From Lachnospiraceae bacterium (GTDB taxonomy: Bacteria; Bacillota; Clostridia; Lachnospirales; Lachnospiraceae), in assembly GCA_017431515.1 (NCBI GenBank), contig JAFRKV010000040.1, positions 62,001-126,000 of the forward strand: 64,000 bases of DNA. The letters are read 5' to 3'. This document shows, one piece after another, positions 1 to 64,000 of the stretch. Under the pieces are notes generated by a model that saw only the letters and a list, made by a program, of their open reading frames with translations, searched no databases and was not told where the DNA came from. Position 1 is the stretch's first letter; each line of letters opens with the position of its first letter. The position numbers were made by a program, and so were the translations under genes.

Positions 1-657
1 CGTCACGGCACCGCCCACCAGCACGGCGCCGAAGATCTCCCGAAACATGACCAGGAAAAAGTTTCCGTTTTTCGATGCGGTCACCATTCCGGAAAAGCAG
101 ACGAACAGCGCCACGCCGACGCCGTCATTCAAAAGAGACTCGCCCTCGATCAGGAAACTGATGTTTTTCGGCAGACCGAATTTGTTCAGGATGCTGGTGG
201 CTGCGATGGGATCCGTCGGAGCCACGATGCTGCCGAACATCAGGCACATGGGAATGGTCAGCCCCAGATGAAGCACCAGCGAAACCAGATAGAAGCAGAT
301 TCCGTAAAACACCGCGCCAAGCAGGGTGGCCACAATGGACAGTACGGTAATGGCGCGCTTCTGTTTCGCAAAATCCTTGAGTCTCATGTGACAGGATCCC
401 GCAAACAGCATAAAACAAAGCACACCTTTTGTCAGAAACTCATCCAGATTAAAATGGAAAATGCGCTCAAGCGTATCACCGATCTCCAGGTTCTGGGTGC
501 CCTGATAAATCACATACAATACGCCGCCGATGACCAGAGAAAACAGCATCAAAGCGATCTCATAGGTCAGCTTCGTGGTGCGTTCATTGAAAAAGCCGAT
601 GACGACCACAAAGACCATGACAAAGACAAACATCGGCAAAAAATCGATTCCATTCAT
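1..657 (-). CDS. Na+/H+ antiporter, CPA1 family (3' part cut off by window edge)
   Basis: Only the first 219 codons lie in the window; the gene runs off the left edge. The start is the ATG at 657, behind a purine-rich GGAGAAG/GAGGGG ribosome site. The translation is strongly hydrophobic with several membrane segments. It contains TDPIAATSIL followed by EGESLLNDG, the membrane-embedded ion-binding signature of cation:proton antiporter family 1 (NhaP/NHE-like). Known role of the family: electroneutral exchange of cytoplasmic Na+ or K+ for external H+, in pH and salt homeostasis. The MATE gene upstream is read in the same direction with a gap of about 40 nt, so co-transcription is possible. Substrate ion is not determinable. 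Confidence 0.85.
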   Translation of the reverse strand, partial: MNGIDFLPMFVFVMVFVVVIGFFNERTTKLTYEIALMLFSLVIGGVLYVIYQGTQNLEIGDTLERIFHFNLDEFLTKGVLCFMLFAGSCHMRLKDFAKQKRAITVLSIVATLLGAVFYGICFYLVSLVLHLGLTIPMCLMFGSIVAPTDPIAATSILNKFGLPKNISFLIEGESLLNDGVGVALFVCFSGMVTASKNGNFFLVMFREIFGAVLVGGAVT

Positions 658-699
658 AACGACTCCCCTCTTCTCCTTACATTGCAATCATATGCGGTA

Positions 700-2115
700 T
701 TATAGCACAGAATCTTTTTCCTCGTCACTTTTGATCAGACGGAATGCCTTTCGCCGGATGATAAAGTAGGCAATGATCATCAAAGTTCCCGTCAGGATCC
801 AAGAGATCGGATAGATGTTCATCAATGTGCCGAAGGTGCGGTTTTGCGGCAGAACCGTAAATACATAGATCATGCGGAAAGCGCAGGTTCCGAAAATAGA
901 GATCAAGGCGGGAACCAGAGAATGATTCATTCCCCGGATGCATCCGCCGCTGATCTCATAAGTGCCGATCAAAAAGTGAAGCAGGCAGACGTGCATCATC
1001 CGCTCCAACGCAAACTCCATAACGGTAGGATCCGTCGTAAAAAGGAGGAGCAGCTCCCTGCGGAACAGGATAAACAGTCCAATGCTCAAAATATCAAAAC
1101 CGATCCCGATCAGCATCGTCAGTTGAAAGACCCTTTTGCAGCGTTCTTTCTTCCCTGCGCCGTAGTTCTGGCTGGTAAAGGTCACCGCGGTCTGGGCAAA
1201 GGCGTTGAGAAAACAATAGGAAATGAACTCAAAGTTCTGTGCCGCCGTGGATCCTGCGATGCAGGCAGCCCCAAAACTGTTGATGGCGCTTTGGATCACC
1301 ACATTGGAAAAGGAAAACACCATGCCCTGCACGCCGGCCGGCAGGCCGATGCGGAGCACATAGGCAAGATAGGTCTTATGGATGCGGAGCCGCCGGAATG
1401 AAAAGCGGAAGATTTCTTCTTCCGTCGCGAGAAAATAGACGATCATCGCCGCGCCCACCGTATTGGAAAGCACCGTCGCCAGCGCCACGCCAATCACGTG
1501 CAGATGAAATACCACAACAAAAAGAAGATTCAGACCGATATTGATCACACCGGAAAGGGCCAGGGCAAAAAGCGGTCTCCGGCTGTCTCCCTTGCTTCTC
1601 AGGATCGCCGCACCGTAATTATAAAGAAGGATCACGGGCATGCCGAGAAAATAGACGCGCAGATACAGCACCGCCAGATTCATGACATCTTCCGGCGCGC
1701 CCATAAGGCCGAGAATCGCCGGGGAGAGTGCTATTCCCACCCCTGTCAGGATCAGGCCCATCACAATGGCCAGCGCCATAATAGTATGGACAGCATCGCG
1801 GATCTTGTCCTTTTGCCCGGCGCCGATCAGATTGGCGATCACCACATTCGCCCCCACGGAAAGGCCGATAAACAGATTGACGAGAAGTCCGATCACGGAA
1901 ACATTGGATCCGACTGCTGCCATGGCCTCCGGCGAAGCAAAACGTCCGACCACGGCAATATCCGCGGCATTAAACAGCTGCTGCAGCACGGCGCTGATGG
2001 CAAGCGGGAGCGCAAAGAAAAAAATCTTTCCCAGCAGCGGCCCATGCAGCATATCCATGGAATTTTTGCTTTTTACCTTCTTGGCATTTTCCATCACATT
2101 CATCCCGGTTTTCAT
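700..2115 (-). CDS. MATE family multidrug/cation exporter
   Basis: The protein has 471 residues, the usual length for MATE transporters, with about 12 predicted membrane segments in two similar halves. The N-terminal stretch GKIFFFALPLAISAVLQQLFNAADIAVVGRF is the characteristic first helix of the NorM/DinF-like clade (shown in two parts: GKIFFFALPLAISAVL and QQLFNAADIAVVGRF). Known role: export of cationic drugs or metabolites across the cytoplasmic membrane driven by Na+ or H+. The start is the ATG at 2115 with GGAGAAA upstream and an extended -10 promoter at 2130-2138. It is divergent from the focA-like gene. Substrate is unknown. Confidence 0.9.
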   Translation of the reverse strand: MKTGMNVMENAKKVKSKNSMDMLHGPLLGKIFFFALPLAISAVLQQLFNAADIAVVGRFASPEAMAAVGSNVSVIGLLVNLFIGLSVGANVVIANLIGAGQKDKIRDAVHTIMALAIVMGLILTGVGIALSPAILGLMGAPEDVMNLAVLYLRVYFLGMPVILLYNYGAAILRSKGDSRRPLFALALSGVINIGLNLLFVVVFHLHVIGVALATVLSNTVGAAMIVYFLATEEEIFRFSFRRLRIHKTYLAYVLRIGLPAGVQGMVFSFSNVVIQSAINSFGAACIAGSTAAQNFEFISYCFLNAFAQTAVTFTSQNYGAGKKERCKRVFQLTMLIGIGFDILSIGLFILFRRELLLLFTTDPTVMEFALERMMHVCLLHFLIGTYEISGGCIRGMNHSLVPALISIFGTCAFRMIYVFTVLPQNRTFGTLMNIYPISWILTGTLMIIAYFIIRRKAFRLIKSDEEKDSVL

Positions 2116-2129
2116 CGTTTCGTTTCTCC

Positions 2130-2138
2130 ATTATACCA
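2130..2138 (-). promoter_or_regulatory. Extended -10 promoter of the MATE gene
   Basis: On the minus strand the sequence reads TGGTATAAT, an extended -10 element, about 15 nt before the MATE start codon. No good -35 is seen, as expected for extended -10 promoters. Confidence 0.5.
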
Positions 2139-2183
2139 GAAAAGCTTTTCGAAATGGGAATGCATGATCCTTCGAATTTCCGG

Positions 2184-2212
2184 TTGACAGAGGAGACCTG
2201 AATTGATATGAT
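2184..2212 (+). promoter_or_regulatory. Promoter of the focA-like gene
   Basis: TTGACA at 2184-2189 and TATGAT at 2207-2212 are separated by 17 nt, a near-consensus SigA promoter 21 nt upstream of the TTG start of the formate/nitrite channel gene. Confidence 0.75.
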
Positions 2213-2233
2213 CGGCGCAGAAAGGGGAACACC

Positions 2234-2995
2234 TTGTTTCAGGAAGAATTTCTGGCGGCTTCCAATGCCGCTGTCAAAAAATCAGAACTATTGAGAAAGA
2301 ATCCGGCAGGTTATTTCCTGCTCTCCATGCTGGCGGGCGCTTTTATCGGCTTCGGCGTACTGCTGACCAACAGTATCGGCGCCCAGCTTGACGGCGCGCC
2401 CTACACAAAGCTTGTCATGGGGCTTGCTTTCGGAGTGGCGCTGTCTCTTGTGGTCATGGCCGGCGCCGAGCTTTTCACCGGAAATAATCTTGTCATGGCG
2501 GCTGGTCTGATCAAACGCAAAGCAAAGTTCTCCGAGGCACTGCTGCTGTGGATCGTCTGCTGGCTCGGAAACCTTTGCGGAGCCATCCTACTCGGTGCGG
2601 TCTATGTGTTGACCACTCTGCCGGACGGCGCAGTGGGGATCTTTATGGCAAACGCCGCAGCCGCGAAGATTGCTCCCGGACCCATCGCTTTGCTTGCACG
2701 CGGCGCCCTTTGCAACATGCTGGTCTGCCTTGCGGTCTGGTGCGGATTCCGGATCAAATCCGATGCCGGAAAGCTGATCATGATCTTCTGGTGCCTTTTT
2801 GCCTTCATCACCACAGGCTTCGAGCACAGCATCGCAAACATGACCCTTTTCACGGAAGTCCTGCTGCACCCCGGCGAAGCCGCCGTGTCGCTCTCGGGCT
2901 GTCTTTACAACCTGCTGTTTGTGACCCTGGGGAACATGATCGGCGGCATTGTCTTCGTTGCGATACCTTACGCCGTGAGCGCAAAAGAGAAGTAG
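2234..2995 (+). CDS. Formate/nitrite transporter family channel (FocA/NirC)
   Basis: The 253-residue protein has six predicted membrane segments and an internal pseudo-repeat typical of the FNT family, whose pentamers conduct formate, nitrite or hydrosulfide. Family hallmarks visible are AGAFIGFGVLL in helix 1, the broken-helix segment GAELFTGNNLVMAAG, NLCGAILLG, and GFEHSIANMT near the fifth helix. The start is a TTG at 2234, chosen because AAAGGGG lies 7-13 nt upstream; no in-frame ATG fits. A strong promoter precedes it (2184-2212). No formate or nitrite enzyme is adjacent, so the transported anion cannot be decided. It converges on the esterase gene with a 9-nt gap. Confidence 0.9.
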   Translation: MFQEEFLAASNAAVKKSELLRKNPAGYFLLSMLAGAFIGFGVLLTNSIGAQLDGAPYTKLVMGLAFGVALSLVVMAGAELFTGNNLVMAAGLIKRKAKFSEALLLWIVCWLGNLCGAILLGAVYVLTTLPDGAVGIFMANAAAAKIAPGPIALLARGALCNMLVCLAVWCGFRIKSDAGKLIMIFWCLFAFITTGFEHSIANMTLFTEVLLHPGEAAVSLSGCLYNLLFVTLGNMIGGIVFVAIPYAVSAKEK

Positions 2996-3004
2996 AAAAG
3001 CAGA

Positions 3005-3811
3005 TCAGCGCTTCTGCAGGAACAGCCACTCTTTCACTTCTTCATCCTGACCGGCAGGAACCCAGGCACAGTGCGGATTCAAGCCATATTTCTCCTTCAA
3101 TTCTCCCTTTGGATACTCTGTATAAAACAGCTGCGCACCTTCTTGACCCTTTAACAAGTCATACAGTGCCTTCGATCCCATATATTCCACCCCAAACCCG
3201 GCTTTCCGGTTCGGGGAAACGATCCGGTCATCCGCCGCGTGCAGAAGCCAGATGGGTGTGCGGATCAATTGGTCCAGCTGAACATGATAGGTGGTACCGC
3301 AGATCACCATGGCGGCGGCAAAAAGATCCGTGCGCTTCAATAGCTCCAGCGTCCCGACGCCTCCGGCGCTGTATCCGTAGATATAAACCCTTTTTTCATC
3401 AATCCGGTCATATCTTTTCAGGAGATGAGAAATCAGTAAAAGCATCGTTTCCTGCATCTCCTCCTGAGACCAGTGCATCTCCCTCCCGTACTGCGGCGCC
3501 AGAATATAGCAGGGATGGCGCTTCTGCCAGTCATCCCGCGCAAAGATCGTTCCGATATCATGCAGCAGCAGATGTCTTTTGTTGTCATTTCCCACCACAT
3601 CCGCGCCATGGAGGAATACCACAAGAGGATATTTCAAAGCACCGTAGGGTGCGTTTTTTGTTTCCGTTTTCAGCCTTTCCGGAACAAACATGCGGTATGG
3701 CAGGCTCACTGCCTGTCCGCGCCACCGCTCCATGGAAAACTTTTTACAAAGCGCTTCATTTTCTTCACTCGGTTCATCCCAATCCGGATATCTTGTTTTC
3801 AGACTCTCCAT
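3005..3811 (-). CDS. Alpha/beta hydrolase, esterase family
   Basis: The protein shows VVFLHGADVVG (oxyanion-hole HG motif) and the nucleophile elbow GYSAGG, followed by WLLHAADDRIV (acid residue) and NPHCAW (catalytic His). This is a complete Ser-Asp-His triad in carboxylesterase/PHB-depolymerase-like order. No signal peptide is seen. The open frame extends upstream to 4012, but that part covers the promoter (3907-3936) and first codons of the divergent permease-kinase gene. I therefore place the start at the ATG at 3811, giving about 268 residues. No good Shine-Dalgarno is present there, so the start is uncertain. Substrate unknown. Confidence 0.75.
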   Translation of the reverse strand: MESLKTRYPDWDEPSEENEALCKKFSMERWRGQAVSLPYRMFVPERLKTETKNAPYGALKYPLVVFLHGADVVGNDNKRHLLLHDIGTIFARDDWQKRHPCYILAPQYGREMHWSQEEMQETMLLLISHLLKRYDRIDEKRVYIYGYSAGGVGTLELLKRTDLFAAAMVICGTTYHVQLDQLIRTPIWLLHAADDRIVSPNRKAGFGVEYMGSKALYDLLKGQEGAQLFYTEYPKGELKEKYGLNPHCAWVPAGQDEEVKEWLFLQKR

Positions 3812-3906
3812 CTCAAAGATCACAATCCTTTTTTCGTATGAAATACCGACTACAGGCTCATCATAGCACAGAATCCCATCCAAGTAAAAACTGCGTCCCG
3901 TTGCTG

Positions 3907-3936
3907 TTGAACGGAAAAGTTGCGGTGTGATAGAAT
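3907..3936 (+). promoter_or_regulatory. Promoter of the permease-histidine kinase gene
   Basis: TTGAAC (3907-3912) and TAGAAT (3931-3936) are separated by 18 nt and lie 28 nt before the ATG at 3965, which has an AGGAGGGG ribosome site. Confidence 0.6.
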
Positions 3937-3964
3937 GGGAATAAGACAGGAGGGGTGCTAAATC

Positions 3965-6889
3965 ATGTGGAAGACAAAACAGAAAGAGGGTGAATACCAG
4001 GGTCTGGAGCATTACCTTTCTCCTCTGATGGTCTGGGCTCTGTCCTTCGGATGCGCCGTGGGATGGGGATCCTTTGTCATGCCCGGCACCACATTCCTGC
4101 CTGCTGCAGGACCCATGGGGACCTTCTTAGGGATCCTGGTCGGCGCGGTCGTGATGTTCATCATCGGAATGAATTATCATTTTCTGATGAATGAATACCC
4201 GGATGCCGGCGGCACCCTGACCTATACCATCAAAAGCTTCGGTTATGACCATGGTTTCCTGAGCGCCTGGTTTCTGATGCTGGTCTATATTGCCATCATG
4301 TGGGCAAATGCCTCCGCGCTCTCCCTGATCAGCAAAAATCTTCTCGGCGCCACGTTTCAATTCGGCTTCCACTACGTGATCCTCGGCTATGATGTCTATT
4401 TCGGTGAAGTATTGCTGTCTCTTGCAGCAATCATCATCTGCGGTTCGATCTGCATCCTCGGAAAACGCCTTGCGGCCGGCTTGCAGGTGCTGCTTGCGTT
4501 GATCCTGTTTTTCGGCGTGATGATCTGCGCTCTGACGGTTTTTCAGGCTTCCGGGGGGGCATTCACGATCCGACCCGCCTTTTCTCCCTCAGAGGAAGCG
4601 CCGTTCCGGCAGATTCTGTCCATCGTAGCACTCTCCCCGTGGGCCTTTGTGGGCTTTGAATCGGTTTCCAATTCCGCGGCCGGCTTCCGGTTTGACCGGA
4701 AAAGAGTGATCCGGATTCTGACGTCTTCCCTGATCACCGGCAGCATGGTTTATCTTCTTTTGACACAGATGGCCGCATCCGTGACGCCGGCCGGTTATGA
4801 GGACTGGAGCAGCTACATCGCCGACCTCGGCAGCTTTTCCGGCATCTCCGGTCTGCCGACGTTTTATGCCGCGGAACAGATCATGGGAAAGACCGGCGTG
4901 ATCCTCCTTGGCCTGGCAGCGCTGGCAGGCATCCTGACCGGATTGATCGGCAATTTCATCGCCGCTAGCCGCCTGATGTATACCATGTCAGAAGACGGCA
5001 TGCTGCCGAAACAGTTCCACAAACTGAATCAGGACCATACCCCCAGAAATGCCCTGCTGTTTCTGATGATCATCTCCCTTTTTATCCCGTTTCTGGGGAG
5101 GACCGCCATCGGATGGATCGTGGATGTGAATACGGTGGGGGCCACCATTGCCTACGGATACACCTCCGCTGCAGCCTTCCATACCGCCCGGAAAAAGCAG
5201 AAAAAGGGGATCATGGCCACAGGCCTCATCGGTCTTGCCATGTCGCTTTTCTTTTTCCTGTATTTCATGGCCTGGGCAGCCGGCGCCATGTCTACGGAAT
5301 CCTATCTGATTCTTGCGATCTGGAGCGTTCTCGGCTTTCTTTATTTCCGTTATGTCTTCTCAAAGGACGATAAGCGCCGATTCGGAAAATCCACGGTGGT
5401 TTGGATCGGACTGCTGTTTTTGATCTTTTTTACTTCCTTGATGTGGGTAAAAAACGCCACGGATGAGATGACGGAAAACGTGGTGACGAATATCAGCACC
5501 TATTATGAATCACAGCACCATGACCATGATGCCGCCATGATAGACCAGACTCAGGCCTTTCTCGTGGATCAGCTGGATGCGGCGGATCGCGTGCTGGTGC
5601 GTAACAGCGTGATCCAGATGCTGTTCATCATAGTCTCTCTCGGTATCATGTTCAGTGTGTACATCACCATCTCCAAACGGGAAAAACAGATGGAGATCGA
5701 AAAAATCAAGGCCGAGGAGAGCAGCAAGGCAAAAATGACCTTCCTTTCCAACATGTCCCATGATATCCGCACGCCCATGAATGCCATCATCGGCTATATC
5801 AACTTATCCGAACGGGAAGACATCACGCTTGATGAAATGAAGGAAAATCTGGCCAAGATCAAGGGCTCCAGCAAATATCTGCTGGCCCTCATCAATGACG
5901 TTTTGGAGATGAGCCGGATCGAAAGCGGCAAAATGGAGCTTGAACCGGTGGTGGTGGATCTGAAAAAACGGTTGTGCGATGTAAAGGATCTCTATCAGAC
6001 ACTGATGGAAGAAAAAAGAATTGAGTTTCAGGTGGATTGTTCCGAAATTCAGGATCCTCTGGTCTACTGCGATATCAACCGGTTTAACCGCGTCCTGTTA
6101 AACCTCATCAGCAATGCGTATAAATATACGCCGGAGGGCGGCCGTGTATCTGTGTCTGCAAGACAGCTGGCATCCGAAGAACCGGACAAAGGCCGTTATG
6201 AGATCCTGATTTCGGACAGCGGGATCGGCATGTCCGATGAATTTGCCGCAAAGATCTTTGAACCCTTCGAGCGTGAACAGACCTCTGCCGTCAAGGATAT
6301 ACAGGGGACGGGGCTTGGCATGTCCATTACCAAAAACATCCTTGACCTGATGGGCGGGGAGATCTCGGTCCAGTCCAAAAAGCAGGAAGGGACCGTGTTC
6401 CGTATCCTGATCGCTTTTCCGCTGGCCAAAGAAGCGCCTTCCGATGCAAAAGAAAAGCCGTCGGAAAACGAACCCGCGGAAGAGATGGATTTTTCTTCAA
6501 AGCGGCTGCTTCTGGTGGATGATATGGAGATTAATCGGGAAATCGCGGCGGTGCAGTTAAGAAGCAAAGGCTTTACGGTGGATTTCGCCAAAAACGGGCA
6601 GGAGGCAGTGGATCTTGTGACAGCGTCTCTTCCCGGCTATTACAGCGCCGTTTTGATGGATATCCAGATGCCTGTGATGGATGGCTATGAAGCCACGAAG
6701 GCTATCCGTCAGATTCCGGATGAAGCCCTGTCTTCCATTCCGATCATCGCCATGACCGCAAACGCCTTTTCGGAAGACGTCAAAAAAACCCATGACGCAG
6801 GCATGAACGCTCATATTGCAAAACCGGTCGATTTGAATGTGGTACTGGAGGTATTGGGAGAAGTGATGAGGGGGGAGAATCTTCGTTAG
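3965..6889 (+). CDS. Amino acid permease fused to a hybrid histidine kinase with receiver domain
   Basis: This is a 974-residue protein. Residues about 10-470 are an APC-superfamily amino-acid permease: roughly 12 helices, with early SFGCAVGWGSFVMPG resembling the unwound helix-1 substrate site. After a further helix (about 475-495) comes a short extracytoplasmic segment of about 60 residues containing HHDHD, then another helix (about 555-575). A coiled linker leads to HisKA with phospho-acceptor His599 (SHDIRTP). The ATPase domain has its N box near 710-722 (NLISNAYKY), DSGIGM near 751 and GTGLGM near 781. A C-terminal receiver has Asp852/853, phospho-Asp899 and Lys953. All catalytic residues are present. 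The likely role (inference) is a transporter-like sensor of an amino acid that signals by phosphorelay. No partner regulator or Hpt protein is adjacent. Confidence 0.9.
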   Translation: MWKTKQKEGEYQGLEHYLSPLMVWALSFGCAVGWGSFVMPGTTFLPAAGPMGTFLGILVGAVVMFIIGMNYHFLMNEYPDAGGTLTYTIKSFGYDHGFLSAWFLMLVYIAIMWANASALSLISKNLLGATFQFGFHYVILGYDVYFGEVLLSLAAIIICGSICILGKRLAAGLQVLLALILFFGVMICALTVFQASGGAFTIRPAFSPSEEAPFRQILSIVALSPWAFVGFESVSNSAAGFRFDRKRVIRILTSSLITGSMVYLLLTQMAASVTPAGYEDWSSYIADLGSFSGISGLPTFYAAEQIMGKTGVILLGLAALAGILTGLIGNFIAASRLMYTMSEDGMLPKQFHKLNQDHTPRNALLFLMIISLFIPFLGRTAIGWIVDVNTVGATIAYGYTSAAAFHTARKKQKKGIMATGLIGLAMSLFFFLYFMAWAAGAMSTESYLILAIWSVLGFLYFRYVFSKDDKRRFGKSTVVWIGLLFLIFFTSLMWVKNATDEMTENVVTNISTYYESQHHDHDAAMIDQTQAFLVDQLDAADRVLVRNSVIQMLFIIVSLGIMFSVYITISKREKQMEIEKIKAEESSKAKMTFLSNMSHDIRTPMNAIIGYINLSEREDITLDEMKENLAKIKGSSKYLLALINDVLEMSRIESGKMELEPVVVDLKKRLCDVKDLYQTLMEEKRIEFQVDCSEIQDPLVYCDINRFNRVLLNLISNAYKYTPEGGRVSVSARQLASEEPDKGRYEILISDSGIGMSDEFAAKIFEPFEREQTSAVKDIQGTGLGMSITKNILDLMGGEISVQSKKQEGTVFRILIAFPLAKEAPSDAKEKPSENEPAEEMDFSSKRLLLVDDMEINREIAAVQLRSKGFTVDFAKNGQEAVDLVTASLPGYYSAVLMDIQMPVMDGYEATKAIRQIPDEALSSIPIIAMTANAFSEDVKKTHDAGMNAHIAKPVDLNVVLEVLGEVMRGENLR

Positions 6890-7380
6890 TGCATATATTT
6901 TCTGCAGTAGAACAGGACGTCTTCGTCACTGATCAGCTCATAGGCTGTCATTGCGGCTTCCCTGAGCACCGGTTTCCCGTCTGACAGTTCCCGTAATTCT
7001 TCCCAGGTAGCAGCCTTGAAAAAAGCCTTCCAATCCTTTTCATGAAAAGGATTGCCGGTCTTCCCGTTTTGGATCACACGGGGAATCCCGGAAGCATACA
7101 GCAAAAGATGCTCCGGAAATCGTCCTGCATAGGCTTTGCTCCGAATGCGGTACGTGATCTGTATTTCCGGGATCACGCTTGCTTCACCCGGATCATCTCC
7201 GAGGATGATGGGATTGACCACCCTGGCTGACAGGATGGTATCTTCCCCGATGCGCAGCAAAACACAAAGCAGGGCAATCAATACACGATGATTTCTTTGT
7301 ACCATTGCCCGAAACAGATAATCATTCGTCAGCGGTGCCTTCAAAGGACCGCTCGCTTCCATAAAACGAATATCTTCCAT
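6886..7380 (-). pseudogene. Rpn-family (PD-(D/E)XK) nuclease/transposase-like gene, internally shortened
   Basis: The 164-residue product begins like the Rpn/YhgA-type recombination-promoting nuclease family (LTNDYLFRAMV, then LIALLCVLLRI and NPIILGDD). It ends like that family (WKAFFKAATWEELRELSDGKP). The middle is collapsed: family members are usually about 280-300 residues, and the metal-binding D...ExQ core is reduced to PEIQI with no preceding LDI/V strand. I read this as a remnant of an active gene, although its frame is still open. The start at 7380 is chosen because AAGGAG lies upstream. A good promoter (7438-7466) precedes it. Its stop overlaps the stop of the permease-kinase by 3 nt. 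Confidence 0.6.
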
Positions 7381-7437
7381 ATTCAATTGACTCCTTTCAT
7401 CCAAGCGGTTGAAAGGGGTATTGAGTGAACGAAGATT

Positions 7438-7466
7438 ACTCTACCACAGTTTTCTGTGTTTTGCAA
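7438..7466 (-). promoter_or_regulatory. Promoter of the Rpn-like gene
   Basis: On the minus strand TTGCAA (plus 7461-7466) and TAGAGT (plus 7438-7443) are separated by 17 nt; the spacer holds a small CACAG/CTGTG inverted repeat. Confidence 0.5.
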
Positions 7467-7481
7467 TGAAAAATGACAATA

Positions 7482-9158
7482 TCATTTCTTTTCGCGCAGC
7501 TGTTCAAAGGTCACCCCGTATTTAACGGCGATGTCTTTCGCATAGGAAAGGCCCTCCGGCGGTGCGAGAATGATCCGGTAGGAACGGTTTCCCTCCCGGG
7601 ACCGGGAAACAAGGCTTGCGGCCATGTCTTCCGCTGTTTCTTCCCGGTTCAGCACATCAATCTCATTGGCCAGTTTATGCATATGCGTGTTGTAGATCGT
7701 GCGGACGCCGAGGTATTTCAGCGCACGCACCACATCCCGCGCAATATAATAGCCTTCCTCATAGGACGTGGTGGAAAATGATTCGTTTAAGAGCAGGAGG
7801 CTTTTTTTCGTCGCGGACTGATACAGTTCACGAAAACGTTTCGTTTCTTCTCCCAGCCGCCCCAGATCCATTGTTTCGTTTTCGTCCGCGGGATAATGGG
7901 TAAAAATATTGTCAACGGGACTGTAGGAAAAGGATTGGGCCGGCACCGAGATTCCGCCCTGCGCAAGCACAAACGCAAGTCCCACTGCCTGGGTGAAGGT
8001 GGTCTTTCCGCCGCGGTTAGCCCCGGTCAGAATATAGATCCGATGTTCTTTCGAGAAATCCAACGTGTTGCCGATCACGTCTTTTGCTGTCCGGTCTCCG
8101 GGATGGAGCCGGATCTCATTTGCCAGCTTCAGGTTATAAAGCCCCTCCGTCTGCAACATCCGTTCTTCGGAAGGGTACGTTTTCGGCGTGCAGAAGGAAA
8201 ACCCTGCCTCTTTCATTTTTTCAATGTATTCCGCAAACCGGATATAATACATGAATTCCGGGATCATACCGGTAATGACACCGGTACTGACATTGACATG
8301 GCGTGAGATCACAGATTTCAACTTCCGCACGATCTTTCCGATCATGTGCGCCATGGCGCGGTCCATGGAACGGATGACATCATTTCCCCGGTCTTCGCGT
8401 CCCAGCATCGCAAGAGAAGTCAGCGGAATCCCCGGCAGGAAATCCGGCGCCTGAGCGGAAGCATCAAACTGCTCCGACCGGGAAGGATCATAGGTAAAAC
8501 TCTGTTTGTCCGAACCAGAGAGAAAATCATTGAAATGAGAAATCACAGAAGATTTCGTATAATATTTGGAATTAACCGAGACAATGCCGACGCTGTTCGG
8601 TTCAAAGCGGTCGTTGAGATTGACCCCCAGCGTCACGCTCTTAATCTGGGACGTGTCTTTTTTCAACTCCGTAATGTCTTTTTTTAACGCGGAAAATCCG
8701 CTTTCTTCATAAAGGGACTTGGTATAATCGCGAAGATGGCTCAGTCCTTCGGACCGGATCGGTGTTTTGGAAAGGGTCTCATAGATGGCCTCCACGCTGA
8801 GAATATACTCTTCCATCTCACCCATCCGATGCACCAGATCCCAGACTCCGGAGGCATCGGTGATCTTCTGGAAACTCCCGAACTGACGGAGAAAATCAAT
8901 CTTCTGCAGTACCTCCTGCATCTTTTCACGAATCTCCGGAAACTGCAGGATATCCTCAAAGATCTCATTCCGGTAGCGGGCAACCGCCTCATCCTCGCAT
9001 AAATGCGTCAGATAGTGATAGATCACAGCGGTCTCTGTTTTTTCATCGGACAGCGTCTCCGCCAATAGATCCAGCGACAGATCATGTGCTGTCAGCGCCG
9101 GCAGTTCCCGATAAACCGGGGGCTTTTCTCCCGGGTACAAAAGACTCATCTTTTCCAT
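7482..9158 (-). CDS. MutS-like ATPase without mismatch-recognition domain
   Basis: This 558-residue protein carries a helical core/clamp region (about 20-340) and a C-terminal MutS-type ABC ATPase. The Walker A is TGANRGGKTTF near residue 380, followed by a GRLGEETKRF signature. The Walker B is LLLLNESFSTTS, with Asn in place of the usual Asp before the Glu, and THMHKLA serves as the H-loop. The N-terminal mismatch-binding and connector domains of MutS1 and the Smr domain of MutS2 are both absent. The role is unknown; DNA-structure binding is an inference. The start at 9158 (MEKMSL) has AAAGGAG upstream; the longer open frame overlaps the preceding gene. It is the last gene of a three-gene run with the two hexapeptide-repeat genes. 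Confidence 0.8.
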   Translation of the reverse strand: MEKMSLLYPGEKPPVYRELPALTAHDLSLDLLAETLSDEKTETAVIYHYLTHLCEDEAVARYRNEIFEDILQFPEIREKMQEVLQKIDFLRQFGSFQKITDASGVWDLVHRMGEMEEYILSVEAIYETLSKTPIRSEGLSHLRDYTKSLYEESGFSALKKDITELKKDTSQIKSVTLGVNLNDRFEPNSVGIVSVNSKYYTKSSVISHFNDFLSGSDKQSFTYDPSRSEQFDASAQAPDFLPGIPLTSLAMLGREDRGNDVIRSMDRAMAHMIGKIVRKLKSVISRHVNVSTGVITGMIPEFMYYIRFAEYIEKMKEAGFSFCTPKTYPSEERMLQTEGLYNLKLANEIRLHPGDRTAKDVIGNTLDFSKEHRIYILTGANRGGKTTFTQAVGLAFVLAQGGISVPAQSFSYSPVDNIFTHYPADENETMDLGRLGEETKRFRELYQSATKKSLLLLNESFSTTSYEEGYYIARDVVRALKYLGVRTIYNTHMHKLANEIDVLNREETAEDMAASLVSRSREGNRSYRIILAPPEGLSYAKDIAVKYGVTFEQLREKK

Positions 9159-9169
9159 CCTGCACTCCT

Positions 9170-9649
9170 TTACCCTCGGGCTTCTGCAGCATGCTGCACA
9201 TAGATTTCCGCATTTTCCATGATATAACGGAGATCCTTCTCCTCCAGGGGACGTTTCACCTTGGCAGGACTGCCGAATACCACGGAGTTCGGCGGGATCT
9301 GCGCTCCCTCTGTGACAAGCGCGCCGGCGCCGATGATGCAGTTGTCGCCGATGACGGCGCCGTTTAAAATGATGGCGCCCATCCCGATCAAAACCTGATT
9401 GCCGACGGTGCATCCATGGACGATCGCCCCATGTCCCACCGTCACATTGTCTCCGATGGTGAGATGGAAGGACCGGTCTACATGAAGGACACACAGATCC
9501 TGGATATTCGTGCGATTGCCGATCCGTATGGTGTCCGAATCCCCCCGGATGACCGCGTTATACCAGATGCCGCAGTCCGCGCCGATCTCCACATCTCCGA
9601 TGATCTGCGCCCCCGGCGCAACGTAAGTGGAAGGATGAATCTGTACCAT
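9170..9649 (-). CDS. Gamma-carbonic-anhydrase-like hexapeptide repeat protein
   Basis: The product has about 159 residues and forms a left-handed beta helix of hexapeptide repeats (IGDVEIGADCGIW, IGDNVTVGHGAIVHGC, IGMGAIILNGAVIG). The three His positions that ligate metal in gamma carbonic anhydrases are present: LH, then GHG and VHG in the GHGAIVHGC block. The RGDSDTIRIGNRTNIQD segment is diagnostic of the gamma-CA/YrdA branch. The likely role is CO2 hydration, but many relatives have no proven activity. The start at 9649 (MVQIHP) has AAGGAGG 6 nt upstream and directly follows the stop of the upstream acetyltransferase, indicating translational coupling. Confidence 0.85.
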   Translation of the reverse strand: MVQIHPSTYVAPGAQIIGDVEIGADCGIWYNAVIRGDSDTIRIGNRTNIQDLCVLHVDRSFHLTIGDNVTVGHGAIVHGCTVGNQVLIGMGAIILNGAVIGDNCIIGAGALVTEGAQIPPNSVVFGSPAKVKRPLEEKDLRYIMENAEIYVQHAAEARG

Positions 9650-9650
9650 G

Positions 9651-10223
9651 CTATGCCTCCTTTTCTTCATGAATCTCCCGCAGCACTCTGGCGGGATTGC
9701 CCACAGCGACCACGTTATCGGGCAGATCTTTTGTCACAACCGCGCCGGCGCCGATGACCACATTGTCTCCGATGGTGATCCCCGGCATGATCTGAACCCC
9801 GGCCGCGATCCAGCAGTTTTTCCCGATATGAACCGGGAGATTGTATTGATATCCCTTCTGACGAAGAGAGGGCTCCAATGGATGCGCGGCGGTGGCGATC
9901 ACCACATTCGGTCCGATCATGGTATAATCCCCCACATAGATGTGGGTATCATCCACGCAGGTCAGATTGAAATTAGCATAGACTCTTTTTCCGAAATGGC
10001 AATGATGCCCTCCCCAATTGGCATGGAGCGGCGGCTCGATATAACAGTCCTCCCCGATTTCCGCAAACATCTGTTTTAGAAGGGCTGTGCGTTTTTCCAT
10101 TTCCGAGGGTCTGGTATTGTTAAAATCATAGAGAAGCTCCATGCACTGCATTTGTTCCTCCATGATGGCCGGATCTCCCGGATCATACAGCTCTCCGCTG
10201 TGCATTTTTTCCTTTTCCGTCAT
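9651..10223 (-). CDS. Sugar O-acetyltransferase (maltose/galactoside acetyltransferase family)
   Basis: At 190 residues it matches the LacA/Maa family length. The N-terminal maltose-acetyltransferase helical cap (MHSGELYDPGDPAI) is followed by hexapeptide repeats with the catalytic His region ATAAHPLEP, then IGKNCWIAAGVQIMPGITIG and the C-terminal signature VVAVGNPARV. Known reaction: acetyl-CoA-dependent O-acetylation of a sugar hydroxyl, in the cytoplasm. The ATG at 10223 has AAAAGGAG upstream. It is the first gene of a run with the gamma-CA-like and MutS-like genes. Sugar substrate unknown. Confidence 0.9.
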   Translation of the reverse strand: MTEKEKMHSGELYDPGDPAIMEEQMQCMELLYDFNNTRPSEMEKRTALLKQMFAEIGEDCYIEPPLHANWGGHHCHFGKRVYANFNLTCVDDTHIYVGDYTMIGPNVVIATAAHPLEPSLRQKGYQYNLPVHIGKNCWIAAGVQIMPGITIGDNVVIGAGAVVTKDLPDNVVAVGNPARVLREIHEEKEA

Positions 10224-10254
10224 CTCCGCTCCTTTTCACACTCTGCCTGTTGCT

Positions 10255-11985
10255 ATGACATCATTCTATCATACCATCCGTCTTTTTCCCACCGGAAATC
10301 CCGATCCGGCGCTGGATTTCCGGAACAATTTCAAGTATCATAGACCCATGAACGATGTGCGGATCATTTCAGGAAGACAACAGAAACCCTATCTGAAACC
10401 CAAGGCGGCGCTTGCTTTTGGTCATTTGGGAGAGGACTTCGGCCAAATCCCGGTCCTCTACTGCATTCTGACCATCGGCGGTGCAGCAAGCGCCATGTCT
10501 GAAGAAGCGCAGCAGGAAGGGGATTACGAGAAAGCCGCTTCTCTGGATCTGGAAGCGGATCAGAGTCTTCTCGCCTTTGAAAAGGAACTGGAAAAACGCA
10601 TCAAAAAGCTTTGCCGGGAGGAAGGATACGGGATCAGGAAACGGCTGGAGCCCGGCATCCATCTGCCGTTATCCGTGATCAAGGATGCCTTTGACCGCAC
10701 AGATGCCGCCCATACACTTTCCATGCAGCTGACTTCCGCCGGAATGATGGATCCCGTGAAAAGCGAATGTCTGGTGTTTGAACTGTCCTCCGACGTTTCC
10801 GAGGCAAACACCGAACACGACTGCTCAGCATGCCGGATCCAGAACTGCCGTTTCAAGGCCATGCGGGAAGCAGCAGCGCTTCAGGATCCCTGCGGAATCG
10901 CCATCGATCTTGGCTCCACCACGCTGGCTTTTTGCCTGGTAAACTTATCAACCGGAGAAAAATCGGTGCCTTTGCTGTCCGAAAACCACCAGAGGCTTTA
11001 CGGTGCGGATGTCATGACGAGGATCCGCGCCGCCATCAGCGGAAAAGAAAAAGACCTTCTTCTCCGGATCAAAGAAGACCTCCGGGACGGTATCGCTGCG
11101 CTTCTGTCGGAGCAACACATTTCGAAAAAAAACATCAAAGCGATCTCCATCGCCGGAAATACGACCATGCTGCACCTCCTGCGCGGTTATCCCTGCGCGG
11201 GGCTTGCTTCCTATCCATTTCAGCCTGTCACATTGAAGGAAGAGCTCTTGACTGCCCGGGATTTGTTTTCGAAAGAGGATCTTCCGGTTCCGGAAGACGC
11301 AGACGTAACGATTCTGCCCGGCATTTCAGCCTTTGTCGGGGCGGATATCGTTGCTGGGCTTTATGCGCTGGATCTTGATAAAACAAGCCGGAAAGCTCTT
11401 TTCGTGGATCTCGGCACAAACAGCGAGATGGCGCTGCTTTTCAACGGGAAGATCTTCACTGCGTCTGCAGCCGCAGGATCCGCCTTTGAACGCATCGCAA
11501 GACAGCAGCTGGAAGGCGTCGGAACCGATATCATCGCAAAATGCGCTTCCCTCTTAAAAAACGGCACTCTTGATCCCACAGGGCTCCTGCACGGGGACAA
11601 TCCCTTCTTTTCTCAACAGGACATCCGTGATATCCAGCTGGCAAAAGCCGCGATCTATGCGGGCATAGAAACACTGCTGTCTCATGCTGATCTTTCGGCG
11701 GAAGAGGTCGACACCCTGTATCTGGCCGGCACCTTCGGCGAAAAGCTGGATCTGAACGCTGCCATTGAAATCGGTCTGATTCCCGCCGGCTGCAAGGGGC
11801 GCATTCAGGCCTGCGGCAATACCTCGTTATCGGGCGCTGCGCGTTTCCTGACAGATCAAAAAGGATCCCTGCGGATTGCCGATATCCCGGCACATTCCGA
11901 AGAGATCCCTCTTGCTGACAATTCCTTTTTCCAGAAAATCTATCTGGAACAGCTCAATTTTTCAAAGATCACGTCCCGTCCGTAA
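10255..11985 (+). CDS. Corrinoid-protein activator: B12 methionine-synthase-activation-like domain fused to ASKHA (DUF4445) domain
   Basis: The N-terminal part (residues about 60-215) resembles the vitamin-B12-dependent methionine synthase activation domain of clostridial proteins. It shows ILTIGGAAS, KRLEPGIHLPLS, GMMDPVKSECLVF and a Cys cluster, HDCSACRIQNC. The rest is an ASKHA-fold reductive activator of corrinoid proteins (RACE/RamA type) with AIDLGSTTLAFCLV, IAGNTTMLHLL, FVDLGTNSEMAL and YLAGTFGEKLD. The usual N-terminal 2Fe-2S ferredoxin domain of RACE proteins is missing. Probable role (inference): ATP-dependent reduction of inactive Co(II) corrinoid enzymes. The start is uncertain: the ATG at 10255 has no ribosome site, and the ATG at 10348 lies 7 nt after a TATCAT -10-like box. 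Confidence 0.75.
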   Translation: MTSFYHTIRLFPTGNPDPALDFRNNFKYHRPMNDVRIISGRQQKPYLKPKAALAFGHLGEDFGQIPVLYCILTIGGAASAMSEEAQQEGDYEKAASLDLEADQSLLAFEKELEKRIKKLCREEGYGIRKRLEPGIHLPLSVIKDAFDRTDAAHTLSMQLTSAGMMDPVKSECLVFELSSDVSEANTEHDCSACRIQNCRFKAMREAAALQDPCGIAIDLGSTTLAFCLVNLSTGEKSVPLLSENHQRLYGADVMTRIRAAISGKEKDLLLRIKEDLRDGIAALLSEQHISKKNIKAISIAGNTTMLHLLRGYPCAGLASYPFQPVTLKEELLTARDLFSKEDLPVPEDADVTILPGISAFVGADIVAGLYALDLDKTSRKALFVDLGTNSEMALLFNGKIFTASAAAGSAFERIARQQLEGVGTDIIAKCASLLKNGTLDPTGLLHGDNPFFSQQDIRDIQLAKAAIYAGIETLLSHADLSAEEVDTLYLAGTFGEKLDLNAAIEIGLIPAGCKGRIQACGNTSLSGAARFLTDQKGSLRIADIPAHSEEIPLADNSFFQKIYLEQLNFSKITSRP

Positions 11986-14521
11986 AGAGATCCGCCAGCG
12001 GATCCTGGGTATCACCGAATCCATCATCCGGATCAGGATCCGGATCAGGATTTTGGTTTGGCGGCGGCGCTGTCTGGAAGGTGGCGCCGACCGTCACATC
12101 GTTATCCGGCATGATGAACACATCTCCGGCAGGATTCAACTGATGCTGGGTACCGTCGCCGGCATCCCAGAAGAACGTCACGCAGCTGGCCGGATCACTG
12201 ACAGAAACCTGTACCCGGTCTCCCGCTTCGTATCTTGTCCCGTTGGGCAGGAGGATCTGTCCCGGACCATCCACCCTTGTGGAAACCGTATAATACTCCG
12301 TCGGCGCCGGCAAAGGCGCAAAGGTTGCCGTAACCGTTACGTTGCTGGATGGCATGATAAAGAAATCGCCGTCCGTATCCAGTGATTTTGTCTGGCCGCC
12401 GAGATCCACATTCAGACCCGTGCACTGCGCGCCAGGAATGCAGGTCACATCCACTGTCACCTTTGCTCCCGCTTCATAAGTGTTTCCTTTGTTTAACACG
12501 ATGGAACCGCCGCTTCCGACCACATTGGAGGTTACCGTATATTTGGTGGGCTGAGGAGGCGCATCTTTTTCAAATACCGCCTGTACCGTCACGTTTTTGT
12601 TCGGCATCACAAAGGAGTTGGAGGTGCCCGGATTCACATCCGTGCTGACCCATTGCTTGAAATGGTATCCGGAGTACGCTTTCGGCGTCAGGACAACCGT
12701 CTGACCCGGTGTCGGCGCTGTCGGAGAAGCTGTCAGCGTCCCGCTTCCGGAAACCTGGAGCGTCAGAGTCACATTTTGCACGAAAACCGCATTGACATTC
12801 ACGTCATTTGCCGGCATCAGGAAATAGGTTCCGGCCGGATCTGTGGCCACACCGGGGATATTCCATCCCGTAAAGGTCCAACCGTTATTTGCTTTTGCGG
12901 AAATCTGAACCTTATCTCCCGCAGCGGCTGTGGCTTTGCTTGCAGTCACAGTTCCGCCGTTGCTGACACCCACATTTACCTTGTACTGGGTCGGAGCATC
13001 TTTTTCAAAGACGACATAGATCGCCACATCCCGGTTCGGCATGGTAAAAGTGCCGTCCGCCGCCACAGAAACCTCTTTGCTGCTCCAGGACTTTACGTGA
13101 TAGCCCTGATTGGGCGTAACGCTGACCTGAATCGCGGTACCCGGCAGTGCGCTGGCGGCGCTGACGGATGCCTTTCCGTTTCCGTCCGTGCTGATGGAAA
13201 CCTTATGCGCTGTTGCTGCCGCCGGTACCGGAGTGGGGGTCGGAACAGGCGCAGCTGTCTGTTTTGGTGCCGCCGTCCCCTGGGCCTGTGAAGCCGCCTG
13301 CGTTGCGGAAGCTGCCGCTGCCGTTTCCGCTGCGCTTGCCGTCGCGGTCTCTTCGGGATTGGCCTGGGTCTCCGACTGCACATCCGGCAGATCGTCCACC
13401 GTCACCGGGATATCCACCACATTACTCGCATAATCCACTGCTTTGTTGATGGATTGGGATACCACATCCTCTGCAAATAGTTTGACGGTATAATTGCCCT
13501 TCGGCACGCCTGAGGGGATCGTCACCGAAAGATCTCCGGTTGCAGCCGCATCGCTGACCGGTCCGTAAGCAATGACATTGCGATTATCATCCACCAGCAT
13601 TGCGGAAATCTGAGTGTAGGTCACACCCCAGTCTGAAGTACCGAGATCGCTGACATTCGCCACAAAGCTGCTCCCTGCGGGAACGGCTTTCTGATCCGCT
13701 CGCTGCGCGGCAAACCCGGTTCCCCCTGTGATCGTCAGAGATTGGGCATTGGTGGGCTCGGCGTCCACAACGGAGAAGGAATCTGGCTTTGCCTGATCCG
13801 CAGACCAGGTCATCAGAACGTTCTCCGGCTTCAGGCTGACTGCGGGGCTTACCCAGGACAATCCGTCTGCATCCGCAGTTGCCTCATTCCCGTCCTTTCC
13901 GATGGTGACGACGGAAGAACCATCGCCGTCACGCAGATACCAGGCCGCTGTTTCGGTCTGGGAAAGCTTCGGATTCTTCTTGACTCTGGTATTCTTGGAA
14001 GAATACCCGTATGCCGCGTTATTTGCCTCCGCCTGGCTGAGGATAAAGACCTTTTCTCCCGAAAGGCCGTTGCCGTTATTGGCAACCATGGCGTTTCGCG
14101 CAGGTTCCGTAAAATTTCCCAGCAGATAATCCTCATTCAGATACCGCTTTAAATCACTGTTTGCCCAGTCAGTGGATCCGTTTTTGCTGTATTCCTCACG
14201 AAAAACCGCCAGGTCCGCATCCAGAAGGACGGCATTTTCTCCATAAGCGGTGCTGTTCGTATCCAATACCCGAAACCGGATCGGATAACGGCTGGTCATG
14301 CCGAAATAGACATAATTGCCGTTCCATTCCCCGTTAGACTGCTCCGGATTCTTTAACCGGTCAATCCCAAGACCCGCCGCATGTGTATTTAAGGAATACA
14401 CATCCGTCACTTCCATCGGAGAAGCGGATGCTGTATCAGATGCGGCAAAAACCGGGGCCGGCATGGCGCTTAAAACTAAGGCCGTGGATAAAACGAGACT
14501 TGCGATCATTCCTTTTTTCAT
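11969..14521 (-). CDS. Secreted protein with DUF6273-like domain and five InlB-type B repeats
   Basis: The 850-residue protein starts with a Sec signal peptide (cleavage likely after VFA, residue 26). Residues about 60-235 resemble DUF6273 (NYVYFGMTSRYPIRFRVLD, STDWANSDLKRYLN, VFILSQAEANNAAYG). A beta-rich linker and an Ala/Thr/Pro-rich hinge (about 385-435) follow. Five divergent InlB B-repeats of about 75 residues (roughly 440-825) come next, each ending in FxMPxxxVxVxAxF. The C-terminus is a short acidic tail (NPDPDPDPDDGFGD) with no LPxTG anchor. Likely role: cell-surface or released adhesin-like protein (inference). It lies downstream of metQ in the same direction, and its 3' end overlaps the convergent corrinoid activator by 17 nt. 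Confidence 0.85.
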   Translation of the reverse strand: MKKGMIASLVLSTALVLSAMPAPVFAASDTASASPMEVTDVYSLNTHAAGLGIDRLKNPEQSNGEWNGNYVYFGMTSRYPIRFRVLDTNSTAYGENAVLLDADLAVFREEYSKNGSTDWANSDLKRYLNEDYLLGNFTEPARNAMVANNGNGLSGEKVFILSQAEANNAAYGYSSKNTRVKKNPKLSQTETAAWYLRDGDGSSVVTIGKDGNEATADADGLSWVSPAVSLKPENVLMTWSADQAKPDSFSVVDAEPTNAQSLTITGGTGFAAQRADQKAVPAGSSFVANVSDLGTSDWGVTYTQISAMLVDDNRNVIAYGPVSDAAATGDLSVTIPSGVPKGNYTVKLFAEDVVSQSINKAVDYASNVVDIPVTVDDLPDVQSETQANPEETATASAAETAAAASATQAASQAQGTAAPKQTAAPVPTPTPVPAAATAHKVSISTDGNGKASVSAASALPGTAIQVSVTPNQGYHVKSWSSKEVSVAADGTFTMPNRDVAIYVVFEKDAPTQYKVNVGVSNGGTVTASKATAAAGDKVQISAKANNGWTFTGWNIPGVATDPAGTYFLMPANDVNVNAVFVQNVTLTLQVSGSGTLTASPTAPTPGQTVVLTPKAYSGYHFKQWVSTDVNPGTSNSFVMPNKNVTVQAVFEKDAPPQPTKYTVTSNVVGSGGSIVLNKGNTYEAGAKVTVDVTCIPGAQCTGLNVDLGGQTKSLDTDGDFFIMPSSNVTVTATFAPLPAPTEYYTVSTRVDGPGQILLPNGTRYEAGDRVQVSVSDPASCVTFFWDAGDGTQHQLNPAGDVFIMPDNDVTVGATFQTAPPPNQNPDPDPDPDDGFGDTQDPLADLFTDGT

Positions 14522-14541
14522 AGGCTGTTGTCCCCCTTCTC

Positions 14542-15408
14542 TTACCTCGTAATGGCAGTACCATCATAGGAGTTGTTGATATAATCCTTCATTTCCTGAC
14601 TCTGCAGCACTTCAATCAGTTTCTGAATTCGCGGATCGTTCTCATTGCCTTCGTTCACCGCAAGTACATTCCAGTACGGATCACATTCCGAGGATTCCGC
14701 ATTTTCGTAAGCCAGCGCATCCTTCGTTACGGAGAGGAAGGAATCTCTGGCATAATTTCCGTTTAATACGATGAAGGCCGCATCCTGCACCATGGTTGGG
14801 ATCAGGGAAGCCTCCTCCGGCACAATGTTGACGCCGTAGGGATTTTCGGTAATATCCGATAAGGTCAATTCATCCTTTCCCTGGGTCAGGGATACGATCC
14901 CCACATTTTGCAAAAGCTTTAACGCCCGTGTTTTATTGGTGGCATCTTCCGGGATCACGATCACATCTCCGTTCGTCAGATCGGAGATGCTTTTTTTCTG
15001 TCCAGGATAGATTCCAAGGGGCTCAAAATGCACGCTTCCGACGGATACCAGATGGGTGTCCAGACTCTTGTTGAAGTTTTCCAGATAGACCTCATGCTGG
15101 AAATAATTGGCATCCGCATCTCCGTCATCCACCAGGAGATTCGGCATATAATAGTCTTCGTAAGTGAAGATTTCCAGCTGAACTCCCTTTCCGGAAAGGA
15201 TCTCAGCCGCTTTGTTCAGAATATCCGCATGCACCCCCGGGTTGGTGGCAACCGTCAGAGTGGTACTGTCAGAGGAAAGACCAGAGGTTTCCGCTGCAGC
15301 AGCATCCTTGTCTCCCTCCGTTGTTTTGTCCTCCTGCTTACCGCATCCGCCGAGAATCCCTGCGAGGAGCAGCAACAGAAGAACAGCCGCAAACCGTCTC
15401 TTTTTCAT
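14542..15408 (-). CDS. metQ: MetQ/NlpA-family substrate-binding lipoprotein
   Basis: The 288-residue precursor has a lipoprotein signal with lipobox LGGC (Cys22). The mature part shows TVATNPGVHADILNKA, DGDADANYFQHEVYL, VGSVHFEPLGIYPG and VIVIPEDATNKTRALKLL, the ligand-binding landmarks of the NlpA/MetQ family (methionine or related amino acids). The start at 15408 has AAGGAGG upstream. The longer open frame reaches into the permease gene before it and is rejected. The matching ATPase and permease (MetN, MetI) are not nearby; instead it follows a MacB-type transporter, so its transport partner is elsewhere or different. Confidence 0.85.
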   Translation of the reverse strand: MKKRRFAAVLLLLLLAGILGGCGKQEDKTTEGDKDAAAAETSGLSSDSTTLTVATNPGVHADILNKAAEILSGKGVQLEIFTYEDYYMPNLLVDDGDADANYFQHEVYLENFNKSLDTHLVSVGSVHFEPLGIYPGQKKSISDLTNGDVIVIPEDATNKTRALKLLQNVGIVSLTQGKDELTLSDITENPYGVNIVPEEASLIPTMVQDAAFIVLNGNYARDSFLSVTKDALAYENAESSECDPYWNVLAVNEGNENDPRIQKLIEVLQSQEMKDYINNSYDGTAITR

Positions 15409-15430
15409 AATGCCTCCTTTTCTCTTTTCC

Positions 15431-16723
15431 TCATTCATATCGCAACGCATCAATGGGATCCATCTTTGCCGCCTTGTTGGCGGGATAGTAACCGAAGAAG
15501 ATCCCGACTGCCATGGAAAAGCCAAGTGAAATCAAGATGCTTGAAACAGAGGGCGTCGCCGGCATATCCAGAACCTTTGCCGCTATCATGCCCAGCACAG
15601 TCCCTAAGATCACCCCGATGATGCCGCCGATCAGGCAGATCACCATGGCTTCCACCAGAAACTGCATCCGGATCGCGGAATTCGGCGCTCCGATGGCTTT
15701 ACGGGTTCCGATCTCCCGTGTGCGTTCGGTGATGGAAACCAGCATGATGTTCATCACCCCAATGCCGCCGACAAGCAGCGCTATGCCGGCGATTAATGCG
15801 ATACCGGTCGTAATGGTCCCCATCATGGAGGTGAGGGAATCCAGCATGGAAGACATGGAAAACGCATATACTTCAAAGTTCCGGTTATTCCGGTAATACA
15901 CATTAAAAAACTGCTCTGTGGAAGATACAAAGCTGTCTGCATCCATGCCGGGTGCCATCACAACCGTAAAGCTCGACGTTCCGGATGTATGATTCAAATC
16001 TCTCGCTGTCGGGAGCGGGAGATACAGATCCGTGGTCAGATCCTTCTCGGAGGTATTGCCAAAACTGTAAGCGGATTGTTCATACTCATAAACACCGACA
16101 ATCGTCACTGTCAGATATTTGTCGCCCGATACAAGAGAGACCGTGCTTCCGATGGCCTGCTCCTCATCTCCCTGGAAGAGGTTATTCACGGCTTTATCAG
16201 AAATAATCGCCGCCATGCTGTGGTTTTCGATCTCGTGATCCGAAAAATATCTGCCTGCCTTCAGTTCCAGATCATTCGCAAGAAAAAAACCATCGCTGAC
16301 GCCGGATGGAGACACGTTCGCATATAGTTTATCAACCAAAAGCTGGCCGGAGTTTAGAGATTCCTGCACAGAAATGGCTTCTACGGCATCCGGATAGTAA
16401 TCGCAATACTCACGGAGCATCTCGTCTGTGAAATAATCCTCTTCTGAGGGGGTGCGCATACGCCCGGGACCGCCGAATCTCATCCCCATCTCTACGGATT
16501 CTCCTTCCTCTTCTTCTTCCTTTTCCTGAAGAGATACCGTGATATTTGTGGCGCCGAGGGATCCCATGGTATCTGTCAGCGAAGATTCCATCGATGCTCC
16601 CACCGTCATGATAGCGATCACCGAAGAAATCCCGATGATGATGCCAAGCATCGTCAGAAAGGCCCGCATTTTATTTGCGCGGAGGCTGGAAAGCGCAAGG
16701 CGGATATTTTCATACAACAGCAT
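15431..16723 (-). CDS. MacB/FtsX-type ABC transporter permease
   Basis: The 430-residue protein has one N-terminal membrane helix (MRAFLTMLGIIIGISSVI), a large extracytoplasmic MacB-like domain (about 45-290) and three C-terminal helices (GIALIAGIALLVGGIGVMNIM and onward). SITERTREIGTRKAIGA precedes the second helix of the C-terminal set. This is the architecture of MacB/LolC-type permeases, which act by mechanotransmission rather than by a membrane channel. It overlaps its ATPase partner upstream by 14 nt and follows an HlyD-like adaptor, giving a three-part export system. The substrate may be a peptide or antibiotic; the sequence does not tell. Confidence 0.9.
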   Translation of the reverse strand: MLLYENIRLALSSLRANKMRAFLTMLGIIIGISSVIAIMTVGASMESSLTDTMGSLGATNITVSLQEKEEEEEGESVEMGMRFGGPGRMRTPSEEDYFTDEMLREYCDYYPDAVEAISVQESLNSGQLLVDKLYANVSPSGVSDGFFLANDLELKAGRYFSDHEIENHSMAAIISDKAVNNLFQGDEEQAIGSTVSLVSGDKYLTVTIVGVYEYEQSAYSFGNTSEKDLTTDLYLPLPTARDLNHTSGTSSFTVVMAPGMDADSFVSSTEQFFNVYYRNNRNFEVYAFSMSSMLDSLTSMMGTITTGIALIAGIALLVGGIGVMNIMLVSITERTREIGTRKAIGAPNSAIRMQFLVEAMVICLIGGIIGVILGTVLGMIAAKVLDMPATPSVSSILISLGFSMAVGIFFGYYPANKAAKMDPIDALRYE

Positions 16724-17426
16724 GGCCGATTCCCTCCCTTTCCGAAATAACAGCGCCGTCTTTCAATGTAATGATCCGCTCTGTCTCCTCCGCCAGTTCC
16801 GGAGAATGGGTGATCAAAACAATGGTTTTTCCTTTTTCCTGATGAAGCCGGTGAAAAAGATCCATCACCATGCGTCCTGTGGATGAATCCAACGCACCGG
16901 TCGGCTCATCCGCCAGAATGATAGACGGATCGTTTCCCATGGCACGGGCGATGGCCACACGCTGCTTTTGCCCGCCGGAGAGCTCTTCCGGGCGATGTTT
17001 CATACGATCTTCCATGCCAACCATGCGAAGAAGCTCCTCTGCCCGTTCATTTCGTTCCTTTCTGGACATCCCGGCATACAGCATCGGCAGCTCCACATTC
17101 ATCAGCGCGCTTGTGCGCGCGATGAGATTATAGGTCTGAAAAACAAATCCCACCTTTTGATTGCGGATATTGGAAAGCTCCGTGTCTTTTGCCGCATTGG
17201 TATCCACGCCGTCCAGTGTATACTGTCCTTCTGTCGGACGGTCCAACGTCCCGATAATGTTCATCAGCGTCGACTTGCCGGATCCGGAAGCGCCTACAAC
17301 AGCCAGAAACTCTCCTTCGTAAACGGTCAGATCCACTCCGCGCAAAGCAGAAATCTCATTTGGCGTATCTATGAAATATTTTTTGACGATGCCCGTCATT
17401 TCAATCATCCTGCGCCGGTCTTCCAT
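16710..17426 (-). CDS. MacB/LolD-type ABC transporter ATP-binding protein
   Basis: The product has 238 residues. It shows Walker [10 protein letters not shown], the Q-loop [17 protein letters not shown], signature [14 protein letters not shown], Walker [14 protein letters not shown] and the H-loop ITHSPELAE. The FQxxNLxxxxxAxxNVxLPxxY pattern is that of the MacB/LolD/FtsE group. It energises the permease encoded directly downstream (14-nt overlap). The start at 17426 is placed one nucleotide after the stop of the adaptor gene, with GGGAGG 8 nt upstream, so the two are translationally coupled. Confidence 0.92.
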
Positions 17427-17427
17427 C

Positions 17428-18999
17428 TCAGAAGCCTCCCATTGCGCCACGCTGACCCATCATCATCATCATATCATTCAGCGAGGAATCCGTTTTCGGC
17501 ACAAGGACCTCCATCCCCTCTTCCAGTTCATCACTGATGACTTCTATGTAGTATGCGCTTTCAATCCCCTTTTCCACGGGCACTTTTTTCGTATTCATGG
17601 CAATGGCGGGATTTGTTGAAGATTCCTGTCCCTTTTGCGGAGGCATCATGCCGGGACCCGAGCCTTTTCCGTTCTTTTGACCCGATGACGATCCCTCTTT
17701 TTCCGGCGCTTTATCCCCGGCCGGATCTTCCTCTGCGGACGCTGCATCCATCACCGGCGCAGCATCCTGATCCACCACTTCCACATAAGCGTTTCCTTCT
17801 TCATCCGTTTGCACGGCATCATAGGGAACCGTCAGCACATGATCCTTTTCCTCTGTCACAATACTCGTTTTCGCGGTCATATCCAGCTTGAAAACATCGT
17901 TCTGATCCTCCAGTGAGATCCGAACCTCATAGGTGACATCCTGAGAGGAACTGCTGCCAAGAGAAGAGGATCCGCCGGAACTGCTGCTGCTTCCTGAATT
18001 GGAGGTGGATCTTGGCGCGATCGAAATCACTTTCCCCGCAAATTCCGTATCACCCGTGGCATTTGTCCGGATCACAACCCGCTGGCCTTCCTGGATCTTT
18101 CCCACATCGTATTCATCCACTTTAGCGGAAACCTCATACCGGCTGATATCGTCAATGACCGCGATCGTGCCGCCGGAATAAGTATCACCCGCCGCAACGC
18201 CGACAGAAGTCACCACGCCGGAAATCGGCGCTGTAACCTGACTTTTTTCCATGTCTTCTTTTGCGTTTTCCACGGATTGTTCTGCCGAATTGTTTTCATT
18301 TTTGATCCTGGCCAGCTTAAGATCATATTCTGCTTTCTCAATCGCCTCCTGCAGTTTTACTTTCTGGCTTTCCAGATTATCCAGGGCCTGATCGTAGGTG
18401 TTGAAAGCGTTATTGGCATTGGTCTCTGCCGTATAAAGGGAGGAATGGTTCTGTTCCGTCGGATTGTTCTCATAAGTCGTTCTGGCATTTTGAAGGTTGA
18501 CACCGGCCACTTCATAGTCATGCCGCGCGCGGTCAATCGCCCCCTCCAGATTCGAAATCTCGCGCTGATACTCGTTTTGGGCATCTGCCAGGGCCTGTTC
18601 CGCGGATTCCACATTATAAGCGGTCGTCAGACTGTTTTCCGCATCCGAATTTTTGGCGTTGTCCAGCTTTTCCTCCAGTGTCTTTGTTTCAAATTCACAC
18701 AGCACATCGCCTTCTGATACGGTATCTCCCACTTCCACCAGTACGTTTTCCACAACCACACCGGATAATGTGGATTTCACGGTCTGCTCCTCCGCGCCGA
18801 CGATGGTTCCCGTGGCGGACACTGTGCTCACCAGATCCCGGTACTCCACGGTAGCGGTCTCCGTGGAAGTCATATTTTCAAGCATTGCCATGGCTTTTTT
18901 CCGGAGATTTGCGATCCCTGCAATGATCAGGATCACGATCGCGGCAATAATGCAAAGCGCAATGATCCATTTTTTCTTCTTTTTCTTTTTGGCATCCAT
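17428..18999 (-). CDS. HlyD-family periplasmic-adaptor-like protein of the MacB-type exporter
   Basis: The 523-residue protein has a Lys-rich N-terminus (DAKKKKKKK) and one membrane anchor. It then has a half-lipoyl barrel segment (TVKSTLSGVVVENVLVEVGDTVSEGDVLCEF), a long alpha-helical hairpin (about 115-230), the second lipoyl half (QVTAPISGVVTSVGVAAGDTYSGG) and a beta-barrel region. A Ser/Gly-rich insert (SNSGSSSSSGGSSSLGSSSS, about 325-345) and a disordered Gly/Lys-rich stretch near 440-475 are present. The C-terminus is Met-rich (MMMMMGQRGAMGGF). In a Gram-positive the adaptor probably assists MacB-type efflux at the outer face of the membrane. The start at 18999 has AAAGGA upstream. Confidence 0.88.
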   Translation of the reverse strand: MDAKKKKKKKWIIALCIIAAIVILIIAGIANLRKKAMAMLENMTSTETATVEYRDLVSTVSATGTIVGAEEQTVKSTLSGVVVENVLVEVGDTVSEGDVLCEFETKTLEEKLDNAKNSDAENSLTTAYNVESAEQALADAQNEYQREISNLEGAIDRARHDYEVAGVNLQNARTTYENNPTEQNHSSLYTAETNANNAFNTYDQALDNLESQKVKLQEAIEKAEYDLKLARIKNENNSAEQSVENAKEDMEKSQVTAPISGVVTSVGVAAGDTYSGGTIAVIDDISRYEVSAKVDEYDVGKIQEGQRVVIRTNATGDTEFAGKVISIAPRSTSNSGSSSSSGGSSSLGSSSSQDVTYEVRISLEDQNDVFKLDMTAKTSIVTEEKDHVLTVPYDAVQTDEEGNAYVEVVDQDAAPVMDAASAEEDPAGDKAPEKEGSSSGQKNGKGSGPGMMPPQKGQESSTNPAIAMNTKKVPVEKGIESAYYIEVISDELEEGMEVLVPKTDSSLNDMMMMMGQRGAMGGF

Positions 19000-19004
19000 G
19001 AAGA

Positions 19005-19568
19005 CTATCCTTTCTCCCATTCCGAAATTGCCGTTTCATAGAGATCGTTTCCTTCGGCGTCGATCACGACGATCGCCGGAAAATCCTCAATTTCTATGCG
19101 CCGGAGTGCTTCCGCGCCCAGATCCTCATAACACAGCACCTCTGCTTTTTTGATGCACTTGGAAAGCAGTGCGCCGGCGCCGCCGACAGCAGCAAAATAG
19201 ACGGCTCCGTTCCGTTTCATCGCATACTTGACTTCCTGAGAGCGTTTCCCCTTTCCGATCATGGCGCGTAACCCCAGATCCAGAAGCTCCGGTGTATAGG
19301 CATCCATTCTGGTGGCTGTGGTGGGTCCCGCCGATCCGATGGCATGACCCTCCCTTGCGGGTGAAGGCCCCATATAATAGATGGTGGCTCCTTTAAGATC
19401 CACCGGCAAAGGGATTCCCTGATCCAATGCCTCCTTCAGCCGCTTATGGGCAGCATCCCGCGCCACATAGCAGGTGCCTGTCAATGTGACGGTATCTCCA
19501 CTTTTCAGTTTTTTTACATCTTCTTCCGATAAGGGAAGTTTTAAATTCATATTGGACATGGTGTTCAT
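19005..19568 (-). CDS. Fumarate hydratase class I, beta subunit (C-terminal domain)
   Basis: The 187-residue protein matches the TtdB/FumA C-terminal domain: LTGTCYVARDAAHKRL, YYMGPSPAREGHAIGSAGPTTATRMD and MIGKG. The S-x-GPTTxxRMD segment contributes to substrate binding in class I fumarases and L-tartrate dehydratases. With the alpha subunit at 21317-22168 it should interconvert fumarate and malate. L-tartrate specificity cannot be excluded, but the lack of tartrate genes argues for fumarase. The two subunits are separated here by a gene on the opposite strand, which is unusual. The gene reads directly into the HlyD/MacB genes downstream. Confidence 0.88.
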   Translation of the reverse strand: MNTMSNMNLKLPLSEEDVKKLKSGDTVTLTGTCYVARDAAHKRLKEALDQGIPLPVDLKGATIYYMGPSPAREGHAIGSAGPTTATRMDAYTPELLDLGLRAMIGKGKRSQEVKYAMKRNGAVYFAAVGGAGALLSKCIKKAEVLCYEDLGAEALRRIEIEDFPAIVVIDAEGNDLYETAISEWEKG

Positions 19569-19657
19569 TTTATCATAAATTTGACAGAAAAAAGTGAAAA
19601 AAAAATGAAATAATGATAAAATATCCCTATGATTGTTCTGGAGGAGTGCCTTTTGTT

Positions 19658-21223
19658 ATGACAAATACGGAAAAACCCAAACAGCCCAAAAGCCTTTTGC
19701 GTAAGATCTCATTGATGTTTTTCATCTATACCGTGATTGTGCTGCTGGTGACCGGTGTGAGCACCTATGTCAGTCAGCTCAATATCTATCGTCAGCAATG
19801 TGAAAAGGATATCCGCAACATCGGTCAGTATCTTTCGACCCTGATGGCAGACGACGGTGAAGACTTCAAGACCTATCAGCAGTATTACATGGACCACTGC
19901 AATGAAGTCAATATCCCCTATGATTTTGATGAATACCAGACTGCTTTGGATCACTTCTGGGAATTATATGAGAAGGAATATCCGGGACAGGCTTTCGGCG
20001 TGGATGTAAAGTTTAAGGATCTTTCCCCGGAGGTTAAGGAAGCTTATTTTATTTATTTCCATGAATACTGGCTGCTGGCGTTTGAAAAAGCCAGAGAGGC
20101 ATTCAATATCCCCTACAGTTATTATCTCGTGATGAAGCCGGACAATTATGACGTGGTCTACATGATCGACGGAGAACGGACAGAGAAGATCGTAAACAAC
20201 AATTCCTATCTCTATCTGGGTGATGAGTATTATAATGACCCGGAAAAATACAAGATTCTCTGGGATACCTGGTTCACAGGGCAGACGCAGAACGGCTTTA
20301 TGGAATTTGATAATTTCTGGGGACATACCTACGCCTACTATACGCCGCTTGTCATTGACGGGGAGACCATGGGAATCGTCGCAACCGAAATTGATGTGGC
20401 AACTGTCAATCACGAGATTTTGATGAATACGCTTCGTCAGCTTCTCAGTATCATGGCAATCATCTGCTGCGGCAATATTCTGATCATGCTCGCGATCTAC
20501 CATCTGTTCCTGAAGAAGACAAAGGCGTTGGAACGTGAGGTTCGACGGTATTCCGAAGAAAAAGATGTCATGATCGCCGCACAGATTGAAAACGATTTTG
20601 CGGGCAACGATGAGATTTCTTCCCTCGGACACCAGTTTGCCTCCATGATTCTGGAAATCGACACCCATATCAAGAACCTGATCCAGACTTCCAAAAAACT
20701 GGAAGACACAAGACAGAAAGCCAATGCCATGAATGAGCTTGCAAACAAGGATGCGCTCACCGGCATTCGCAACAAAAATGCTTACGATAAGGAAGTCTCT
20801 GTCATCGAGCAGGAAATGGTACACGGAAAAAGTGAATTCGGCGTCGCCATGGTGGATATGAATTTCCTAAAGCGAATCAATGACACCTACGGGCATGACA
20901 AAGGAAATCTTGCCATTCAAAAGCTCTGCAAACTGGTTTGCGACACGTTTGCGCATTCGCCGGTCTTCCGTATCGGCGGAGATGAATTTGTCGTGCTTTT
21001 GAAAGGAAATGATTACCAGAAGATCTCAGAACTTGCCGCTTCCTTTAACCAGGTCGTCGAAAACCCGGATCCGTCAAAGGAAGAATGGGAATGCCCCGGC
21101 GCAGCATTGGGTTACGCCCTCTATGATTCTTCGATTGACAATAATTTTGCTTCTGTATTCAAAAGGGCGGATCAGGCAATGTTTGAGAAAAAGCGCGAGA
21201 TGAAAGCATTACGGGAGGATTGA
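19658..21223 (+). CDS. Membrane-bound diguanylate cyclase (GGDEF)
   Basis: The 521-residue protein has an N-terminal helix (about 17-37), a large extracytoplasmic sensor region (about 40-260, Tyr-rich) and a second helix (about 265-290). A short linker leads to a GGDEF domain with the motif intact at residues 440-444 (RIGGDEF), preceded by DALTGIRNKNAYDK. It should make cyclic di-GMP from two GTP. The product-inhibition I-site (RxxD, positions -9 to -6 before GGDEF) is absent; those positions read FAHS. The start at 19658 is preceded by GAGGAG. It sits alone on the plus strand between two fumarase genes and has a TTGACA box at 19581-19586 upstream. Confidence 0.9.
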   Translation: MTNTEKPKQPKSLLRKISLMFFIYTVIVLLVTGVSTYVSQLNIYRQQCEKDIRNIGQYLSTLMADDGEDFKTYQQYYMDHCNEVNIPYDFDEYQTALDHFWELYEKEYPGQAFGVDVKFKDLSPEVKEAYFIYFHEYWLLAFEKAREAFNIPYSYYLVMKPDNYDVVYMIDGERTEKIVNNNSYLYLGDEYYNDPEKYKILWDTWFTGQTQNGFMEFDNFWGHTYAYYTPLVIDGETMGIVATEIDVATVNHEILMNTLRQLLSIMAIICCGNILIMLAIYHLFLKKTKALEREVRRYSEEKDVMIAAQIENDFAGNDEISSLGHQFASMILEIDTHIKNLIQTSKKLEDTRQKANAMNELANKDALTGIRNKNAYDKEVSVIEQEMVHGKSEFGVAMVDMNFLKRINDTYGHDKGNLAIQKLCKLVCDTFAHSPVFRIGGDEFVVLLKGNDYQKISELAASFNQVVENPDPSKEEWECPGAALGYALYDSSIDNNFASVFKRADQAMFEKKREMKALRED

Positions 21224-21237
21224 GGGGAGGTAAAATG

Positions 21238-21314
21238 ATTTTGGGGAAAAGTGCCATGCGTGTTCCACGCATGGCACTTTTGACCTCAACATCATGTGAC
21301 TTTTCCCCCAAAAT
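21238..21314. repeat. Composite palindromic element A (convergent gene end)
   Basis: A perfect 16-bp hairpin (21247-21262 with 21266-21281, loop TTC) contains the AAAAGTGCCATGCG...CGCATGGCACTTTT motif. A second outer pairing is possible between ATTTTGGGG-AAAAGT (21238-21252) and ACTTTT-C-CCCCAAAAT (21299-21314), so AAAAGT has two alternative partners. It lies between the convergent ends of the diguanylate cyclase and fumarase alpha and could terminate both. Its hairpin and its flank (reverse complement TGTTGAGGTCAAAAGT) are shared with elements at 42584, 41417 and 55747. Confidence 0.8.
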
Positions 21315-21316
21315 TT

Positions 21317-22168
21317 TTAGATTGTTTTTTCCAAATGTCGGTTCACGTGGCAGCATATGTTGACCGCAACCGGTAATCCTGCGATATGCGTGGGGAAAGT
21401 CTCGATCTGAACCGCAAAGGCCGTGACCGTGCCGCCGAGTCCTCCGGGACCGATCCCGAGCGCATTGATCTTTTGCAGCAATTCTGTTTCCAAAGCAGCA
21501 ATATGCGGCAAAGGAGAATGGGATCCCGCCTTTCTGGTCAACGCCTGCTTTGCCATACAGGCCGCCTTTTCAAAATCACCGCCGATCCCGACACCAACCA
21601 CCATCGGTGGACAGGCATTGGGGCCGGCGTCTTTTACGGCTTCCAGAATCACTCTTTTGACCCCTTCGATCCCCTCCGCAGGCTTCAGCATAAAGATTCG
21701 GCTCATGTTTTCACTGCCGAATCCCTTCGGGGCCAAGGTGATCTTTACCCGGTCTCCGGGAACGATCTGCATATGGATGACCGCCGGCGTATTGTCACCG
21801 GTGTTTTCCCGCAGGATCGGGTCTTCTACCACGGATTTACGGAGATACCCTTCTGTATATCCTTGGCGAACACCTTCGTTCACAGCTTCTGTCAAGTCTC
21901 CGCCGGTGAAATGCACATCCTGTCCGATGGAAAGAAACAGTACCGCCATTCCTGTATCCTGACAGATCGGGATCATTTCTTCTTCCGCGATTTGCAGGTT
22001 ATGCCAGAGCTGTCCCAGCACATTCTGTCCGATTCGGGACTTTTCTGTCGTTTTCGCAGTATTCAGACATTCTTTCATGTCCTCTGAAAGGAAATGGTTC
22101 ACTTTGATCGACATTTCCCGTACTGCTGCCGTTATTTCAGAAACGTTGATTTCTCTCGGTTCGCTCAT
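21317..22168 (-). CDS. Fumarate hydratase class I, alpha subunit
   Basis: The 283-residue protein is the iron-sulfur N-terminal subunit of two-component class I fumarase (TtdA/FumA-N type). Visible are [13 protein letters not shown] with the first cluster Cys, [35 protein letters not shown] with the second Cys, and NICCHVNRH near the C-terminus. It pairs with the beta subunit at 19005-19568. Its ATG overlaps the gyrA stop codon (ATGA), so it appears to be translated as the last gene of the gyrB-gyrA run. Element A follows as a probable terminator. Confidence 0.9.
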
Positions 22169-24768
22169 GAGTCTTCCGAAATCCCGTGCTTTTTTAACAG
22201 TTCTTCTTCGGAAAGGCCGCTTTCTTCATCCCCTTCGTCAGAATCGTCTTCCATATCCTGACCTTCTGCATCATATTCACGAAGCTCCTCCTGATCGGGA
22301 AGTTCCGGCACTTCTGCTTCCAGGATCGCATCGTCTTTCCGTACTTTGGCAAAACTTGCCACCGTCACATCGTTATCCAGATTGATCAGTTTGACACCGG
22401 AGGTGACGCGGCCGGAAAGTGCGGTACCGTTTACCGCAATCCGGATAATGACACCCTCCGTCGTGATGATCATGACTTCGTTATCTTCTTCCACGGCCTT
22501 GAAACCGATGAGATTTCCGGTTTTCTCCGTAATCTTATAACACCTGACACCCTTTCCGCCGCGGAACTGCGGGCTGAACTCCGTTGTCAGGGTGCATTTG
22601 CCGAGTCCTTTCTCCGAAACAAACATCAGAGAACTGCCCTGCACATCCAGCTGCATGCCGATCACTTCATCCTGATCCGCCAGGTTCATGCCCCGGACAC
22701 CCATGGAAGTACGGCCCGTGCTGCGGACATCCCGCTCATGGAAACGGATGCATTGCCCGTATTTCGTCACCAGGAAGACATCCCGGTCTCCGTCCGTCAG
22801 CTTCACCTCGATCAACTCATCCTTATCCTTCAGGTTAATCGCGGCAAGCCCGGTTTTCCGGATATTGCGGAAATCGTTCAAGGGTGTCTTCTTCACGACG
22901 CCACTCTTGGTCGCCATAAAGAGGAACCGGCCGTCCTCGTATTTTTCCACCGGGATCAACGCGGAAATCGTCTCTTCCGGCTGAAGCTGCAGGAGATTCA
23001 CGATGGCAAGCCCTCTGGAAGTCCTGCTCGCCTCCGGGATCTCATAGGCTTTGATCCGGTAAACCCGTCCCAGATTGGTAAAAAACAGGAGATACCGATG
23101 GGACACCGTCATAAGCAGCTCATCGATATAGTCGTCATCAATGGTTTCCATTCCCTTGATCCCGTGTCCGCCGCGGTGCTGCGCCCGGAAGTGATCCAGG
23201 CTCATACGCTTGATGTAGCCGAGCTTTGTCATGGCAATGACGGTATTCGTCACAGGAATCAGTTCTTCCGCGGAAATATCGGAAGAATCAAAGCCAATGG
23301 TGGAACGTCTCTCATCTCCGTATTTGCCTGCCACCTCGGCAAGTTCTGTTTTGATCACCGTCAGCAGTTTTTTCTCATCCGCCAGGATCTCTTTATATTC
23401 CGCAATGGCCTTTAACAGCTCTGCGTACTCCGCCTCCAGCTTCTCGCGCTCCAAACCGGTCAACGCGCGAAGCCGCATTTCCACAATTGCGGATGCCTGC
23501 GCTTCCGAAAGGGAGAAGCGCGCGATCAGACCTTCCTTGGCCTCCTGTGTGGTACGGCTGCCCCGGATGATCTGGATCACCTCATCGATGTTATCCAGCG
23601 CAATCAGCAGTCCCTGAATGATATGCGCCCGCTCTTCGGCTTTATTCAGGTCATATCTGGTACGTCGGGTGATCACATCCTTCTGATGCAGAAGGTAATA
23701 ATTCAGCATCTCATAGAGATTAAGGATCTTCGGCTCTCCATTGACTAAAGCAAGCATGATCACGCCAAAAGTATCCTGCATCTGCGTATGCTTGAACAGC
23801 TGGTTCAACACCACATTTGCATTGACATCCCGCCGCAGCTCGATGCAGATCCGCATACCCTCGCGGTCTGACTCATCTCTGAGGTCTGTTATGCCGTCAA
23901 TCCTTTTATCCCGATGAAGCTCCGCGATCTTTTCGATCAGACGGGCTTTATTTACCATATAGGGGAGCTCTGACACGATGATCCGGCTTTTGCCGTTATC
24001 CATGGTCTCGATCTCCGTGACGGCGCGAACCTTGATCTTTCCTCTGCCGGTGCGATAACTCTCCTCGATTCCCTTTGTACCGAGGATCATGCCGCCGGTG
24101 GGGAAATCGGGGCCTTTTACGATCTCCATCAATTCCGCAAGTTCTGTGGGTTTTTCCTCAATCTGATCGTCAATGATGCGGATCACCGCATCCGAAACCT
24201 CTTTCAGATTATGAGGCGGGATATTGGTGGCCATACCGACCGCAATACCGGTGGTGCCGTTGACAAGCAGATTCGGGATGCGGGAAGGAAGCACGGTCGG
24301 CTCCTTTTCCGTTTCATCAAAGTTCGGCGCAAATTCGACGGTGTCTTTGTTGATATCACGGAGCATTTCCATGGACATCTTGGAAAGACGCGCTTCCGTA
24401 TAACGCATGGCAGCGGCACCGTCCCCGTCCACAGAGCCGAAGTTGCCGTGTCCGTCCACCAGCGGATAGTGGGTCGACCAATCCTGCGCCAGATTCACAA
24501 GTGCTCCGTAGATCGAGCTGTCTCCATGGGGATGGTATTTACCCATGGTATCACCGACGATACGCGCGCACTTCCGATGGGGCTTATCCGGCGTATTGCC
24601 GAGCTCACTCATGGAAAAGAGGACTCTCCTCTGCACCGGCTTAAGACCGTCTCTGACATCCGGCAATGCGCGGCTTGCAATGACACTCATCGCATAGTCG
24701 ATATAGGAGCTTTCCATTGTTTTTTTCAGATCAACGTCATGGATATTGTCAAAAATCGTGTCGTCCAT
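22165..24768 (-). CDS. gyrA: DNA gyrase subunit A
   Basis: The 867-residue protein is the DNA-cleaving subunit of gyrase, with catalytic Tyr123 in [10 protein letters not shown] and a C-terminal six-bladed beta-pinwheel that wraps DNA (GyrA box [10 protein letters not shown] near residue 530). It ends in a long acidic tail. In the quinolone-determining segment [12 protein letters not shown], Ser84 is present. The position equivalent to E. coli Asp87 is Gly88, so the acidic residue that anchors quinolone binding is absent. It follows gyrB by 15 nt and overlaps the fumarase alpha start. ParC versus GyrA: the linkage to gyrB and oriC, plus the GyrA box, support GyrA. Confidence 0.96.
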
Positions 24769-24783
24769 TCAAAATCCCTTCTT

Positions 24784-27827
<3,044 letters not shown>

Positions 27828-27831
<4 letters not shown>

Positions 27832-28037
27832 GTAACGATAAGATAGCTTTCTTTCCTGTATTCAATTTGATCACCGGAAGTCAGTTTTTTCCCGCGGCTG
27901 ACACAAACCTCTCCGTTCACCTTAACTTTCCCGTCGTTAATGACAAGCTTTGCCTCCACGCCGCTGTCTACAGCGCCGCAAAGCTTCAAGGCCTGTCCGA
28001 GTTTAATAAATTCATCTTTGATTCTGATTTCTGTCAT
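27828..28037 (-). CDS. yaaA: S4-domain RNA-binding protein YaaA
   Basis: This 69-residue protein is a single S4-like fold (FIKLGQALKLCGAVDSG, then VKVNGEVCVSRGKKL) of the YaaA/YlxR-neighbour type found between dnaN and recF in most Firmicutes. S4 domains bind structured RNA; the family has been linked to ribosome assembly. It abuts dnaN (the stop of dnaN is at 28038, the start here at 28037) and its stop overlaps the recF start as ATGA, so the three genes are translationally coupled. Confidence 0.93.
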
Positions 28038-29150
28038 TCAGGCATTTCCGTTATTGAAATTGACCGGCAGGATCAGGTAAATGAAGTTCTCTTCCTCATC
28101 TTTGATAAAACAGGGAGCCTTCGGATTAACCATGAACAAACTGATCTTTTCCTCATCAATCACGCGAAGCGCATCAATAAAGAACTTCGGATTAAAGCCG
28201 ATCATGATATCCTTTCCTTCTTTTTCGATATCGATCTCTTCATCCATCGTTCCGATAAAGGAATTGATGCGAAGATTCATTACATCATCTTTGATATCCA
28301 TGATGATGGGCTTCTTATCTCCTTCTTTCACCAGAAGCGTCGCGCGGTCGATACAATCCAAAAGGCTTCTCTTGTTGATATTGATCTTGGTATCATAATC
28401 CGAGGAAAGCATCTGATCAATCTTGAAATACTCTCCTTCTATCAAACGGGAAACAACGGTCGTGCGATCAAAGGTAAACATCACATGATTTTCATCAAAG
28501 TAAAGATTCACCATCTGATCCGTTTCTCCGGGAATGATCTTACTGATCTCCTGAAGCGTTTTCCCGGGAACCACGACTTTCTTTGCATCATAAGAGCGGT
28601 CAAACAGGATCTTACGGATCGCAATCCTGTGTCCGTCCAAAGATACCACACGCATCATGTTTTCTTTGATCTCAAACAATTCTCCCGTCATCATCTTATT
28701 ATTGTCATTGTCAGCGATGGAAAAGATCGTCTGCCGGATGACTTCTTTTAAGGTAAATTGGGAAAGTGAGATCTCATTGCTCTTTTCAATATAAGGAATC
28801 GGAGAAAAATCTTCCCCGGATTTGCCGATAATATTAAATTTTGCCTTTTCACAAGTAATATACGTTTTAAAAGTAGCATCTGTATCGATCACGACTTCAT
28901 TATCAGGAAGCTTCCTGACAATATCGGAAAAGATCTTTGCATCCAACGCAATGATTCCTCTTTCCTGGATTTCCCCTTCAATGACGGTTTCAATCCCAAG
29001 TTCCGTATCATTTGCGGTCAATTTGATCTCATTTGTGGAAGCATCGATCAAAATGCATTCCAATATCGCCATGGTGGTTCTGGTAGGAACTGCTTTTTGA
29101 ACTGTATTCACACCGTTCAGAAGACTTGCTTTGGAACAAACGATTTTCAT
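28038..29150 (-). CDS. dnaN: DNA polymerase III sliding clamp (beta subunit)
   Basis: The 370-residue protein has the three tandem clamp domains typical of DnaN (MKIVCSKASLLNGVNTVQKAVPTRTTMAILECILI at the start, shown here as MKIVCSKASLLNG and TTMAILECILI; LPVNFN near the C-terminus). It encircles DNA and tethers polymerase. The ATG at 29150 has GGAAAGGAG upstream. It lies 190 nt after dnaA, separated by an AT-rich origin segment, and is followed without a gap by yaaA. Confidence 0.97.
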   Translation of the reverse strand: MKIVCSKASLLNGVNTVQKAVPTRTTMAILECILIDASTNEIKLTANDTELGIETVIEGEIQERGIIALDAKIFSDIVRKLPDNEVVIDTDATFKTYITCEKAKFNIIGKSGEDFSPIPYIEKSNEISLSQFTLKEVIRQTIFSIADNDNNKMMTGELFEIKENMMRVVSLDGHRIAIRKILFDRSYDAKKVVVPGKTLQEISKIIPGETDQMVNLYFDENHVMFTFDRTTVVSRLIEGEYFKIDQMLSSDYDTKININKRSLLDCIDRATLLVKEGDKKPIIMDIKDDVMNLRINSFIGTMDEEIDIEKEGKDIMIGFNPKFFIDALRVIDEEKISLFMVNPKAPCFIKDEEENFIYLILPVNFNNGNA

Positions 29151-29341
29151 GATGTTGGGAAGCTCCTTTCCATATATATAATCATTAATTTAATAGACTT
29201 CTTATTAAGGATGGTGAATAAGTGGATAACTCTGTTTTTTGTTCATTGTTCCGCTTATTTTTCAAATAATCATCCCTTGATAACCCTTGGAAAACGATTC
29301 TTATAACAAGTGGATTCCTGTGAAAAAGTTTACGAAAACGT
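29151..29341. other. dnaA-dnaN intergenic region, probable part of oriC
   Basis: This 191-bp stretch is AT-rich. A very AT-rich block (29170-29205, TATATATAATCATTAATTTAA-like) could be an unwinding element. A DnaA box TTATCCACT is present on the minus strand (plus 29221-29229). Weaker box-like sequences surround 29280-29330. In Firmicutes the origin is often split on both sides of dnaA, with unwinding in the dnaA-dnaN gap. The dnaN promoter must also be here. Confidence 0.7.
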
Positions 29342-30682
29342 TTAATTAGGATTGATTTTTTTGCGGATGGTATCAATCGTGTTTCTGATGTTTTCGTTAT
29401 TTTCATATTCTCCGGACATGGTTCTGATGCCGTGAAGAATTGTTGCATGGTCTCTTCCTCCCAGGAGAGAACCGATCGCTTCCAGAGAATATCCGGTCAT
29501 GTTTTTACAAAGATACATAATGATCTGACGCGGTTTTGCGATCTCATTGCTTCTGTTTTTCGAAATAATCTGTTGTTTTGTGATGCTGAAATGGTCACAA
29601 ACCACATCAATAATGAGATCCGGTGTGACTTCTTTCTTTTCATCAGGACTGATGATGCTTTGCAGCTCTTTGACGGCCATTTCCATGGTAATTTCCTGAT
29701 GATTCATATTATAGAGGAAAAGGAGTTTGTTTAAGGCTCCTTCCAGTTCACGGATATTGGATTTGATGTTGGTAGCGATATAATTCAAGATATCGTCGTT
29801 GATCACAAAGTGGTCATTTTCCGCTTTTTTACGCAGAATCGCCATTCTGGTTTCGTAATCCGGCGCGGAAATATCTGCCATCAGACCCATTTCGAAACGG
29901 GAACGGAAACGTTCTTCTAAAGTTTCCATTTCTTTCGGCGGTTTATCGGAAGTAATGATAATTGCTTTTCTTTTTCTCTGCAGCGCATTAAAGGTATGAA
30001 AAAATTCTTCCTGAGTCGTTTCTTTTCCGATAATAAACTGTATATCATCGATCATTAAAACGTCTACATTGCGGTATTTTTCACGCAGCTTCGTCATGGA
30101 AGCGGCATTACCGCTCCGGACAGATTCGATCACCTCATTTGTAAATTCTTCAGATGTGACATAAAGAATATTACTGTCCGGCTTTTGTTCCAGAATATAA
30201 TGACCGATGGAATGCATCAGATGCGTTTTTCCAAGACCCACACCACCGTATAGGAAAAGGGGATTGTATATTTCACCCGGAGATTCCGCAACTGCAATGG
30301 AGGCGGCATGTGCCATCCGGCTGTTACTGCCGACTACAAACGTATCAAACGTGTAATGAGGGTTCAGATTGGAGCGTTCCAAAGAAAAAACACCGGTGTT
30401 TTTCTTTTTCGGAACGGACGTTTCTTCGTTCTCCAGCGTGAATTCTATTTCATAGGATTTTTTAAAGGTTTCCTCGATGGTTACTTTAATCGGAAGATAA
30501 TATTTTTTTTGATAATAGTTCAGACCGATCTGACCGGAAGGACAAACAATATAAATGATGTCATTTTCTATGGAAGAAATGGTAAGAGGCTCTAAAAAAG
30601 CATGGAAGGCCGTATCCGTGATGTCATATTCTTCTTTTACATTTTCCAGGATTTTAGGCCATTCCTGAATGATTTCTTCCAT
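29342..30682 (-). CDS. dnaA: Chromosomal replication initiator protein DnaA
   Basis: The 446-residue protein has domain I (about 1-85), a short linker, and an AAA+ domain with Walker A GGVGLGKTHL, Walker B VLMIDDIQF and the sensor GLMADISAPDYETR. Domain IV carries the DNA-binding signature LLGGRDHATILHGIR. It binds DnaA boxes and melts oriC. The open frame extends to 30727, but the ATG at 30682 (MEEIIQEW) has CGGAG at the right spacing and gives the usual length. The promoter is at 30743-30771. Confidence 0.96.
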   Translation of the reverse strand: MEEIIQEWPKILENVKEEYDITDTAFHAFLEPLTISSIENDIIYIVCPSGQIGLNYYQKKYYLPIKVTIEETFKKSYEIEFTLENEETSVPKKKNTGVFSLERSNLNPHYTFDTFVVGSNSRMAHAASIAVAESPGEIYNPLFLYGGVGLGKTHLMHSIGHYILEQKPDSNILYVTSEEFTNEVIESVRSGNAASMTKLREKYRNVDVLMIDDIQFIIGKETTQEEFFHTFNALQRKRKAIIITSDKPPKEMETLEERFRSRFEMGLMADISAPDYETRMAILRKKAENDHFVINDDILNYIATNIKSNIRELEGALNKLLFLYNMNHQEITMEMAVKELQSIISPDEKKEVTPDLIIDVVCDHFSITKQQIISKNRSNEIAKPRQIIMYLCKNMTGYSLEAIGSLLGGRDHATILHGIRTMSGEYENNENIRNTIDTIRKKINPN

Positions 30683-30742
30683 AAAAACAAACTCCGTTTC
30701 CATTACAAAATACGTCATAAAACGCAAAATACGACCTCTACT

Positions 30743-30771
30743 ATCATACTACAAAAACCCCTTTTTTACAA
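30743..30771 (-). promoter_or_regulatory. Promoter of dnaA
   Basis: On the minus strand TTGTAA (plus 30766-30771) and TATGAT (plus 30743-30748) are spaced by 17 nt, 60 nt before the chosen dnaA start. Confidence 0.65.
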
Positions 30772-30912
30772 TCTCAAACGAAAATCATTTCGCTTCTGAT
30801 TTTTGCACCTGACTTTTTCTTTTTATTCAAGTTATACACAGAAATTATCCACTTATCCACATTTTATAAGAACATTTAATCAGTGATGATCCACGAAAAT
30901 AAAAGGTTTTTC

Positions 30913-30940
30913 TTGACTTGTCCTACTTTTTTGCTATAAT
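30913..30940 (+). promoter_or_regulatory. Promoter of rpmH-rnpA-yidD-yidC
   Basis: TTGACT (30913-30918) and consensus TATAAT (30935-30940) with a 16-nt spacer, 39 nt upstream of the rpmH start. Confidence 0.8.
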
Positions 30941-30979
30941 TTTGGTGATGTTCTTTTCACTGGATGGAGGTGATATTAA

Positions 30980-31114
30980 ATGAAGATGACATTTCAGCCG
31001 AAAAAAAGGCAAAGAGCCAAGGTTCATGGCTTTCGGAAAAGAATGAGCACAAAAGGCGGAAGAAAAGTACTGGCAGCCAGAAGATTAAAGGGAAGAAAAG
31101 AGTTATCAGCATAG
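30980..31114 (+). CDS. rpmH: 50S ribosomal protein L34
   Basis: A 44-residue, highly basic protein (starts [18 protein letters not shown], ends KGRKELSA) with the full L34 signature [17 protein letters not shown]. It is a structural component of the large ribosomal subunit. The GGAGG ribosome site lies 8 nt before the ATG. It is the first gene to the right of oriC, as in nearly all Firmicutes. Confidence 0.98.
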
Positions 31115-31115
31115 G

Positions 31116-31141
31116 CCACAGCTTCTGTGGTCTTTCTTCTT
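31116..31141 (+). terminator. Weak terminator/attenuator after rpmH
   Basis: A 6-bp stem CCACAG/CTGTGG with a CTT loop is followed by TCTTTCTTCTT. It probably lowers expression of rnpA relative to rpmH. Confidence 0.45.
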
Positions 31142-31182
31142 GAAAGAACAAAAGACGTCTGTTCAGGATTCATAGACGGACA

Positions 31183-31536
31183 ATGAAACATCCACTTAGC
31201 TTAAAAAAAACAGAAGAATTTCAAAAGGTTTACCATAAAGGGAAATCTTACGCAAACAAACAGCTTGTCATGTATGTTCTTCCGAATGGATCAGGAATCA
31301 ACAGACTTGGCATTTCAATCAGTAAAAAAATAGGGAACAGTGTAAAAAGACATCATCTGGCCCGGTTGATACGGGAAAATATGCGGCTATCCGAAGAAAT
31401 GTTGAATCATGGTTTTGACATTGTAGTCGTCGCAAGAGGTGGAGCGAAGAACGCAGACTATCATCAGATAGGGAGTGCACTTGCGGATCTTGCGGTTCTT
31501 CATCATTTATCGAATCAAAAAGAAACGGGATTATGA
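31183..31536 (+). CDS. rnpA: Ribonuclease P protein component
   Basis: The 117-residue basic protein has the RnpA core: LKKTEEFQKVYHKGKSYANKQ at the start, then GISISKKIGNSVKRHHLARLIRE (the RNR-type basic helix) and FDIVVVARGGAKN. It helps the RNase P RNA trim 5' leaders of tRNA precursors. The start has only a weak ribosome site, so reinitiation from rpmH is possible. Its last 4 nt overlap the yidD start. Confidence 0.95.
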   Translation: MKHPLSLKKTEEFQKVYHKGKSYANKQLVMYVLPNGSGINRLGISISKKIGNSVKRHHLARLIRENMRLSEEMLNHGFDIVVVARGGAKNADYHQIGSALADLAVLHHLSNQKETGL

Positions 31537-31742
31537 AGAAGCTGTTACTTCTTATTATAAAGGGTTATCGAAAATACATATCTCCCATGAAATCCACGAA
31601 ATGTCCTTACTGCCCAACCTGTTCGGAATACGGCTTGCTTGCCGTGGAAAAGTACGGCGCGGTGAAGGGAGGGGCGCTTGCGGCCTGGAGGATCTTAAGA
31701 TGTAATCCTTTTTCAAAAGGAGGCTTTGATCCCGTTCCGTAA
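31533..31742 (+). CDS. yidD: Membrane protein insertion efficiency factor YidD
   Basis: The 69-residue protein shows the full family pattern: KGYRKYISPMK, CPYCPTCSEYGLLAVEKYG with the conserved Cys set, and RCNPFSKGGFDPVP. It is an amphipathic inner-face protein that assists YidC-dependent insertion. It overlaps rnpA by 4 nt and precedes yidC by 11 nt. Confidence 0.96.
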   Translation: MKKLLLLIIKGYRKYISPMKSTKCPYCPTCSEYGLLAVEKYGAVKGGALAAWRILRCNPFSKGGFDPVP

Positions 31743-31753
31743 GGAGGCATCAC

Positions 31754-33124
31754 TTGAAAATTCTAATGACAAAATACTCCGGCGCGATTCTGGGGCCGAT
31801 TTCACTCGTCCTCGGTTTTATACTGGGTGGTATTTATGATTTTATCAAACTCATTACCGGCGGCCACGTCGAAAATGTCGGTATTTCCATTATCATTCTT
31901 ACAATCATTATCTACAGTTGTTTATATCCCCTGACTTATAAACAGCAGAAGTTTTCGCGTCTTTCTCAGAAGATGAGTCCTGAACTTCAGGAAATCAAGA
32001 AGAAGTATGAGGGAAAACGCGATCAGGAATCCATGCAGAAAATGCAGATGGAAACCCAGGCGGTATACCAAAAATACGGTGTTTCCGCGACCGGCTCCTG
32101 TCTGCAGTTTATCATTCAGATGCCGATTCTGTTTGCATTGTATCGGGTTTTTTACAATGTGCCGGCTTACATTAATTCTGTAAAAGAAATCTTTATCACA
32201 CCCAGCGGTTCCAGTATTACCGATCAGATCATGAATACGCCGGGATGGCAGCAGAAGATGACGGATCTTGTTGCCGGGTTTAAAAACCTGTCAGCCCTCA
32301 GAGCGGATTTTTTTATCTCTGAATCCTCTACTTTTCTGGGACAAGTCACCACTGCTACGGAGAGACAGCAGAACTTTATTGTTGATGTGCTCTATAAACT
32401 GCCGAAGGAAGGATGGGAAACCCTGACCAGCAGCGCTTATTTTCCGAATCTGACTAATGCGGATGCGGTTGAGCAGACAGTGAACCATATTAATAACTTT
32501 CTCGGTTTGAATATTTCCTATACGCCCTGGGACTACATCAGCTCCTGGTTTAATGCGGTAAAAGCCGGAACAGGCGCGTCGGCGCTGTTCGGGTTTGCGT
32601 TTCTTGCGCTGCTGATTCCGGTGTTTTCTTATCTTTCCCAAGTGCTTTCCATTAAAGTGATGCCCCAGGCGAATACCACAGGCAATGAGCAGATGGGCGC
32701 GCAGATGAAATCCATGAACCTTCTGATGCCGCTGATGTCCTTTGTCATCTGCTTTACGGTACCGGTTGGTCTTGGCATCTACTGGATCGGATCAGCGCTT
32801 GTCAGAACCGTGCAGTCTCTGATCATCAACAAAAAACTGGATAAAGTCAATCTGGAAGACATTATCGAGAAAAATAAGGAAAAAGCCAAGAAAAAGCGTG
32901 AAAAGATGGGGATTTATGAAAATCAGATCCGCAATAACGCGCAGCTTCGCACCAGAAGCAATGTTCAGTTCAAGTCTCTTTTGACAGACGAAGAGAAAGA
33001 ACAGCAGCTTGCAAATGCATCGGAGATCAAAGCAAATGCAAGAACCGACAGCATGGCTTATCGGGCAAATCTGGTAAAAGAGTTTAATGAACGTAATAAC
33101 GCTGATAAGAAATCAGATAAATAA
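31754..33124 (+). CDS. yidC: YidC/Oxa1-family membrane protein insertase
   Basis: The 456-residue protein has an N-terminal helix, IISIII-type hydrophobic second segment and the conserved YidC core: YPLTYKQQKFSRLSQKMSPELQEIKKKYEGK (C1 loop, given here as YPLTYKQQKFSRLSQK and MSPELQEIKKKYEGK), then TGSCLQFIIQMPILFALYRVF. An insert of about 130 residues follows, before the last helices (MPLMSFVICFTVPVGLGIYW). The C-terminus is Lys-rich. It inserts membrane proteins with or without SecYEG. The start is a TTG with AAGGAGG 7 nt upstream. No lipobox Cys is present, unlike Bacillus SpoIIIJ. Confidence 0.94.
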   Translation: MKILMTKYSGAILGPISLVLGFILGGIYDFIKLITGGHVENVGISIIILTIIIYSCLYPLTYKQQKFSRLSQKMSPELQEIKKKYEGKRDQESMQKMQMETQAVYQKYGVSATGSCLQFIIQMPILFALYRVFYNVPAYINSVKEIFITPSGSSITDQIMNTPGWQQKMTDLVAGFKNLSALRADFFISESSTFLGQVTTATERQQNFIVDVLYKLPKEGWETLTSSAYFPNLTNADAVEQTVNHINNFLGLNISYTPWDYISSWFNAVKAGTGASALFGFAFLALLIPVFSYLSQVLSIKVMPQANTTGNEQMGAQMKSMNLLMPLMSFVICFTVPVGLGIYWIGSALVRTVQSLIINKKLDKVNLEDIIEKNKEKAKKKREKMGIYENQIRNNAQLRTRSNVQFKSLLTDEEKEQQLANASEIKANARTDSMAYRANLVKEFNERNNADKKSDK

Positions 33125-33146
33125 GAAAGTATTGAGGTGAATCAAG

Positions 33147-33902
33147 ATGAGTGATTTTATTGAAGTATCCGCAAAGAGCGTGGAAGAAGCCATTACAGAA
33201 GCATGTGTGAAACTGGGTCTGACAAGTGACCAGATCGAAACGGAGGTTGTGGAGAAAGGAAGCTCCGGATTTCTTGGGATCGGCAACAAACCGGCGATCA
33301 TCAAAGCCTGGAAGAAGAGTCATAAACCGGCAGAGCAAGAGGAAAAGCAGCCGGTTGAAGAAAAGACAGAAAAGACATCTGATACTGTCGTTTCAACAGA
33401 AAAGAAGCATAGCGAGAGAAAAGTAACCGTGCTTAGCGACAGCAGCGTGGAAGCGTTTTCTGCGTCTGCAAAGGAATTTCTCGGGAAGGTTTTCGATGCG
33501 ATGCATCTGGAAGTGCAGATCGATACCTCCTATGACAAGGAGAATAACTGCCTGGATATTGAGCTCAGCGGAAAAGAAATGGGCGTGATCATCGGAAAGC
33601 GCGGACAAACGCTGGATTCCTTACAGTATCTGACAAAGCTTGCAATCAACACGAATACCGAAGATAAGATTAAAGTAAAGGTGGATACCGAGGATTATCG
33701 GAACCGGCGCAAGAAGACGCTGGAAAACCTTGCCAGCAATGTGGCTTATAAAGTAAAGAAGACAGGCCGCGCCGTGGAGTTGGAGCCGATGAATCCTTTT
33801 GAGCGTCGTGTGATCCATTCCGCGCTGCAGAACAACCGGTATGTGAAAACGCACAGCGAGGGCGAAGAACCGGATCGTTATGTTGTCGTTTCCCCGAAAT
33901 AA
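33147..33902 (+). CDS. jag: RNA-binding protein Jag/KhpB
   Basis: The 251-residue protein has an N-terminal Jag_N domain (SVEEAITEACVKLG, GSSGFLGIGNKPA), a charged linker (about 60-100), a type II KH domain (GVIIGKRGQTLDSLQYL) and a C-terminal R3H domain (PMNPFERRVIHSALQ). It binds RNA and, with KhpA, affects cell elongation and division in Firmicutes. It lies 22 nt after yidC, the standard arrangement. Confidence 0.95.
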   Translation: MSDFIEVSAKSVEEAITEACVKLGLTSDQIETEVVEKGSSGFLGIGNKPAIIKAWKKSHKPAEQEEKQPVEEKTEKTSDTVVSTEKKHSERKVTVLSDSSVEAFSASAKEFLGKVFDAMHLEVQIDTSYDKENNCLDIELSGKEMGVIIGKRGQTLDSLQYLTKLAINTNTEDKIKVKVDTEDYRNRRKKTLENLASNVAYKVKKTGRAVELEPMNPFERRVIHSALQNNRYVKTHSEGEEPDRYVVVSPK

Positions 33903-33926
33903 AGGCCTTTTCAAGGAGGTTTCGTC

Positions 33927-34427
33927 ATGAATGAAGAGATGCATAAGAAAATGAGAAAAGTCGGCCTGGAGATGAACCTCTGTATGGGGATTACACTCAG
34001 TTTTTTCCTGTCTCTGGTAGGAACCTTGTCATCCGGGCATTTCACGGTTCCTTCCTGGCTGCTCAGCTTTCTGATCAGCACCGTGATCAGTATTGTGATC
34101 GGTTTATTGATCCCGATGAAAAAGGTCATGGATGCAGTAGATGCAAAGGCAGGTCTTGCGCCGGGCAGCTTGCCGGCCAGGTTTTTGGACAGTTTGATCT
34201 CTGATCTGATCTACACACCGGTCATGACCCTCTGCATGGTGGGATTTGCTTATTGGAACGTAGTTCGACACGGCGGTTTTATGCCGTTCCTGCCGGCTTT
34301 TTTGAAATCACTTATACTGACACTGGCGATTGGCTATATTCTGATTTTCATTTTCCAGCCGTTGTTTATGAAGTTGATCTTAAAGAAGCATGGGATGTCC
34401 GGTGCGCCACAGAATAAAAAACCCTGA
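33927..34427 (+). CDS. Small polytopic membrane protein (DUF2798-like), unknown function
   Basis: The 166-residue protein has four predicted membrane helices arranged as two similar pairs (LCMGITLSFFLSLVGTL and VMTLCMVGFAYWNV; SFLISTVISIVIGLLIPM and ILTLAIGYILIFIFQPLF). That layout resembles DUF2798-type proteins. No catalytic or metal-binding residues stand out. AAGGAGG precedes the ATG. It sits between jag and mnmE and is closed by a hairpin (34434-34463). No function can be assigned. Confidence 0.7.
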   Translation: MNEEMHKKMRKVGLEMNLCMGITLSFFLSLVGTLSSGHFTVPSWLLSFLISTVISIVIGLLIPMKKVMDAVDAKAGLAPGSLPARFLDSLISDLIYTPVMTLCMVGFAYWNVVRHGGFMPFLPAFLKSLILTLAIGYILIFIFQPLFMKLILKKHGMSGAPQNKKP

Positions 34428-34433
34428 TCTTTC

Positions 34434-34463
34434 GGAAAGCATCGGCATTGCCGGTGCTTTTCC
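34434..34463 (+). terminator. Hairpin terminator before mnmE
   Basis: GCATCGGC/GCCGGTGC stem with an ATT loop, flanked by AAA and TTTT. It separates the membrane protein gene from mnmE. Confidence 0.55.
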
Positions 34464-34479
34464 TAAATGAGCATGAGGG

Positions 34480-35871
34480 ATGGATTTTAAACACATGATG
34501 GAAAGAGATACGATTGCAGCCATCGCAACAGGGCTGGTTCCTTCCGGAATCGGCATCATCCGTGTCAGCGGACCGGATGCCATCAGAATTGTGGATGGGA
34601 TATTTACAGGAGCGGATCTATCCGAGGCGTCCACGCATACCATCCATTATGGCATGATCAGCCTGCATGGCGAGCTGATTGATGAAGTGCTGGTGGCTTT
34701 GATGAGAAGCCCCAGATCTTATACAAAAGAAGACACCGTAGAGATTGACTGTCATGGCAGTCCGCTTGTGATGCAAAAAGTGCTGGAAGCTGTTTGTCAC
34801 GCAGGGGCAAGGCTTGCCGAGCCCGGAGAATTTACCAAACGTGCGTTTTTCAACGGCCGTATGGATCTTTCCGAGGCGGAATCCGTGATAGATCTGATCT
34901 ATTCGAAGACAGATTATGCCAGGAAAAGTGCTCTCTCAATCCTGCGGGGAAGCATGAAGGAGAAGATCTCAGAGCTTCGGAAGCGTTTATTGCATCGGAC
35001 TGCATACATCGAGGCGGCCTTGGATGATCCGGAGCATTATGATCTGTCCGGTTTTACGGAGGAATTGCGAAGAGACGTGCTGCAGGTGGAGGACGAGATT
35101 GACAGGATCCTGCAGACATCGGAGAACGGCAGGCTGCTTGCCGAAGGCATCCGCACCGTGATCCTTGGTAAACCGAATGTGGGAAAATCTTCGCTGTTAA
35201 ACTGTCTTCTTGGTGAGGACCGGGCGATTGTGACGGAAATCGCGGGAACGACGAGGGACACGTTGGAAGAACAGGCACTTTTGGACGGCATTCTCCTTAA
35301 AATCATTGATACGGCAGGCATTCAGGACACAATGGATCCCGTGGAGAAGATTGGTGTGAAAAAAGCAGTTGACAGTCTTTCGGATGCGGATCTGATTTTA
35401 TTTGTTGTCGATGGATCAAAACCGCTGACAGAGGAGGATCACCAGATCGCCGGGCTGCTTGGCCCAAAAACCGTTTTGGGATTACTAAATAAATCGGATC
35501 TTCCTGCTGTGGTTTCAAAAGAAATGATGGAAGAGCAGCTTTCTCTTTCCGGAATACCGATTTTATCGATTTCTTCCAAAATGGGACAGGGTTTGGATCA
35601 ACTGAAAACGACAATTTCAAATGTCTTTTTCCAAGGAAATATCTCATTTAACGACGAATTGATCGTGACAAATGTCCGTCAAAAAGAATCCTTGCGCAAA
35701 ACGAAAGAGAGTCTTTCCCGTGTGCTGGAAAGCATCGAAGCAGGGATGCCGGAGGATTTTTATTCCGTGGATCTGATGGATGCCTATGGGGAACTGGGTC
35801 GGATCATCGGAGAAAAAGTGGAAGAAGATCTGGTAAATGAAATTTTTGCGGAATTTTGCATGGGGAAATAA
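34480..35871 (+). CDS. mnmE: tRNA modification GTPase MnmE
   Basis: The 463-residue protein has the N-terminal folate-binding domain ([21 protein letters not shown]), a helical domain and the inserted G domain with [12 protein letters not shown] (G1), a Thr switch ([10 protein letters not shown]), DTAGI (G3) and NKSD (G4). It ends in the catalytic C-terminal FCMGK. With MnmG it installs the carboxymethylaminomethyl group on U34 of tRNAs. Start: the ATG at 34480 has no spaced ribosome site; the ATGs at 34495 and 34498 (behind GAGGGATGG) are realistic alternatives. mnmG starts 2 nt after the stop. Confidence 0.94.
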
Positions 35872-35873
35872 AC

Positions 35874-37784
35874 ATGCCATATGTAGAAGAAACCTATGAT
35901 GTCATCGTGATCGGTGCCGGTCATGCCGGCTGTGAGGCAGCGCTTGCCACAGCGCGGCTTGATCTTTCCACGATCATTTTTACGGTCAGCATTGACAGCA
36001 TCGCAATGATGCCGTGTAATCCCAATATCGGCGGCACTTCAAAAGGGCATCTGGTAAGGGAAGTGGATGCGCTTGGCGGACAGATGGGTATTAATATTGA
36101 CAAAACCTTTATCCAATCCAAGATGCTGAATAAGTCGAAAGGCCCGGCGGTGCATTCGTTGCGGGCGCAGGCGGATAAGGCTGCTTACAGCATGCGGATG
36201 AGAGAAACGCTGCAGAGCACGGCCAATCTGACCATCCGTCAGGCAGAAGTCGCGGAACTCCTGACAGAGCCTTTGGATGCGAAGGACCATTCCCGCGCAA
36301 AAAAAAGGATTGTCGGTGTACGTACCTTTTCCGGTGCATTTTATCACGCGAAAGCCGTCATTTTATGCAGCGGGGTTTATTTGAATGCCCGCTGTCTTTA
36401 CGGTGATACCATCAATGAAACTGGTCCGAACGGTCTGCAGGCGGCTACACATCTGTCCGAATCACTGCAAAAGAACGGGATCGAGCTATACCGGTTTAAG
36501 ACAGGAACACCGGCCAGGATCGACCGCAGATCCATTGATTTTTCAAAGCTTGAGGAACAGAACGGAGATGAAAAGATCTGTCCGTTTTCTTTTTCTACGG
36601 ATCCCAGTGAGATCCAGATTGATCAGGTGAGCTGCTATCTGACTTATACCAATGAGGAAACCCACCGCATTATACGCGAAAACCTGGATCGTTCGCCCAT
36701 GTATTCCGGCGTGATCGAAGGGACGGGTCCCAGGTACTGCCCTTCCATTGAGGACAAGGTGGTGCATTTTCCCGATAAGGAAAGACATCAGATTTTTGTG
36801 GAGCCTGAGGGGCTTCATACCAATGAGATGTATCTGTCCGGCATGAGCAGTTCCATGCCGGAAGACGTGCAATATCAGATGTACCGCACACTGCCTGGCT
36901 TTGAACATGCAGTGATCGTCCGAAACGCTTATGCGATTGAATATGATTGCATCAATCCGAATCAGCTGAAACCAACGCTGGAGTTTAAAGAGATCAAAGG
37001 CTTCTTTTCCGCGGGACAGAGCAACGGCAGCTCCGGTTATGAAGAAGCCGCGGCACAGGGAATTTTGGCTGGGATCAACGCAGCCATGCTGATTAAGCAG
37101 GAAGAGCCGTTGGTGATTGATCGGTCTGAAGGGTATCTCGGTGTTCTCGTGGATGATCTTGTGACAAAGGAAACCACGGAACCTTATCGCATGATGACAA
37201 GCCGCGCGGAGTATCGGCTGCTGTTGCGGCAGGATAATGCTGATCTGAGGCTCTCCAAGTACGGTTACCGGGTGGGACTTCTTTCCAAAGAGCGCTATGA
37301 TCACGTTTGTGAGAAGGAACGTCTGATCGGGGAGGAGATTCGAAGGATCCGTACGGTGATGGTCGGCTCTTCGGAAGAGGTTTCTCTCTGTCTTTCCTCT
37401 CTCGGCAGCGTGCCTTTGACCCACGGGATGTCCCTTGCGGAGCTGATCCGCAGACCGGAGCTCACTTATCAGAACGTGGCGCCGCTGGATCCTGACCGTC
37501 CTGTTCTCTCCGAGGAAGTACAGGAACAGGTGAATATTGCTGTGAAATACGAAGGCTATATCGAACGTCAGATCAAACAGGTGGAAGAATTTAAACGACT
37601 GGAAAACAAGCGGATACCGGAAAACTTTGATTATGACGCGGTTCCGAGTCTTAGGATCGAAGCGAGACAAAAGCTGAAGCGGTTTACACCTGCCTCCATA
37701 GGACAGGCAAGCCGCATTTCTGGTGTCAGTCCTGCGGATCTCACGGTTTTGCTGGTCTTTATGGAGGCAAATCATGGGAAATAA
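35874..37784 (+). CDS. mnmG: tRNA uridine-5-carboxymethylaminomethyl modification enzyme MnmG
   Basis: The 636-residue protein begins with the FAD-binding Rossmann motif [13 protein letters not shown] and contains the family patterns [22 protein letters not shown] (two parts: [22 protein letters not shown]), [29 protein letters not shown] and [16 protein letters not shown]. It is the FAD/NADH partner of MnmE in U34 modification. The start at 35874 (MPYVEE) follows GGGGAAAT. The longer reading would begin inside mnmE. rsmG overlaps its last 11 nt. Confidence 0.96.
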
Positions 37785-38514
37785 CATGGATCAGCTGAAG
37801 GAAGGATTCGAAATCATCGGACTTTCTTTTTCCGACGCCGTTTCAGAATGTTTTCAGAGTTACTATGATTTTCTGATCGAGCGGAATCGTCAAATGAATC
37901 TCACTGCCATCACTACATGGCAGGATGTGGTGGAAAAGCATTTCTTAGACAGCCTTTCTTTCCTTCTGTTTTGTTCTGAGGCGGAACTGACAGGAAAAAA
38001 GGTGCTTGATCTCGGCACTGGCGCCGGATTTCCGGGCATTCCCCTTGCGCTTGTGCTTCCGGACACCCGCTTTTTGTTAACGGATTCTCTGAAAAAACGG
38101 ACTGTGTTTCTGGAGGAACTTTGTGAGAAGCTGAGTCTTAAAAATGTGGAGATCATCCATGCGCGCGCGGAAGATCTGGCGAAAGATGCGCATTTCAGGG
38201 AACAATTTGACTATGTGGTTTCCAGAGCCGTGGCAAATCTATCCGTATTAAGTGAGTATTGCCTTCCTTTTGTAAAAACCGGCGGATGGTTTTGTCCTTT
38301 TAAAACGGAGGACATGGATGCAGAGCTGACAGATGCTGATTTTGCCATCGACCAGGTGGGCGGAAGCGTTACCTCAGTGGAGCGCTACGTTGTTCCGACG
38401 ACAGAGCTGCATCGATCCATCCTGATGATCCAAAAAAAGAGGCCTTCTCCGCAGCGATATCCGAGGAAAGCCGGAACGCCTGCAAAATCACCATTAAAAA
38501 AGGGAACGGGTTGA
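37774..38514 (+). CDS. rsmG: 16S rRNA (guanine527-N7)-methyltransferase RsmG
   Basis: The 246-residue protein has the RsmG N-terminal helices ([17 protein letters not shown]) and the SAM-binding motif [16 protein letters not shown], followed by [14 protein letters not shown], which is diagnostic of GidB/RsmG. It methylates G527 of 16S rRNA. The start at 37774 has GGAGG upstream inside mnmG; an ATG at 37786 is a possible alternative. The basic C-terminal tail ([14 protein letters not shown]) is longer than usual. Its stop lies in the loop of the terminator. Confidence 0.94.
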
Positions 38515-38528
38515 TCCGTTCCCTTTTT
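38497..38528. terminator. Strong bidirectional terminator after rsmG
   Basis: A 13-bp perfect stem AAAAAGGGAACGG/CCGTTCCCTTTTT with a 6-nt loop between the convergent rsmG and hydrolase genes. The A/T flanks make it work on both strands. Confidence 0.85.
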
Positions 38529-38544
38529 ACTGCCTTGATATGAT

Positions 38545-39486
38545 TTATTCGATAAATAAGTGAAGCACCTGCGCCAGTTTATCCGGGACTTCCAGCTGGG
38601 GCAGGGTCTTGCTGCCGGAAACAGAGGCAGTCTCTGCTTTGAGCGCGTATTTTTTATATTCGCCCTGTATGGGAATCATTCCTTTTCTGTCGCGACTGCC
38701 GATGATGACGATGTTATCCAGTTCTCGAAGAGCGGCGCGGATATTGGCATTCAGGAAACGTCCCCGCAGGCTGGCGAGCAGATAGCGACCGGAGCCATGT
38801 CCGCGATGCGCGGCTTCATAGTATGCTCCGACGATTCTGTCATCTACTAGCTGTGGTTTCATGTAAAACCGCTCACGGAACAAACGGAACAGGTTCTTTT
38901 CCGTGGTCTCGATATTGAATACATAGGTGCCGATGATGGGAAGCGTAATGATCGTCTTTACGAGCTTGCTCTTTCGATCGGGCTGGATCTCGGCGGTTGA
39001 GATCTTTTCCGGATTGATCAGGATCAGCTTTTCCACCTTGTCCCGATACATTCTGTCTGTCATGATCGCAGGAAAGGCAGACATCCCGCTGGCAATGAGG
39101 ATCGTCTTCTCTCCGATCACTTTTTCGATGAAACTGCCGATCATTTCTGTATAAAAATAAGTGGTATAGGTAATCGCCGGTTTATCGGATCGCCCGCAAC
39201 CGATCATATCAATGGCATAGACGGTATGATTCCGCTCCAGACGGCGGATGAGCTTTGTCCATTCGTAATTGCTGGCGCTGGGGATCAAATCATGGATCAG
39301 GATGATCGGACTGCCGGATCCCTTCACGTTGTAAAAAATATCATATTCTCTCCAAGTGAAGAAGCGACCCTTCATCGGAAGTATGTTTTTATTGTCAGCG
39401 CGGTAATCAGCGAGCCGGTTCAAAAGATAGATGGTGCCGGTGGTCATGATACCCAGAGCAACCAAAGATATGATTCTTTTTTTCAT
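38545..39486 (-). CDS. Membrane-anchored alpha/beta hydrolase
   Basis: The 313-residue protein has an N-terminal hydrophobic anchor (IISLVALGIMTTGTIYLL) and an alpha/beta-hydrolase fold: PIILIHDLIPSASNYEW (oxyanion region, HD instead of HG) and YAIDMIGCGRSDKP. The nucleophile region is LIASGMSAFP. The elbow is G-M-S-A-F rather than the usual G-x-S-x-G. A late His is hard to place (HLF near the C-terminus). It may be a lipase-like enzyme or a non-catalytic relative. The start at 39486 has GGAGGG upstream and a good promoter (39506-39534). Confidence 0.8.
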   Translation of the reverse strand: MKKRIISLVALGIMTTGTIYLLNRLADYRADNKNILPMKGRFFTWREYDIFYNVKGSGSPIILIHDLIPSASNYEWTKLIRRLERNHTVYAIDMIGCGRSDKPAITYTTYFYTEMIGSFIEKVIGEKTILIASGMSAFPAIMTDRMYRDKVEKLILINPEKISTAEIQPDRKSKLVKTIITLPIIGTYVFNIETTEKNLFRLFRERFYMKPQLVDDRIVGAYYEAAHRGHGSGRYLLASLRGRFLNANIRAALRELDNIVIIGSRDRKGMIPIQGEYKKYALKAETASVSGSKTLPQLEVPDKLAQVLHLFIE

Positions 39487-39505
39487 GTGAAACCCTCCAC
39501 CTAGC

Positions 39506-39534
39506 ATTATATCCTCATCCGCCTATTTATACAA
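39506..39534 (-). promoter_or_regulatory. Promoter of the membrane-anchored hydrolase
   Basis: On the minus strand TTGTAT (plus 39529-39534) and TATAAT (plus 39506-39511) with 17-nt spacing. Confidence 0.65.
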
Positions 39535-39675
39535 GGGATTCGTTACAATTCAGCACTTTGTGAATATACTCTACAGGGTCATCGATCAGATTTTCTGAAA
39601 AACTTTCATTTTTCTCTTTATTTTTTGAAAAAATCAGATATAATTAATATAGTACTTTAGTCACAGGTGTTTGAC

Positions 39676-40704
39676 ATGGTAAAAGAATATCTCGAAAAAT
39701 ATTTGATAGAGTTGGTCGAAGAGCGGATCCTTGTCGAGCACGAGTATACGGATTGCGAAAACAAGATCAAGGAAAATATTTCGTTTATTGCTTTATTGGA
39801 GGAAAAAAACGATCCGAACTTTGAGTCTTTTACTCCCCGTGAGGTAAATACTTCCAATAAGAAAAAGATCGCAGAGTTAAGGGAGGAACAAAAGAGATTA
39901 CTCGATCTGTCCCAGAAGAAAAAACTGGAGCTCAGTGATTTCAATGCAAAGATCGATGAATTAAATTCCGTGATCCGTGTGGCGCGGGAGGCGGAAAAAC
40001 CCGGTGATGAGCTCATCACCAACGTGGATGATAATGTGATCCTGCGAAGGAAGCTCCTGGAGACCCAGGAAGCAGAACGGCAGCGTATCGCCAGGGAGCT
40101 GCATGATTCTTCTGTACAGAGCATGACCGGGTTGGTGCATAAAGCAGAGCTCTGTTATCGTTTGATTGATATTGATCCGGTGCGCTGCAAAATGGAGCTC
40201 AAGAATATGTCGAAGTTTACGAAGGAAATTATTGATGAACTTCGGGATATGATCTATAATCTGCGACCCATGTCTTTTGACGATATCGGGATCGATACGG
40301 CGATCGAACGAAATCTTGCCAGACTTCAGGATGGTTCCGATACAAAGATCAATTATTATGTGCAGGGTTCTTCGGAGGAAATGTCTCCTGTGGTTGGGCT
40401 GACATTGCTGCGCATTATTTATGAGGCATGCAGTAATGCTGTTCATCATGCAAATGCGAAGGAAGTCAATGTACGGTTGATTTATTCGGAGGATCATATC
40501 GATCTTTCTATCGAGGATGACGGAGATGGGTTTGAGCTGGAGAATCTTCGTGTCGGAGATGACCGGACCGGTTTTGGTCTTCCGATCATGAAGGAACGGG
40601 TATTTCTCTTATCCGGAGAAATGGATATTCAGTCTGAATTAGGAAAAGGGACAACGATTACGATCACGGTTCCGCTAAAGGTGGAGGAAATGCTGCCGGA
40701 GTGA
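39676..40704 (+). CDS. Cytoplasmic sensor histidine kinase, DegS/LiaS type (HisKA_3)
   Basis: The 342-residue protein has no membrane segment. The N-terminal 130 residues form a charged coiled coil resembling the DegS sensor region. HisKA_3 carries His143 in the canonical ERQRIARELHDSSVQ. The ATPase part has the N box IIYEACSNAVHHANA and DDGDGFE, then GFGLPIMKER. It phosphorylates the NarL/LuxR-type regulator encoded 55 nt downstream. The start at 39676 has an AGG site; a GTG at 39667 is possible. A consensus TATAAT (39639-39644) lies upstream. The stimulus is presumably intracellular. Confidence 0.88.
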   Translation: MVKEYLEKYLIELVEERILVEHEYTDCENKIKENISFIALLEEKNDPNFESFTPREVNTSNKKKIAELREEQKRLLDLSQKKKLELSDFNAKIDELNSVIRVAREAEKPGDELITNVDDNVILRRKLLETQEAERQRIARELHDSSVQSMTGLVHKAELCYRLIDIDPVRCKMELKNMSKFTKEIIDELRDMIYNLRPMSFDDIGIDTAIERNLARLQDGSDTKINYYVQGSSEEMSPVVGLTLLRIIYEACSNAVHHANAKEVNVRLIYSEDHIDLSIEDDGDGFELENLRVGDDRTGFGLPIMKERVFLLSGEMDIQSELGKGTTITITVPLKVEEMLPE

Positions 40705-40759
40705 CAGACAGAGAACCTCACCTCATGCCGAATCATGCCGAAATTTGGAGGGGAGTTTT

Positions 40760-41404
40760 ATGATTAATGTCATGATTGCAGATGACCACGCTATGATACG
40801 CGAAGGTCTTCGAAATCTGCTTGAGCTCGACGGAGAGATCTGTGTCGTTGAAGAGGCATTCGACGGCGAGGATTGTATTCTGAAGCTACGGGAAAAGATT
40901 CCGGATGTGCTTTTGTTGGATATCAATATGCCGGTCATGAATGGACTGGAGGTTCTTGAACGGATTAAGGAACTCCATATGAAAGTGAAAGTGTTGGTGC
41001 TCACTGTCCATAATGAGGTGGAGTACTTACTCCGGGCGGTTGATTTGGGGATTAATGGATACCTTCTCAAAGATTCGGATTTTGATGATCTGCGAAAAGC
41101 GATCGTTACGGTTTCCCGTGGAGATACGTATATTCAGGAAAGCTTGATGCCGTTATTGGAAAGTAAGATGACACAGAGGACGGATGAAGAGAAGAAGATC
41201 GCGGATCTGACCGGACGTGAAATGGAGGTGCTGAAACACCTGGCTTACGGCATGTACAATAAAGAGATTGCGGAGACGTTACAAATCAGTGAGCGTACCG
41301 TAAAGAACCACGTATCCAGTATATTCAAAAAAATTGATGTGAATGATCGTACGCAAGCGGCAGTATTTGCTATAAGGAACCATTTGATTGATGTGCATAA
41401 ATAA
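40760..41404 (+). CDS. NarL/LuxR-family response regulator
   Basis: The 214-residue protein has a receiver domain (IADDHAMIREGL, phospho-Asp54 in LLLDINMPVMNG, Lys in GYLLKDSD). The LuxR-type helix-turn-helix has LTGREMEVLKHLAYGMYNKEIAETL and SERTVKNHVSSIFKKIDVNDRTQA (here in two parts SERTVKNHV and SIFKKIDVNDRTQA). It is the partner of the kinase just upstream. GGAGGGGAG precedes the ATG. Cloverleaf element B follows its stop by 12 nt. Targets are unknown. Confidence 0.93.
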   Translation: MINVMIADDHAMIREGLRNLLELDGEICVVEEAFDGEDCILKLREKIPDVLLLDINMPVMNGLEVLERIKELHMKVKVLVLTVHNEVEYLLRAVDLGINGYLLKDSDFDDLRKAIVTVSRGDTYIQESLMPLLESKMTQRTDEEKKIADLTGREMEVLKHLAYGMYNKEIAETLQISERTVKNHVSSIFKKIDVNDRTQAAVFAIRNHLIDVHK

Positions 41405-41416
41405 GTGGTAGACTAT

Positions 41417-41553
41417 GATTGGTCAAAAGTCACATGTCACGAAGTGACATTGTGACCTTTGCGCAAAGATCCGAGTGGACGTGCTAGCACGTCCATCCGG
41501 ATTTATGCGCAAAGTGCACATGCGATTTCATCGCATGGCACTTTTGACCAATC
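41417..41553. repeat. Cloverleaf element B: palindromic repeat with outer stem and three arms
   Basis: A 14-bp perfect outer stem (41417-41430 with 41540-41553, GATTGGTCAAAAGT) encloses three hairpins. Arm 1: 41434-41440/41444-41450 (ATGTCAC-GAA-GTGACAT). Arm 2, long: 41457-41514, starting CTTTGCGC, with a 20-bp palindrome tip at 41476-41495 centred on TGCTAGCA. Arm 3: 41519-41525/41531-41537 (CATGCGA-TTTCA-TCGCATG). The reverse complement of element D (55747-55877) has the same architecture with paired substitutions. No open frame of substance is present. It follows the response regulator gene. Confidence 0.9.
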
Positions 41554-41610
41554 TTTCTATTCTTTGACCCTTACCACCATAGATCATCCATAATCAATAC
41601 TCTCTCCGTC

Positions 41611-41626
41611 TGTTTCACGTGAAACA
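41611..41626. promoter_or_regulatory. parS site 1
   Basis: Perfect 16-bp ParB-binding palindrome TGTTTCACGTGAAACA, identical to the Bacillus/clostridial parS consensus, in the gap downstream of the two-component genes. Confidence 0.97.
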
Positions 41627-41679
41627 TTTTTCTACTGGTTGTGTGTTTCACAACTCTTTTTACAAAATATAGTAGAAAA

Positions 41680-41695
41680 TGTTTCACGTGAAACA
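41680..41695. promoter_or_regulatory. parS site 2
   Basis: Second perfect TGTTTCACGTGAAACA, 69 bp from the first. The flanks (TTTTCTAC and GTAGAAAA) are inverted relative to one another, so the two sites form a larger inverted repeat. A half site GTGTTTCACAAC lies between them (about 41642-41653). Confidence 0.97.
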
Positions 41696-41711
41696 TTCCA
41701 ATCAAATCCAA

Positions 41712-42551
41712 TTAAACTTCCATAAATGCAAGAGGCTGCAACACGATGCTTTGGATATTTCTGCGGGAGCATTCATCATGTAAAATCGAAATAGATTTTT
41801 CAGTATGATCGGCAACTCGTGGCAATCCTTTGATCTTCCCATACAAAGGTAAAAAGAAATTATCCCAGTGAAGCGGAATCACAAGAGAGGGACTGGTCTT
41901 GTCAATGGTCTCGCGGAAAAAGGAATCTTGTCTCACCCTGCCATCTCTGGAGAAGCCGCTAATCCCGAGAAAAAGTACATCTGTATCAAACCCGTCTAGT
42001 TGTCCTTCCAAAAAGTTATAGCTTGGTCTGATCAGATAATGCTTTCCCCTGTGAGTCAGATAGAAATCAAAGGACCCACCTTCTTTAAAGGCGCTTTTCT
42101 TAGCCGGTTGAATCACCGGGTGATCGATGGTTTGGCCAAGATCATCATTATACCAATGGGGTTTGGAGTGAACCGACGGCAATACCCGGATCGTGAAATC
42201 ACCAACCTCGTATTCCATATGATCTTGGAAGGAAAATAATGTTGCTTCAGGAACGCCACCGCCTCTTGCAACATTCAGTGTAGATGAAGATCCATAGAGG
42301 TTGGCGTTGCATCGCCGCGCAAAATAAGGTGCATCCAGAACATGGTCATGATGAGAGTGGGAAATAAAGATTCCACGCAATCGGTCTATGTGAAATTCTC
42401 TGATCACCCGATCCGCGACTACTTCATCAGTGGATAGCTTCCCAAATAAATATCTGCAAAGAGAAGGTCTGGTGACATGGCAGTCGAACATGATCTGGTC
42501 GATTCCGTCATCAAAAAGAAGTGTGGTGGTTCCGAAATATGTCACACGCAT
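41712..42551 (-). CDS. Metallo-beta-lactamase-fold hydrolase
   Basis: The 279-residue protein starts MRVTYFGTTTLLFDDG and carries ISHSHHDHVLDAP, the HxHxDH zinc motif, followed by VLPSVHSKPHW and late PLHWDNF. The order fits UlaG-like or related MBL-fold hydrolases (L-ascorbate-6-P lactonase branch), but the substrate is not clear. The start at 42551 has GGGGGA 6 nt upstream. The open frame extends upstream to 42824, where it would cover element C and the parA promoter, and this is rejected. It lies between the parS sites and parA on the opposite strand to parAB. Confidence 0.85.
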   Translation of the reverse strand: MRVTYFGTTTLLFDDGIDQIMFDCHVTRPSLCRYLFGKLSTDEVVADRVIREFHIDRLRGIFISHSHHDHVLDAPYFARRCNANLYGSSSTLNVARGGGVPEATLFSFQDHMEYEVGDFTIRVLPSVHSKPHWYNDDLGQTIDHPVIQPAKKSAFKEGGSFDFYLTHRGKHYLIRPSYNFLEGQLDGFDTDVLFLGISGFSRDGRVRQDSFFRETIDKTSPSLVIPLHWDNFFLPLYGKIKGLPRVADHTEKSISILHDECSRRNIQSIVLQPLAFMEV

Positions 42552-42583
42552 AAATAATCCCCCAGCAAATTTCATGATGTTGA

Positions 42584-42626
42584 GGTCAAAAGTCACAATG
42601 CCGCAAGCGGCATGTGACTTTTGACC
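42584..42626. repeat. Short palindromic element C (single-arm relative of the cloverleaf)
   Basis: A long hairpin pairs GGTCAAAAGTCAC (42584-42596) with GTGACTTTTGACC (42614-42626) and continues, after one bulged A, as ATGCCGC-AA-GCGGCAT. It corresponds to the outer stem plus one arm of elements B and D, with the long arm and the other hairpin missing. It shares the flank TGATGTTGAGGTCAAAAGT with element A. It lies upstream of the MBL gene. Confidence 0.85.
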
Positions 42627-42722
42627 CCAGCAGCATTTTATCATAGATGGACAGTGGATAACATTAAAATTCAAATACCACGAACCCATGAAAAAGATAT
42701 AGAACATTTCCCTAAAACGTGC

Positions 42723-42728
42723 TATACT
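42723..42728 (+). promoter_or_regulatory. -10 element of the parA-parB operon
   Basis: TATACT 67 nt upstream of the parA ATG; the -35 at 17-nt spacing (TAGAAC) is poor, so this is a tentative call. Confidence 0.4.
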
Positions 42729-42794
42729 GATTGCCGTGACAAAATTCATAAAAAGAGAAAAATAGAATCGATAAAACGAGCAAAGGAAGTAGGT

Positions 42795-43562
42795 ATGAGT
42801 AGAATTATCGCAATCGCGAACCAAAAGGGCGGCGTCGGAAAAACGACAACAGCGATCAATCTTTCAGCATGTCTTGCAGAAGAACAAAAGAAGGTATTGG
42901 TCATCGACCTGGATCCGCAGGGAAATGCAACTAGTGGGTTGGGAATTGATAAAGACGAGGCAGAGCACTCCGTTTATGATCTGATCCTCGGAGAGTGTGG
43001 GATTACAGAGAGTATTATGAAGACGGAGATCGAGGGTCTTTTCATCATTCCGTCCCATGTCAATCTGGCCGGTGCGGAGATCGAGCTTTTGGATGTAGAG
43101 GAAAAAGAATATGTGCTTCGCAAGTCCGTCAAGACCATCCGCGATGATTATGATTTTATCATCATTGATTGTCCCCCATCATTGAATATGTTGACCATCA
43201 ATGCGATGACAACGGCTGATACGATTCTCGTCCCGATCCAATGCGAGTATTACGCGCTGGAAGGTCTTTCCCAGTTGATTCACACCATCAATCTGGTACA
43301 GGAGCGTTTGAATGAGGATCTGATCATCGAGGGTGTTGTTTTCACCATGTTCGACGGACGGACGAATCTTTCCCAGCAGGTTGTGGAGAACGTGCGTGAC
43401 AATCTGAAAACAAAGATCTATGAGACGGTCATTCCGCGGAATATCCGCCTGGCGGAGGCGCCCTCCTACGGATTGCCGATTGAACTGTTTGATGCAAACA
43501 GCAGCGGCGCCAAGAGCTACAGGTCTTTGGCAAAGGAAATCATGGAAAGGAAGGATATCTGA
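42795..43562 (+). CDS. parA: Chromosome-partitioning ATPase ParA/Soj
   Basis: The 255-residue protein has the deviant Walker A KGGVGKTTTAINLS, switch I DLDPQGNATSGLG, Walker B DFIIIDCPPSL and the C-terminal ParA pattern RLAEAPSYGLPIELFD. It binds DNA non-specifically as an ATP dimer and is stimulated by ParB; in Firmicutes Soj also regulates DnaA. The ATG at 42795 has AAAGGAAG upstream; the longer frame is not supported. parB follows after 1 nt. Confidence 0.95.
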   Translation: MSRIIAIANQKGGVGKTTTAINLSACLAEEQKKVLVIDLDPQGNATSGLGIDKDEAEHSVYDLILGECGITESIMKTEIEGLFIIPSHVNLAGAEIELLDVEEKEYVLRKSVKTIRDDYDFIIIDCPPSLNMLTINAMTTADTILVPIQCEYYALEGLSQLIHTINLVQERLNEDLIIEGVVFTMFDGRTNLSQQVVENVRDNLKTKIYETVIPRNIRLAEAPSYGLPIELFDANSSGAKSYRSLAKEIMERKDI

Positions 43563-43563
43563 T

Positions 43564-44466
43564 ATGGCACCAAAAAAAGGCGGATTGGGAAAAGGACTTG
43601 ACTCACTGATCCCGCAGAAAGCAGAAACCGCACCAGGAAAAGGAAAGACGTCAGCGGAAGGGAAGGATATTCTGCTGGTGGATATCAATAAAATCGAGCC
43701 GAATCCGGATCAGCCCAGAAAGAATTTCGACGAAGATAAACTCATCGAATTATCAGAGTCCATCAAGCAGCACGGGATTATGAATCCGCCGCTGGTATTG
43801 GAGAAAAAAGGCTATTATATGATCATCGGCGGGGAGCGTCGTTGGAGAGCCTCCAAGATGGCAGGTCTGAAAAAAATTCCTGTCATTGTCAAGAAAGATC
43901 TGACGGATCAACAGGTTGCAGAGTGGGCGCTGATCGATAACATCCAGCGTGAAGATATCAATCCGATCGAGCAGGCGGAAGCATATCAAAAGCTCTTAAG
44001 TGATCATGACTGGACACAGGATAAACTGGCGGAGGTTGTCAGCAAGAGCAGGACGGCGGTGACTAACTCTCTTCGATTATTAAAGCTGGATGAACGTGTG
44101 CGGCAGATGGTGATTGATGAAATGGTTTCCACGGGACACGCACGGGCTCTGCTTGGCGTGACTGACGGAGAAAAACAGTTTACTCTTGCTCAGCAGATTT
44201 ATGATGAAAAAATGAGTGTCCGTGACACGGAAAAGCTGGTGAAAAAGGTGCAATCCCAGAAAGAGACCACGGATAAGCAGAAGAAGAGCACGAATCCCCA
44301 GTTAGACGCTGTGTATGCTAAGCAGGAAGAAAAAATGAAGCAGCTCTTCGGGACGAAAGTCACAATTTCCCGGAAAAACGAGAAAAGCGGGAAGATCGAG
44401 ATTGAATATTATTCACCGGAGGAACTGGAACATTTACTGGAAATGTTATACACTATAAAGAAGTAA
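43564..44466 (+). CDS. parB: Chromosome-partitioning protein ParB/Spo0J
   Basis: The 300-residue protein begins with the conserved PKKGGLGKGLDSLIP (ParA-stimulating tail). It has the ParB CTPase domain (NPDQPRKNFDED, GERRWRASKMAG), a helix-turn-helix domain (LAEVVSKSRTAVTNSLRLLKL, given as LAEVVSKSRTAVT and NSLRLLKL) and a C-terminal dimer domain. It loads at parS, clamps and spreads on DNA, and recruits SMC. Two perfect parS sites lie about 1.9 kb upstream of its start. The start at 43564 is just after the parA stop. Confidence 0.95.
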   Translation: MAPKKGGLGKGLDSLIPQKAETAPGKGKTSAEGKDILLVDINKIEPNPDQPRKNFDEDKLIELSESIKQHGIMNPPLVLEKKGYYMIIGGERRWRASKMAGLKKIPVIVKKDLTDQQVAEWALIDNIQREDINPIEQAEAYQKLLSDHDWTQDKLAEVVSKSRTAVTNSLRLLKLDERVRQMVIDEMVSTGHARALLGVTDGEKQFTLAQQIYDEKMSVRDTEKLVKKVQSQKETTDKQKKSTNPQLDAVYAKQEEKMKQLFGTKVTISRKNEKSGKIEIEYYSPEELEHLLEMLYTIKK

Positions 44467-44485
44467 GGAGTTTTAAGGGAACTAC

Positions 44486-45013
44486 ATGTTTGGAATAGCA
44501 GATTATCTCGGCATTGATCTGGATCTTGCACTGATTGTGATCGCAGCGCTTCTGGCGCTTGTTGTGATTCTGTTGATTATCACGATAGTCAATGCGGTGC
44601 ATTTAAAAAAACTGAAAGAAAGATACCGGATCTTTATGTCCGGGAAGGGGGCAAAGTCCCTGGAAGAGACGTTGATCAAACGACTGGATCAGGTGGATGG
44701 ATTGCTTGCCGCCAATAAAGAAAATGAGCGGAATATTGCGAAACTGTTTGAGAACAATCAGTTTATTTTCCAGAAGGTGGGACTTGTCAAATACGATGCA
44801 TTCAGCGAAATGGGAGGGAAGCTCTCCTTTTCCGTTGCCTTGCTGAATGAAAAAAATGACGGTTTCATCATTAACGCGATGCATTCCAGAGAGGGATGCT
44901 ATACTTATATCAAGGAAATCATTGAAGGAAACAGCATCATCGTATTGTCCGATGATGAAAAGAAGGCTTTGGATCAGGCAATGAATTCCAAACAGCCTTT
45001 GCAAAGTGAGTGA
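44486..45013 (+). CDS. DUF4446 family membrane-anchored protein
   Basis: The 175-residue protein has one N-terminal membrane helix (LALIVIAALLALVVILLIITIV, about 14-35), a coiled segment and a soluble domain with FQKVGLVKYDAFSEMGGKLSFSVALL (given as FQKVGLVKYDAF and MGGKLSFSVALL), then GFIINAMHSREGCYTYIKEI. This is the DUF4446 pattern, commonly found right after parB in Clostridia. Function unknown; the constant linkage hints at a role near chromosome segregation or the envelope (inference). Confidence 0.85.
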   Translation: MFGIADYLGIDLDLALIVIAALLALVVILLIITIVNAVHLKKLKERYRIFMSGKGAKSLEETLIKRLDQVDGLLAANKENERNIAKLFENNQFIFQKVGLVKYDAFSEMGGKLSFSVALLNEKNDGFIINAMHSREGCYTYIKEIIEGNSIIVLSDDEKKALDQAMNSKQPLQSE

Positions 45014-45022
45014 GGAAACAGC

Positions 45023-45901
45023 TTGCATCATTATCTAAGAACAGTGGGGTTTCATAACCTGAGCAGCACTAAGGAGCTGGATGCGGTTCTGGATGCGATC
45101 ATCGAAAATCCGAATCGGGAACAGACCACACAGGATGCCAAGGGAAATGAAATCGTGGAAATGACAAAAGAATACGGCCACGGCTTCGGTATTCGTTTGA
45201 TCGGACAGTACGTCGGTGAGGACGGGTTTGAGATCGATCATTATTATCCCTATTTCACCGGAAACGGTGTGACAACTGAGGAGCCGATCGAGGTGGAGCG
45301 CCATGCCGGGAATGAATCCTATGCCGGGATCTGCGATGACGTTAAGGTTGGTGTTTCCCTGATTTTCTACATCCAGAACGGCGTGGAATACATGAATGAG
45401 GTTTACCGGAACGAACAATGCTTAAATAAAGCGACGGTGACCTTATCCGGACTTTCCACAGACGGCCATATCATCATGCCCATCGCCAAACAGAAGAAAA
45501 AGGTGGAGACACCGAGACAGGCACAGGAGCGGCACAGCATCCTGGAAGCTGCGCGGGACGGCGATGAGGAAGCCATGGAAAGCCTGACACTGGAGGATAT
45601 CGATACTTACTCCATGCTTTCCCGGCGGGTCATGTATGAAGATGTGCTGAGTATCGTCGAGACCAGCTTTATGCCATATGGAATTGAGTCCGATCAGTAT
45701 CAGGTGATCGGAGAGATTCTCGATTATACCATGCAGCCGAATAAAGACACGCTGGAGGAACTGGTGATCCTGACCTTGAATTGCAATGACTTGATTTTCG
45801 ATGTGTGTATCAATCAAAAGGATCTTCTGGGGGAGCCCGCGGTAGGACGGCGTTTCAAGGGCACGATCTGGCTTCAGGGGAAGCTGAACTTTTTTGATTA
45901 A
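45023..45901 (+). CDS. DUF3881 family protein
   Basis: The 292-residue soluble protein begins LHHYLRTVGFHNL and shows EYGHGFGIRLIGQY, HYYPYFTGNGV and YEDVLSIVETSFMPYGIESDQYQVIG (given as EDVLSIVETSFMPYG and ESDQYQVIG), the pattern of DUF3881, a family found mainly in Lachnospiraceae. No catalytic motif is evident. The start is a TTG 9 nt after the DUF4446 stop with GAGGAAA upstream, suggesting one operon with parAB. Confidence 0.82.
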   Translation: MHHYLRTVGFHNLSSTKELDAVLDAIIENPNREQTTQDAKGNEIVEMTKEYGHGFGIRLIGQYVGEDGFEIDHYYPYFTGNGVTTEEPIEVERHAGNESYAGICDDVKVGVSLIFYIQNGVEYMNEVYRNEQCLNKATVTLSGLSTDGHIIMPIAKQKKKVETPRQAQERHSILEAARDGDEEAMESLTLEDIDTYSMLSRRVMYEDVLSIVETSFMPYGIESDQYQVIGEILDYTMQPNKDTLEELVILTLNCNDLIFDVCINQKDLLGEPAVGRRFKGTIWLQGKLNFFD

Positions 45902-45944
45902 AAAATGATCGCCGCTTCACATTTTTTATCCGGCGGCTTCATAT

Positions 45945-46018
45945 GTCCATATAGCTCAGCAGGATAGAGCGACCGCCTCCTAAGCGGTAGGTCGGAGGTT
46001 CGAATCCTCTTATGGACG
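45945..46018 (+). tRNA. tRNA-Arg (anticodon CCT)
   Basis: The 74-nt cloverleaf has acceptor GTCCATA/TATGGAC, D arm GCTC-AGCAGGATA-GAGC, anticodon stem ACCGC/GCGGT with loop CTCCTAA (anticodon CCT, reads AGG) and T arm GGAGGTTCGAATCCTC. CCA is not encoded. Confidence 0.95.
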
Positions 46019-46146
46019 GGAATCGGAAACAGGGATGGGACAGGAGGTTCCATTCCTGTTCTCTTTTGAAAAAAAACTATTCTAAAATTGGGAAATATGG
46101 TACGATAAAACGGAATGGGGAGTTTAGAAGCAAAGAAAGGAGAGAT

Positions 46147-46692
46147 ATGATGGGTGAAAACAAATATGCAGGAACCAAAACGGAGAAAAACCTGCGGGAA
46201 GCCTTCGCAGGAGAGTCTCAGGCACGTAATAAGTATACCTACTTTGCTTCCGTTGCAAAGAAAAACGGATATGAACAGATTGCAGCGCTGTTCTTAAAGA
46301 CGGCTGAGAATGAGAAGGAGCACGCAAAGCTCTGGTTTAAGGCTCTCGGAGAGCTGGGCACCACTGAGGAAAACCTTCTTGCTGCAGCAGAAGGCGAAAA
46401 CTATGAATGGACGGATATGTACGAGCGCATGGCCAGGGATGCGGAAGAAGAAGGATTTACGGAACTGGCGGCGCAGTTTCGCGGCGTAGCTGCCATTGAA
46501 AAAGAGCACGAGGAGCGTTACCGGAAGCTTCTGGAGAATGTGAAAGCAAAAGCGGTATTTGAAAAAAGCGGCGTGACCGTATGGGAATGCCGGAATTGCG
46601 GACACATTGTGATGGGCACATCCGCACCGGAGGAATGTCCGGTCTGCCATCATCCGCAGAGCTTTTTTGAGGTCAGAGAACAGAATTATTAA
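46147..46692 (+). CDS. rbr: Rubrerythrin
   Basis: The 181-residue protein has an N-terminal ferritin-like di-iron domain ([36 protein letters not shown]; two ExxH pairs). A C-terminal rubredoxin domain has [10 protein letters not shown] and [11 protein letters not shown]. It reduces hydrogen peroxide in anaerobes with electrons from rubredoxin or NADH-dependent reductases. The start is the first of two adjacent ATGs after AAAGGAGAG. It is followed by superoxide dismutase, making an oxidative-stress pair. Confidence 0.95.
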
Positions 46693-46734
46693 GGATAATC
46701 TATTTGAGGATCCTATAGGAAGGAGTGAAGAGCT

Positions 46735-48424
<1,690 letters not shown>

Positions 48425-48429
48425 ATGAC

Positions 48430-48468
48430 AAACACCCGATCGCAGATGCCATATACGGTCGGGTGTTT
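48430..48468 (+). terminator. Terminator after the PE-repeat gene
   Basis: AAACACCCGA pairs with TCGGGTGTTT around a 19-nt loop and runs into a T tract. Confidence 0.8.
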
Positions 48469-48491
48469 TTTTATCTTTTTTAAAAAACCAC

Positions 48492-48520
48492 TTGCAATCA
48501 TGCTGTTTATATACTATAAT
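48492..48520 (+). promoter_or_regulatory. Promoter of tRNA-Lys
   Basis: TTGCAA (48492-48497) and consensus TATAAT (48515-48520), 17-nt spacer, 30 nt before the tRNA. Confidence 0.75.
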
Positions 48521-48550
48521 TCATTTTGTTCTCGTCATGCAGAGCGATGC

Positions 48551-48623
48551 GGGCCATTAGCTCAGCTGGAAGAGCACCTGACTCTTAATCAGGGTGTCCA
48601 GGGTTCGAGCCCCTGATGGCCCA
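48551..48623 (+). tRNA. tRNA-Lys (anticodon CTT)
   Basis: The 73-nt cloverleaf has acceptor GGGCCAT/ATGGCCC, anticodon stem CCTGA/TCAGG with loop CTCTTAA (anticodon CTT, reads AAG) and T arm CAGGGTTCGAGCCCCTG. CCA is not encoded. Confidence 0.95.
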
Positions 48624-48639
48624 CTGTAAAGGCGGTTTT

Positions 48640-48670
48640 CCGAAGGTATCTTCGGGGGGCTGTCTTTTTT
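48640..48670 (+). terminator. Terminator after tRNA-Lys
   Basis: CCGAAG-GTAT-CTTCGG stem, extended by wobble pairs, followed by CTGTCTTTTTT. The rest of the gap up to 48756 holds only the promoter/ribosome-site region of the next gene. Confidence 0.6.
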
Positions 48671-48756
48671 CTTTACTTTTTTTGCAACCTCCTCCTGTTT
48701 TTTGTCGCTTACATTGATAGAAGCCATAAAAAACTATCAAATGGGAGGAAAATCTT

Positions 48757-50430
48757 ATGAAAAAGAAAGTTGTTTGCACCTTATTGTTGACAGGATTCAT
48801 TCTTCTGACTGCCTGCGGCCAGACACAGGTATCCTTTGTGACTGAACCGGCCAGCGCCGGGGATTACGCGAAAAGCTATGAAGAATCTGCATCCGCGGAT
48901 TGGGATGTTTGCGTAGAAGCCGCAGAAGCTTGTCCGGAAGCGGGGAATGCGTCGGCATCCTACTTCGCAGCATCCGAACCTGCAGAAGAATACATCGCTG
49001 CTCAGGATTTCCAGCGGGAGGGCTATCGCAACATTGAGGAATCCGGATTTGTTTCCGTCCGCACCCAGCCGTTTTCCACATTCGCCGCAGATGTGGATAC
49101 CGCCTGCTATGCAAATCTCAGGCGTACCGTCACAAACGGCTATGGTTTGGATCCCTCCGCACTTCGCATCGAAGAGCTGATCAATTATTTTGATTATGAT
49201 TACAAGACGCCGCAGAATGGCGACAAATTCGGTGTTGTGACCACTTACACCGCCTGCCCCTGGAATGAGAATAGCAAACTCCTGCGTGTCGGGATCAAGG
49301 CAGAAGAAGTACCGGTCTCAGGCGGCAGCAACCTGGTCTTTTTGATTGACACGTCAGGTTCTATGTTCGATGACGATAAGCTTCCGCTGGTACAGAAAGC
49401 GTTCCGTATTCTTTCCAAACAGCTGACAGCAGAAGATACCGTCTCCATTGTCACCTACGCAGGCAGCGATACGGTGTTGCTTGAAGGGGCGAGAGGGGAT
49501 GACACGAGACAGATCATGACAGCCATTGACGGTCTCGAGGCCTACGGCTGCACCAATGGAGAAGGCGGCATCCGGCGTGCCTATGAAATTGCGGAAAAAT
49601 ACTATATCGAGGGTGGCAATAACCGTGTGATCCTGGCTACCGACGGAGATCTCAATGTGGGCATCTCCAGCGAAGCAGGCTTGACGGATCTGATCGAGGA
49701 AGAAAAGGAGACTGGTGTCATGCTTTCCTGCCTTGGCTTTGGCACGGGAAATTACATGGATGATAAGATGGAAGCGCTAGCAGATCATGGTAACGGCAAC
49801 TATTCCTACATCGATTGCGAAGCGGAAGCGGAAAAAGTGCTGCGTGATGAGTTGTTTTCCACGCTCTACACCGTTGCGAAAGACGTGAAATTCCAGGTCG
49901 AATTCAATCCGGCAGCAGTACAGAGTTATCGTCTGATTGGTTATGAAAATCGGAAGATGGCAGCAGAAGATTTTGCAGATGATACAAAAGACGGCGGCGA
50001 AGTCGGTTCCGGCCAGACTGTCACGGTACTGTATGAGGTTTTGCCTGTGGGTTCTGCGGAAGAAGTGCCGGTGGTGGTTTCCAGATATGGAAATGATTCC
50101 TCCGCAAATACCGACGAAATCCGTACGGCAGAGAATGAGGACGAACTTCTCGTTGTCAATATCCGCTACAAAGAGCCTGATGCGGAGAAAAGCGTGCTAA
50201 AAACCTATCCGGTTACAACGGACATGTATCGTGAAGAAATGGATCCGGACACTTCCTTTGCAGCCGGCGTGGCGCAGCTCGGCATGCTCGTTCGCGACTC
50301 CGAACAGAAAGGCTCCACGACCTATGCCGCAGTCTATGACCGGTTGAAAAAACTGCCGCAGATCACAGACGACGATCAGAAGCTGGAATTCCTGACTTTG
50401 ATTAAAAAATGTGAAAAGCAGTTTTCCTAA
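48757..50430 (+). CDS. VWA-domain lipoprotein (YfbK-like)
   Basis: The 557-residue precursor has a lipoprotein signal with Cys20 (LLTAC). An N-terminal von-Willebrand-associated segment (FSTFAADVDTACYANLRR, NYFDYDY) is followed by a VWA domain with a complete MIDAS (DTSGSM, Asp198; later TDGDLNVG). A C-terminal DUF3520-like region has FNPAAVQSYRLIGYENR and a late FAAGVAQLGMLVR. This is the YfbK family architecture. Role unknown; VWA-MIDAS domains bind protein ligands through Mg2+. GGGAGG precedes the ATG. The next gene starts 27 nt after its stop. Confidence 0.88.
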   Translation: MKKKVVCTLLLTGFILLTACGQTQVSFVTEPASAGDYAKSYEESASADWDVCVEAAEACPEAGNASASYFAASEPAEEYIAAQDFQREGYRNIEESGFVSVRTQPFSTFAADVDTACYANLRRTVTNGYGLDPSALRIEELINYFDYDYKTPQNGDKFGVVTTYTACPWNENSKLLRVGIKAEEVPVSGGSNLVFLIDTSGSMFDDDKLPLVQKAFRILSKQLTAEDTVSIVTYAGSDTVLLEGARGDDTRQIMTAIDGLEAYGCTNGEGGIRRAYEIAEKYYIEGGNNRVILATDGDLNVGISSEAGLTDLIEEEKETGVMLSCLGFGTGNYMDDKMEALADHGNGNYSYIDCEAEAEKVLRDELFSTLYTVAKDVKFQVEFNPAAVQSYRLIGYENRKMAAEDFADDTKDGGEVGSGQTVTVLYEVLPVGSAEEVPVVVSRYGNDSSANTDEIRTAENEDELLVVNIRYKEPDAEKSVLKTYPVTTDMYREEMDPDTSFAAGVAQLGMLVRDSEQKGSTTYAAVYDRLKKLPQITDDDQKLEFLTLIKKCEKQFS

Positions 50431-50457
50431 ACCGTAAAAAATGGTAGTATAGACCTT

Positions 50458-51321
50458 ATGAAAAACAGAGATGAATGTATTGATTATGAAAAACCGAAGC
50501 AAAAGGTCTCTACCATTCGTAAGATCTATATCATACGGCTGATCTTTCGCTGCTTAATCCTGGCGGCTTGTATCCTGATCGCGATCTATTTTCCACGGGA
50601 AATGCAGGTGCTGGAGGGGTGGAACTTTTTCAAAATGTTAACCCCTCTGCACCTGCTGTGGATTCTTTGGGTTCTGGATATGCTCTGGCAGTTGATTCCC
50701 GTGAAAAACAAGATCGCGCTGGGATCGCAGAAGTTGTTTGAATTCCGCTTCATTCCTGCAGAGGACTTAAAACGGATCAATTATAAAAATCTGCGCGATT
50801 ACATTATCCAAACCACAAAACAGGCATACAAGGTTATGCTGCTCTGGGCAGCCGCGATCATTTTTCTGACGGTGCTGCGCTATTTTAATATTATCAACGA
50901 TACCCATCTCTTTCTGTTTACCGTTGCCTTTTATGTCTGTGACTTGATTTGTGTTCTGATCTGGTGCCCGTTTCGTCTCATTATGAAAAACCGGTGTTGT
51001 ACCACTTGTCGGATCTTTAACTGGGATCATCTGATGATGTTTACCCCGATGCTGTTTGTAAGAGGGTTTTATTCTTTAAGTCTTTTGCTCATGTCAATTC
51101 TGGTCTGGCTGATCTGGGAGCTTGCGGTCATGATGTATCCGGAGCGATTCTCCGAGATCACCAATGAAGCTCTGCGTTGCAGCAACTGTACTGACAAGCT
51201 TTGCACACAGTATTGCCAGAAGCTGCGTACACCCAATAACCCGGATGTGGAGCCCATTGAGCGTCTGGAAGAGAAGATTGAAGGAAAAATCGGGGAGACG
51301 ATCGAGAACCTGAAAAAGTAA
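50458..51321 (+). CDS. Membrane protein with C-terminal cysteine cluster, unknown function
   Basis: The 287-residue protein has about five hydrophobic segments (near 25-45, 60-80, 120-140, 155-178 and 205-225). Cys pairs follow: MKNRCCTTCRIFNWDHLMMF after helix 4 and CSNCTDKLCTQYCQKL in the cytoplasmic tail, which could bind zinc or a cluster. I do not recognise a named family. No ribosome site precedes the ATG; a TGGTAGTAT extended -10 box ends 7 nt before it, suggesting a leaderless message. Confidence 0.7.
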   Translation: MKNRDECIDYEKPKQKVSTIRKIYIIRLIFRCLILAACILIAIYFPREMQVLEGWNFFKMLTPLHLLWILWVLDMLWQLIPVKNKIALGSQKLFEFRFIPAEDLKRINYKNLRDYIIQTTKQAYKVMLLWAAAIIFLTVLRYFNIINDTHLFLFTVAFYVCDLICVLIWCPFRLIMKNRCCTTCRIFNWDHLMMFTPMLFVRGFYSLSLLLMSILVWLIWELAVMMYPERFSEITNEALRCSNCTDKLCTQYCQKLRTPNNPDVEPIERLEEKIEGKIGETIENLKK

Positions 51322-51356
51322 AACAAATTAGTTTACGATAAAAAAGGAGAAAGATT

Positions 51357-52589
51357 ATGGGAACAGATCAAACAATGGCAGCAGCCTGTCCGGCATGCGG
51401 GGGAGAGATGAAATTTGACCCGGTGTCGTCAAAACTGAAGTGCGAATTCTGCGCTTCGTTGTTTACACCGGAGGAAGTAGACGCCTACTGGAAAGAGAAA
51501 GAAAAAGCGGCGGGGGCGCCACAGCAGGAAGCTCCGCAAGAGGGAGAGGATTGGGATATCGCCAAGGACGGCATGAAAACCTATGGCTGCTCGACCTGCG
51601 GCGCGGAGTTGATCGCAAACGAAACCACAGCCGTGATGCGCTGCCCTTATTGTGGCAACCAGACTATTGTGCCCGGACAGTTTTCAGGCAGCATCAAGCC
51701 GGATCATATCATTCCTTTTGCGCATACCAAGGATGAAGCCGTCAGCCGGTATCACCAGTATTATCAGAAACGGTTTCTTCTGCCGAAATCCTTTGTCACG
51801 GATAATCACGTGTCAGAGATCCAGGGAGTTTATGTACCGTTCTGGCTGTTCAGCGGCAGGGCTTCCATTGACGCGACCTATGACGCGGCAGATGTCGAAC
51901 GGAGGGAGGACTATGAAATCCGGACGCATTACGATGTGAAACGGAAGGGGACGCTTTCTTATGAAAATGTGCCGACTGATGCGTCGAAACGGATGGAAGA
52001 CAGTCTGATGGATTCCGTGGAACCATACAAAATGGACGAAATGAAGCCGTTTTCTCTGACTTATCTTCCGGGATTTCTGGCAGAACGCTTTGATGTTGCA
52101 AAAGAAGAGAATGAAAAACGGGCGCACGACCGGGTAAAGGGAACCATCTGTGATGAGACACAGAAAACCGTCCATCATAATGAGATCGTTTCGAAGCAGG
52201 AACAAGTAGACTTTCATGAAGAAAAAACAGGCTATGCGCTGCTTCCCGTCTGGCTTCTGACCACTCGTTGGAATGAAAAGGAATATAAGTTCGCCATGAA
52301 CGGGCAGACCGGCAAGATGATCGGCGATCTCCCCATCAGCGTGCCGAAGTTTTTAGGGGTAATCGCTGCGGTCTTCTTCGCGATTCTCCTCATCGGACTC
52401 TTGTTCCTCGATGCCGGTGCGGTATTGATCATCGATCTGATTGTGGTAGCGATTGTCGGTTTTGTCATGTACGGAAGCATGAAGCCGGTTGTACAGGCTG
52501 CGGATGCGGATCATTATGTCAGCGAAACCCTGACTTTGACGGAACAGACAGAGACCTTTACCAGAAAGGAAAAACGCAAGAAATCATGA
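51357..52589 (+). CDS. Zinc-ribbon membrane protein (TFIIB-type zinc finger), unknown function
   Basis: The 410-residue protein begins with two zinc ribbons: CPACGGEMKFDP...LKCEFCASLF and CSTCGAELIANETTAVMRCPYCGNQTIV (given as CSTCGAELIAN and MRCPYCGNQTIV). A central soluble domain with PFWLFSG and VPTDASKRMEDSLMDSVEPY (20 residues) follows. Two adjacent membrane helices come near residues 330-375, then a short tail. This two-ribbon plus C-terminal-membrane layout occurs in uncharacterised Firmicutes proteins. AAGGAGAAAG precedes the ATG. It probably forms a unit with the membrane protein upstream. Confidence 0.75.
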   Translation: MGTDQTMAAACPACGGEMKFDPVSSKLKCEFCASLFTPEEVDAYWKEKEKAAGAPQQEAPQEGEDWDIAKDGMKTYGCSTCGAELIANETTAVMRCPYCGNQTIVPGQFSGSIKPDHIIPFAHTKDEAVSRYHQYYQKRFLLPKSFVTDNHVSEIQGVYVPFWLFSGRASIDATYDAADVERREDYEIRTHYDVKRKGTLSYENVPTDASKRMEDSLMDSVEPYKMDEMKPFSLTYLPGFLAERFDVAKEENEKRAHDRVKGTICDETQKTVHHNEIVSKQEQVDFHEEKTGYALLPVWLLTTRWNEKEYKFAMNGQTGKMIGDLPISVPKFLGVIAAVFFAILLIGLLFLDAGAVLIIDLIVVAIVGFVMYGSMKPVVQAADADHYVSETLTLTEQTETFTRKEKRKKS

Positions 52590-52602
52590 CAGGGAGATTT
52601 GC

Positions 52603-54357
52603 ATGAGTGATCTGGATCAGACAGCGACGCGTAACAGAGTCGGCATCAAAAAAGAGACAGTTCTGTTCGTCATACTGGGGGTCATCACGATTGTCGCGGG
52701 CTGGCTCTACCTTTCCACCGGTTTCAACGCAACGTGGGGAGGAGACGACAGCATTGTACATCTGAGCATGTACAATGCCACCCGCGACAAATCTTATCTC
52801 CAGTGTTTCTTTACTTATATACAGCATGCTCTGGACACTTATCTGCATCCGACGGAAACCTACCGTTTTCTCCCGCTTGCCTATTGGAACGATGCGGTTT
52901 GGAAGTTTGCTGCCTACAGCCTCACAAATTACCGGATTGCCGTTCTTTTTTACACTTATCTCGCGGTTTTTCTGACTGCTGTTTTTCTCGGCTGCATGAC
53001 AAAAAGCAGATCTATGGCACTTCTTTGCCTTGCGGTGACGCCGTTGATGGTCAATCTCTACTCCACAGTGGAGGTCAACGCGCTCTATACTTATCAGGCT
53101 ATGGCGCAGCGTTCCTATATCTTCTGGATGATCGGAATGCTGTTTCTGATTGTTCATGCAAAACGAAAAAAGATCGGTTTCCTGATTGCTGCGGCGGTTT
53201 TCACGTTTTTTTCCTGCTGCGTGCTGGAGATCGGATATTTGTTCATTTTTCCCTGTTTTCTGATTGTGCTCCTGCTGCATGAGGAATGGAAACAAAGGAT
53301 CCTCTCCTTCGGCTCTCAATGCATCAGCGTCATTCTAGCGTTTATCTTCTATTGTATCTGTGCTTCGGCGCAGGGAATGAACACGGACACTTCCACGCGG
53401 TTTCAGCTTTCGCCAATCGTTCAGACCATTTCCAAACAGATCAATGCATCTTTTTCGATGCCTCCAGCCCTGATGTCGGGACAGGAACTGCATCTTGCGG
53501 ATATCCGCGCGCAGGACGTCCTGCTGCCGATGGTGCTTATGGGTGTCGCAGCGCTCATGCTTTTTCAACGCCAGAAAATAAAAGCATCGATCCCGGAAAG
53601 GACAAGCGGATTGCTTTACTGCGTCGCGGCTTTGATTCTGGTGCTCCCCGCAGCGTTGATCTCAATTGCGGAAAAATTTCAGGTCAGCACCGCCATTACC
53701 TGGACACAGGGCTGGATCATGTCCATCGTGCAAACAATGGGTGTAGGGATCTTTGCTGCGCTTCTTATATCCGCCATCGCCGGATGGATCGCTCGAAATG
53801 CCCGGCCGTCATGGCTGAAGATCCTTTTGATCGCGCTTTTGTCTGTTTTCATAGGATGTACCGGTGTATACAGCAGAGCGGCAACGAATGTTTCCCGAGA
53901 CAAGCAGTCGCGACCCAGAAATGACCTGTTGATCGAGGCGGTGCAAAGCAATGTCCTGGACGATGTGCCGGAGGAGGCGCTGATCTATTGTGATTATGGC
54001 ATCTGGGGCAGCAGCGCGCCGGCGCTTCAGATGTTTTTTGACATCTACGGCGGCCGCAGCCTGGAACCATCTTATTATGAGGGACAGGAGATGGAGGAGG
54101 GCGCATTTTTCTCCCATTATAACTATGGAGATCCCATCACCTATTTCTATGTGGGAAAACTGGGAGAAGATGCGGCAGTCCTTGAGGATGTCACGGTCTG
54201 GATCAAGGATCGCGGCAGCATCGTACAGAAGGAAACCCTGACCTATGTGAACGACGGGGCGCTGCATACGGTCGGGATTCAGCCGGTGGATGGGAGCGAT
54301 ACGGACTATCTGGCGACGATTCCGCAGATGAATTTCGCGGATCTGTATATCGAATGA
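52603..54357 (+). CDS. Polytopic membrane protein, GT-C glycosyltransferase-like
   Basis: The 584-residue protein has about 10-11 predicted helices and a soluble C-terminal domain (about 445-584). The first extracytoplasmic loop reads TWGGDDSIVHLSMYN, with an Asp pair at the place where GT-C-fold transferases using lipid-phosphate sugars keep their catalytic acid. A long loop 1 with HPTETYRFLPLAYW follows. That placement suggests, but does not prove, a GT-C enzyme of the DUF6056/GtrII kind. It starts 13 nt after the zinc-ribbon gene and precedes surE by 16 nt. Confidence 0.65.
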   Translation: MSDLDQTATRNRVGIKKETVLFVILGVITIVAGWLYLSTGFNATWGGDDSIVHLSMYNATRDKSYLQCFFTYIQHALDTYLHPTETYRFLPLAYWNDAVWKFAAYSLTNYRIAVLFYTYLAVFLTAVFLGCMTKSRSMALLCLAVTPLMVNLYSTVEVNALYTYQAMAQRSYIFWMIGMLFLIVHAKRKKIGFLIAAAVFTFFSCCVLEIGYLFIFPCFLIVLLLHEEWKQRILSFGSQCISVILAFIFYCICASAQGMNTDTSTRFQLSPIVQTISKQINASFSMPPALMSGQELHLADIRAQDVLLPMVLMGVAALMLFQRQKIKASIPERTSGLLYCVAALILVLPAALISIAEKFQVSTAITWTQGWIMSIVQTMGVGIFAALLISAIAGWIARNARPSWLKILLIALLSVFIGCTGVYSRAATNVSRDKQSRPRNDLLIEAVQSNVLDDVPEEALIYCDYGIWGSSAPALQMFFDIYGGRSLEPSYYEGQEMEEGAFFSHYNYGDPITYFYVGKLGEDAAVLEDVTVWIKDRGSIVQKETLTYVNDGALHTVGIQPVDGSDTDYLATIPQMNFADLYIE

Positions 54358-54373
54358 TCGGAAAGGAACCGGT

Positions 54374-55090
54374 ATGCGAAAAATCATGATCACAAATGAC
54401 GACGGAATTGCATCTGACGGGCTTCTGCGCCTGGTGAAGGCGGCAAAAGCATTCGGAGAGGTCTATGTTGTGGCGCCGGACGGTCAGCGTAGCGCGGCAT
54501 CTCACAGCATCAGCCTGCATAACGAGCTGGATGTCTATCCGTATGAGTGTCCGGTGGAGGGTGTGAAAGCCTATACCTGCAGCGGCACACCGGCAGATTG
54601 CGTACGTGTGGGAGTCCTAAATCTTACGGACCGGAAACCGGATGTGGTGTTATCCGGCGTGAACTACGGTTACAACGTGGCATCGGATCTCCAATATTCC
54701 GCCACAGCGGGGGCGGCGTTTGAGGCGGCATTTCAAAGGTGTCACGCGATTGCGCTGTCGGAAGGAATGAGCCCTTGTCATGAAGTAACGGACGCGTTCC
54801 TGTCGGAGATCCTGGAAAAACTGATCGAGATGCCGCTGGAGCAGGATCAGATTTTTAATGTGAATTTCCCGCAGTGTTCGCGTGCGGAATGTAAGGGCAT
54901 TCTTTATGACAGAACTGTTTCCCGCGGGATGTTTTATAGGGATCATTACGAGGAAACCAAAAAGCTGCCGAAGGGCGGTATCCGGTTGATGGTTATAGGG
55001 GATCGTTCCACGGACAGTGAGGAAGGCTCGGATTATCGGGCGATTCTGGAGAATTATGTGTCTGTCGGTGTAGTAAATAACCTGATGTAA
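54374..55090 (+). CDS. surE: 5'/3'-nucleotidase SurE
   Basis: The 238-residue protein starts MRKIMITNDDGIASDGL with the metal-binding NDDG. It has VVAPDGQRSAASHSISLH, the substrate motif CSGTPADCVRVG and SGVNYGYNVASDLQYSATAGAA (in two parts SGVNYGYNVAS and YSATAGAA). It dephosphorylates nucleoside monophosphates and may help stationary-phase survival. GAAAGGAAC precedes the ATG. Confidence 0.95.
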   Translation: MRKIMITNDDGIASDGLLRLVKAAKAFGEVYVVAPDGQRSAASHSISLHNELDVYPYECPVEGVKAYTCSGTPADCVRVGVLNLTDRKPDVVLSGVNYGYNVASDLQYSATAGAAFEAAFQRCHAIALSEGMSPCHEVTDAFLSEILEKLIEMPLEQDQIFNVNFPQCSRAECKGILYDRTVSRGMFYRDHYEETKKLPKGGIRLMVIGDRSTDSEEGSDYRAILENYVSVGVVNNLM

Positions 55091-55171
55091 AGTGATTCTG
55101 TAACAGATCCCCAGGGTTTACAGAAAGACTGTTTCGGACTATAATGAATCAGCCAAAGGAGGTAAGAAATT

Positions 55172-55732
55172 ATGAATCCAGCAAAAAGCGGACTCGCCGG
55201 TATCATTGCAGTTGCGGTGGAGATCCTGGTCGGTATCTTTCTCTTGTTAGATCCGGCGAAATTTGTGAAAACCATCATTATTGTGGTGGGAATTGGTTTA
55301 TTGATTTTCGGAGTGGTTTTATTGATCCGGTATTTCACGGGACAAAAGAACGGATCCGTCGGCCCCGGCGCTTTGATTGGCGCGATCATTGCTTTGATCT
55401 TCGGCCTGGTCTGTCTCTTTGCATCCAACGGTGTGATTGTGCTGATCTCTGTATTTGTATGGGTAGTCGGCATTTTCCTGATCATCGGCGGCGTTCTCAA
55501 AATAGCGTCGTTTTTCCGCGTGCGTAAGGTGGGATATGCAGGCGGCAGTACGGCTCTTGTACTGATCAGCGGCATCATCATGACGGTATTTGGTGTGATT
55601 TTACTGTTCCATCCCTTCGGATCTTTGGAATTTTTATTACAGATTGGCGGCATCGTCCTGTTGATCGAGGCCGGGATCGATCTGATTTCTGTGATCATTG
55701 CCATGAAGAATGCACCGCGGGAAGTGAAGTAA
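55172..55732 (+). CDS. DUF308 (HdeD-like) membrane protein
   Basis: The 186-residue protein has six predicted short helices arranged as three similar hairpins (GIIAVAVEILVGIFLLLDP, IIIVVGIGLLIFGVVLLIR, ALIFGLVCLFASNGVIV, VVGIFLIIGGVLKI, ISGIIMTVFGVILLFHPFG, IGGIVLLIEAGIDLISVI). This is the HdeD/DUF308 pattern, whose members are linked to stress responses. AAAGGAGG precedes the ATG. Cloverleaf element D follows its stop. Confidence 0.85.
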   Translation: MNPAKSGLAGIIAVAVEILVGIFLLLDPAKFVKTIIIVVGIGLLIFGVVLLIRYFTGQKNGSVGPGALIGAIIALIFGLVCLFASNGVIVLISVFVWVVGIFLIIGGVLKIASFFRVRKVGYAGGSTALVLISGIIMTVFGVILLFHPFGSLEFLLQIGGIVLLIEAGIDLISVIIAMKNAPREVK

Positions 55733-55746
55733 GAAGGGGAAATTAT

Positions 55747-55877
55747 GTGTCAAAAGTGCCATGCGATGAAATCGCATGTGTACTTTGCGTGAGGAGACGC
55801 TCTGACATGCTAGCATGTCGAGGCGTCTCTTCACGCAAAGGTCACAATGCCACTTCGTGGCATGTGACTTTTGACAC
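55747..55877. repeat. Cloverleaf element D: inverted second copy of element B
   Basis: The outer stem GTGTCAAAAGT/ACTTTTGACAC (55747-55757, 55867-55877) encloses three arms. One is CATGCGA-TGAAA-TCGCATG (55760-55778). The long central arm CTTTGCGTGA...TCACGCAAAG (55783-55840) is 18 bp and continues into the 16-bp palindrome GACATGCTAGCATGTC (55804-55819). The last is ATGCCAC-TTC-GTGGCAT (55847-55863). Read on the minus strand it matches element B arm for arm, and most differences occur as complementary pairs. It lies 15 nt after the DUF308 gene. Confidence 0.9.
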
Positions 55878-55924
55878 GAGTTTCAAGAACCATCCCTTTT
55901 TAAACAAAATCTCCCCCGGGTCTA

Positions 55925-56124
55925 AAGTGTTTTCTGATTCGTGACGATATAAGAGATAACAGAAACAAAACAGTCTCTGAAATCTGATCGAGTCAGTAAG
56001 CCAGCCGTCAGTTGCGAGCGAGCGGCGACGTTGAACACCGGTAAAGAACGAAAGGGACGGTACCGAACGGCAAATAGCATGATGAAATCCCGGACAGCAC
56101 GCGCTGCGCGGGATTCTTTTTTTA
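55925..56124 (+). ncRNA. Candidate structured non-coding RNA with intrinsic terminator
   Basis: About 200 nt without a plausible gene lie between element D and the next CDS. The centre is GC-rich and structured-looking (GAGTCAGTAAGCCAGCC, GCGAGCGAGCGGCGACG, GGGACGGTACCGAACGG). It ends in a strong hairpin and T tract (56086-56123). A TATAAG box is at 55948-55953. The size and compactness resemble widespread Firmicutes ncRNAs or leaders (for example raiA-type), but I cannot assign it to a family by eye. GAGTCAGTAAGCCAGCC resembles a B12 box, yet the rest of a cobalamin riboswitch is missing. Strand is inferred from the terminator. Confidence 0.5.
56086..56123 (+). terminator. Intrinsic terminator ending the candidate ncRNA
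   Basis: AATCCCG pairs with CGGGATT around an inner CAGC-ACGC-GCTG hairpin and is followed by CTTTTTTT. It lies about 40 nt before the next start codon, so it could also act as a leader attenuator. Confidence 0.75.
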
Positions 56125-56165
56125 TACACGGGGCTGCGTAAGGAACTATGGAAGAGGAGAACCCT

Positions 56166-56828
56166 ATGATCTCAGTGATCGAAAAAGACTATCATGGAGA
56201 AACGGCGCGGTTTCTGTATGTGGACGGCGGCGTGGAGTCGGCCGTGTATCTGAATCCCGCCCGTCGGAATGAGCTGATCCTATCTTACATGAAAAAGATC
56301 GCCGAGATCATCGCTTTCCTGCCGGAGTCAGGACAGGTTCTGATGATCGGCGGCGCCGGATTTTCCATGCCCAGATTTCTCCTGGATGCTTATCCGGCCA
56401 TGAGGCTGACGGTGGTGGAAAAGGACGTGCATATGCTTCACATCGCAAAAGAGTCCTTTTTTCTCCCTGATGACGAACGATTAAAGATTGCGGAAGCAGA
56501 GGGATCGGCTTTTCTGAAACAGACCGATGTAACCTATGATTTGATCATCAATGACGCATTTCTCGGCCCCAGGCCGGATCCGGCGCTTTTGACAGATGAA
56601 GCTATGGTTCTGATGAAATCACATCTGACGACCGACGGAACGCTTCTTTTGAATACGGTCATGTCCCTCCGCGGGAAAGGCGCCTTCCCCGGCATTCGAC
56701 TTCGCACCAATCTGGAAAACCGCTTTCTTTACGTGCGTTGCTCCCGCTGTCAGGAGTGGAAAATGGAGGAGGAGGATCAGAACTGTATTTTGACCTGTTC
56801 TGACAGATCTCTGCCAATACATTTTTAA
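56166..56828 (+). CDS. Spermidine-synthase-like methyltransferase-fold protein
   Basis: The 220-residue protein has a Rossmann-type SAM-binding fold of the spermidine-synthase-like group: VLMIGGAGFSMPRFLLD (motif I), LTVVEKDVHMLHIAKE (acidic loop binding ribose), AEGSAFLKQTDVTYDLIINDAFLG. The last part (residues 190-220, with CSRCQEW) departs from SpeE. The polyamine gate residues of true SpeE cannot be recognised, so the reaction is uncertain. The ATG at 56166 follows GAGGAG; the ATG at 56148 is an alternative. Candidate ncRNA and terminator lie just upstream. Confidence 0.75.
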   Translation: MISVIEKDYHGETARFLYVDGGVESAVYLNPARRNELILSYMKKIAEIIAFLPESGQVLMIGGAGFSMPRFLLDAYPAMRLTVVEKDVHMLHIAKESFFLPDDERLKIAEAEGSAFLKQTDVTYDLIINDAFLGPRPDPALLTDEAMVLMKSHLTTDGTLLLNTVMSLRGKGAFPGIRLRTNLENRFLYVRCSRCQEWKMEEEDQNCILTCSDRSLPIHF

Positions 56829-56911
56829 GCATAACAGTTGCTCTTTTTTACGAAAACGTTTAAAATGTGCACGAAACAGAGTTTATCAGACTGAAACAGT
56901 AGGAGGTTCGT

Positions 56912-57643
56912 ATGAAAAGAAGAGTCATAGCGCTTTTGATGACCATGTCACTCGCGGCAGCAGTCCTTTCCGGATGTGGCAGCGCGGTGCCGGCAACTCA
57001 GACATCTGCAGCGCCTGCAGCGACAGAAGCAGCGCCTGCGGCCACAGAGGCAGCACCGGCAGCAACGGAGGCAGCGCCTGCAGCCACAGAGGCAGCAACA
57101 GAAGCGGCGCCGGCAGCAACGGAAGAAGAGCTGGATCCGAGTGTCAACAACATTGATCAGGATGCGCTGAAGCAGGATTTTATCAAGTCCATTGAGAATT
57201 CGGATTATGAGGATGTCAAGCTTCCGGAAGATAAGGACATTCAGATTACCGTGGTTTCTGACTACAAGAACTATGAAAGTCTGGAGTACCTGACGTATCT
57301 GTTCTTCGGGGCAAACGGCATCAACTATGCGCAGTATTACACCGCAGACCGCGGAACAGGCGATGTCATCACGCTGGATCAGCTGGTGAAATCCGATCAG
57401 GCTACGTATGACGCCATTTCCGACAACATCCGCAGCCAGATGGAAGAGCAGATGCAACAGGATGATACCGTAAAGTATTTCACGGATGACTTCAAAGGTG
57501 TTGACAAGGATTCTCTGTGGTATCTCGGAAACGACGGAAGTCTGATCATCACCTTCCCGGAGGCAACGATCGCACCGCATTCCGACGGAATCATCAATTT
57601 TACAATCCCGAGCGATGTGTTTGACCCGACAAAGGTTCTGTAA
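56912..57643 (+). CDS. Lipoprotein with Ala-Pro-Thr-Glu repeats and DUF3298-like domain
   Basis: The 243-residue precursor has a lipobox LSGC (Cys22). A low-complexity tether of AAPAATE units (about 32-70) follows. The C-terminal domain has WYLGNDGSLIITFPEATIAPHSDGIINFTIP (here WYLGNDGSLIITFPEATI and GIINFTIP), matching the DUF3298 pattern seen in RsiV-type proteins, which can bind lysozyme. Here no sigma factor is adjacent. AGGAGG precedes the ATG and a bidirectional terminator follows. Likely surface-exposed; function unknown. Confidence 0.8.
   Translation: MKRRVIALLMTMSLAAAVLSGCGSAVPATQTSAAPAATEAAPAATEAAPAATEAAPAATEAATEAAPAATEEELDPSVNNIDQDALKQDFIKSIENSDYEDVKLPEDKDIQITVVSDYKNYESLEYLTYLFFGANGINYAQYYTADRGTGDVITLDQLVKSDQATYDAISDNIRSQMEEQMQQDDTVKYFTDDFKGVDKDSLWYLGNDGSLIITFPEATIAPHSDGIINFTIPSDVFDPTKVL
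57009..57125 (+). repeat. Tandem repeat encoding (AAPAATE)n
   Basis: Degenerate 21-bp units (such as GCAGCGCCTGCAGCGACAGAA-like, split here as GCAGCGCCTGC and AGCGACAGAA) in the lipoprotein tether; five to six copies, one shortened. Confidence 0.85.
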
Positions 57644-57669
57644 TATTCAATTTATGATCTGAAGGTCAA

Positions 57670-57705
57670 AAAAAGACGTCTTCCATAAAAGGAAGGCGTC
57701 TTTTT
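57670..57705. terminator. Bidirectional terminator
   Basis: GACGTCTTCC/GGAAGGCGTC, a 10-bp stem with one G-T pair, flanked by A and T tracts. It ends the DUF3298 lipoprotein unit. Confidence 0.85.
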
Positions 57706-57721
57706 CTTGACGAAAAACCGG

Positions 57722-57749
57722 TTTTCATATTTTCGGAAAACAGTATAAT
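57722..57749 (+). promoter_or_regulatory. Promoter of the MCP-like gene
   Basis: TTTTCA (57722-57727) and consensus TATAAT (57744-57749), 16-nt spacer. The ATG begins 7 nt after the -10 box, so the start codon would be at or beside the transcription start. Confidence 0.6.
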
Positions 57750-57755
57750 AAAAGT

Positions 57756-59207
57756 ATGAAGGCATTTTTTCGAAAATTGATTCGTTGGCATAGTGTCCAT
57801 CTTTTGGCACTTCTCGGGATTTTAATCGCGATCGTCGCCGTGCAGACCCATGGGATGGAGGGCATGGCTAAAACTGCATCCACAGCGGGTGAGACACAGG
57901 CGGAGTTTTTGGTTTCCCTTGGTCTGCTGAAAGCGGATGTCATCATGATGGACGGGGATCTGAATGGTCTGATGGGCTATCAGAATGCGGAAGACAGCAT
58001 GATCAGGATCGAAACCCACCGCGCCGGCATAGAGACCGTAGAGGCCCAGATCCCGGATGTTTTGGCAGAGATCAACGGGAATGCCATGCTTTTGAACGTG
58101 GAGGGAGGGTCTTCCTATGCATCAGCGCTGACGAAATCGGTGAAGCAGTATCTTGCGGATGTGGCGCAGATCGTCTCCGATGTGGAGGCAGAAAAGCCGG
58201 AGGATGCCAAAGCGCTTTTGGAAACGGTTTATCTTACGGACCGGTCGGAGGTTTTTGGCGCAATCGACGCGTTGCAGCAGTCTGTGCAGGGGATACTGGA
58301 TGATACGGCTTATGATCTGGATACGGACTGGTTGGCACCCCTCGGGGAAAGCTTCTTTTTGATCTTACTGTTTCTCGCTCTGGTTGTGGCCGGGATCGTG
58401 GTCCCGATGGTGGTCTTCCGCAGGAAAGAAAAAGATGCGGAAGAGGAAACGACGTTGTCTCATGCGGCGGATGAGCAGGCACAGGAGGTAGAAAACCGCG
58501 TCAAAAAAGCGGAAGAGCGTTCTCTTGCGGCAGAATCCAAGGTCCGGGAGCTGGAAGAGGAGCTGGAGGAAAAGACGAGAGTGCTTACGCAGGTTTCCAT
58601 TGAAAAAGAGGAAGCAGCAGCTGCGGAAGCGAAACGATGTGAGGAGATCGAAAAAGAACAGGAGACCGTGCAAAGTCTCAGACAACAGGCCAGCTTGGGA
58701 ATAGAAGAGACGGATCGGATCAAAACCGAAGCGCAGACGATCCGGCAGGAGGCTGTGGAGAAAAAAGAGCAGGTCGGCGCAAAAGTCGAGCAGCTTGGCG
58801 CGACGTTATCAGAAGCGTTGGAAAAGAGCACGCAGGTAAAGGAGATTGAGGGACTGACAGACGACATCTTAAAAATCGCCGGCCAGACCAACCTGTTGGC
58901 ACTCAATGCCGCGATCGAAGCGGCGCGGGCCGGAGAGGCCGGTCGTGGCTTTGCGGTGGTGGCGGATGAGATCGGCAAGCTGGCTGCGAGCAGCAAGGAA
59001 GCTGCCAATTCGATTCAGGAGATCAGCGGCAGAGTCAGCGAAGCAGTGCAGTCCCTTTCACAAAACGCATCCGGGATGATCTCCTTTATGGAAGAGACGG
59101 TGCTGACGGATTATGATGCCTTTGCGAAAACAGGCGAAAAATATGAGCAGGCCGCAGAGGAGATGAGTCAGGTTTTGGAAAGACTTACAGAGGGCGATCT
59201 ATCATAA
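57756..59207 (+). CDS. Methyl-accepting chemotaxis protein-like receptor
   Basis: The 483-residue protein has a first membrane helix (about 13-33), an extracytoplasmic helical region (about 35-195), a second helix (about 200-222), a long coiled coil and an MCP signalling tip ([20 protein letters not shown], then [11 protein letters not shown], about 372-410). No HAMP domain is recognised, and the C-terminal half of the bundle is short. The tip residues that contact CheA/CheW are present. No che genes are in the window. The gene has no ribosome site and lies right behind a promoter. It overlaps trmB tail to tail by 23 nt. Confidence 0.82.
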
Positions 59208-59865
59208 GCTTGCAGATCGGATGATGCAGGGCGGAAAACTTTGCTTCGTACTCTGTCATAATATTTCCTTCGGACAAAACAGGATCATGATGCAGATCAT
59301 AGGTGGAGGCGATGAGCCTCCATTTGCTGTTTTTGACCTCTTCCAACGAAAAATCAAACAAGGCGCGGTTGTCTGTCTTGAACTCGATCCGTCCGTTTGC
59401 GGATAAGATCCTGTCATAACGCTCCAGAAACGCCATAGAGGTGAGACGCCTCTTTGCGTGTTTGGTTTTCGGCCAGGGATCGGAAAAATTCAGGTAGATC
59501 CGATCCACCTCGCCTTCTGCGAAAAGCTCCGTCAAAGAGTCCGCATTCACGCAGAGGAAGCGGAGATTTGAGAGAGGATGTTCCTCGATTTTCTGGATCG
59601 CGCGAAACAGCACGCTGGGAAACAGCTCGATGCCGAGATAGTTGGTGTTCGGATGAAGCGCCGCGAGCTGCATGAGAAAAGTCCCTTTTCCCATGCCGAT
59701 CTCGATATGAAGCGGCATGGGACCTGCTGCCGGCGGTTCTTCGTTTTCTTCCCTCAGTTTTGCGAAGAAGCTCTGCCACTGTCCCCGGTATAAAGTAGGC
59801 GTTTGTACGCAGAAAACGCTGTTATTCACAGCCTCTTCCGCGCCCTTGACCTTGCGTAATCGCAT
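59185..59865 (-). CDS. trmB: tRNA (guanine-N7-)-methyltransferase TrmB
   Basis: The 226-residue protein has the SAM motif [26 protein letters not shown] (acidic loop), the catalytic family block [18 protein letters not shown] and the C-terminal [10 protein letters not shown]. It methylates G46 of tRNAs. The start at 59865 (MRLRKV) follows GAGGTG; an upstream ATG at 59880 lacks a site. It converges on the MCP-like gene. Confidence 0.95.
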
Positions 59866-59923
59866 CGTATTGCACCTCACATCAGATCATAACACGAAGA
59901 AAAAACCTGTGTCCATAAAAATC

Positions 59924-59952
59924 TTTACATCCCATTTTTGCGCGGTTATAGT
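59924..59952 (+). promoter_or_regulatory. Promoter of the DD-carboxypeptidase gene
   Basis: TTTACA (59924-59929) and TATAGT (59947-59952) with 17-nt spacing. The ATG at 59959 is 7 nt after the -10 box. Confidence 0.7.
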
Positions 59953-59958
59953 AGTACT

Positions 59959-61458
59959 ATGAGACATTTATCGGGGAAAAATCGAACGAAACGGCTTTTA
60001 TCCTTCCTTCTGGTCTTTTTCTTTTGCATGACACCGCTTTTTCTGCCGGTGGAAATCCCGGCCGCGGAGACACAGGAGAATGCAGTGACGGAAGGCGAAG
60101 CGCCGGAAGAGGCTCCTGTGGACGATGCAGCTGCGGATTCGGCAACGCCGGACGGTTACTGGCCTGAGGGGATCGAGACTTCTTCCCAGTCGGCCATCGT
60201 GATGGAAGCATCGACGGGTACCATCCTCTACCAGAAAAATATTGATGAGCCGCATTATCCGGCCAGCATCACCAAGATCCTCACCGCATTAATCGCCTTG
60301 AAGTACGGCAATATGAGTGATATTGTGACGTTTTCCAAGGAAGCGGTCTACAATACCGAAGGCTCCAGCATTGCGCGCGATGTGGGAGAACAGATGACCC
60401 TGGAGCAATGCCTGTACGGCATGCTTCTGGAGTCTGCCAATGAATGCGCTTATGCCATCGCGGAGCATATTGCGGGCAGCGTGGATGCATTCGTGGATAT
60501 GATGAATGAGGAAGCGGCCGCACTGGGATGTACGAATACGCATTTTTCGAATCCGCACGGACTGCCTGAGGAGACGCATTATACTTCGGCGCATGACATG
60601 GCGCTGATTGCGCAGGAAGCATGGAAAAACGAGACTTTTCGCATCATCACAGGGACAAAGCGTTATGAGATCCCGCCCACCAATAAACACAGCGAGATCA
60701 CCTATCTGCAGAACCATAACGAGATGCTGAATCCCTATAAATCGACGAAGTATCTCTATGAATACTGTGTCGGCGGCAAAACGGGCTATACGGAGGTTGC
60801 GAAAAGCACGTTGGTGACCTATGCCCAGAAGGACGGAATGACACTGATCTGCGTGGTCATGTACGCAGACAAACCGGGCCATTGGACAGATACCATCGGC
60901 TTGTTTGAATACTGCTTTGCCAATTTCGGCCTGTTCAATGTTGCCGAAAATACGCTTTCCATCACGGAAAATGAAAAAGGCCAAGGCGGACTGCGGGATT
61001 ATCTGCCCTTTGCGCAGCTTGATCCGGATGCGCAGATCGTCCTGCCGCTTACGGCTTCCTTCCAGGATGCTGTGCCGGAGGTCGTCATCAATACCGAGCC
61101 GGGAGAGGTTGTGGGAACAGTTTACTATACCTACGCCGGACATTCTGTCGGATGGGCTGATATCCTTGCCACCGGCGCCATAGCGGAAAGTTATCCCTTC
61201 AAGGTGATTCTCAGTGAGAAAGCGACCGGAGATGGAGATGACGGGCGTAAAAAACTAATCCTGATCACGCCGAAGAAGGTGCTGCCGGTTCTCCTGATCA
61301 TTGCGTTTGGGGCACTCCTCGTATTTCTGATCGTGAAGTTTTCGTCGCGGCTGCGTATCCTTCGCAGGAATCTCTATCGGCGGAAACGGACCAAAACGCC
61401 CTATCGCCGAATCCGAAGCCGCGGCTTCGGCAGACGGAGGCGCAGAAGACGTCGGTAA
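59959..61458 (+). CDS. D-alanyl-D-alanine carboxypeptidase (DacF-like, peptidase S11) with Arg-rich tail
   Basis: The 499-residue precursor has a Sec signal segment (LLSFLLVFFFCMTPLFLP) and a penicillin-binding catalytic domain with all motifs: SITK (Ser103, Lys106), SAN (Ser159) and KTG (Lys274). A beta-rich C-terminal domain, a membrane helix (about 430-452) and a tail follow. The tail holds about 20 Arg residues and ends in eight consecutive Arg. It trims the terminal D-Ala of peptidoglycan pentapeptides outside the membrane. The tail should face the cytoplasm and is not typical of the family. There is no ribosome site; the start lies directly behind the promoter. Confidence 0.92.
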   Translation: MRHLSGKNRTKRLLSFLLVFFFCMTPLFLPVEIPAAETQENAVTEGEAPEEAPVDDAAADSATPDGYWPEGIETSSQSAIVMEASTGTILYQKNIDEPHYPASITKILTALIALKYGNMSDIVTFSKEAVYNTEGSSIARDVGEQMTLEQCLYGMLLESANECAYAIAEHIAGSVDAFVDMMNEEAAALGCTNTHFSNPHGLPEETHYTSAHDMALIAQEAWKNETFRIITGTKRYEIPPTNKHSEITYLQNHNEMLNPYKSTKYLYEYCVGGKTGYTEVAKSTLVTYAQKDGMTLICVVMYADKPGHWTDTIGLFEYCFANFGLFNVAENTLSITENEKGQGGLRDYLPFAQLDPDAQIVLPLTASFQDAVPEVVINTEPGEVVGTVYYTYAGHSVGWADILATGAIAESYPFKVILSEKATGDGDDGRKKLILITPKKVLPVLLIIAFGALLVFLIVKFSSRLRILRRNLYRRKRTKTPYRRIRSRGFGRRRRRRRR

Positions 61459-61494
61459 TAGATGGTATCGACATCACTTTGGAAAATGAGTTGA

Positions 61495-61531
61495 AAAAAC
61501 GACAGTATCAGACAATGATACTGTCGTTTTT
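61495..61531. terminator. Strong bidirectional terminator
   Basis: A perfect 16-bp stem AAAAACGACAGTATCA/TGATACTGTCGTTTTT with a 5-nt loop lies between the convergent DD-carboxypeptidase and the uncharacterised gene. Confidence 0.9.
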
Positions 61532-61560
61532 AAGTAAAAGAAGACATGAGAAAAAAGATG

Positions 61561-62103
61561 CTACAGATTCGCATCTCCTTCTGGAGTTGTCTGAATAATC
61601 AGTGTATTCTGGATATTTGTCAGAAGTCTTTGTTTTTGTTTCGTATAGAGGATCAGTCCGTTTCCGGTCTCGACGATGGTCACAATCTTGTCGGAAAAAG
61701 TTTTGGCATGCAGAAGCTGATGCATCAGATAGGTTCTGCAGTCTGCGCTCACGCGTAAAAAGATCTGTTCGCATTCTGCCAGGTCTGTCACGGTGACCTG
61801 ATATTTTTCGCAGAGAGAACGCATTTCTTTATCTTCCGCCACCTGCGAACCCGTTTTGTTGATCATGTAAAACCCGTTTTCATCTTTCGGGAGATCCATG
61901 GATTTCACCGCGCGCTGTACCTGTTTGGTCAAGCCCGGGGATGCCGGATAAAGGGATTCAAAATAATTCATGAAGCTGGCAGCGTTGCGAAATTGGGTGT
62001 TTTGTCCCTTTTCCAGAACCTCTGTGACAAGGATCCGTTTGATGATCTTTTCACAGGCCTCACGGGAAGGGTTTTTGTGCATGGTTGAAGTGTCTTCTGG
62101 CAT
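61561..62103 (-). CDS. Uncharacterised small cytoplasmic protein
   Basis: The 180-residue protein has no signal or membrane segment. The N-terminal half (SFMNYFESLYPASPGLTKQVQRAV, given as SFMNYFESLYPAS and GLTKQVQRAV) is helical, followed by DENGFYMIN. The C-terminal half (IFLRVSADCRTYLMHQLL, KIVTIVETGNGLILYTK) looks like an alpha/beta sensory fold. The order faintly recalls ArgR repressors (winged helix plus ligand domain), but the key ArgR motifs are missing. The start at 62103 follows AAAGGAG. No function can be assigned. Confidence 0.6.
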   Translation of the reverse strand: MPEDTSTMHKNPSREACEKIIKRILVTEVLEKGQNTQFRNAASFMNYFESLYPASPGLTKQVQRAVKSMDLPKDENGFYMINKTGSQVAEDKEMRSLCEKYQVTVTDLAECEQIFLRVSADCRTYLMHQLLHAKTFSDKIVTIVETGNGLILYTKQKQRLLTNIQNTLIIQTTPEGDANL

Positions 62104-62273
62104 GAAGCGCTCCTTTCTGTATGAAAACGACAATTCAATCTGTCCGAATTACATTATATCTCTCTTGTACAGACAAAACAAGTCCTCTTCTTTACAGAAG
62201 GGAAGGGAGCGTTTATACTGAAAAAAGATACTTTCCGCATTACAAAGCGGAAAAAATATGGAGAGTGAGAGTC

Positions 62274-62903
62274 ATGGGGAGACGAGGAATCAGACAGGAA
62301 CGCAGAGAATTGATTATGGAAGCGGTGGAAGCCCTGATCCGTGATCGTGGCGGGATTGCCAAGGCTTCGGAGCTGCAGGAGCTGGGGTTGGACTATCGGA
62401 AAGTCCAGGCTCTGGTGCGCGACAAATTCCTGCGAAAGGTGCGAAACGGGTATTATGCCCTGTATGAAAGAAAGATCGACGAAACCGAATGGATCGCGGC
62501 GATGTTTCCGGACGGAGTGCTTACAATGGAAAGTGCCTGCTATTACTATGGATATTTGGACGCAAAGCCGTTTCAGTGGAGCATCGCAGTGGATAAAAAT
62601 ACTTCAAAATCCCGGTTCAAGATCGATTTTCCGGCAATTATGCCGTATTACACCGAGCCCGGGATCCTGCAGCTGGGTGTGACCAGCATTCCTTTAGGGG
62701 ACGGCGTCATGAAGATCTATGAAAAGGAACGCCTGCTCTGCGATCTGTTCAAGTACGAGGAGCGTGTGGACAGGGAAACCTTAAAAAGCGCCATGAGAGG
62801 ATTTCTTGCGGAGGAGCATATTGATGCGGCGAAGCTGATGGAGTACGCCAGACTACGGAAGGTGATTCATAAGGTACACGAACGGATCGGAGTGTGGATG
62901 TGA
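62274..62903 (+). CDS. AbiEi-like antitoxin/transcriptional regulator
   Basis: The 209-residue protein has an N-terminal winged helix with the AbiEi pattern (DRGGIAKASELQELGLDYRKVQ, split as GGIAKASELQELG and YRKVQALV; KFLRKVRNGYYAL). An AbiEi C-terminal domain follows (LTMESACYYYGYLD, VTSIPLGDGVMKIYEKERLLCDLF in parts VTSIPLGDGVMKIY and KERLLCDLFKY). In type IV AbiE systems this protein represses the operon and counters the toxin. Its stop overlaps the start of the next gene. GGAGAG precedes the ATG at 62274. Confidence 0.85.
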   Translation: MGRRGIRQERRELIMEAVEALIRDRGGIAKASELQELGLDYRKVQALVRDKFLRKVRNGYYALYERKIDETEWIAAMFPDGVLTMESACYYYGYLDAKPFQWSIAVDKNTSKSRFKIDFPAIMPYYTEPGILQLGVTSIPLGDGVMKIYEKERLLCDLFKYEERVDRETLKSAMRGFLAEEHIDAAKLMEYARLRKVIHKVHERIGVWM

Positions 62904-63769
62904 TGAGTTCTGCTGAGATCGCATTGTCTGCGGTAAAGTCAAAAAGCGCGGAGCTTTCCATCCCGTTTTCCAATCTCGCCTCCGCTTTTATGCTGGAGGA
63001 AGCGCTTTCCGTGATTGCGGGATCTTATTACGGCGACCATTTTATCCTGCGGAACGCGTCGGAACTGTCACTGGCGGTGTACCGGAGGAAGCTGGTGCAT
63101 GCATTGTCCTTTTACTATCACGGCGCGTTTACCGTGCGGGATCTCGCAGTGGTTCTGACCAGGGCTTTGATCCGGGAAAAGCAGAGCGGGATCAACTGGG
63201 AGATGTCGCTGCATATGACAGGGGAGCAGACGGCGCGCGTTTTGATGAAGGGCGATCTGAACGGGATATCGGTGCCGTTTGAATTGACCCTGGAGGCGGT
63301 GGCGCCGGATTTTCCCGTGAAGCAGGAGACCTTTCGTCTCTTTTTTACACCGGAAACACAGCTTTCCTATTACGCTTATCCGAAGGAACAGCTGCTGACG
63401 GATGCATTTGTGGAGATCATGCAAAAGATGGAGCTCATCCACGATCTGCGGCCCTATGACACGGTTTATGGGATTTTGCGGACAGAGTCGCTGGACGGAC
63501 GCCATATCAAAGAACATCTGACCAATGCGCTCTTTGACCGCCAATTGACGCTGGACAAAAAGCGGTGGAACATGCTTCTTAATTACCGGAATGACAACTA
63601 TATGAAGAAAAAGTGGAAGATCTATCTCCGGGGAGAAAAGAAGGACACCCCTGCCTGGGATGAGGTGATGGATCTGCTGGAGGCTTTTTTCGGTCCAATC
63701 TGGGTGTCCATGAGTGAGGACCGGGTCTTTTTCGGGGATTGGATGCCGGATATCAGGCGGTTCTTGTAA
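62903..63769 (+). CDS. AbiEii-like nucleotidyltransferase toxin, catalytic motifs eroded
   Basis: The 288-residue protein has the AbiEii/AbiGii layout: helical start (SNLASAFMLEEALSVIAGS), a beta core (GDHFILRNASELSLAVYRRKLVHALSF) and a later block (YAYPKEQLLTDAF, LRPYDTVYGIL). The family's glycine pair is RNAS here (about 49-52), and the expected T-x-D-I-D metal motif is LVHALSF (about 64-70). The Lys of the usual EK block is replaced by TD (about 166-167). It is thus unlikely to transfer nucleotides by the known mechanism. It may be a dead toxin kept by coupling, or a diverged effector. It overlaps its AbiEi partner by 1 nt. Confidence 0.75.
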   Translation: MSSAEIALSAVKSKSAELSIPFSNLASAFMLEEALSVIAGSYYGDHFILRNASELSLAVYRRKLVHALSFYYHGAFTVRDLAVVLTRALIREKQSGINWEMSLHMTGEQTARVLMKGDLNGISVPFELTLEAVAPDFPVKQETFRLFFTPETQLSYYAYPKEQLLTDAFVEIMQKMELIHDLRPYDTVYGILRTESLDGRHIKEHLTNALFDRQLTLDKKRWNMLLNYRNDNYMKKKWKIYLRGEKKDTPAWDEVMDLLEAFFGPIWVSMSEDRVFFGDWMPDIRRFL

Positions 63770-63772
63770 AAT

Positions 63773-64000
63773 ATGAATAAAACGCTTGATCAACAATTAA
63801 AAGAATATGCGACAAAGGATTATTATCCTTTTCATATGCCGGGCCATAAGCGAACGGATCTTTCTCTGGGAGAGCCGTCTCTGATCGATATCACGGAGAT
63901 CAACGGGTTTGATGACCTTCACCATCCCACCGGACTGATCCTGGAAACCGAAAGAGCGGCATCTCGCCTTTGGGGTGTAAAACGAAGTTTCCTGCTGGTA
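63773..64000 (+). CDS. Orn/Lys/Arg decarboxylase family protein (5' part, cut by window edge)
   Basis: The first 76 codons are present. The segment YYPFHMPGHKR at residues 16-26 and DITEINGFDDLHHPTG further on are the N-terminal signature of PLP-dependent Orn/Lys/Arg decarboxylases of the aspartate-aminotransferase fold (SpeA/CadA-like clostridial branch). Which amino acid is used cannot be told. It starts 3 nt after the AbiEii-like gene with only a weak AGGCGG site, so coupling is possible. Confidence 0.88.
   Translation, partial: MNKTLDQQLKEYATKDYYPFHMPGHKRTDLSLGEPSLIDITEINGFDDLHHPTGLILETERAASRLWGVKRSFLLV

What the first reader, a model, noticed from the sequence alone, without database searches (positions are those of the whole stretch)
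41417..41553. Cloverleaf repeat family: a four-way-junction intergenic element with paired sequence changes
Elements B (here) and D (55747-55877, inverted) share a 3-arm plus outer-stem fold. Aligned in the same orientation, the differences come as complementary pairs. ATGTCAC/GTGACAT becomes ATGCCAC/GTGGCAT. GGACGTGC/GCACGTCC becomes GACATGC/GCATGTC. The outer stem TTGGTC/GACCAA becomes TGTGTC/GACAC(G). The lower long arm is largely rewritten yet still paired. The hairpin loops GAA and TTTCA and the TGCTAGCA tip are conserved. Covariation of this kind points to selection on the fold (RNA or single-stranded DNA), or to a mobile element copied through a folded intermediate. I know of no named element with this shape.
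Basis: partly seen in the sequence, partly recalled or inferred. Interest (0 to 1): 0.85.

Follow-up and report, generated by a model that had tools for sequence, protein, structure and literature searches.

The report
Cloverleaf-folding miniature transposon in Lachnospiraceae
The element is one of dozens of copies of a small, gene-free jumping DNA, scattered between genes in several bacteria of one family, whose sequence keeps changing in matched pairs so that nearly every copy can still fold into the same three-armed cloverleaf; why the fold is kept is not known.

Summary
B (core 41421-41549) and D (55748-55876, minus) belong to a repeat family with 38 full-length copies in this draft genome (one of them weak) and 27 in a congener, RUG12461 (Lachnospiraceae). 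A covariance model also finds it in four other genera of the family (33 loci in one) and, in a capped scan of 391 genomes of the class, only in the own genome. 36 of 37 aligned copies fold into outer stem plus three arms (37 of 37 with DNA parameters; D is the RNA exception). Of 52 pairs, 26 show changes on both sides, beyond shuffled and slid controls. Across genera most arm pairs are rewritten while pairing stays.

It is best read as a MITE, a non-autonomous DNA transposon: relatives carry terminal inverted repeats with 7-bp (G287) or about 8-bp (G223) target duplications, window element C a 6-of-7 one, and five sites are filled in one species and empty in the other. G-U and A-C cells are about equally common, so no strand is preferred. 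At 13 shared sites the core is flipped in nine. No transposase with these ends was found; selection or template switching as the cause of covariation stays open. Rfam and the papers searched held no such element.

The parts
41417..41553 (+). Element B, whole stem-closed unit (locus-specific outer stem plus core)
   Evidence: sequence; fold; copy of the family at C53:103421-103549
41421..41430 (+). B outer stem, 5' strand (GGTCAAAAGT)
   Evidence: helix 1, 99.1% of cells paired
41431..41454 (+). B arm Y (loop GAA)
   Evidence: helix 2, 98.9% paired; loop counts
41457..41514 (+). B middle arm M (base CTTTGC/GCAAAG, tip GCTAGC)
   Evidence: helices 3 and 4; base TTTGC/GCAAA shared across genera
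41516..41539 (+). B arm X (loop TTC)
   Evidence: helix 5, 98.1% paired
41540..41549 (+). B outer stem, 3' strand (ACTTTTGACC)
55748..55876 (-). Element D, full-length copy in reverse orientation
   Evidence: (C53:117748-117876); fold
42576..42634 (+). Element C, single-arm (Y-type) member with ends GATGTTGAGGTC / GACCCCAGCAGC; the orthologous site in the congener holds a full three-arm copy
42569..42575 (+). Left target-site duplication of C (ATTTCAT)
   Evidence: 6 of 7 identical to the right copy
42635..42641 (+). Right target-site duplication of C (ATTTTAT)
21247..21293 (-). Element A, single-arm (X-type) member; its region is absent from the congener (105 bp against 8 bp)

Best explanation
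B and D are copies of a non-autonomous, MITE-like DNA transposon. Shown: dozens of dispersed copies; terminal inverted repeats with target-site duplications in relatives; presence at some sites and absence at the orthologous sites of the congener. The roughly 110-bp inside of the core, between the outer-stem strands, is three hairpin arms that could extrude as a cruciform or fold on single-stranded DNA. Inferred: copies are moved by a transposase encoded elsewhere that recognises the ends; insertions that land between genes just after stop codons survive; after insertion the core is at times exchanged or inverted by recombination or template switching between copies and arms, while the three-arm geometry and the TTTGC/GCAAA base of the middle arm are kept. 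My favoured reason for keeping them is that the folded DNA itself is needed for mobilisation or is bound by a protein. That last step is inference only.
For: Copies: among 78 collected hits, 38 in G000 and 27 in G001 are 120-135 nt long; the 38 include one weak hit (C51:261136, 37.6 bits) and leave out C5:32265 (129 nt, 90.5 bits), which I set aside by hand. Relatives by covariance model: G223 33 loci (one partial), G287 15, G059 5, G407 2, G003 1. Ends: in G223, 37 TIR-bounded units have matching 8-mers outside TTTGAGTTTCC...GGAAACTCAAA at 55.7% identity against 32.1% (sd 3.0) with partners shuffled, 8 of 37 perfect; this is the best of 12 offset/length settings tried. In G287, of 8 full-length copies with both ends read, 7-bp duplications are perfect in 4 (TTGTTAC, ATATCAT, ATTTATT, ATTTGAT) and 6 of 7 in 2. 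The TIR pattern gives 80 hits in three genomes, 0 when read backwards. Filled/empty pairs between G000 and G001: C53:129076 (159 bp against 8), C31:11948 (196 against 12), C32:3918 (172 against 18), A (105 against 8), and the reverse case G001 C10:96742 (199 against 5). Fold; cross-genus pairs. Strand symmetry: 40 G-U to 32 A-C.
Against: No autonomous element or transposase with the same ends was found, though only parts of the genomes were read. Target duplications are not significant in the pooled set of 28 GATG-type units, 22 of them from G000/G001 (7 bp: 0.429 against 0.376, z 1.9); two full-length G287 copies match at only 5 and 3 of 7, and two short G287 units (L217, L215) at 2 and 5 of 7. 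The outer stems are locus-specific (58 distinct 8-mers in 63 copies), which is odd for a transposon end and needs decay with re-pairing. The five filled/empty sites are not polarised by an outgroup. 13 full-length sites are shared between two species about 76-86% identical in most syntenic blocks, so the copies are less mobile here than the copy number suggests. TIR families differ between genera (GATGTYGGGG with 7 bp; TTTGAGTTTCC with about 8 bp), so the cloverleaf could be a passenger of two different MITEs.
Confidence: 0.74

Rival explanations
1. The covariation is not selection on a fold. Replication template switching within imperfect inverted repeats copies one arm onto the other (making paired changes in one step) and sometimes inverts the spacer, so pairing is kept mechanically in a neutral mobile element.
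For: Template switching is reported to homogenise inverted-repeat arms and invert spacers (PMC8604942, abstract and passages). Core orientation differs at 9 of 13 orthologous sites, in 3 of them with a middle arm of the same family (judged by eye). Outer stems are re-paired in locus-specific sequence (97% paired at positions 2-4 against 51-85% with shuffled partners). Blocks of adjacent pairs change together (X arm GCGAT/ATCGC, GCGTG/CACGC, GCGCA/TGCGC).
Against: Small-arm loops are not seen inverted in the 37 aligned copies: X loop TTC in 36, GAA in 0; Y loop GAA in 31, TTC in 0. Three arms and the middle-arm base are kept across genera although sequences are rewritten, which a neutral copying process does not demand. 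Flipped sites mostly carry cores that are not each other's closest relatives (similarity ranks 1, 21, 20, 4, 8, 9, 18, 14 and 24 of 27), so simple spacer inversion is not enough.
Confidence: 0.4
2. The element is an RNA-level device: an intercistronic or 3'-end hairpin array that ends transcription in both directions or sets mRNA stability, retained for that use.
For: 54 of 72 stop codons facing a copy lie within 29 nt of the core (median 18.5, simple ORF calls). The X arm, and on the other strand the Y arm, is followed by TTTT (sequence). The terminator-like scan lists an arm of B on the minus strand and C on both strands (4 found in the region, 1.6 expected from shuffles). Other MITEs are reported just after stop codons and can affect mRNA stability (PMC2674063 passages; PMC2229807 passages).
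Against: No strand preference in the fold (40 G-U, 32 A-C). Orientation in codirectional contexts is 23 to 13. Some copies lie between closely spaced codirectional genes, where a strong terminator would be costly (C53:129076: about 16 bp from stop to next ATG in the empty allele, read). In G223 17 of 19 distances to a facing stop are 33-509 nt.
Confidence: 0.2
3. A REPIN/RAYT-like or IS200/IS605-derived element moved as single-stranded DNA by a Y1 (HuH) transposase: two inverted hairpins, Y and X, around a spacer.
For: REPIN-like layout. Y1 transposase matches occur in G000 (1) and G001 (3, at contig ends) and not in G002 or G003, which have no copy and one distant copy.
Against: The 3,366-bp locus around the G000 Y1 gene holds neither CAAAAGT nor ACTTTTG. 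Target duplications and terminal inverted repeats in relatives do not fit Y1 transposition (recalled knowledge).
Confidence: 0.05

Closest known systems
Prokaryotic MITEs in general (e.g. QMITE2 of Coxiella burnetii)
   Same: Terminal inverted repeats (23-29 bp in QMITE2), 7-9-bp direct repeats, core of 113-145 bp, intergenic, stable folded transcript (figure legend and passages of PMC10969869).
   Different: Here the inside is three covarying arms, and the fold is traceable across genera with rewritten sequence; that review's main text holds neither 'cruciform' nor 'cloverleaf' (0 occurrences each).
ERIC/IRU/RU-1 (127 bp, enterobacteria)
   Same: Size, intergenic and co-transcribed placement, TIR and TSD (PMC2229807 passages and table).
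   Different: Repeat elements other than CIR are described there as having no arms, only a stem loop from 5'-3' end pairing; ERIC has TA termini; different hosts.
CIR repeats (Caulobacter/Brucella)
   Same: Intergenic repeat with more than one arm (PMC2229807 passages).
   Different: CIR has two arms and a linker, a GANTC motif, and no TIR in that paper's table.
REPIN/RAYT system
   Same: Inverted pair of palindromes, many copies (PMC3116915, search listing and abstract start only; layout recalled).
   Different: Target duplications here; no linked RAYT found.

Membership tests
MITE (non-autonomous DNA transposon) | Short and without a transposase gene | tested here: met
   Full-length core 120-135 nt; no ORF of 100 aa or more overlaps B or D; shorter ORFs not examined
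MITE (non-autonomous DNA transposon) | Terminal inverted repeats | tested here: met
   GATGTYRRGG... in G287/G000/G001, 80 hits with 0 for the backward control; TTTGAGTTTCC in G223
MITE (non-autonomous DNA transposon) | Target-site duplications | tested here: met
   G223 8 bp, 0.557 against 0.321 sd 0.030, best of 12 settings; G287 7 bp, 4 of 8 full-length copies perfect; window C 6 of 7. Not significant in the pooled set of 28 GATG-type units (z 1.9); not tested for B and D, whose ends are not of the GATG type
MITE (non-autonomous DNA transposon) | Presence/absence at orthologous sites | tested here: met
   5 filled/empty sites between G000 and G001; not polarised by an outgroup
MITE (non-autonomous DNA transposon) | Ends shared with an autonomous element that moves it | tested here: inconclusive
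   No inward TIR pair around a recognised transposase in the stretches read; genomes only partly read and ORFs there not run against a family library
REPIN/RAYT | Associated Y1 transposase whose flanks carry the repeat | tested here: not met
   Locus of the only Y1 gene found in G000 lacks the element's ends; G000 is 81.8% complete
REPIN/RAYT | No target duplication | tested here: not met
   Duplications in relatives; criterion recalled
Any Rfam 15 family | Match at gathering score | tested here: not met
   Only two tRNAs in the window; 12 weak matches in 41300-41700, all under their gathering scores
ERIC/RU-1 | TA at the termini and a single end-to-end stem | tested here: not met
   Ends and three arms differ; criteria from PMC2229807 passages

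The most novel reading that the evidence does not exclude
The three-arm DNA fold itself is the working part: a family-wide structural module, kept by selection in cruciform or single-stranded form and carried by at least two unrelated sets of transposon ends (GATGTYGGGG with 7-bp and TTTGAGTTTCC with about 8-bp duplications), that is exchanged and flipped between copies inside fixed, locus-specific stems, in effect a structure-defined mobile module whose sequence is largely free.
Probability: 0.25. Interest if true: 0.82.

Novelty: new variant of a known kind. Interest (0 to 1): 0.6.

Why it matters
One review of small mobile repeats describes nearly all bacterial MITEs as single long stem loops (PMC2229807, passages). 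A MITE family whose inside keeps a three-arm fold across genera while its sequence is rewritten in matched pairs gives a countable natural experiment (dozens of copies; orthologous filled, empty and flipped sites) for separating selection on DNA structure from template-switch copying. It is also a caution for RNA discovery: strong covariation, even with compensatory changes in half of all pairs, does not by itself prove a functional RNA.

Tried and rejected
Insertion into pre-existing hairpins was my first idea, because copies' flanks extend the stem; at two empty sites of the congener (C53:129076 and A) the stem sequence is absent, so there the outer stem came or went with the element. Simple in-place inversion as the sole cause of flips: rejected as sole cause, since flipped cores mostly are not the closest relatives of their orthologues. 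The alternative long-hairpin fold (D's RNA minimum): 92.7% of cells paired against 97.2%, and its Y-X cross pairs show no change on both sides and several often-broken pairs. Y1/RAYT mobiliser: ends do not match. Candidate autonomous elements: a G223 C10 end pair 1,450 bp apart and 1.5-1.6-kb spans in L039 and L033 showed ORFs that I did not recognise as transposases; these ORFs were not run against a family library. Plasmid collection: no match. IMG/VR, one exact degenerate pattern: 0. Class-wide sample: only the own genome among 391. Literature: MITE plus Lachnospiraceae gave 3 papers, none on this by title and abstract start; the listings named no such element that I could recognise.

Caveats on counts: gene calls were simple ORF picks and miscall some contexts (D was called divergent although the family-matched ORFs on both sides are plus-strand), so I lean only on stop-codon distances. 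A first, cruder context count was superseded. One search dropped 8 of 71 rows whose ends lacked AAAG/CTTT. Alignment A1 holds 37 copies; partial, extended and weak hits were left out. Alignment A2 was made from 43 chosen loci, fitted to model R1, and reduced from 94 rows to 48 by keeping the best strand (one of the 48 is the fragment C). In the family and class scans only 8 candidates per genome were scored, under stricter filters, so absences are not firm.

Full report
What is there. Two smaller relatives lie in the same window: A (21247-21293, minus), which has only the X arm, and C (42576-42634), which has only a Y-type arm. The window is G000:C53:62001-126000 of a 2.35-Mb draft (81.8% complete). 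A congener held here as G001 corresponds to MAG RUG12461, 'uncultured Lachnospiraceae bacterium': contig lengths and copy positions agree.

Copy number and range. blastn with B gives about 40 places in G000 (58 matches counting both strands). A covariance model R1 built from 37 aligned copies gives 94 matches, counting both strands, in G000, 57 in G001, 2 (one locus) in G003 and 0 in G002 (its list is cut). Among the 78 hits that I collected, 38 in G000 and 27 in G001 are 120-135 nt long; one of the 38 is weak (C51:261136, 37.6 bits), and C5:32265 (129 nt, 90.5 bits) was set aside by hand. In 397 genomes of the own family R1 rings in 6 (G000, G001, G059, G223, G287, G407), and a closer scan gives 33 loci in G223 (one partial), 15 in G287, 5 in G059 and 2 adjacent ones in G407. 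In 391 genomes drawn from the class, only the own genome rings. Both wide scans scored 8 candidates per genome. By blastn, 2 of 116 genomes rang, the own one included. The family is thus patchy and, as sampled, confined to one bacterial family.

Fold. 36 of 37 copies have three hairpins in the RNA minimum-energy fold; D is the exception. With DNA parameters 37 of 37 do. 97.2% of 1,907 cells form a standard pair (shuffled 88.8, sd 0.4); 26 of 52 pairs have changes on both sides (shuffled 14.2); covariation score 0.273 (shuffled 0.113); 0 of 500 shuffles reach any of these three, while the count of further pair types is not exceptional (50 against 46.5; 39 of 500 reach it). Slid structures fall to 25-52% paired. 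The rival long hairpin gets 92.7%, and its own Y-X pairs carry no double changes. Shuffles do not remove relatedness, so the cross-genus comparison matters more: among G000, G287, G223 and G059 the majority pair differs at 8 of 10 Y-arm and 10 of 10 X-arm pairs, while 49 of 52 pairs stay Watson-Crick in 35 or more of the 41-48 rows counted (alignment fitted to R1, which favours the structure). Kept in sequence is the base TTTGC/GCAAA of the middle arm; its tip is GCTAGC in 27 of 37 G000 copies, and GCTAGC or variants such as GCCAGC, GCTTGC, GCGAGC and GCTCGC in the relatives read.

Strand. Of non-Watson-Crick cells 40 are G-U and 32 A-C. An A-C on this strand is a G-T on the other, so neither strand is favoured. 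This argues against a single functional RNA sense and for DNA, or for either strand.

Mobility. G287 copies run GATGTYGGGG...CCCCRACATC. Of 8 full-length copies with both ends read, 7-bp duplications are perfect in 4, 6 of 7 in 2, 5 of 7 in 1 and 3 of 7 in 1; two copies with one end lost (L185, L187) were left out, and two short units (L217, L215) match at 2 and 5 of 7. G223 copies sit in a larger unit, TTTGAGTTTCC...GGAAACTCAAA; 37 such units of 59 to 204 bp have matching 8-mers outside (0.557 against 0.321, sd 0.030; best of 12 settings), and the same ends also bound units of about 60 bp without the cloverleaf. Window C has ATTTCAT/ATTTTAT. Pooled GATG-type units (28, of which 22 from G000/G001) give only z 1.9 at 7 bp. 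Between G000 and G001 five sites are filled in one and empty in the other. I take this as DNA transposition by an enzyme acting in trans; that enzyme was not found.

Shared sites. Thirteen full-length sites are shared between G000 and G001, B and D among them; at C a single arm in G000 faces a full copy in G001. Orientation is flipped at 9 of 13, including B. Core similarity is highest of all 27 G001 copies for 4 of 13 pairs (three of the four unflipped ones, and C12/C27); mean 0.812 against 0.784 permuted, p 0.010. Middle arms are of the same family in 6 pairs (3 flipped) and different in 7 (6 flipped) (judged by eye from identities 0.79-0.93 against 0.57-0.68; random mean 0.70). Some pairs share their outer stem although the core is flipped (C31:10571/C8:107010). 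So sites are old, but cores seem to be replaced or inverted in place.

Outer stems. In 63 copies (8 of 71 dropped) there are 58 distinct 8-mers, yet positions 2-4 beyond CAAAAG pair in 97% (51-85% with shuffled partners), decaying toward background near position 10. Unshared sites tend to have GATGTTGA-like stems and shared ones do not; I judged this by eye and did not test it.

Position. 54 of 72 facing stop codons lie within 29 nt of the core, median 18.5, as reported for other MITEs (PMC2674063, passages). In G223 the distances are longer.

Why is pairing kept? Template switching makes arms identical and inverts spacers (PMC8604942, abstract and passages). It explains re-paired outer stems and flips well. 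It does not explain why no inverted small loop is seen in 37 copies (X loop TTC 36, Y loop GAA 31) or why three arms and the middle-arm base persist across genera. I lean to a mixture: mobility plus a constraint on DNA shape, with template switching as the way paired changes arise.

Known or new. No Rfam 15 family matches at gathering score, and the weak matches near B lie under their gathering scores. PMC2229807 states that bacterial repeat elements other than CIR have no arms but one end-to-end stem loop (passage). My paper searches listed no such element; most subscription papers are not in that library. I file it as a new variant of a known kind, the MITE.

Noticed in passing
window 41611-41626 and 41680-41695: Two identical 16-bp palindromes TGTTTCACGTGAAACA just downstream of B (0 expected by chance), also present in the G001 alignment; they resemble parS (recalled), and a ParB gene (HTH_ParB, ParB_N) lies at 43420-44466.
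   Followed up: partly
L109 4351-7430 (G000:C31) against L110: A 2.8-kb segment is inverted between G000 and G001, and a cloverleaf copy (C31:7288) sits at one edge of it.
   Followed up: no
L039 1501-1682, L074, L088 (G001:C10:96742): Three copies are enlarged to 182, 182 and 178 nt; in the two whose sequence I looked at (L039; C10:96742) the extra sequence, with further hairpins, is in the middle arm.
   Followed up: no
L185, L218, L226 (G287), similar motif in L215: Copies cut off next to a repeated sequence resembling GTTACTATTCACAG, perhaps the end of another mobile element.
   Followed up: no
L039 2640-2982 (G000:C15): The right end of an element seems to form the C-terminus of a 113-aa ORF.
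   Followed up: no
L136 (G407:C9:242018-242264): The middle-arm sequence lies in two adjacent copies with long repeated hairpins rather than as a dispersed copy.
   Followed up: no
window 48038-48385 and 56987-57137: Short tandem-like direct repeats (12-bp spacing; 9-21-bp spacing) inside predicted ORFs.
   Followed up: no
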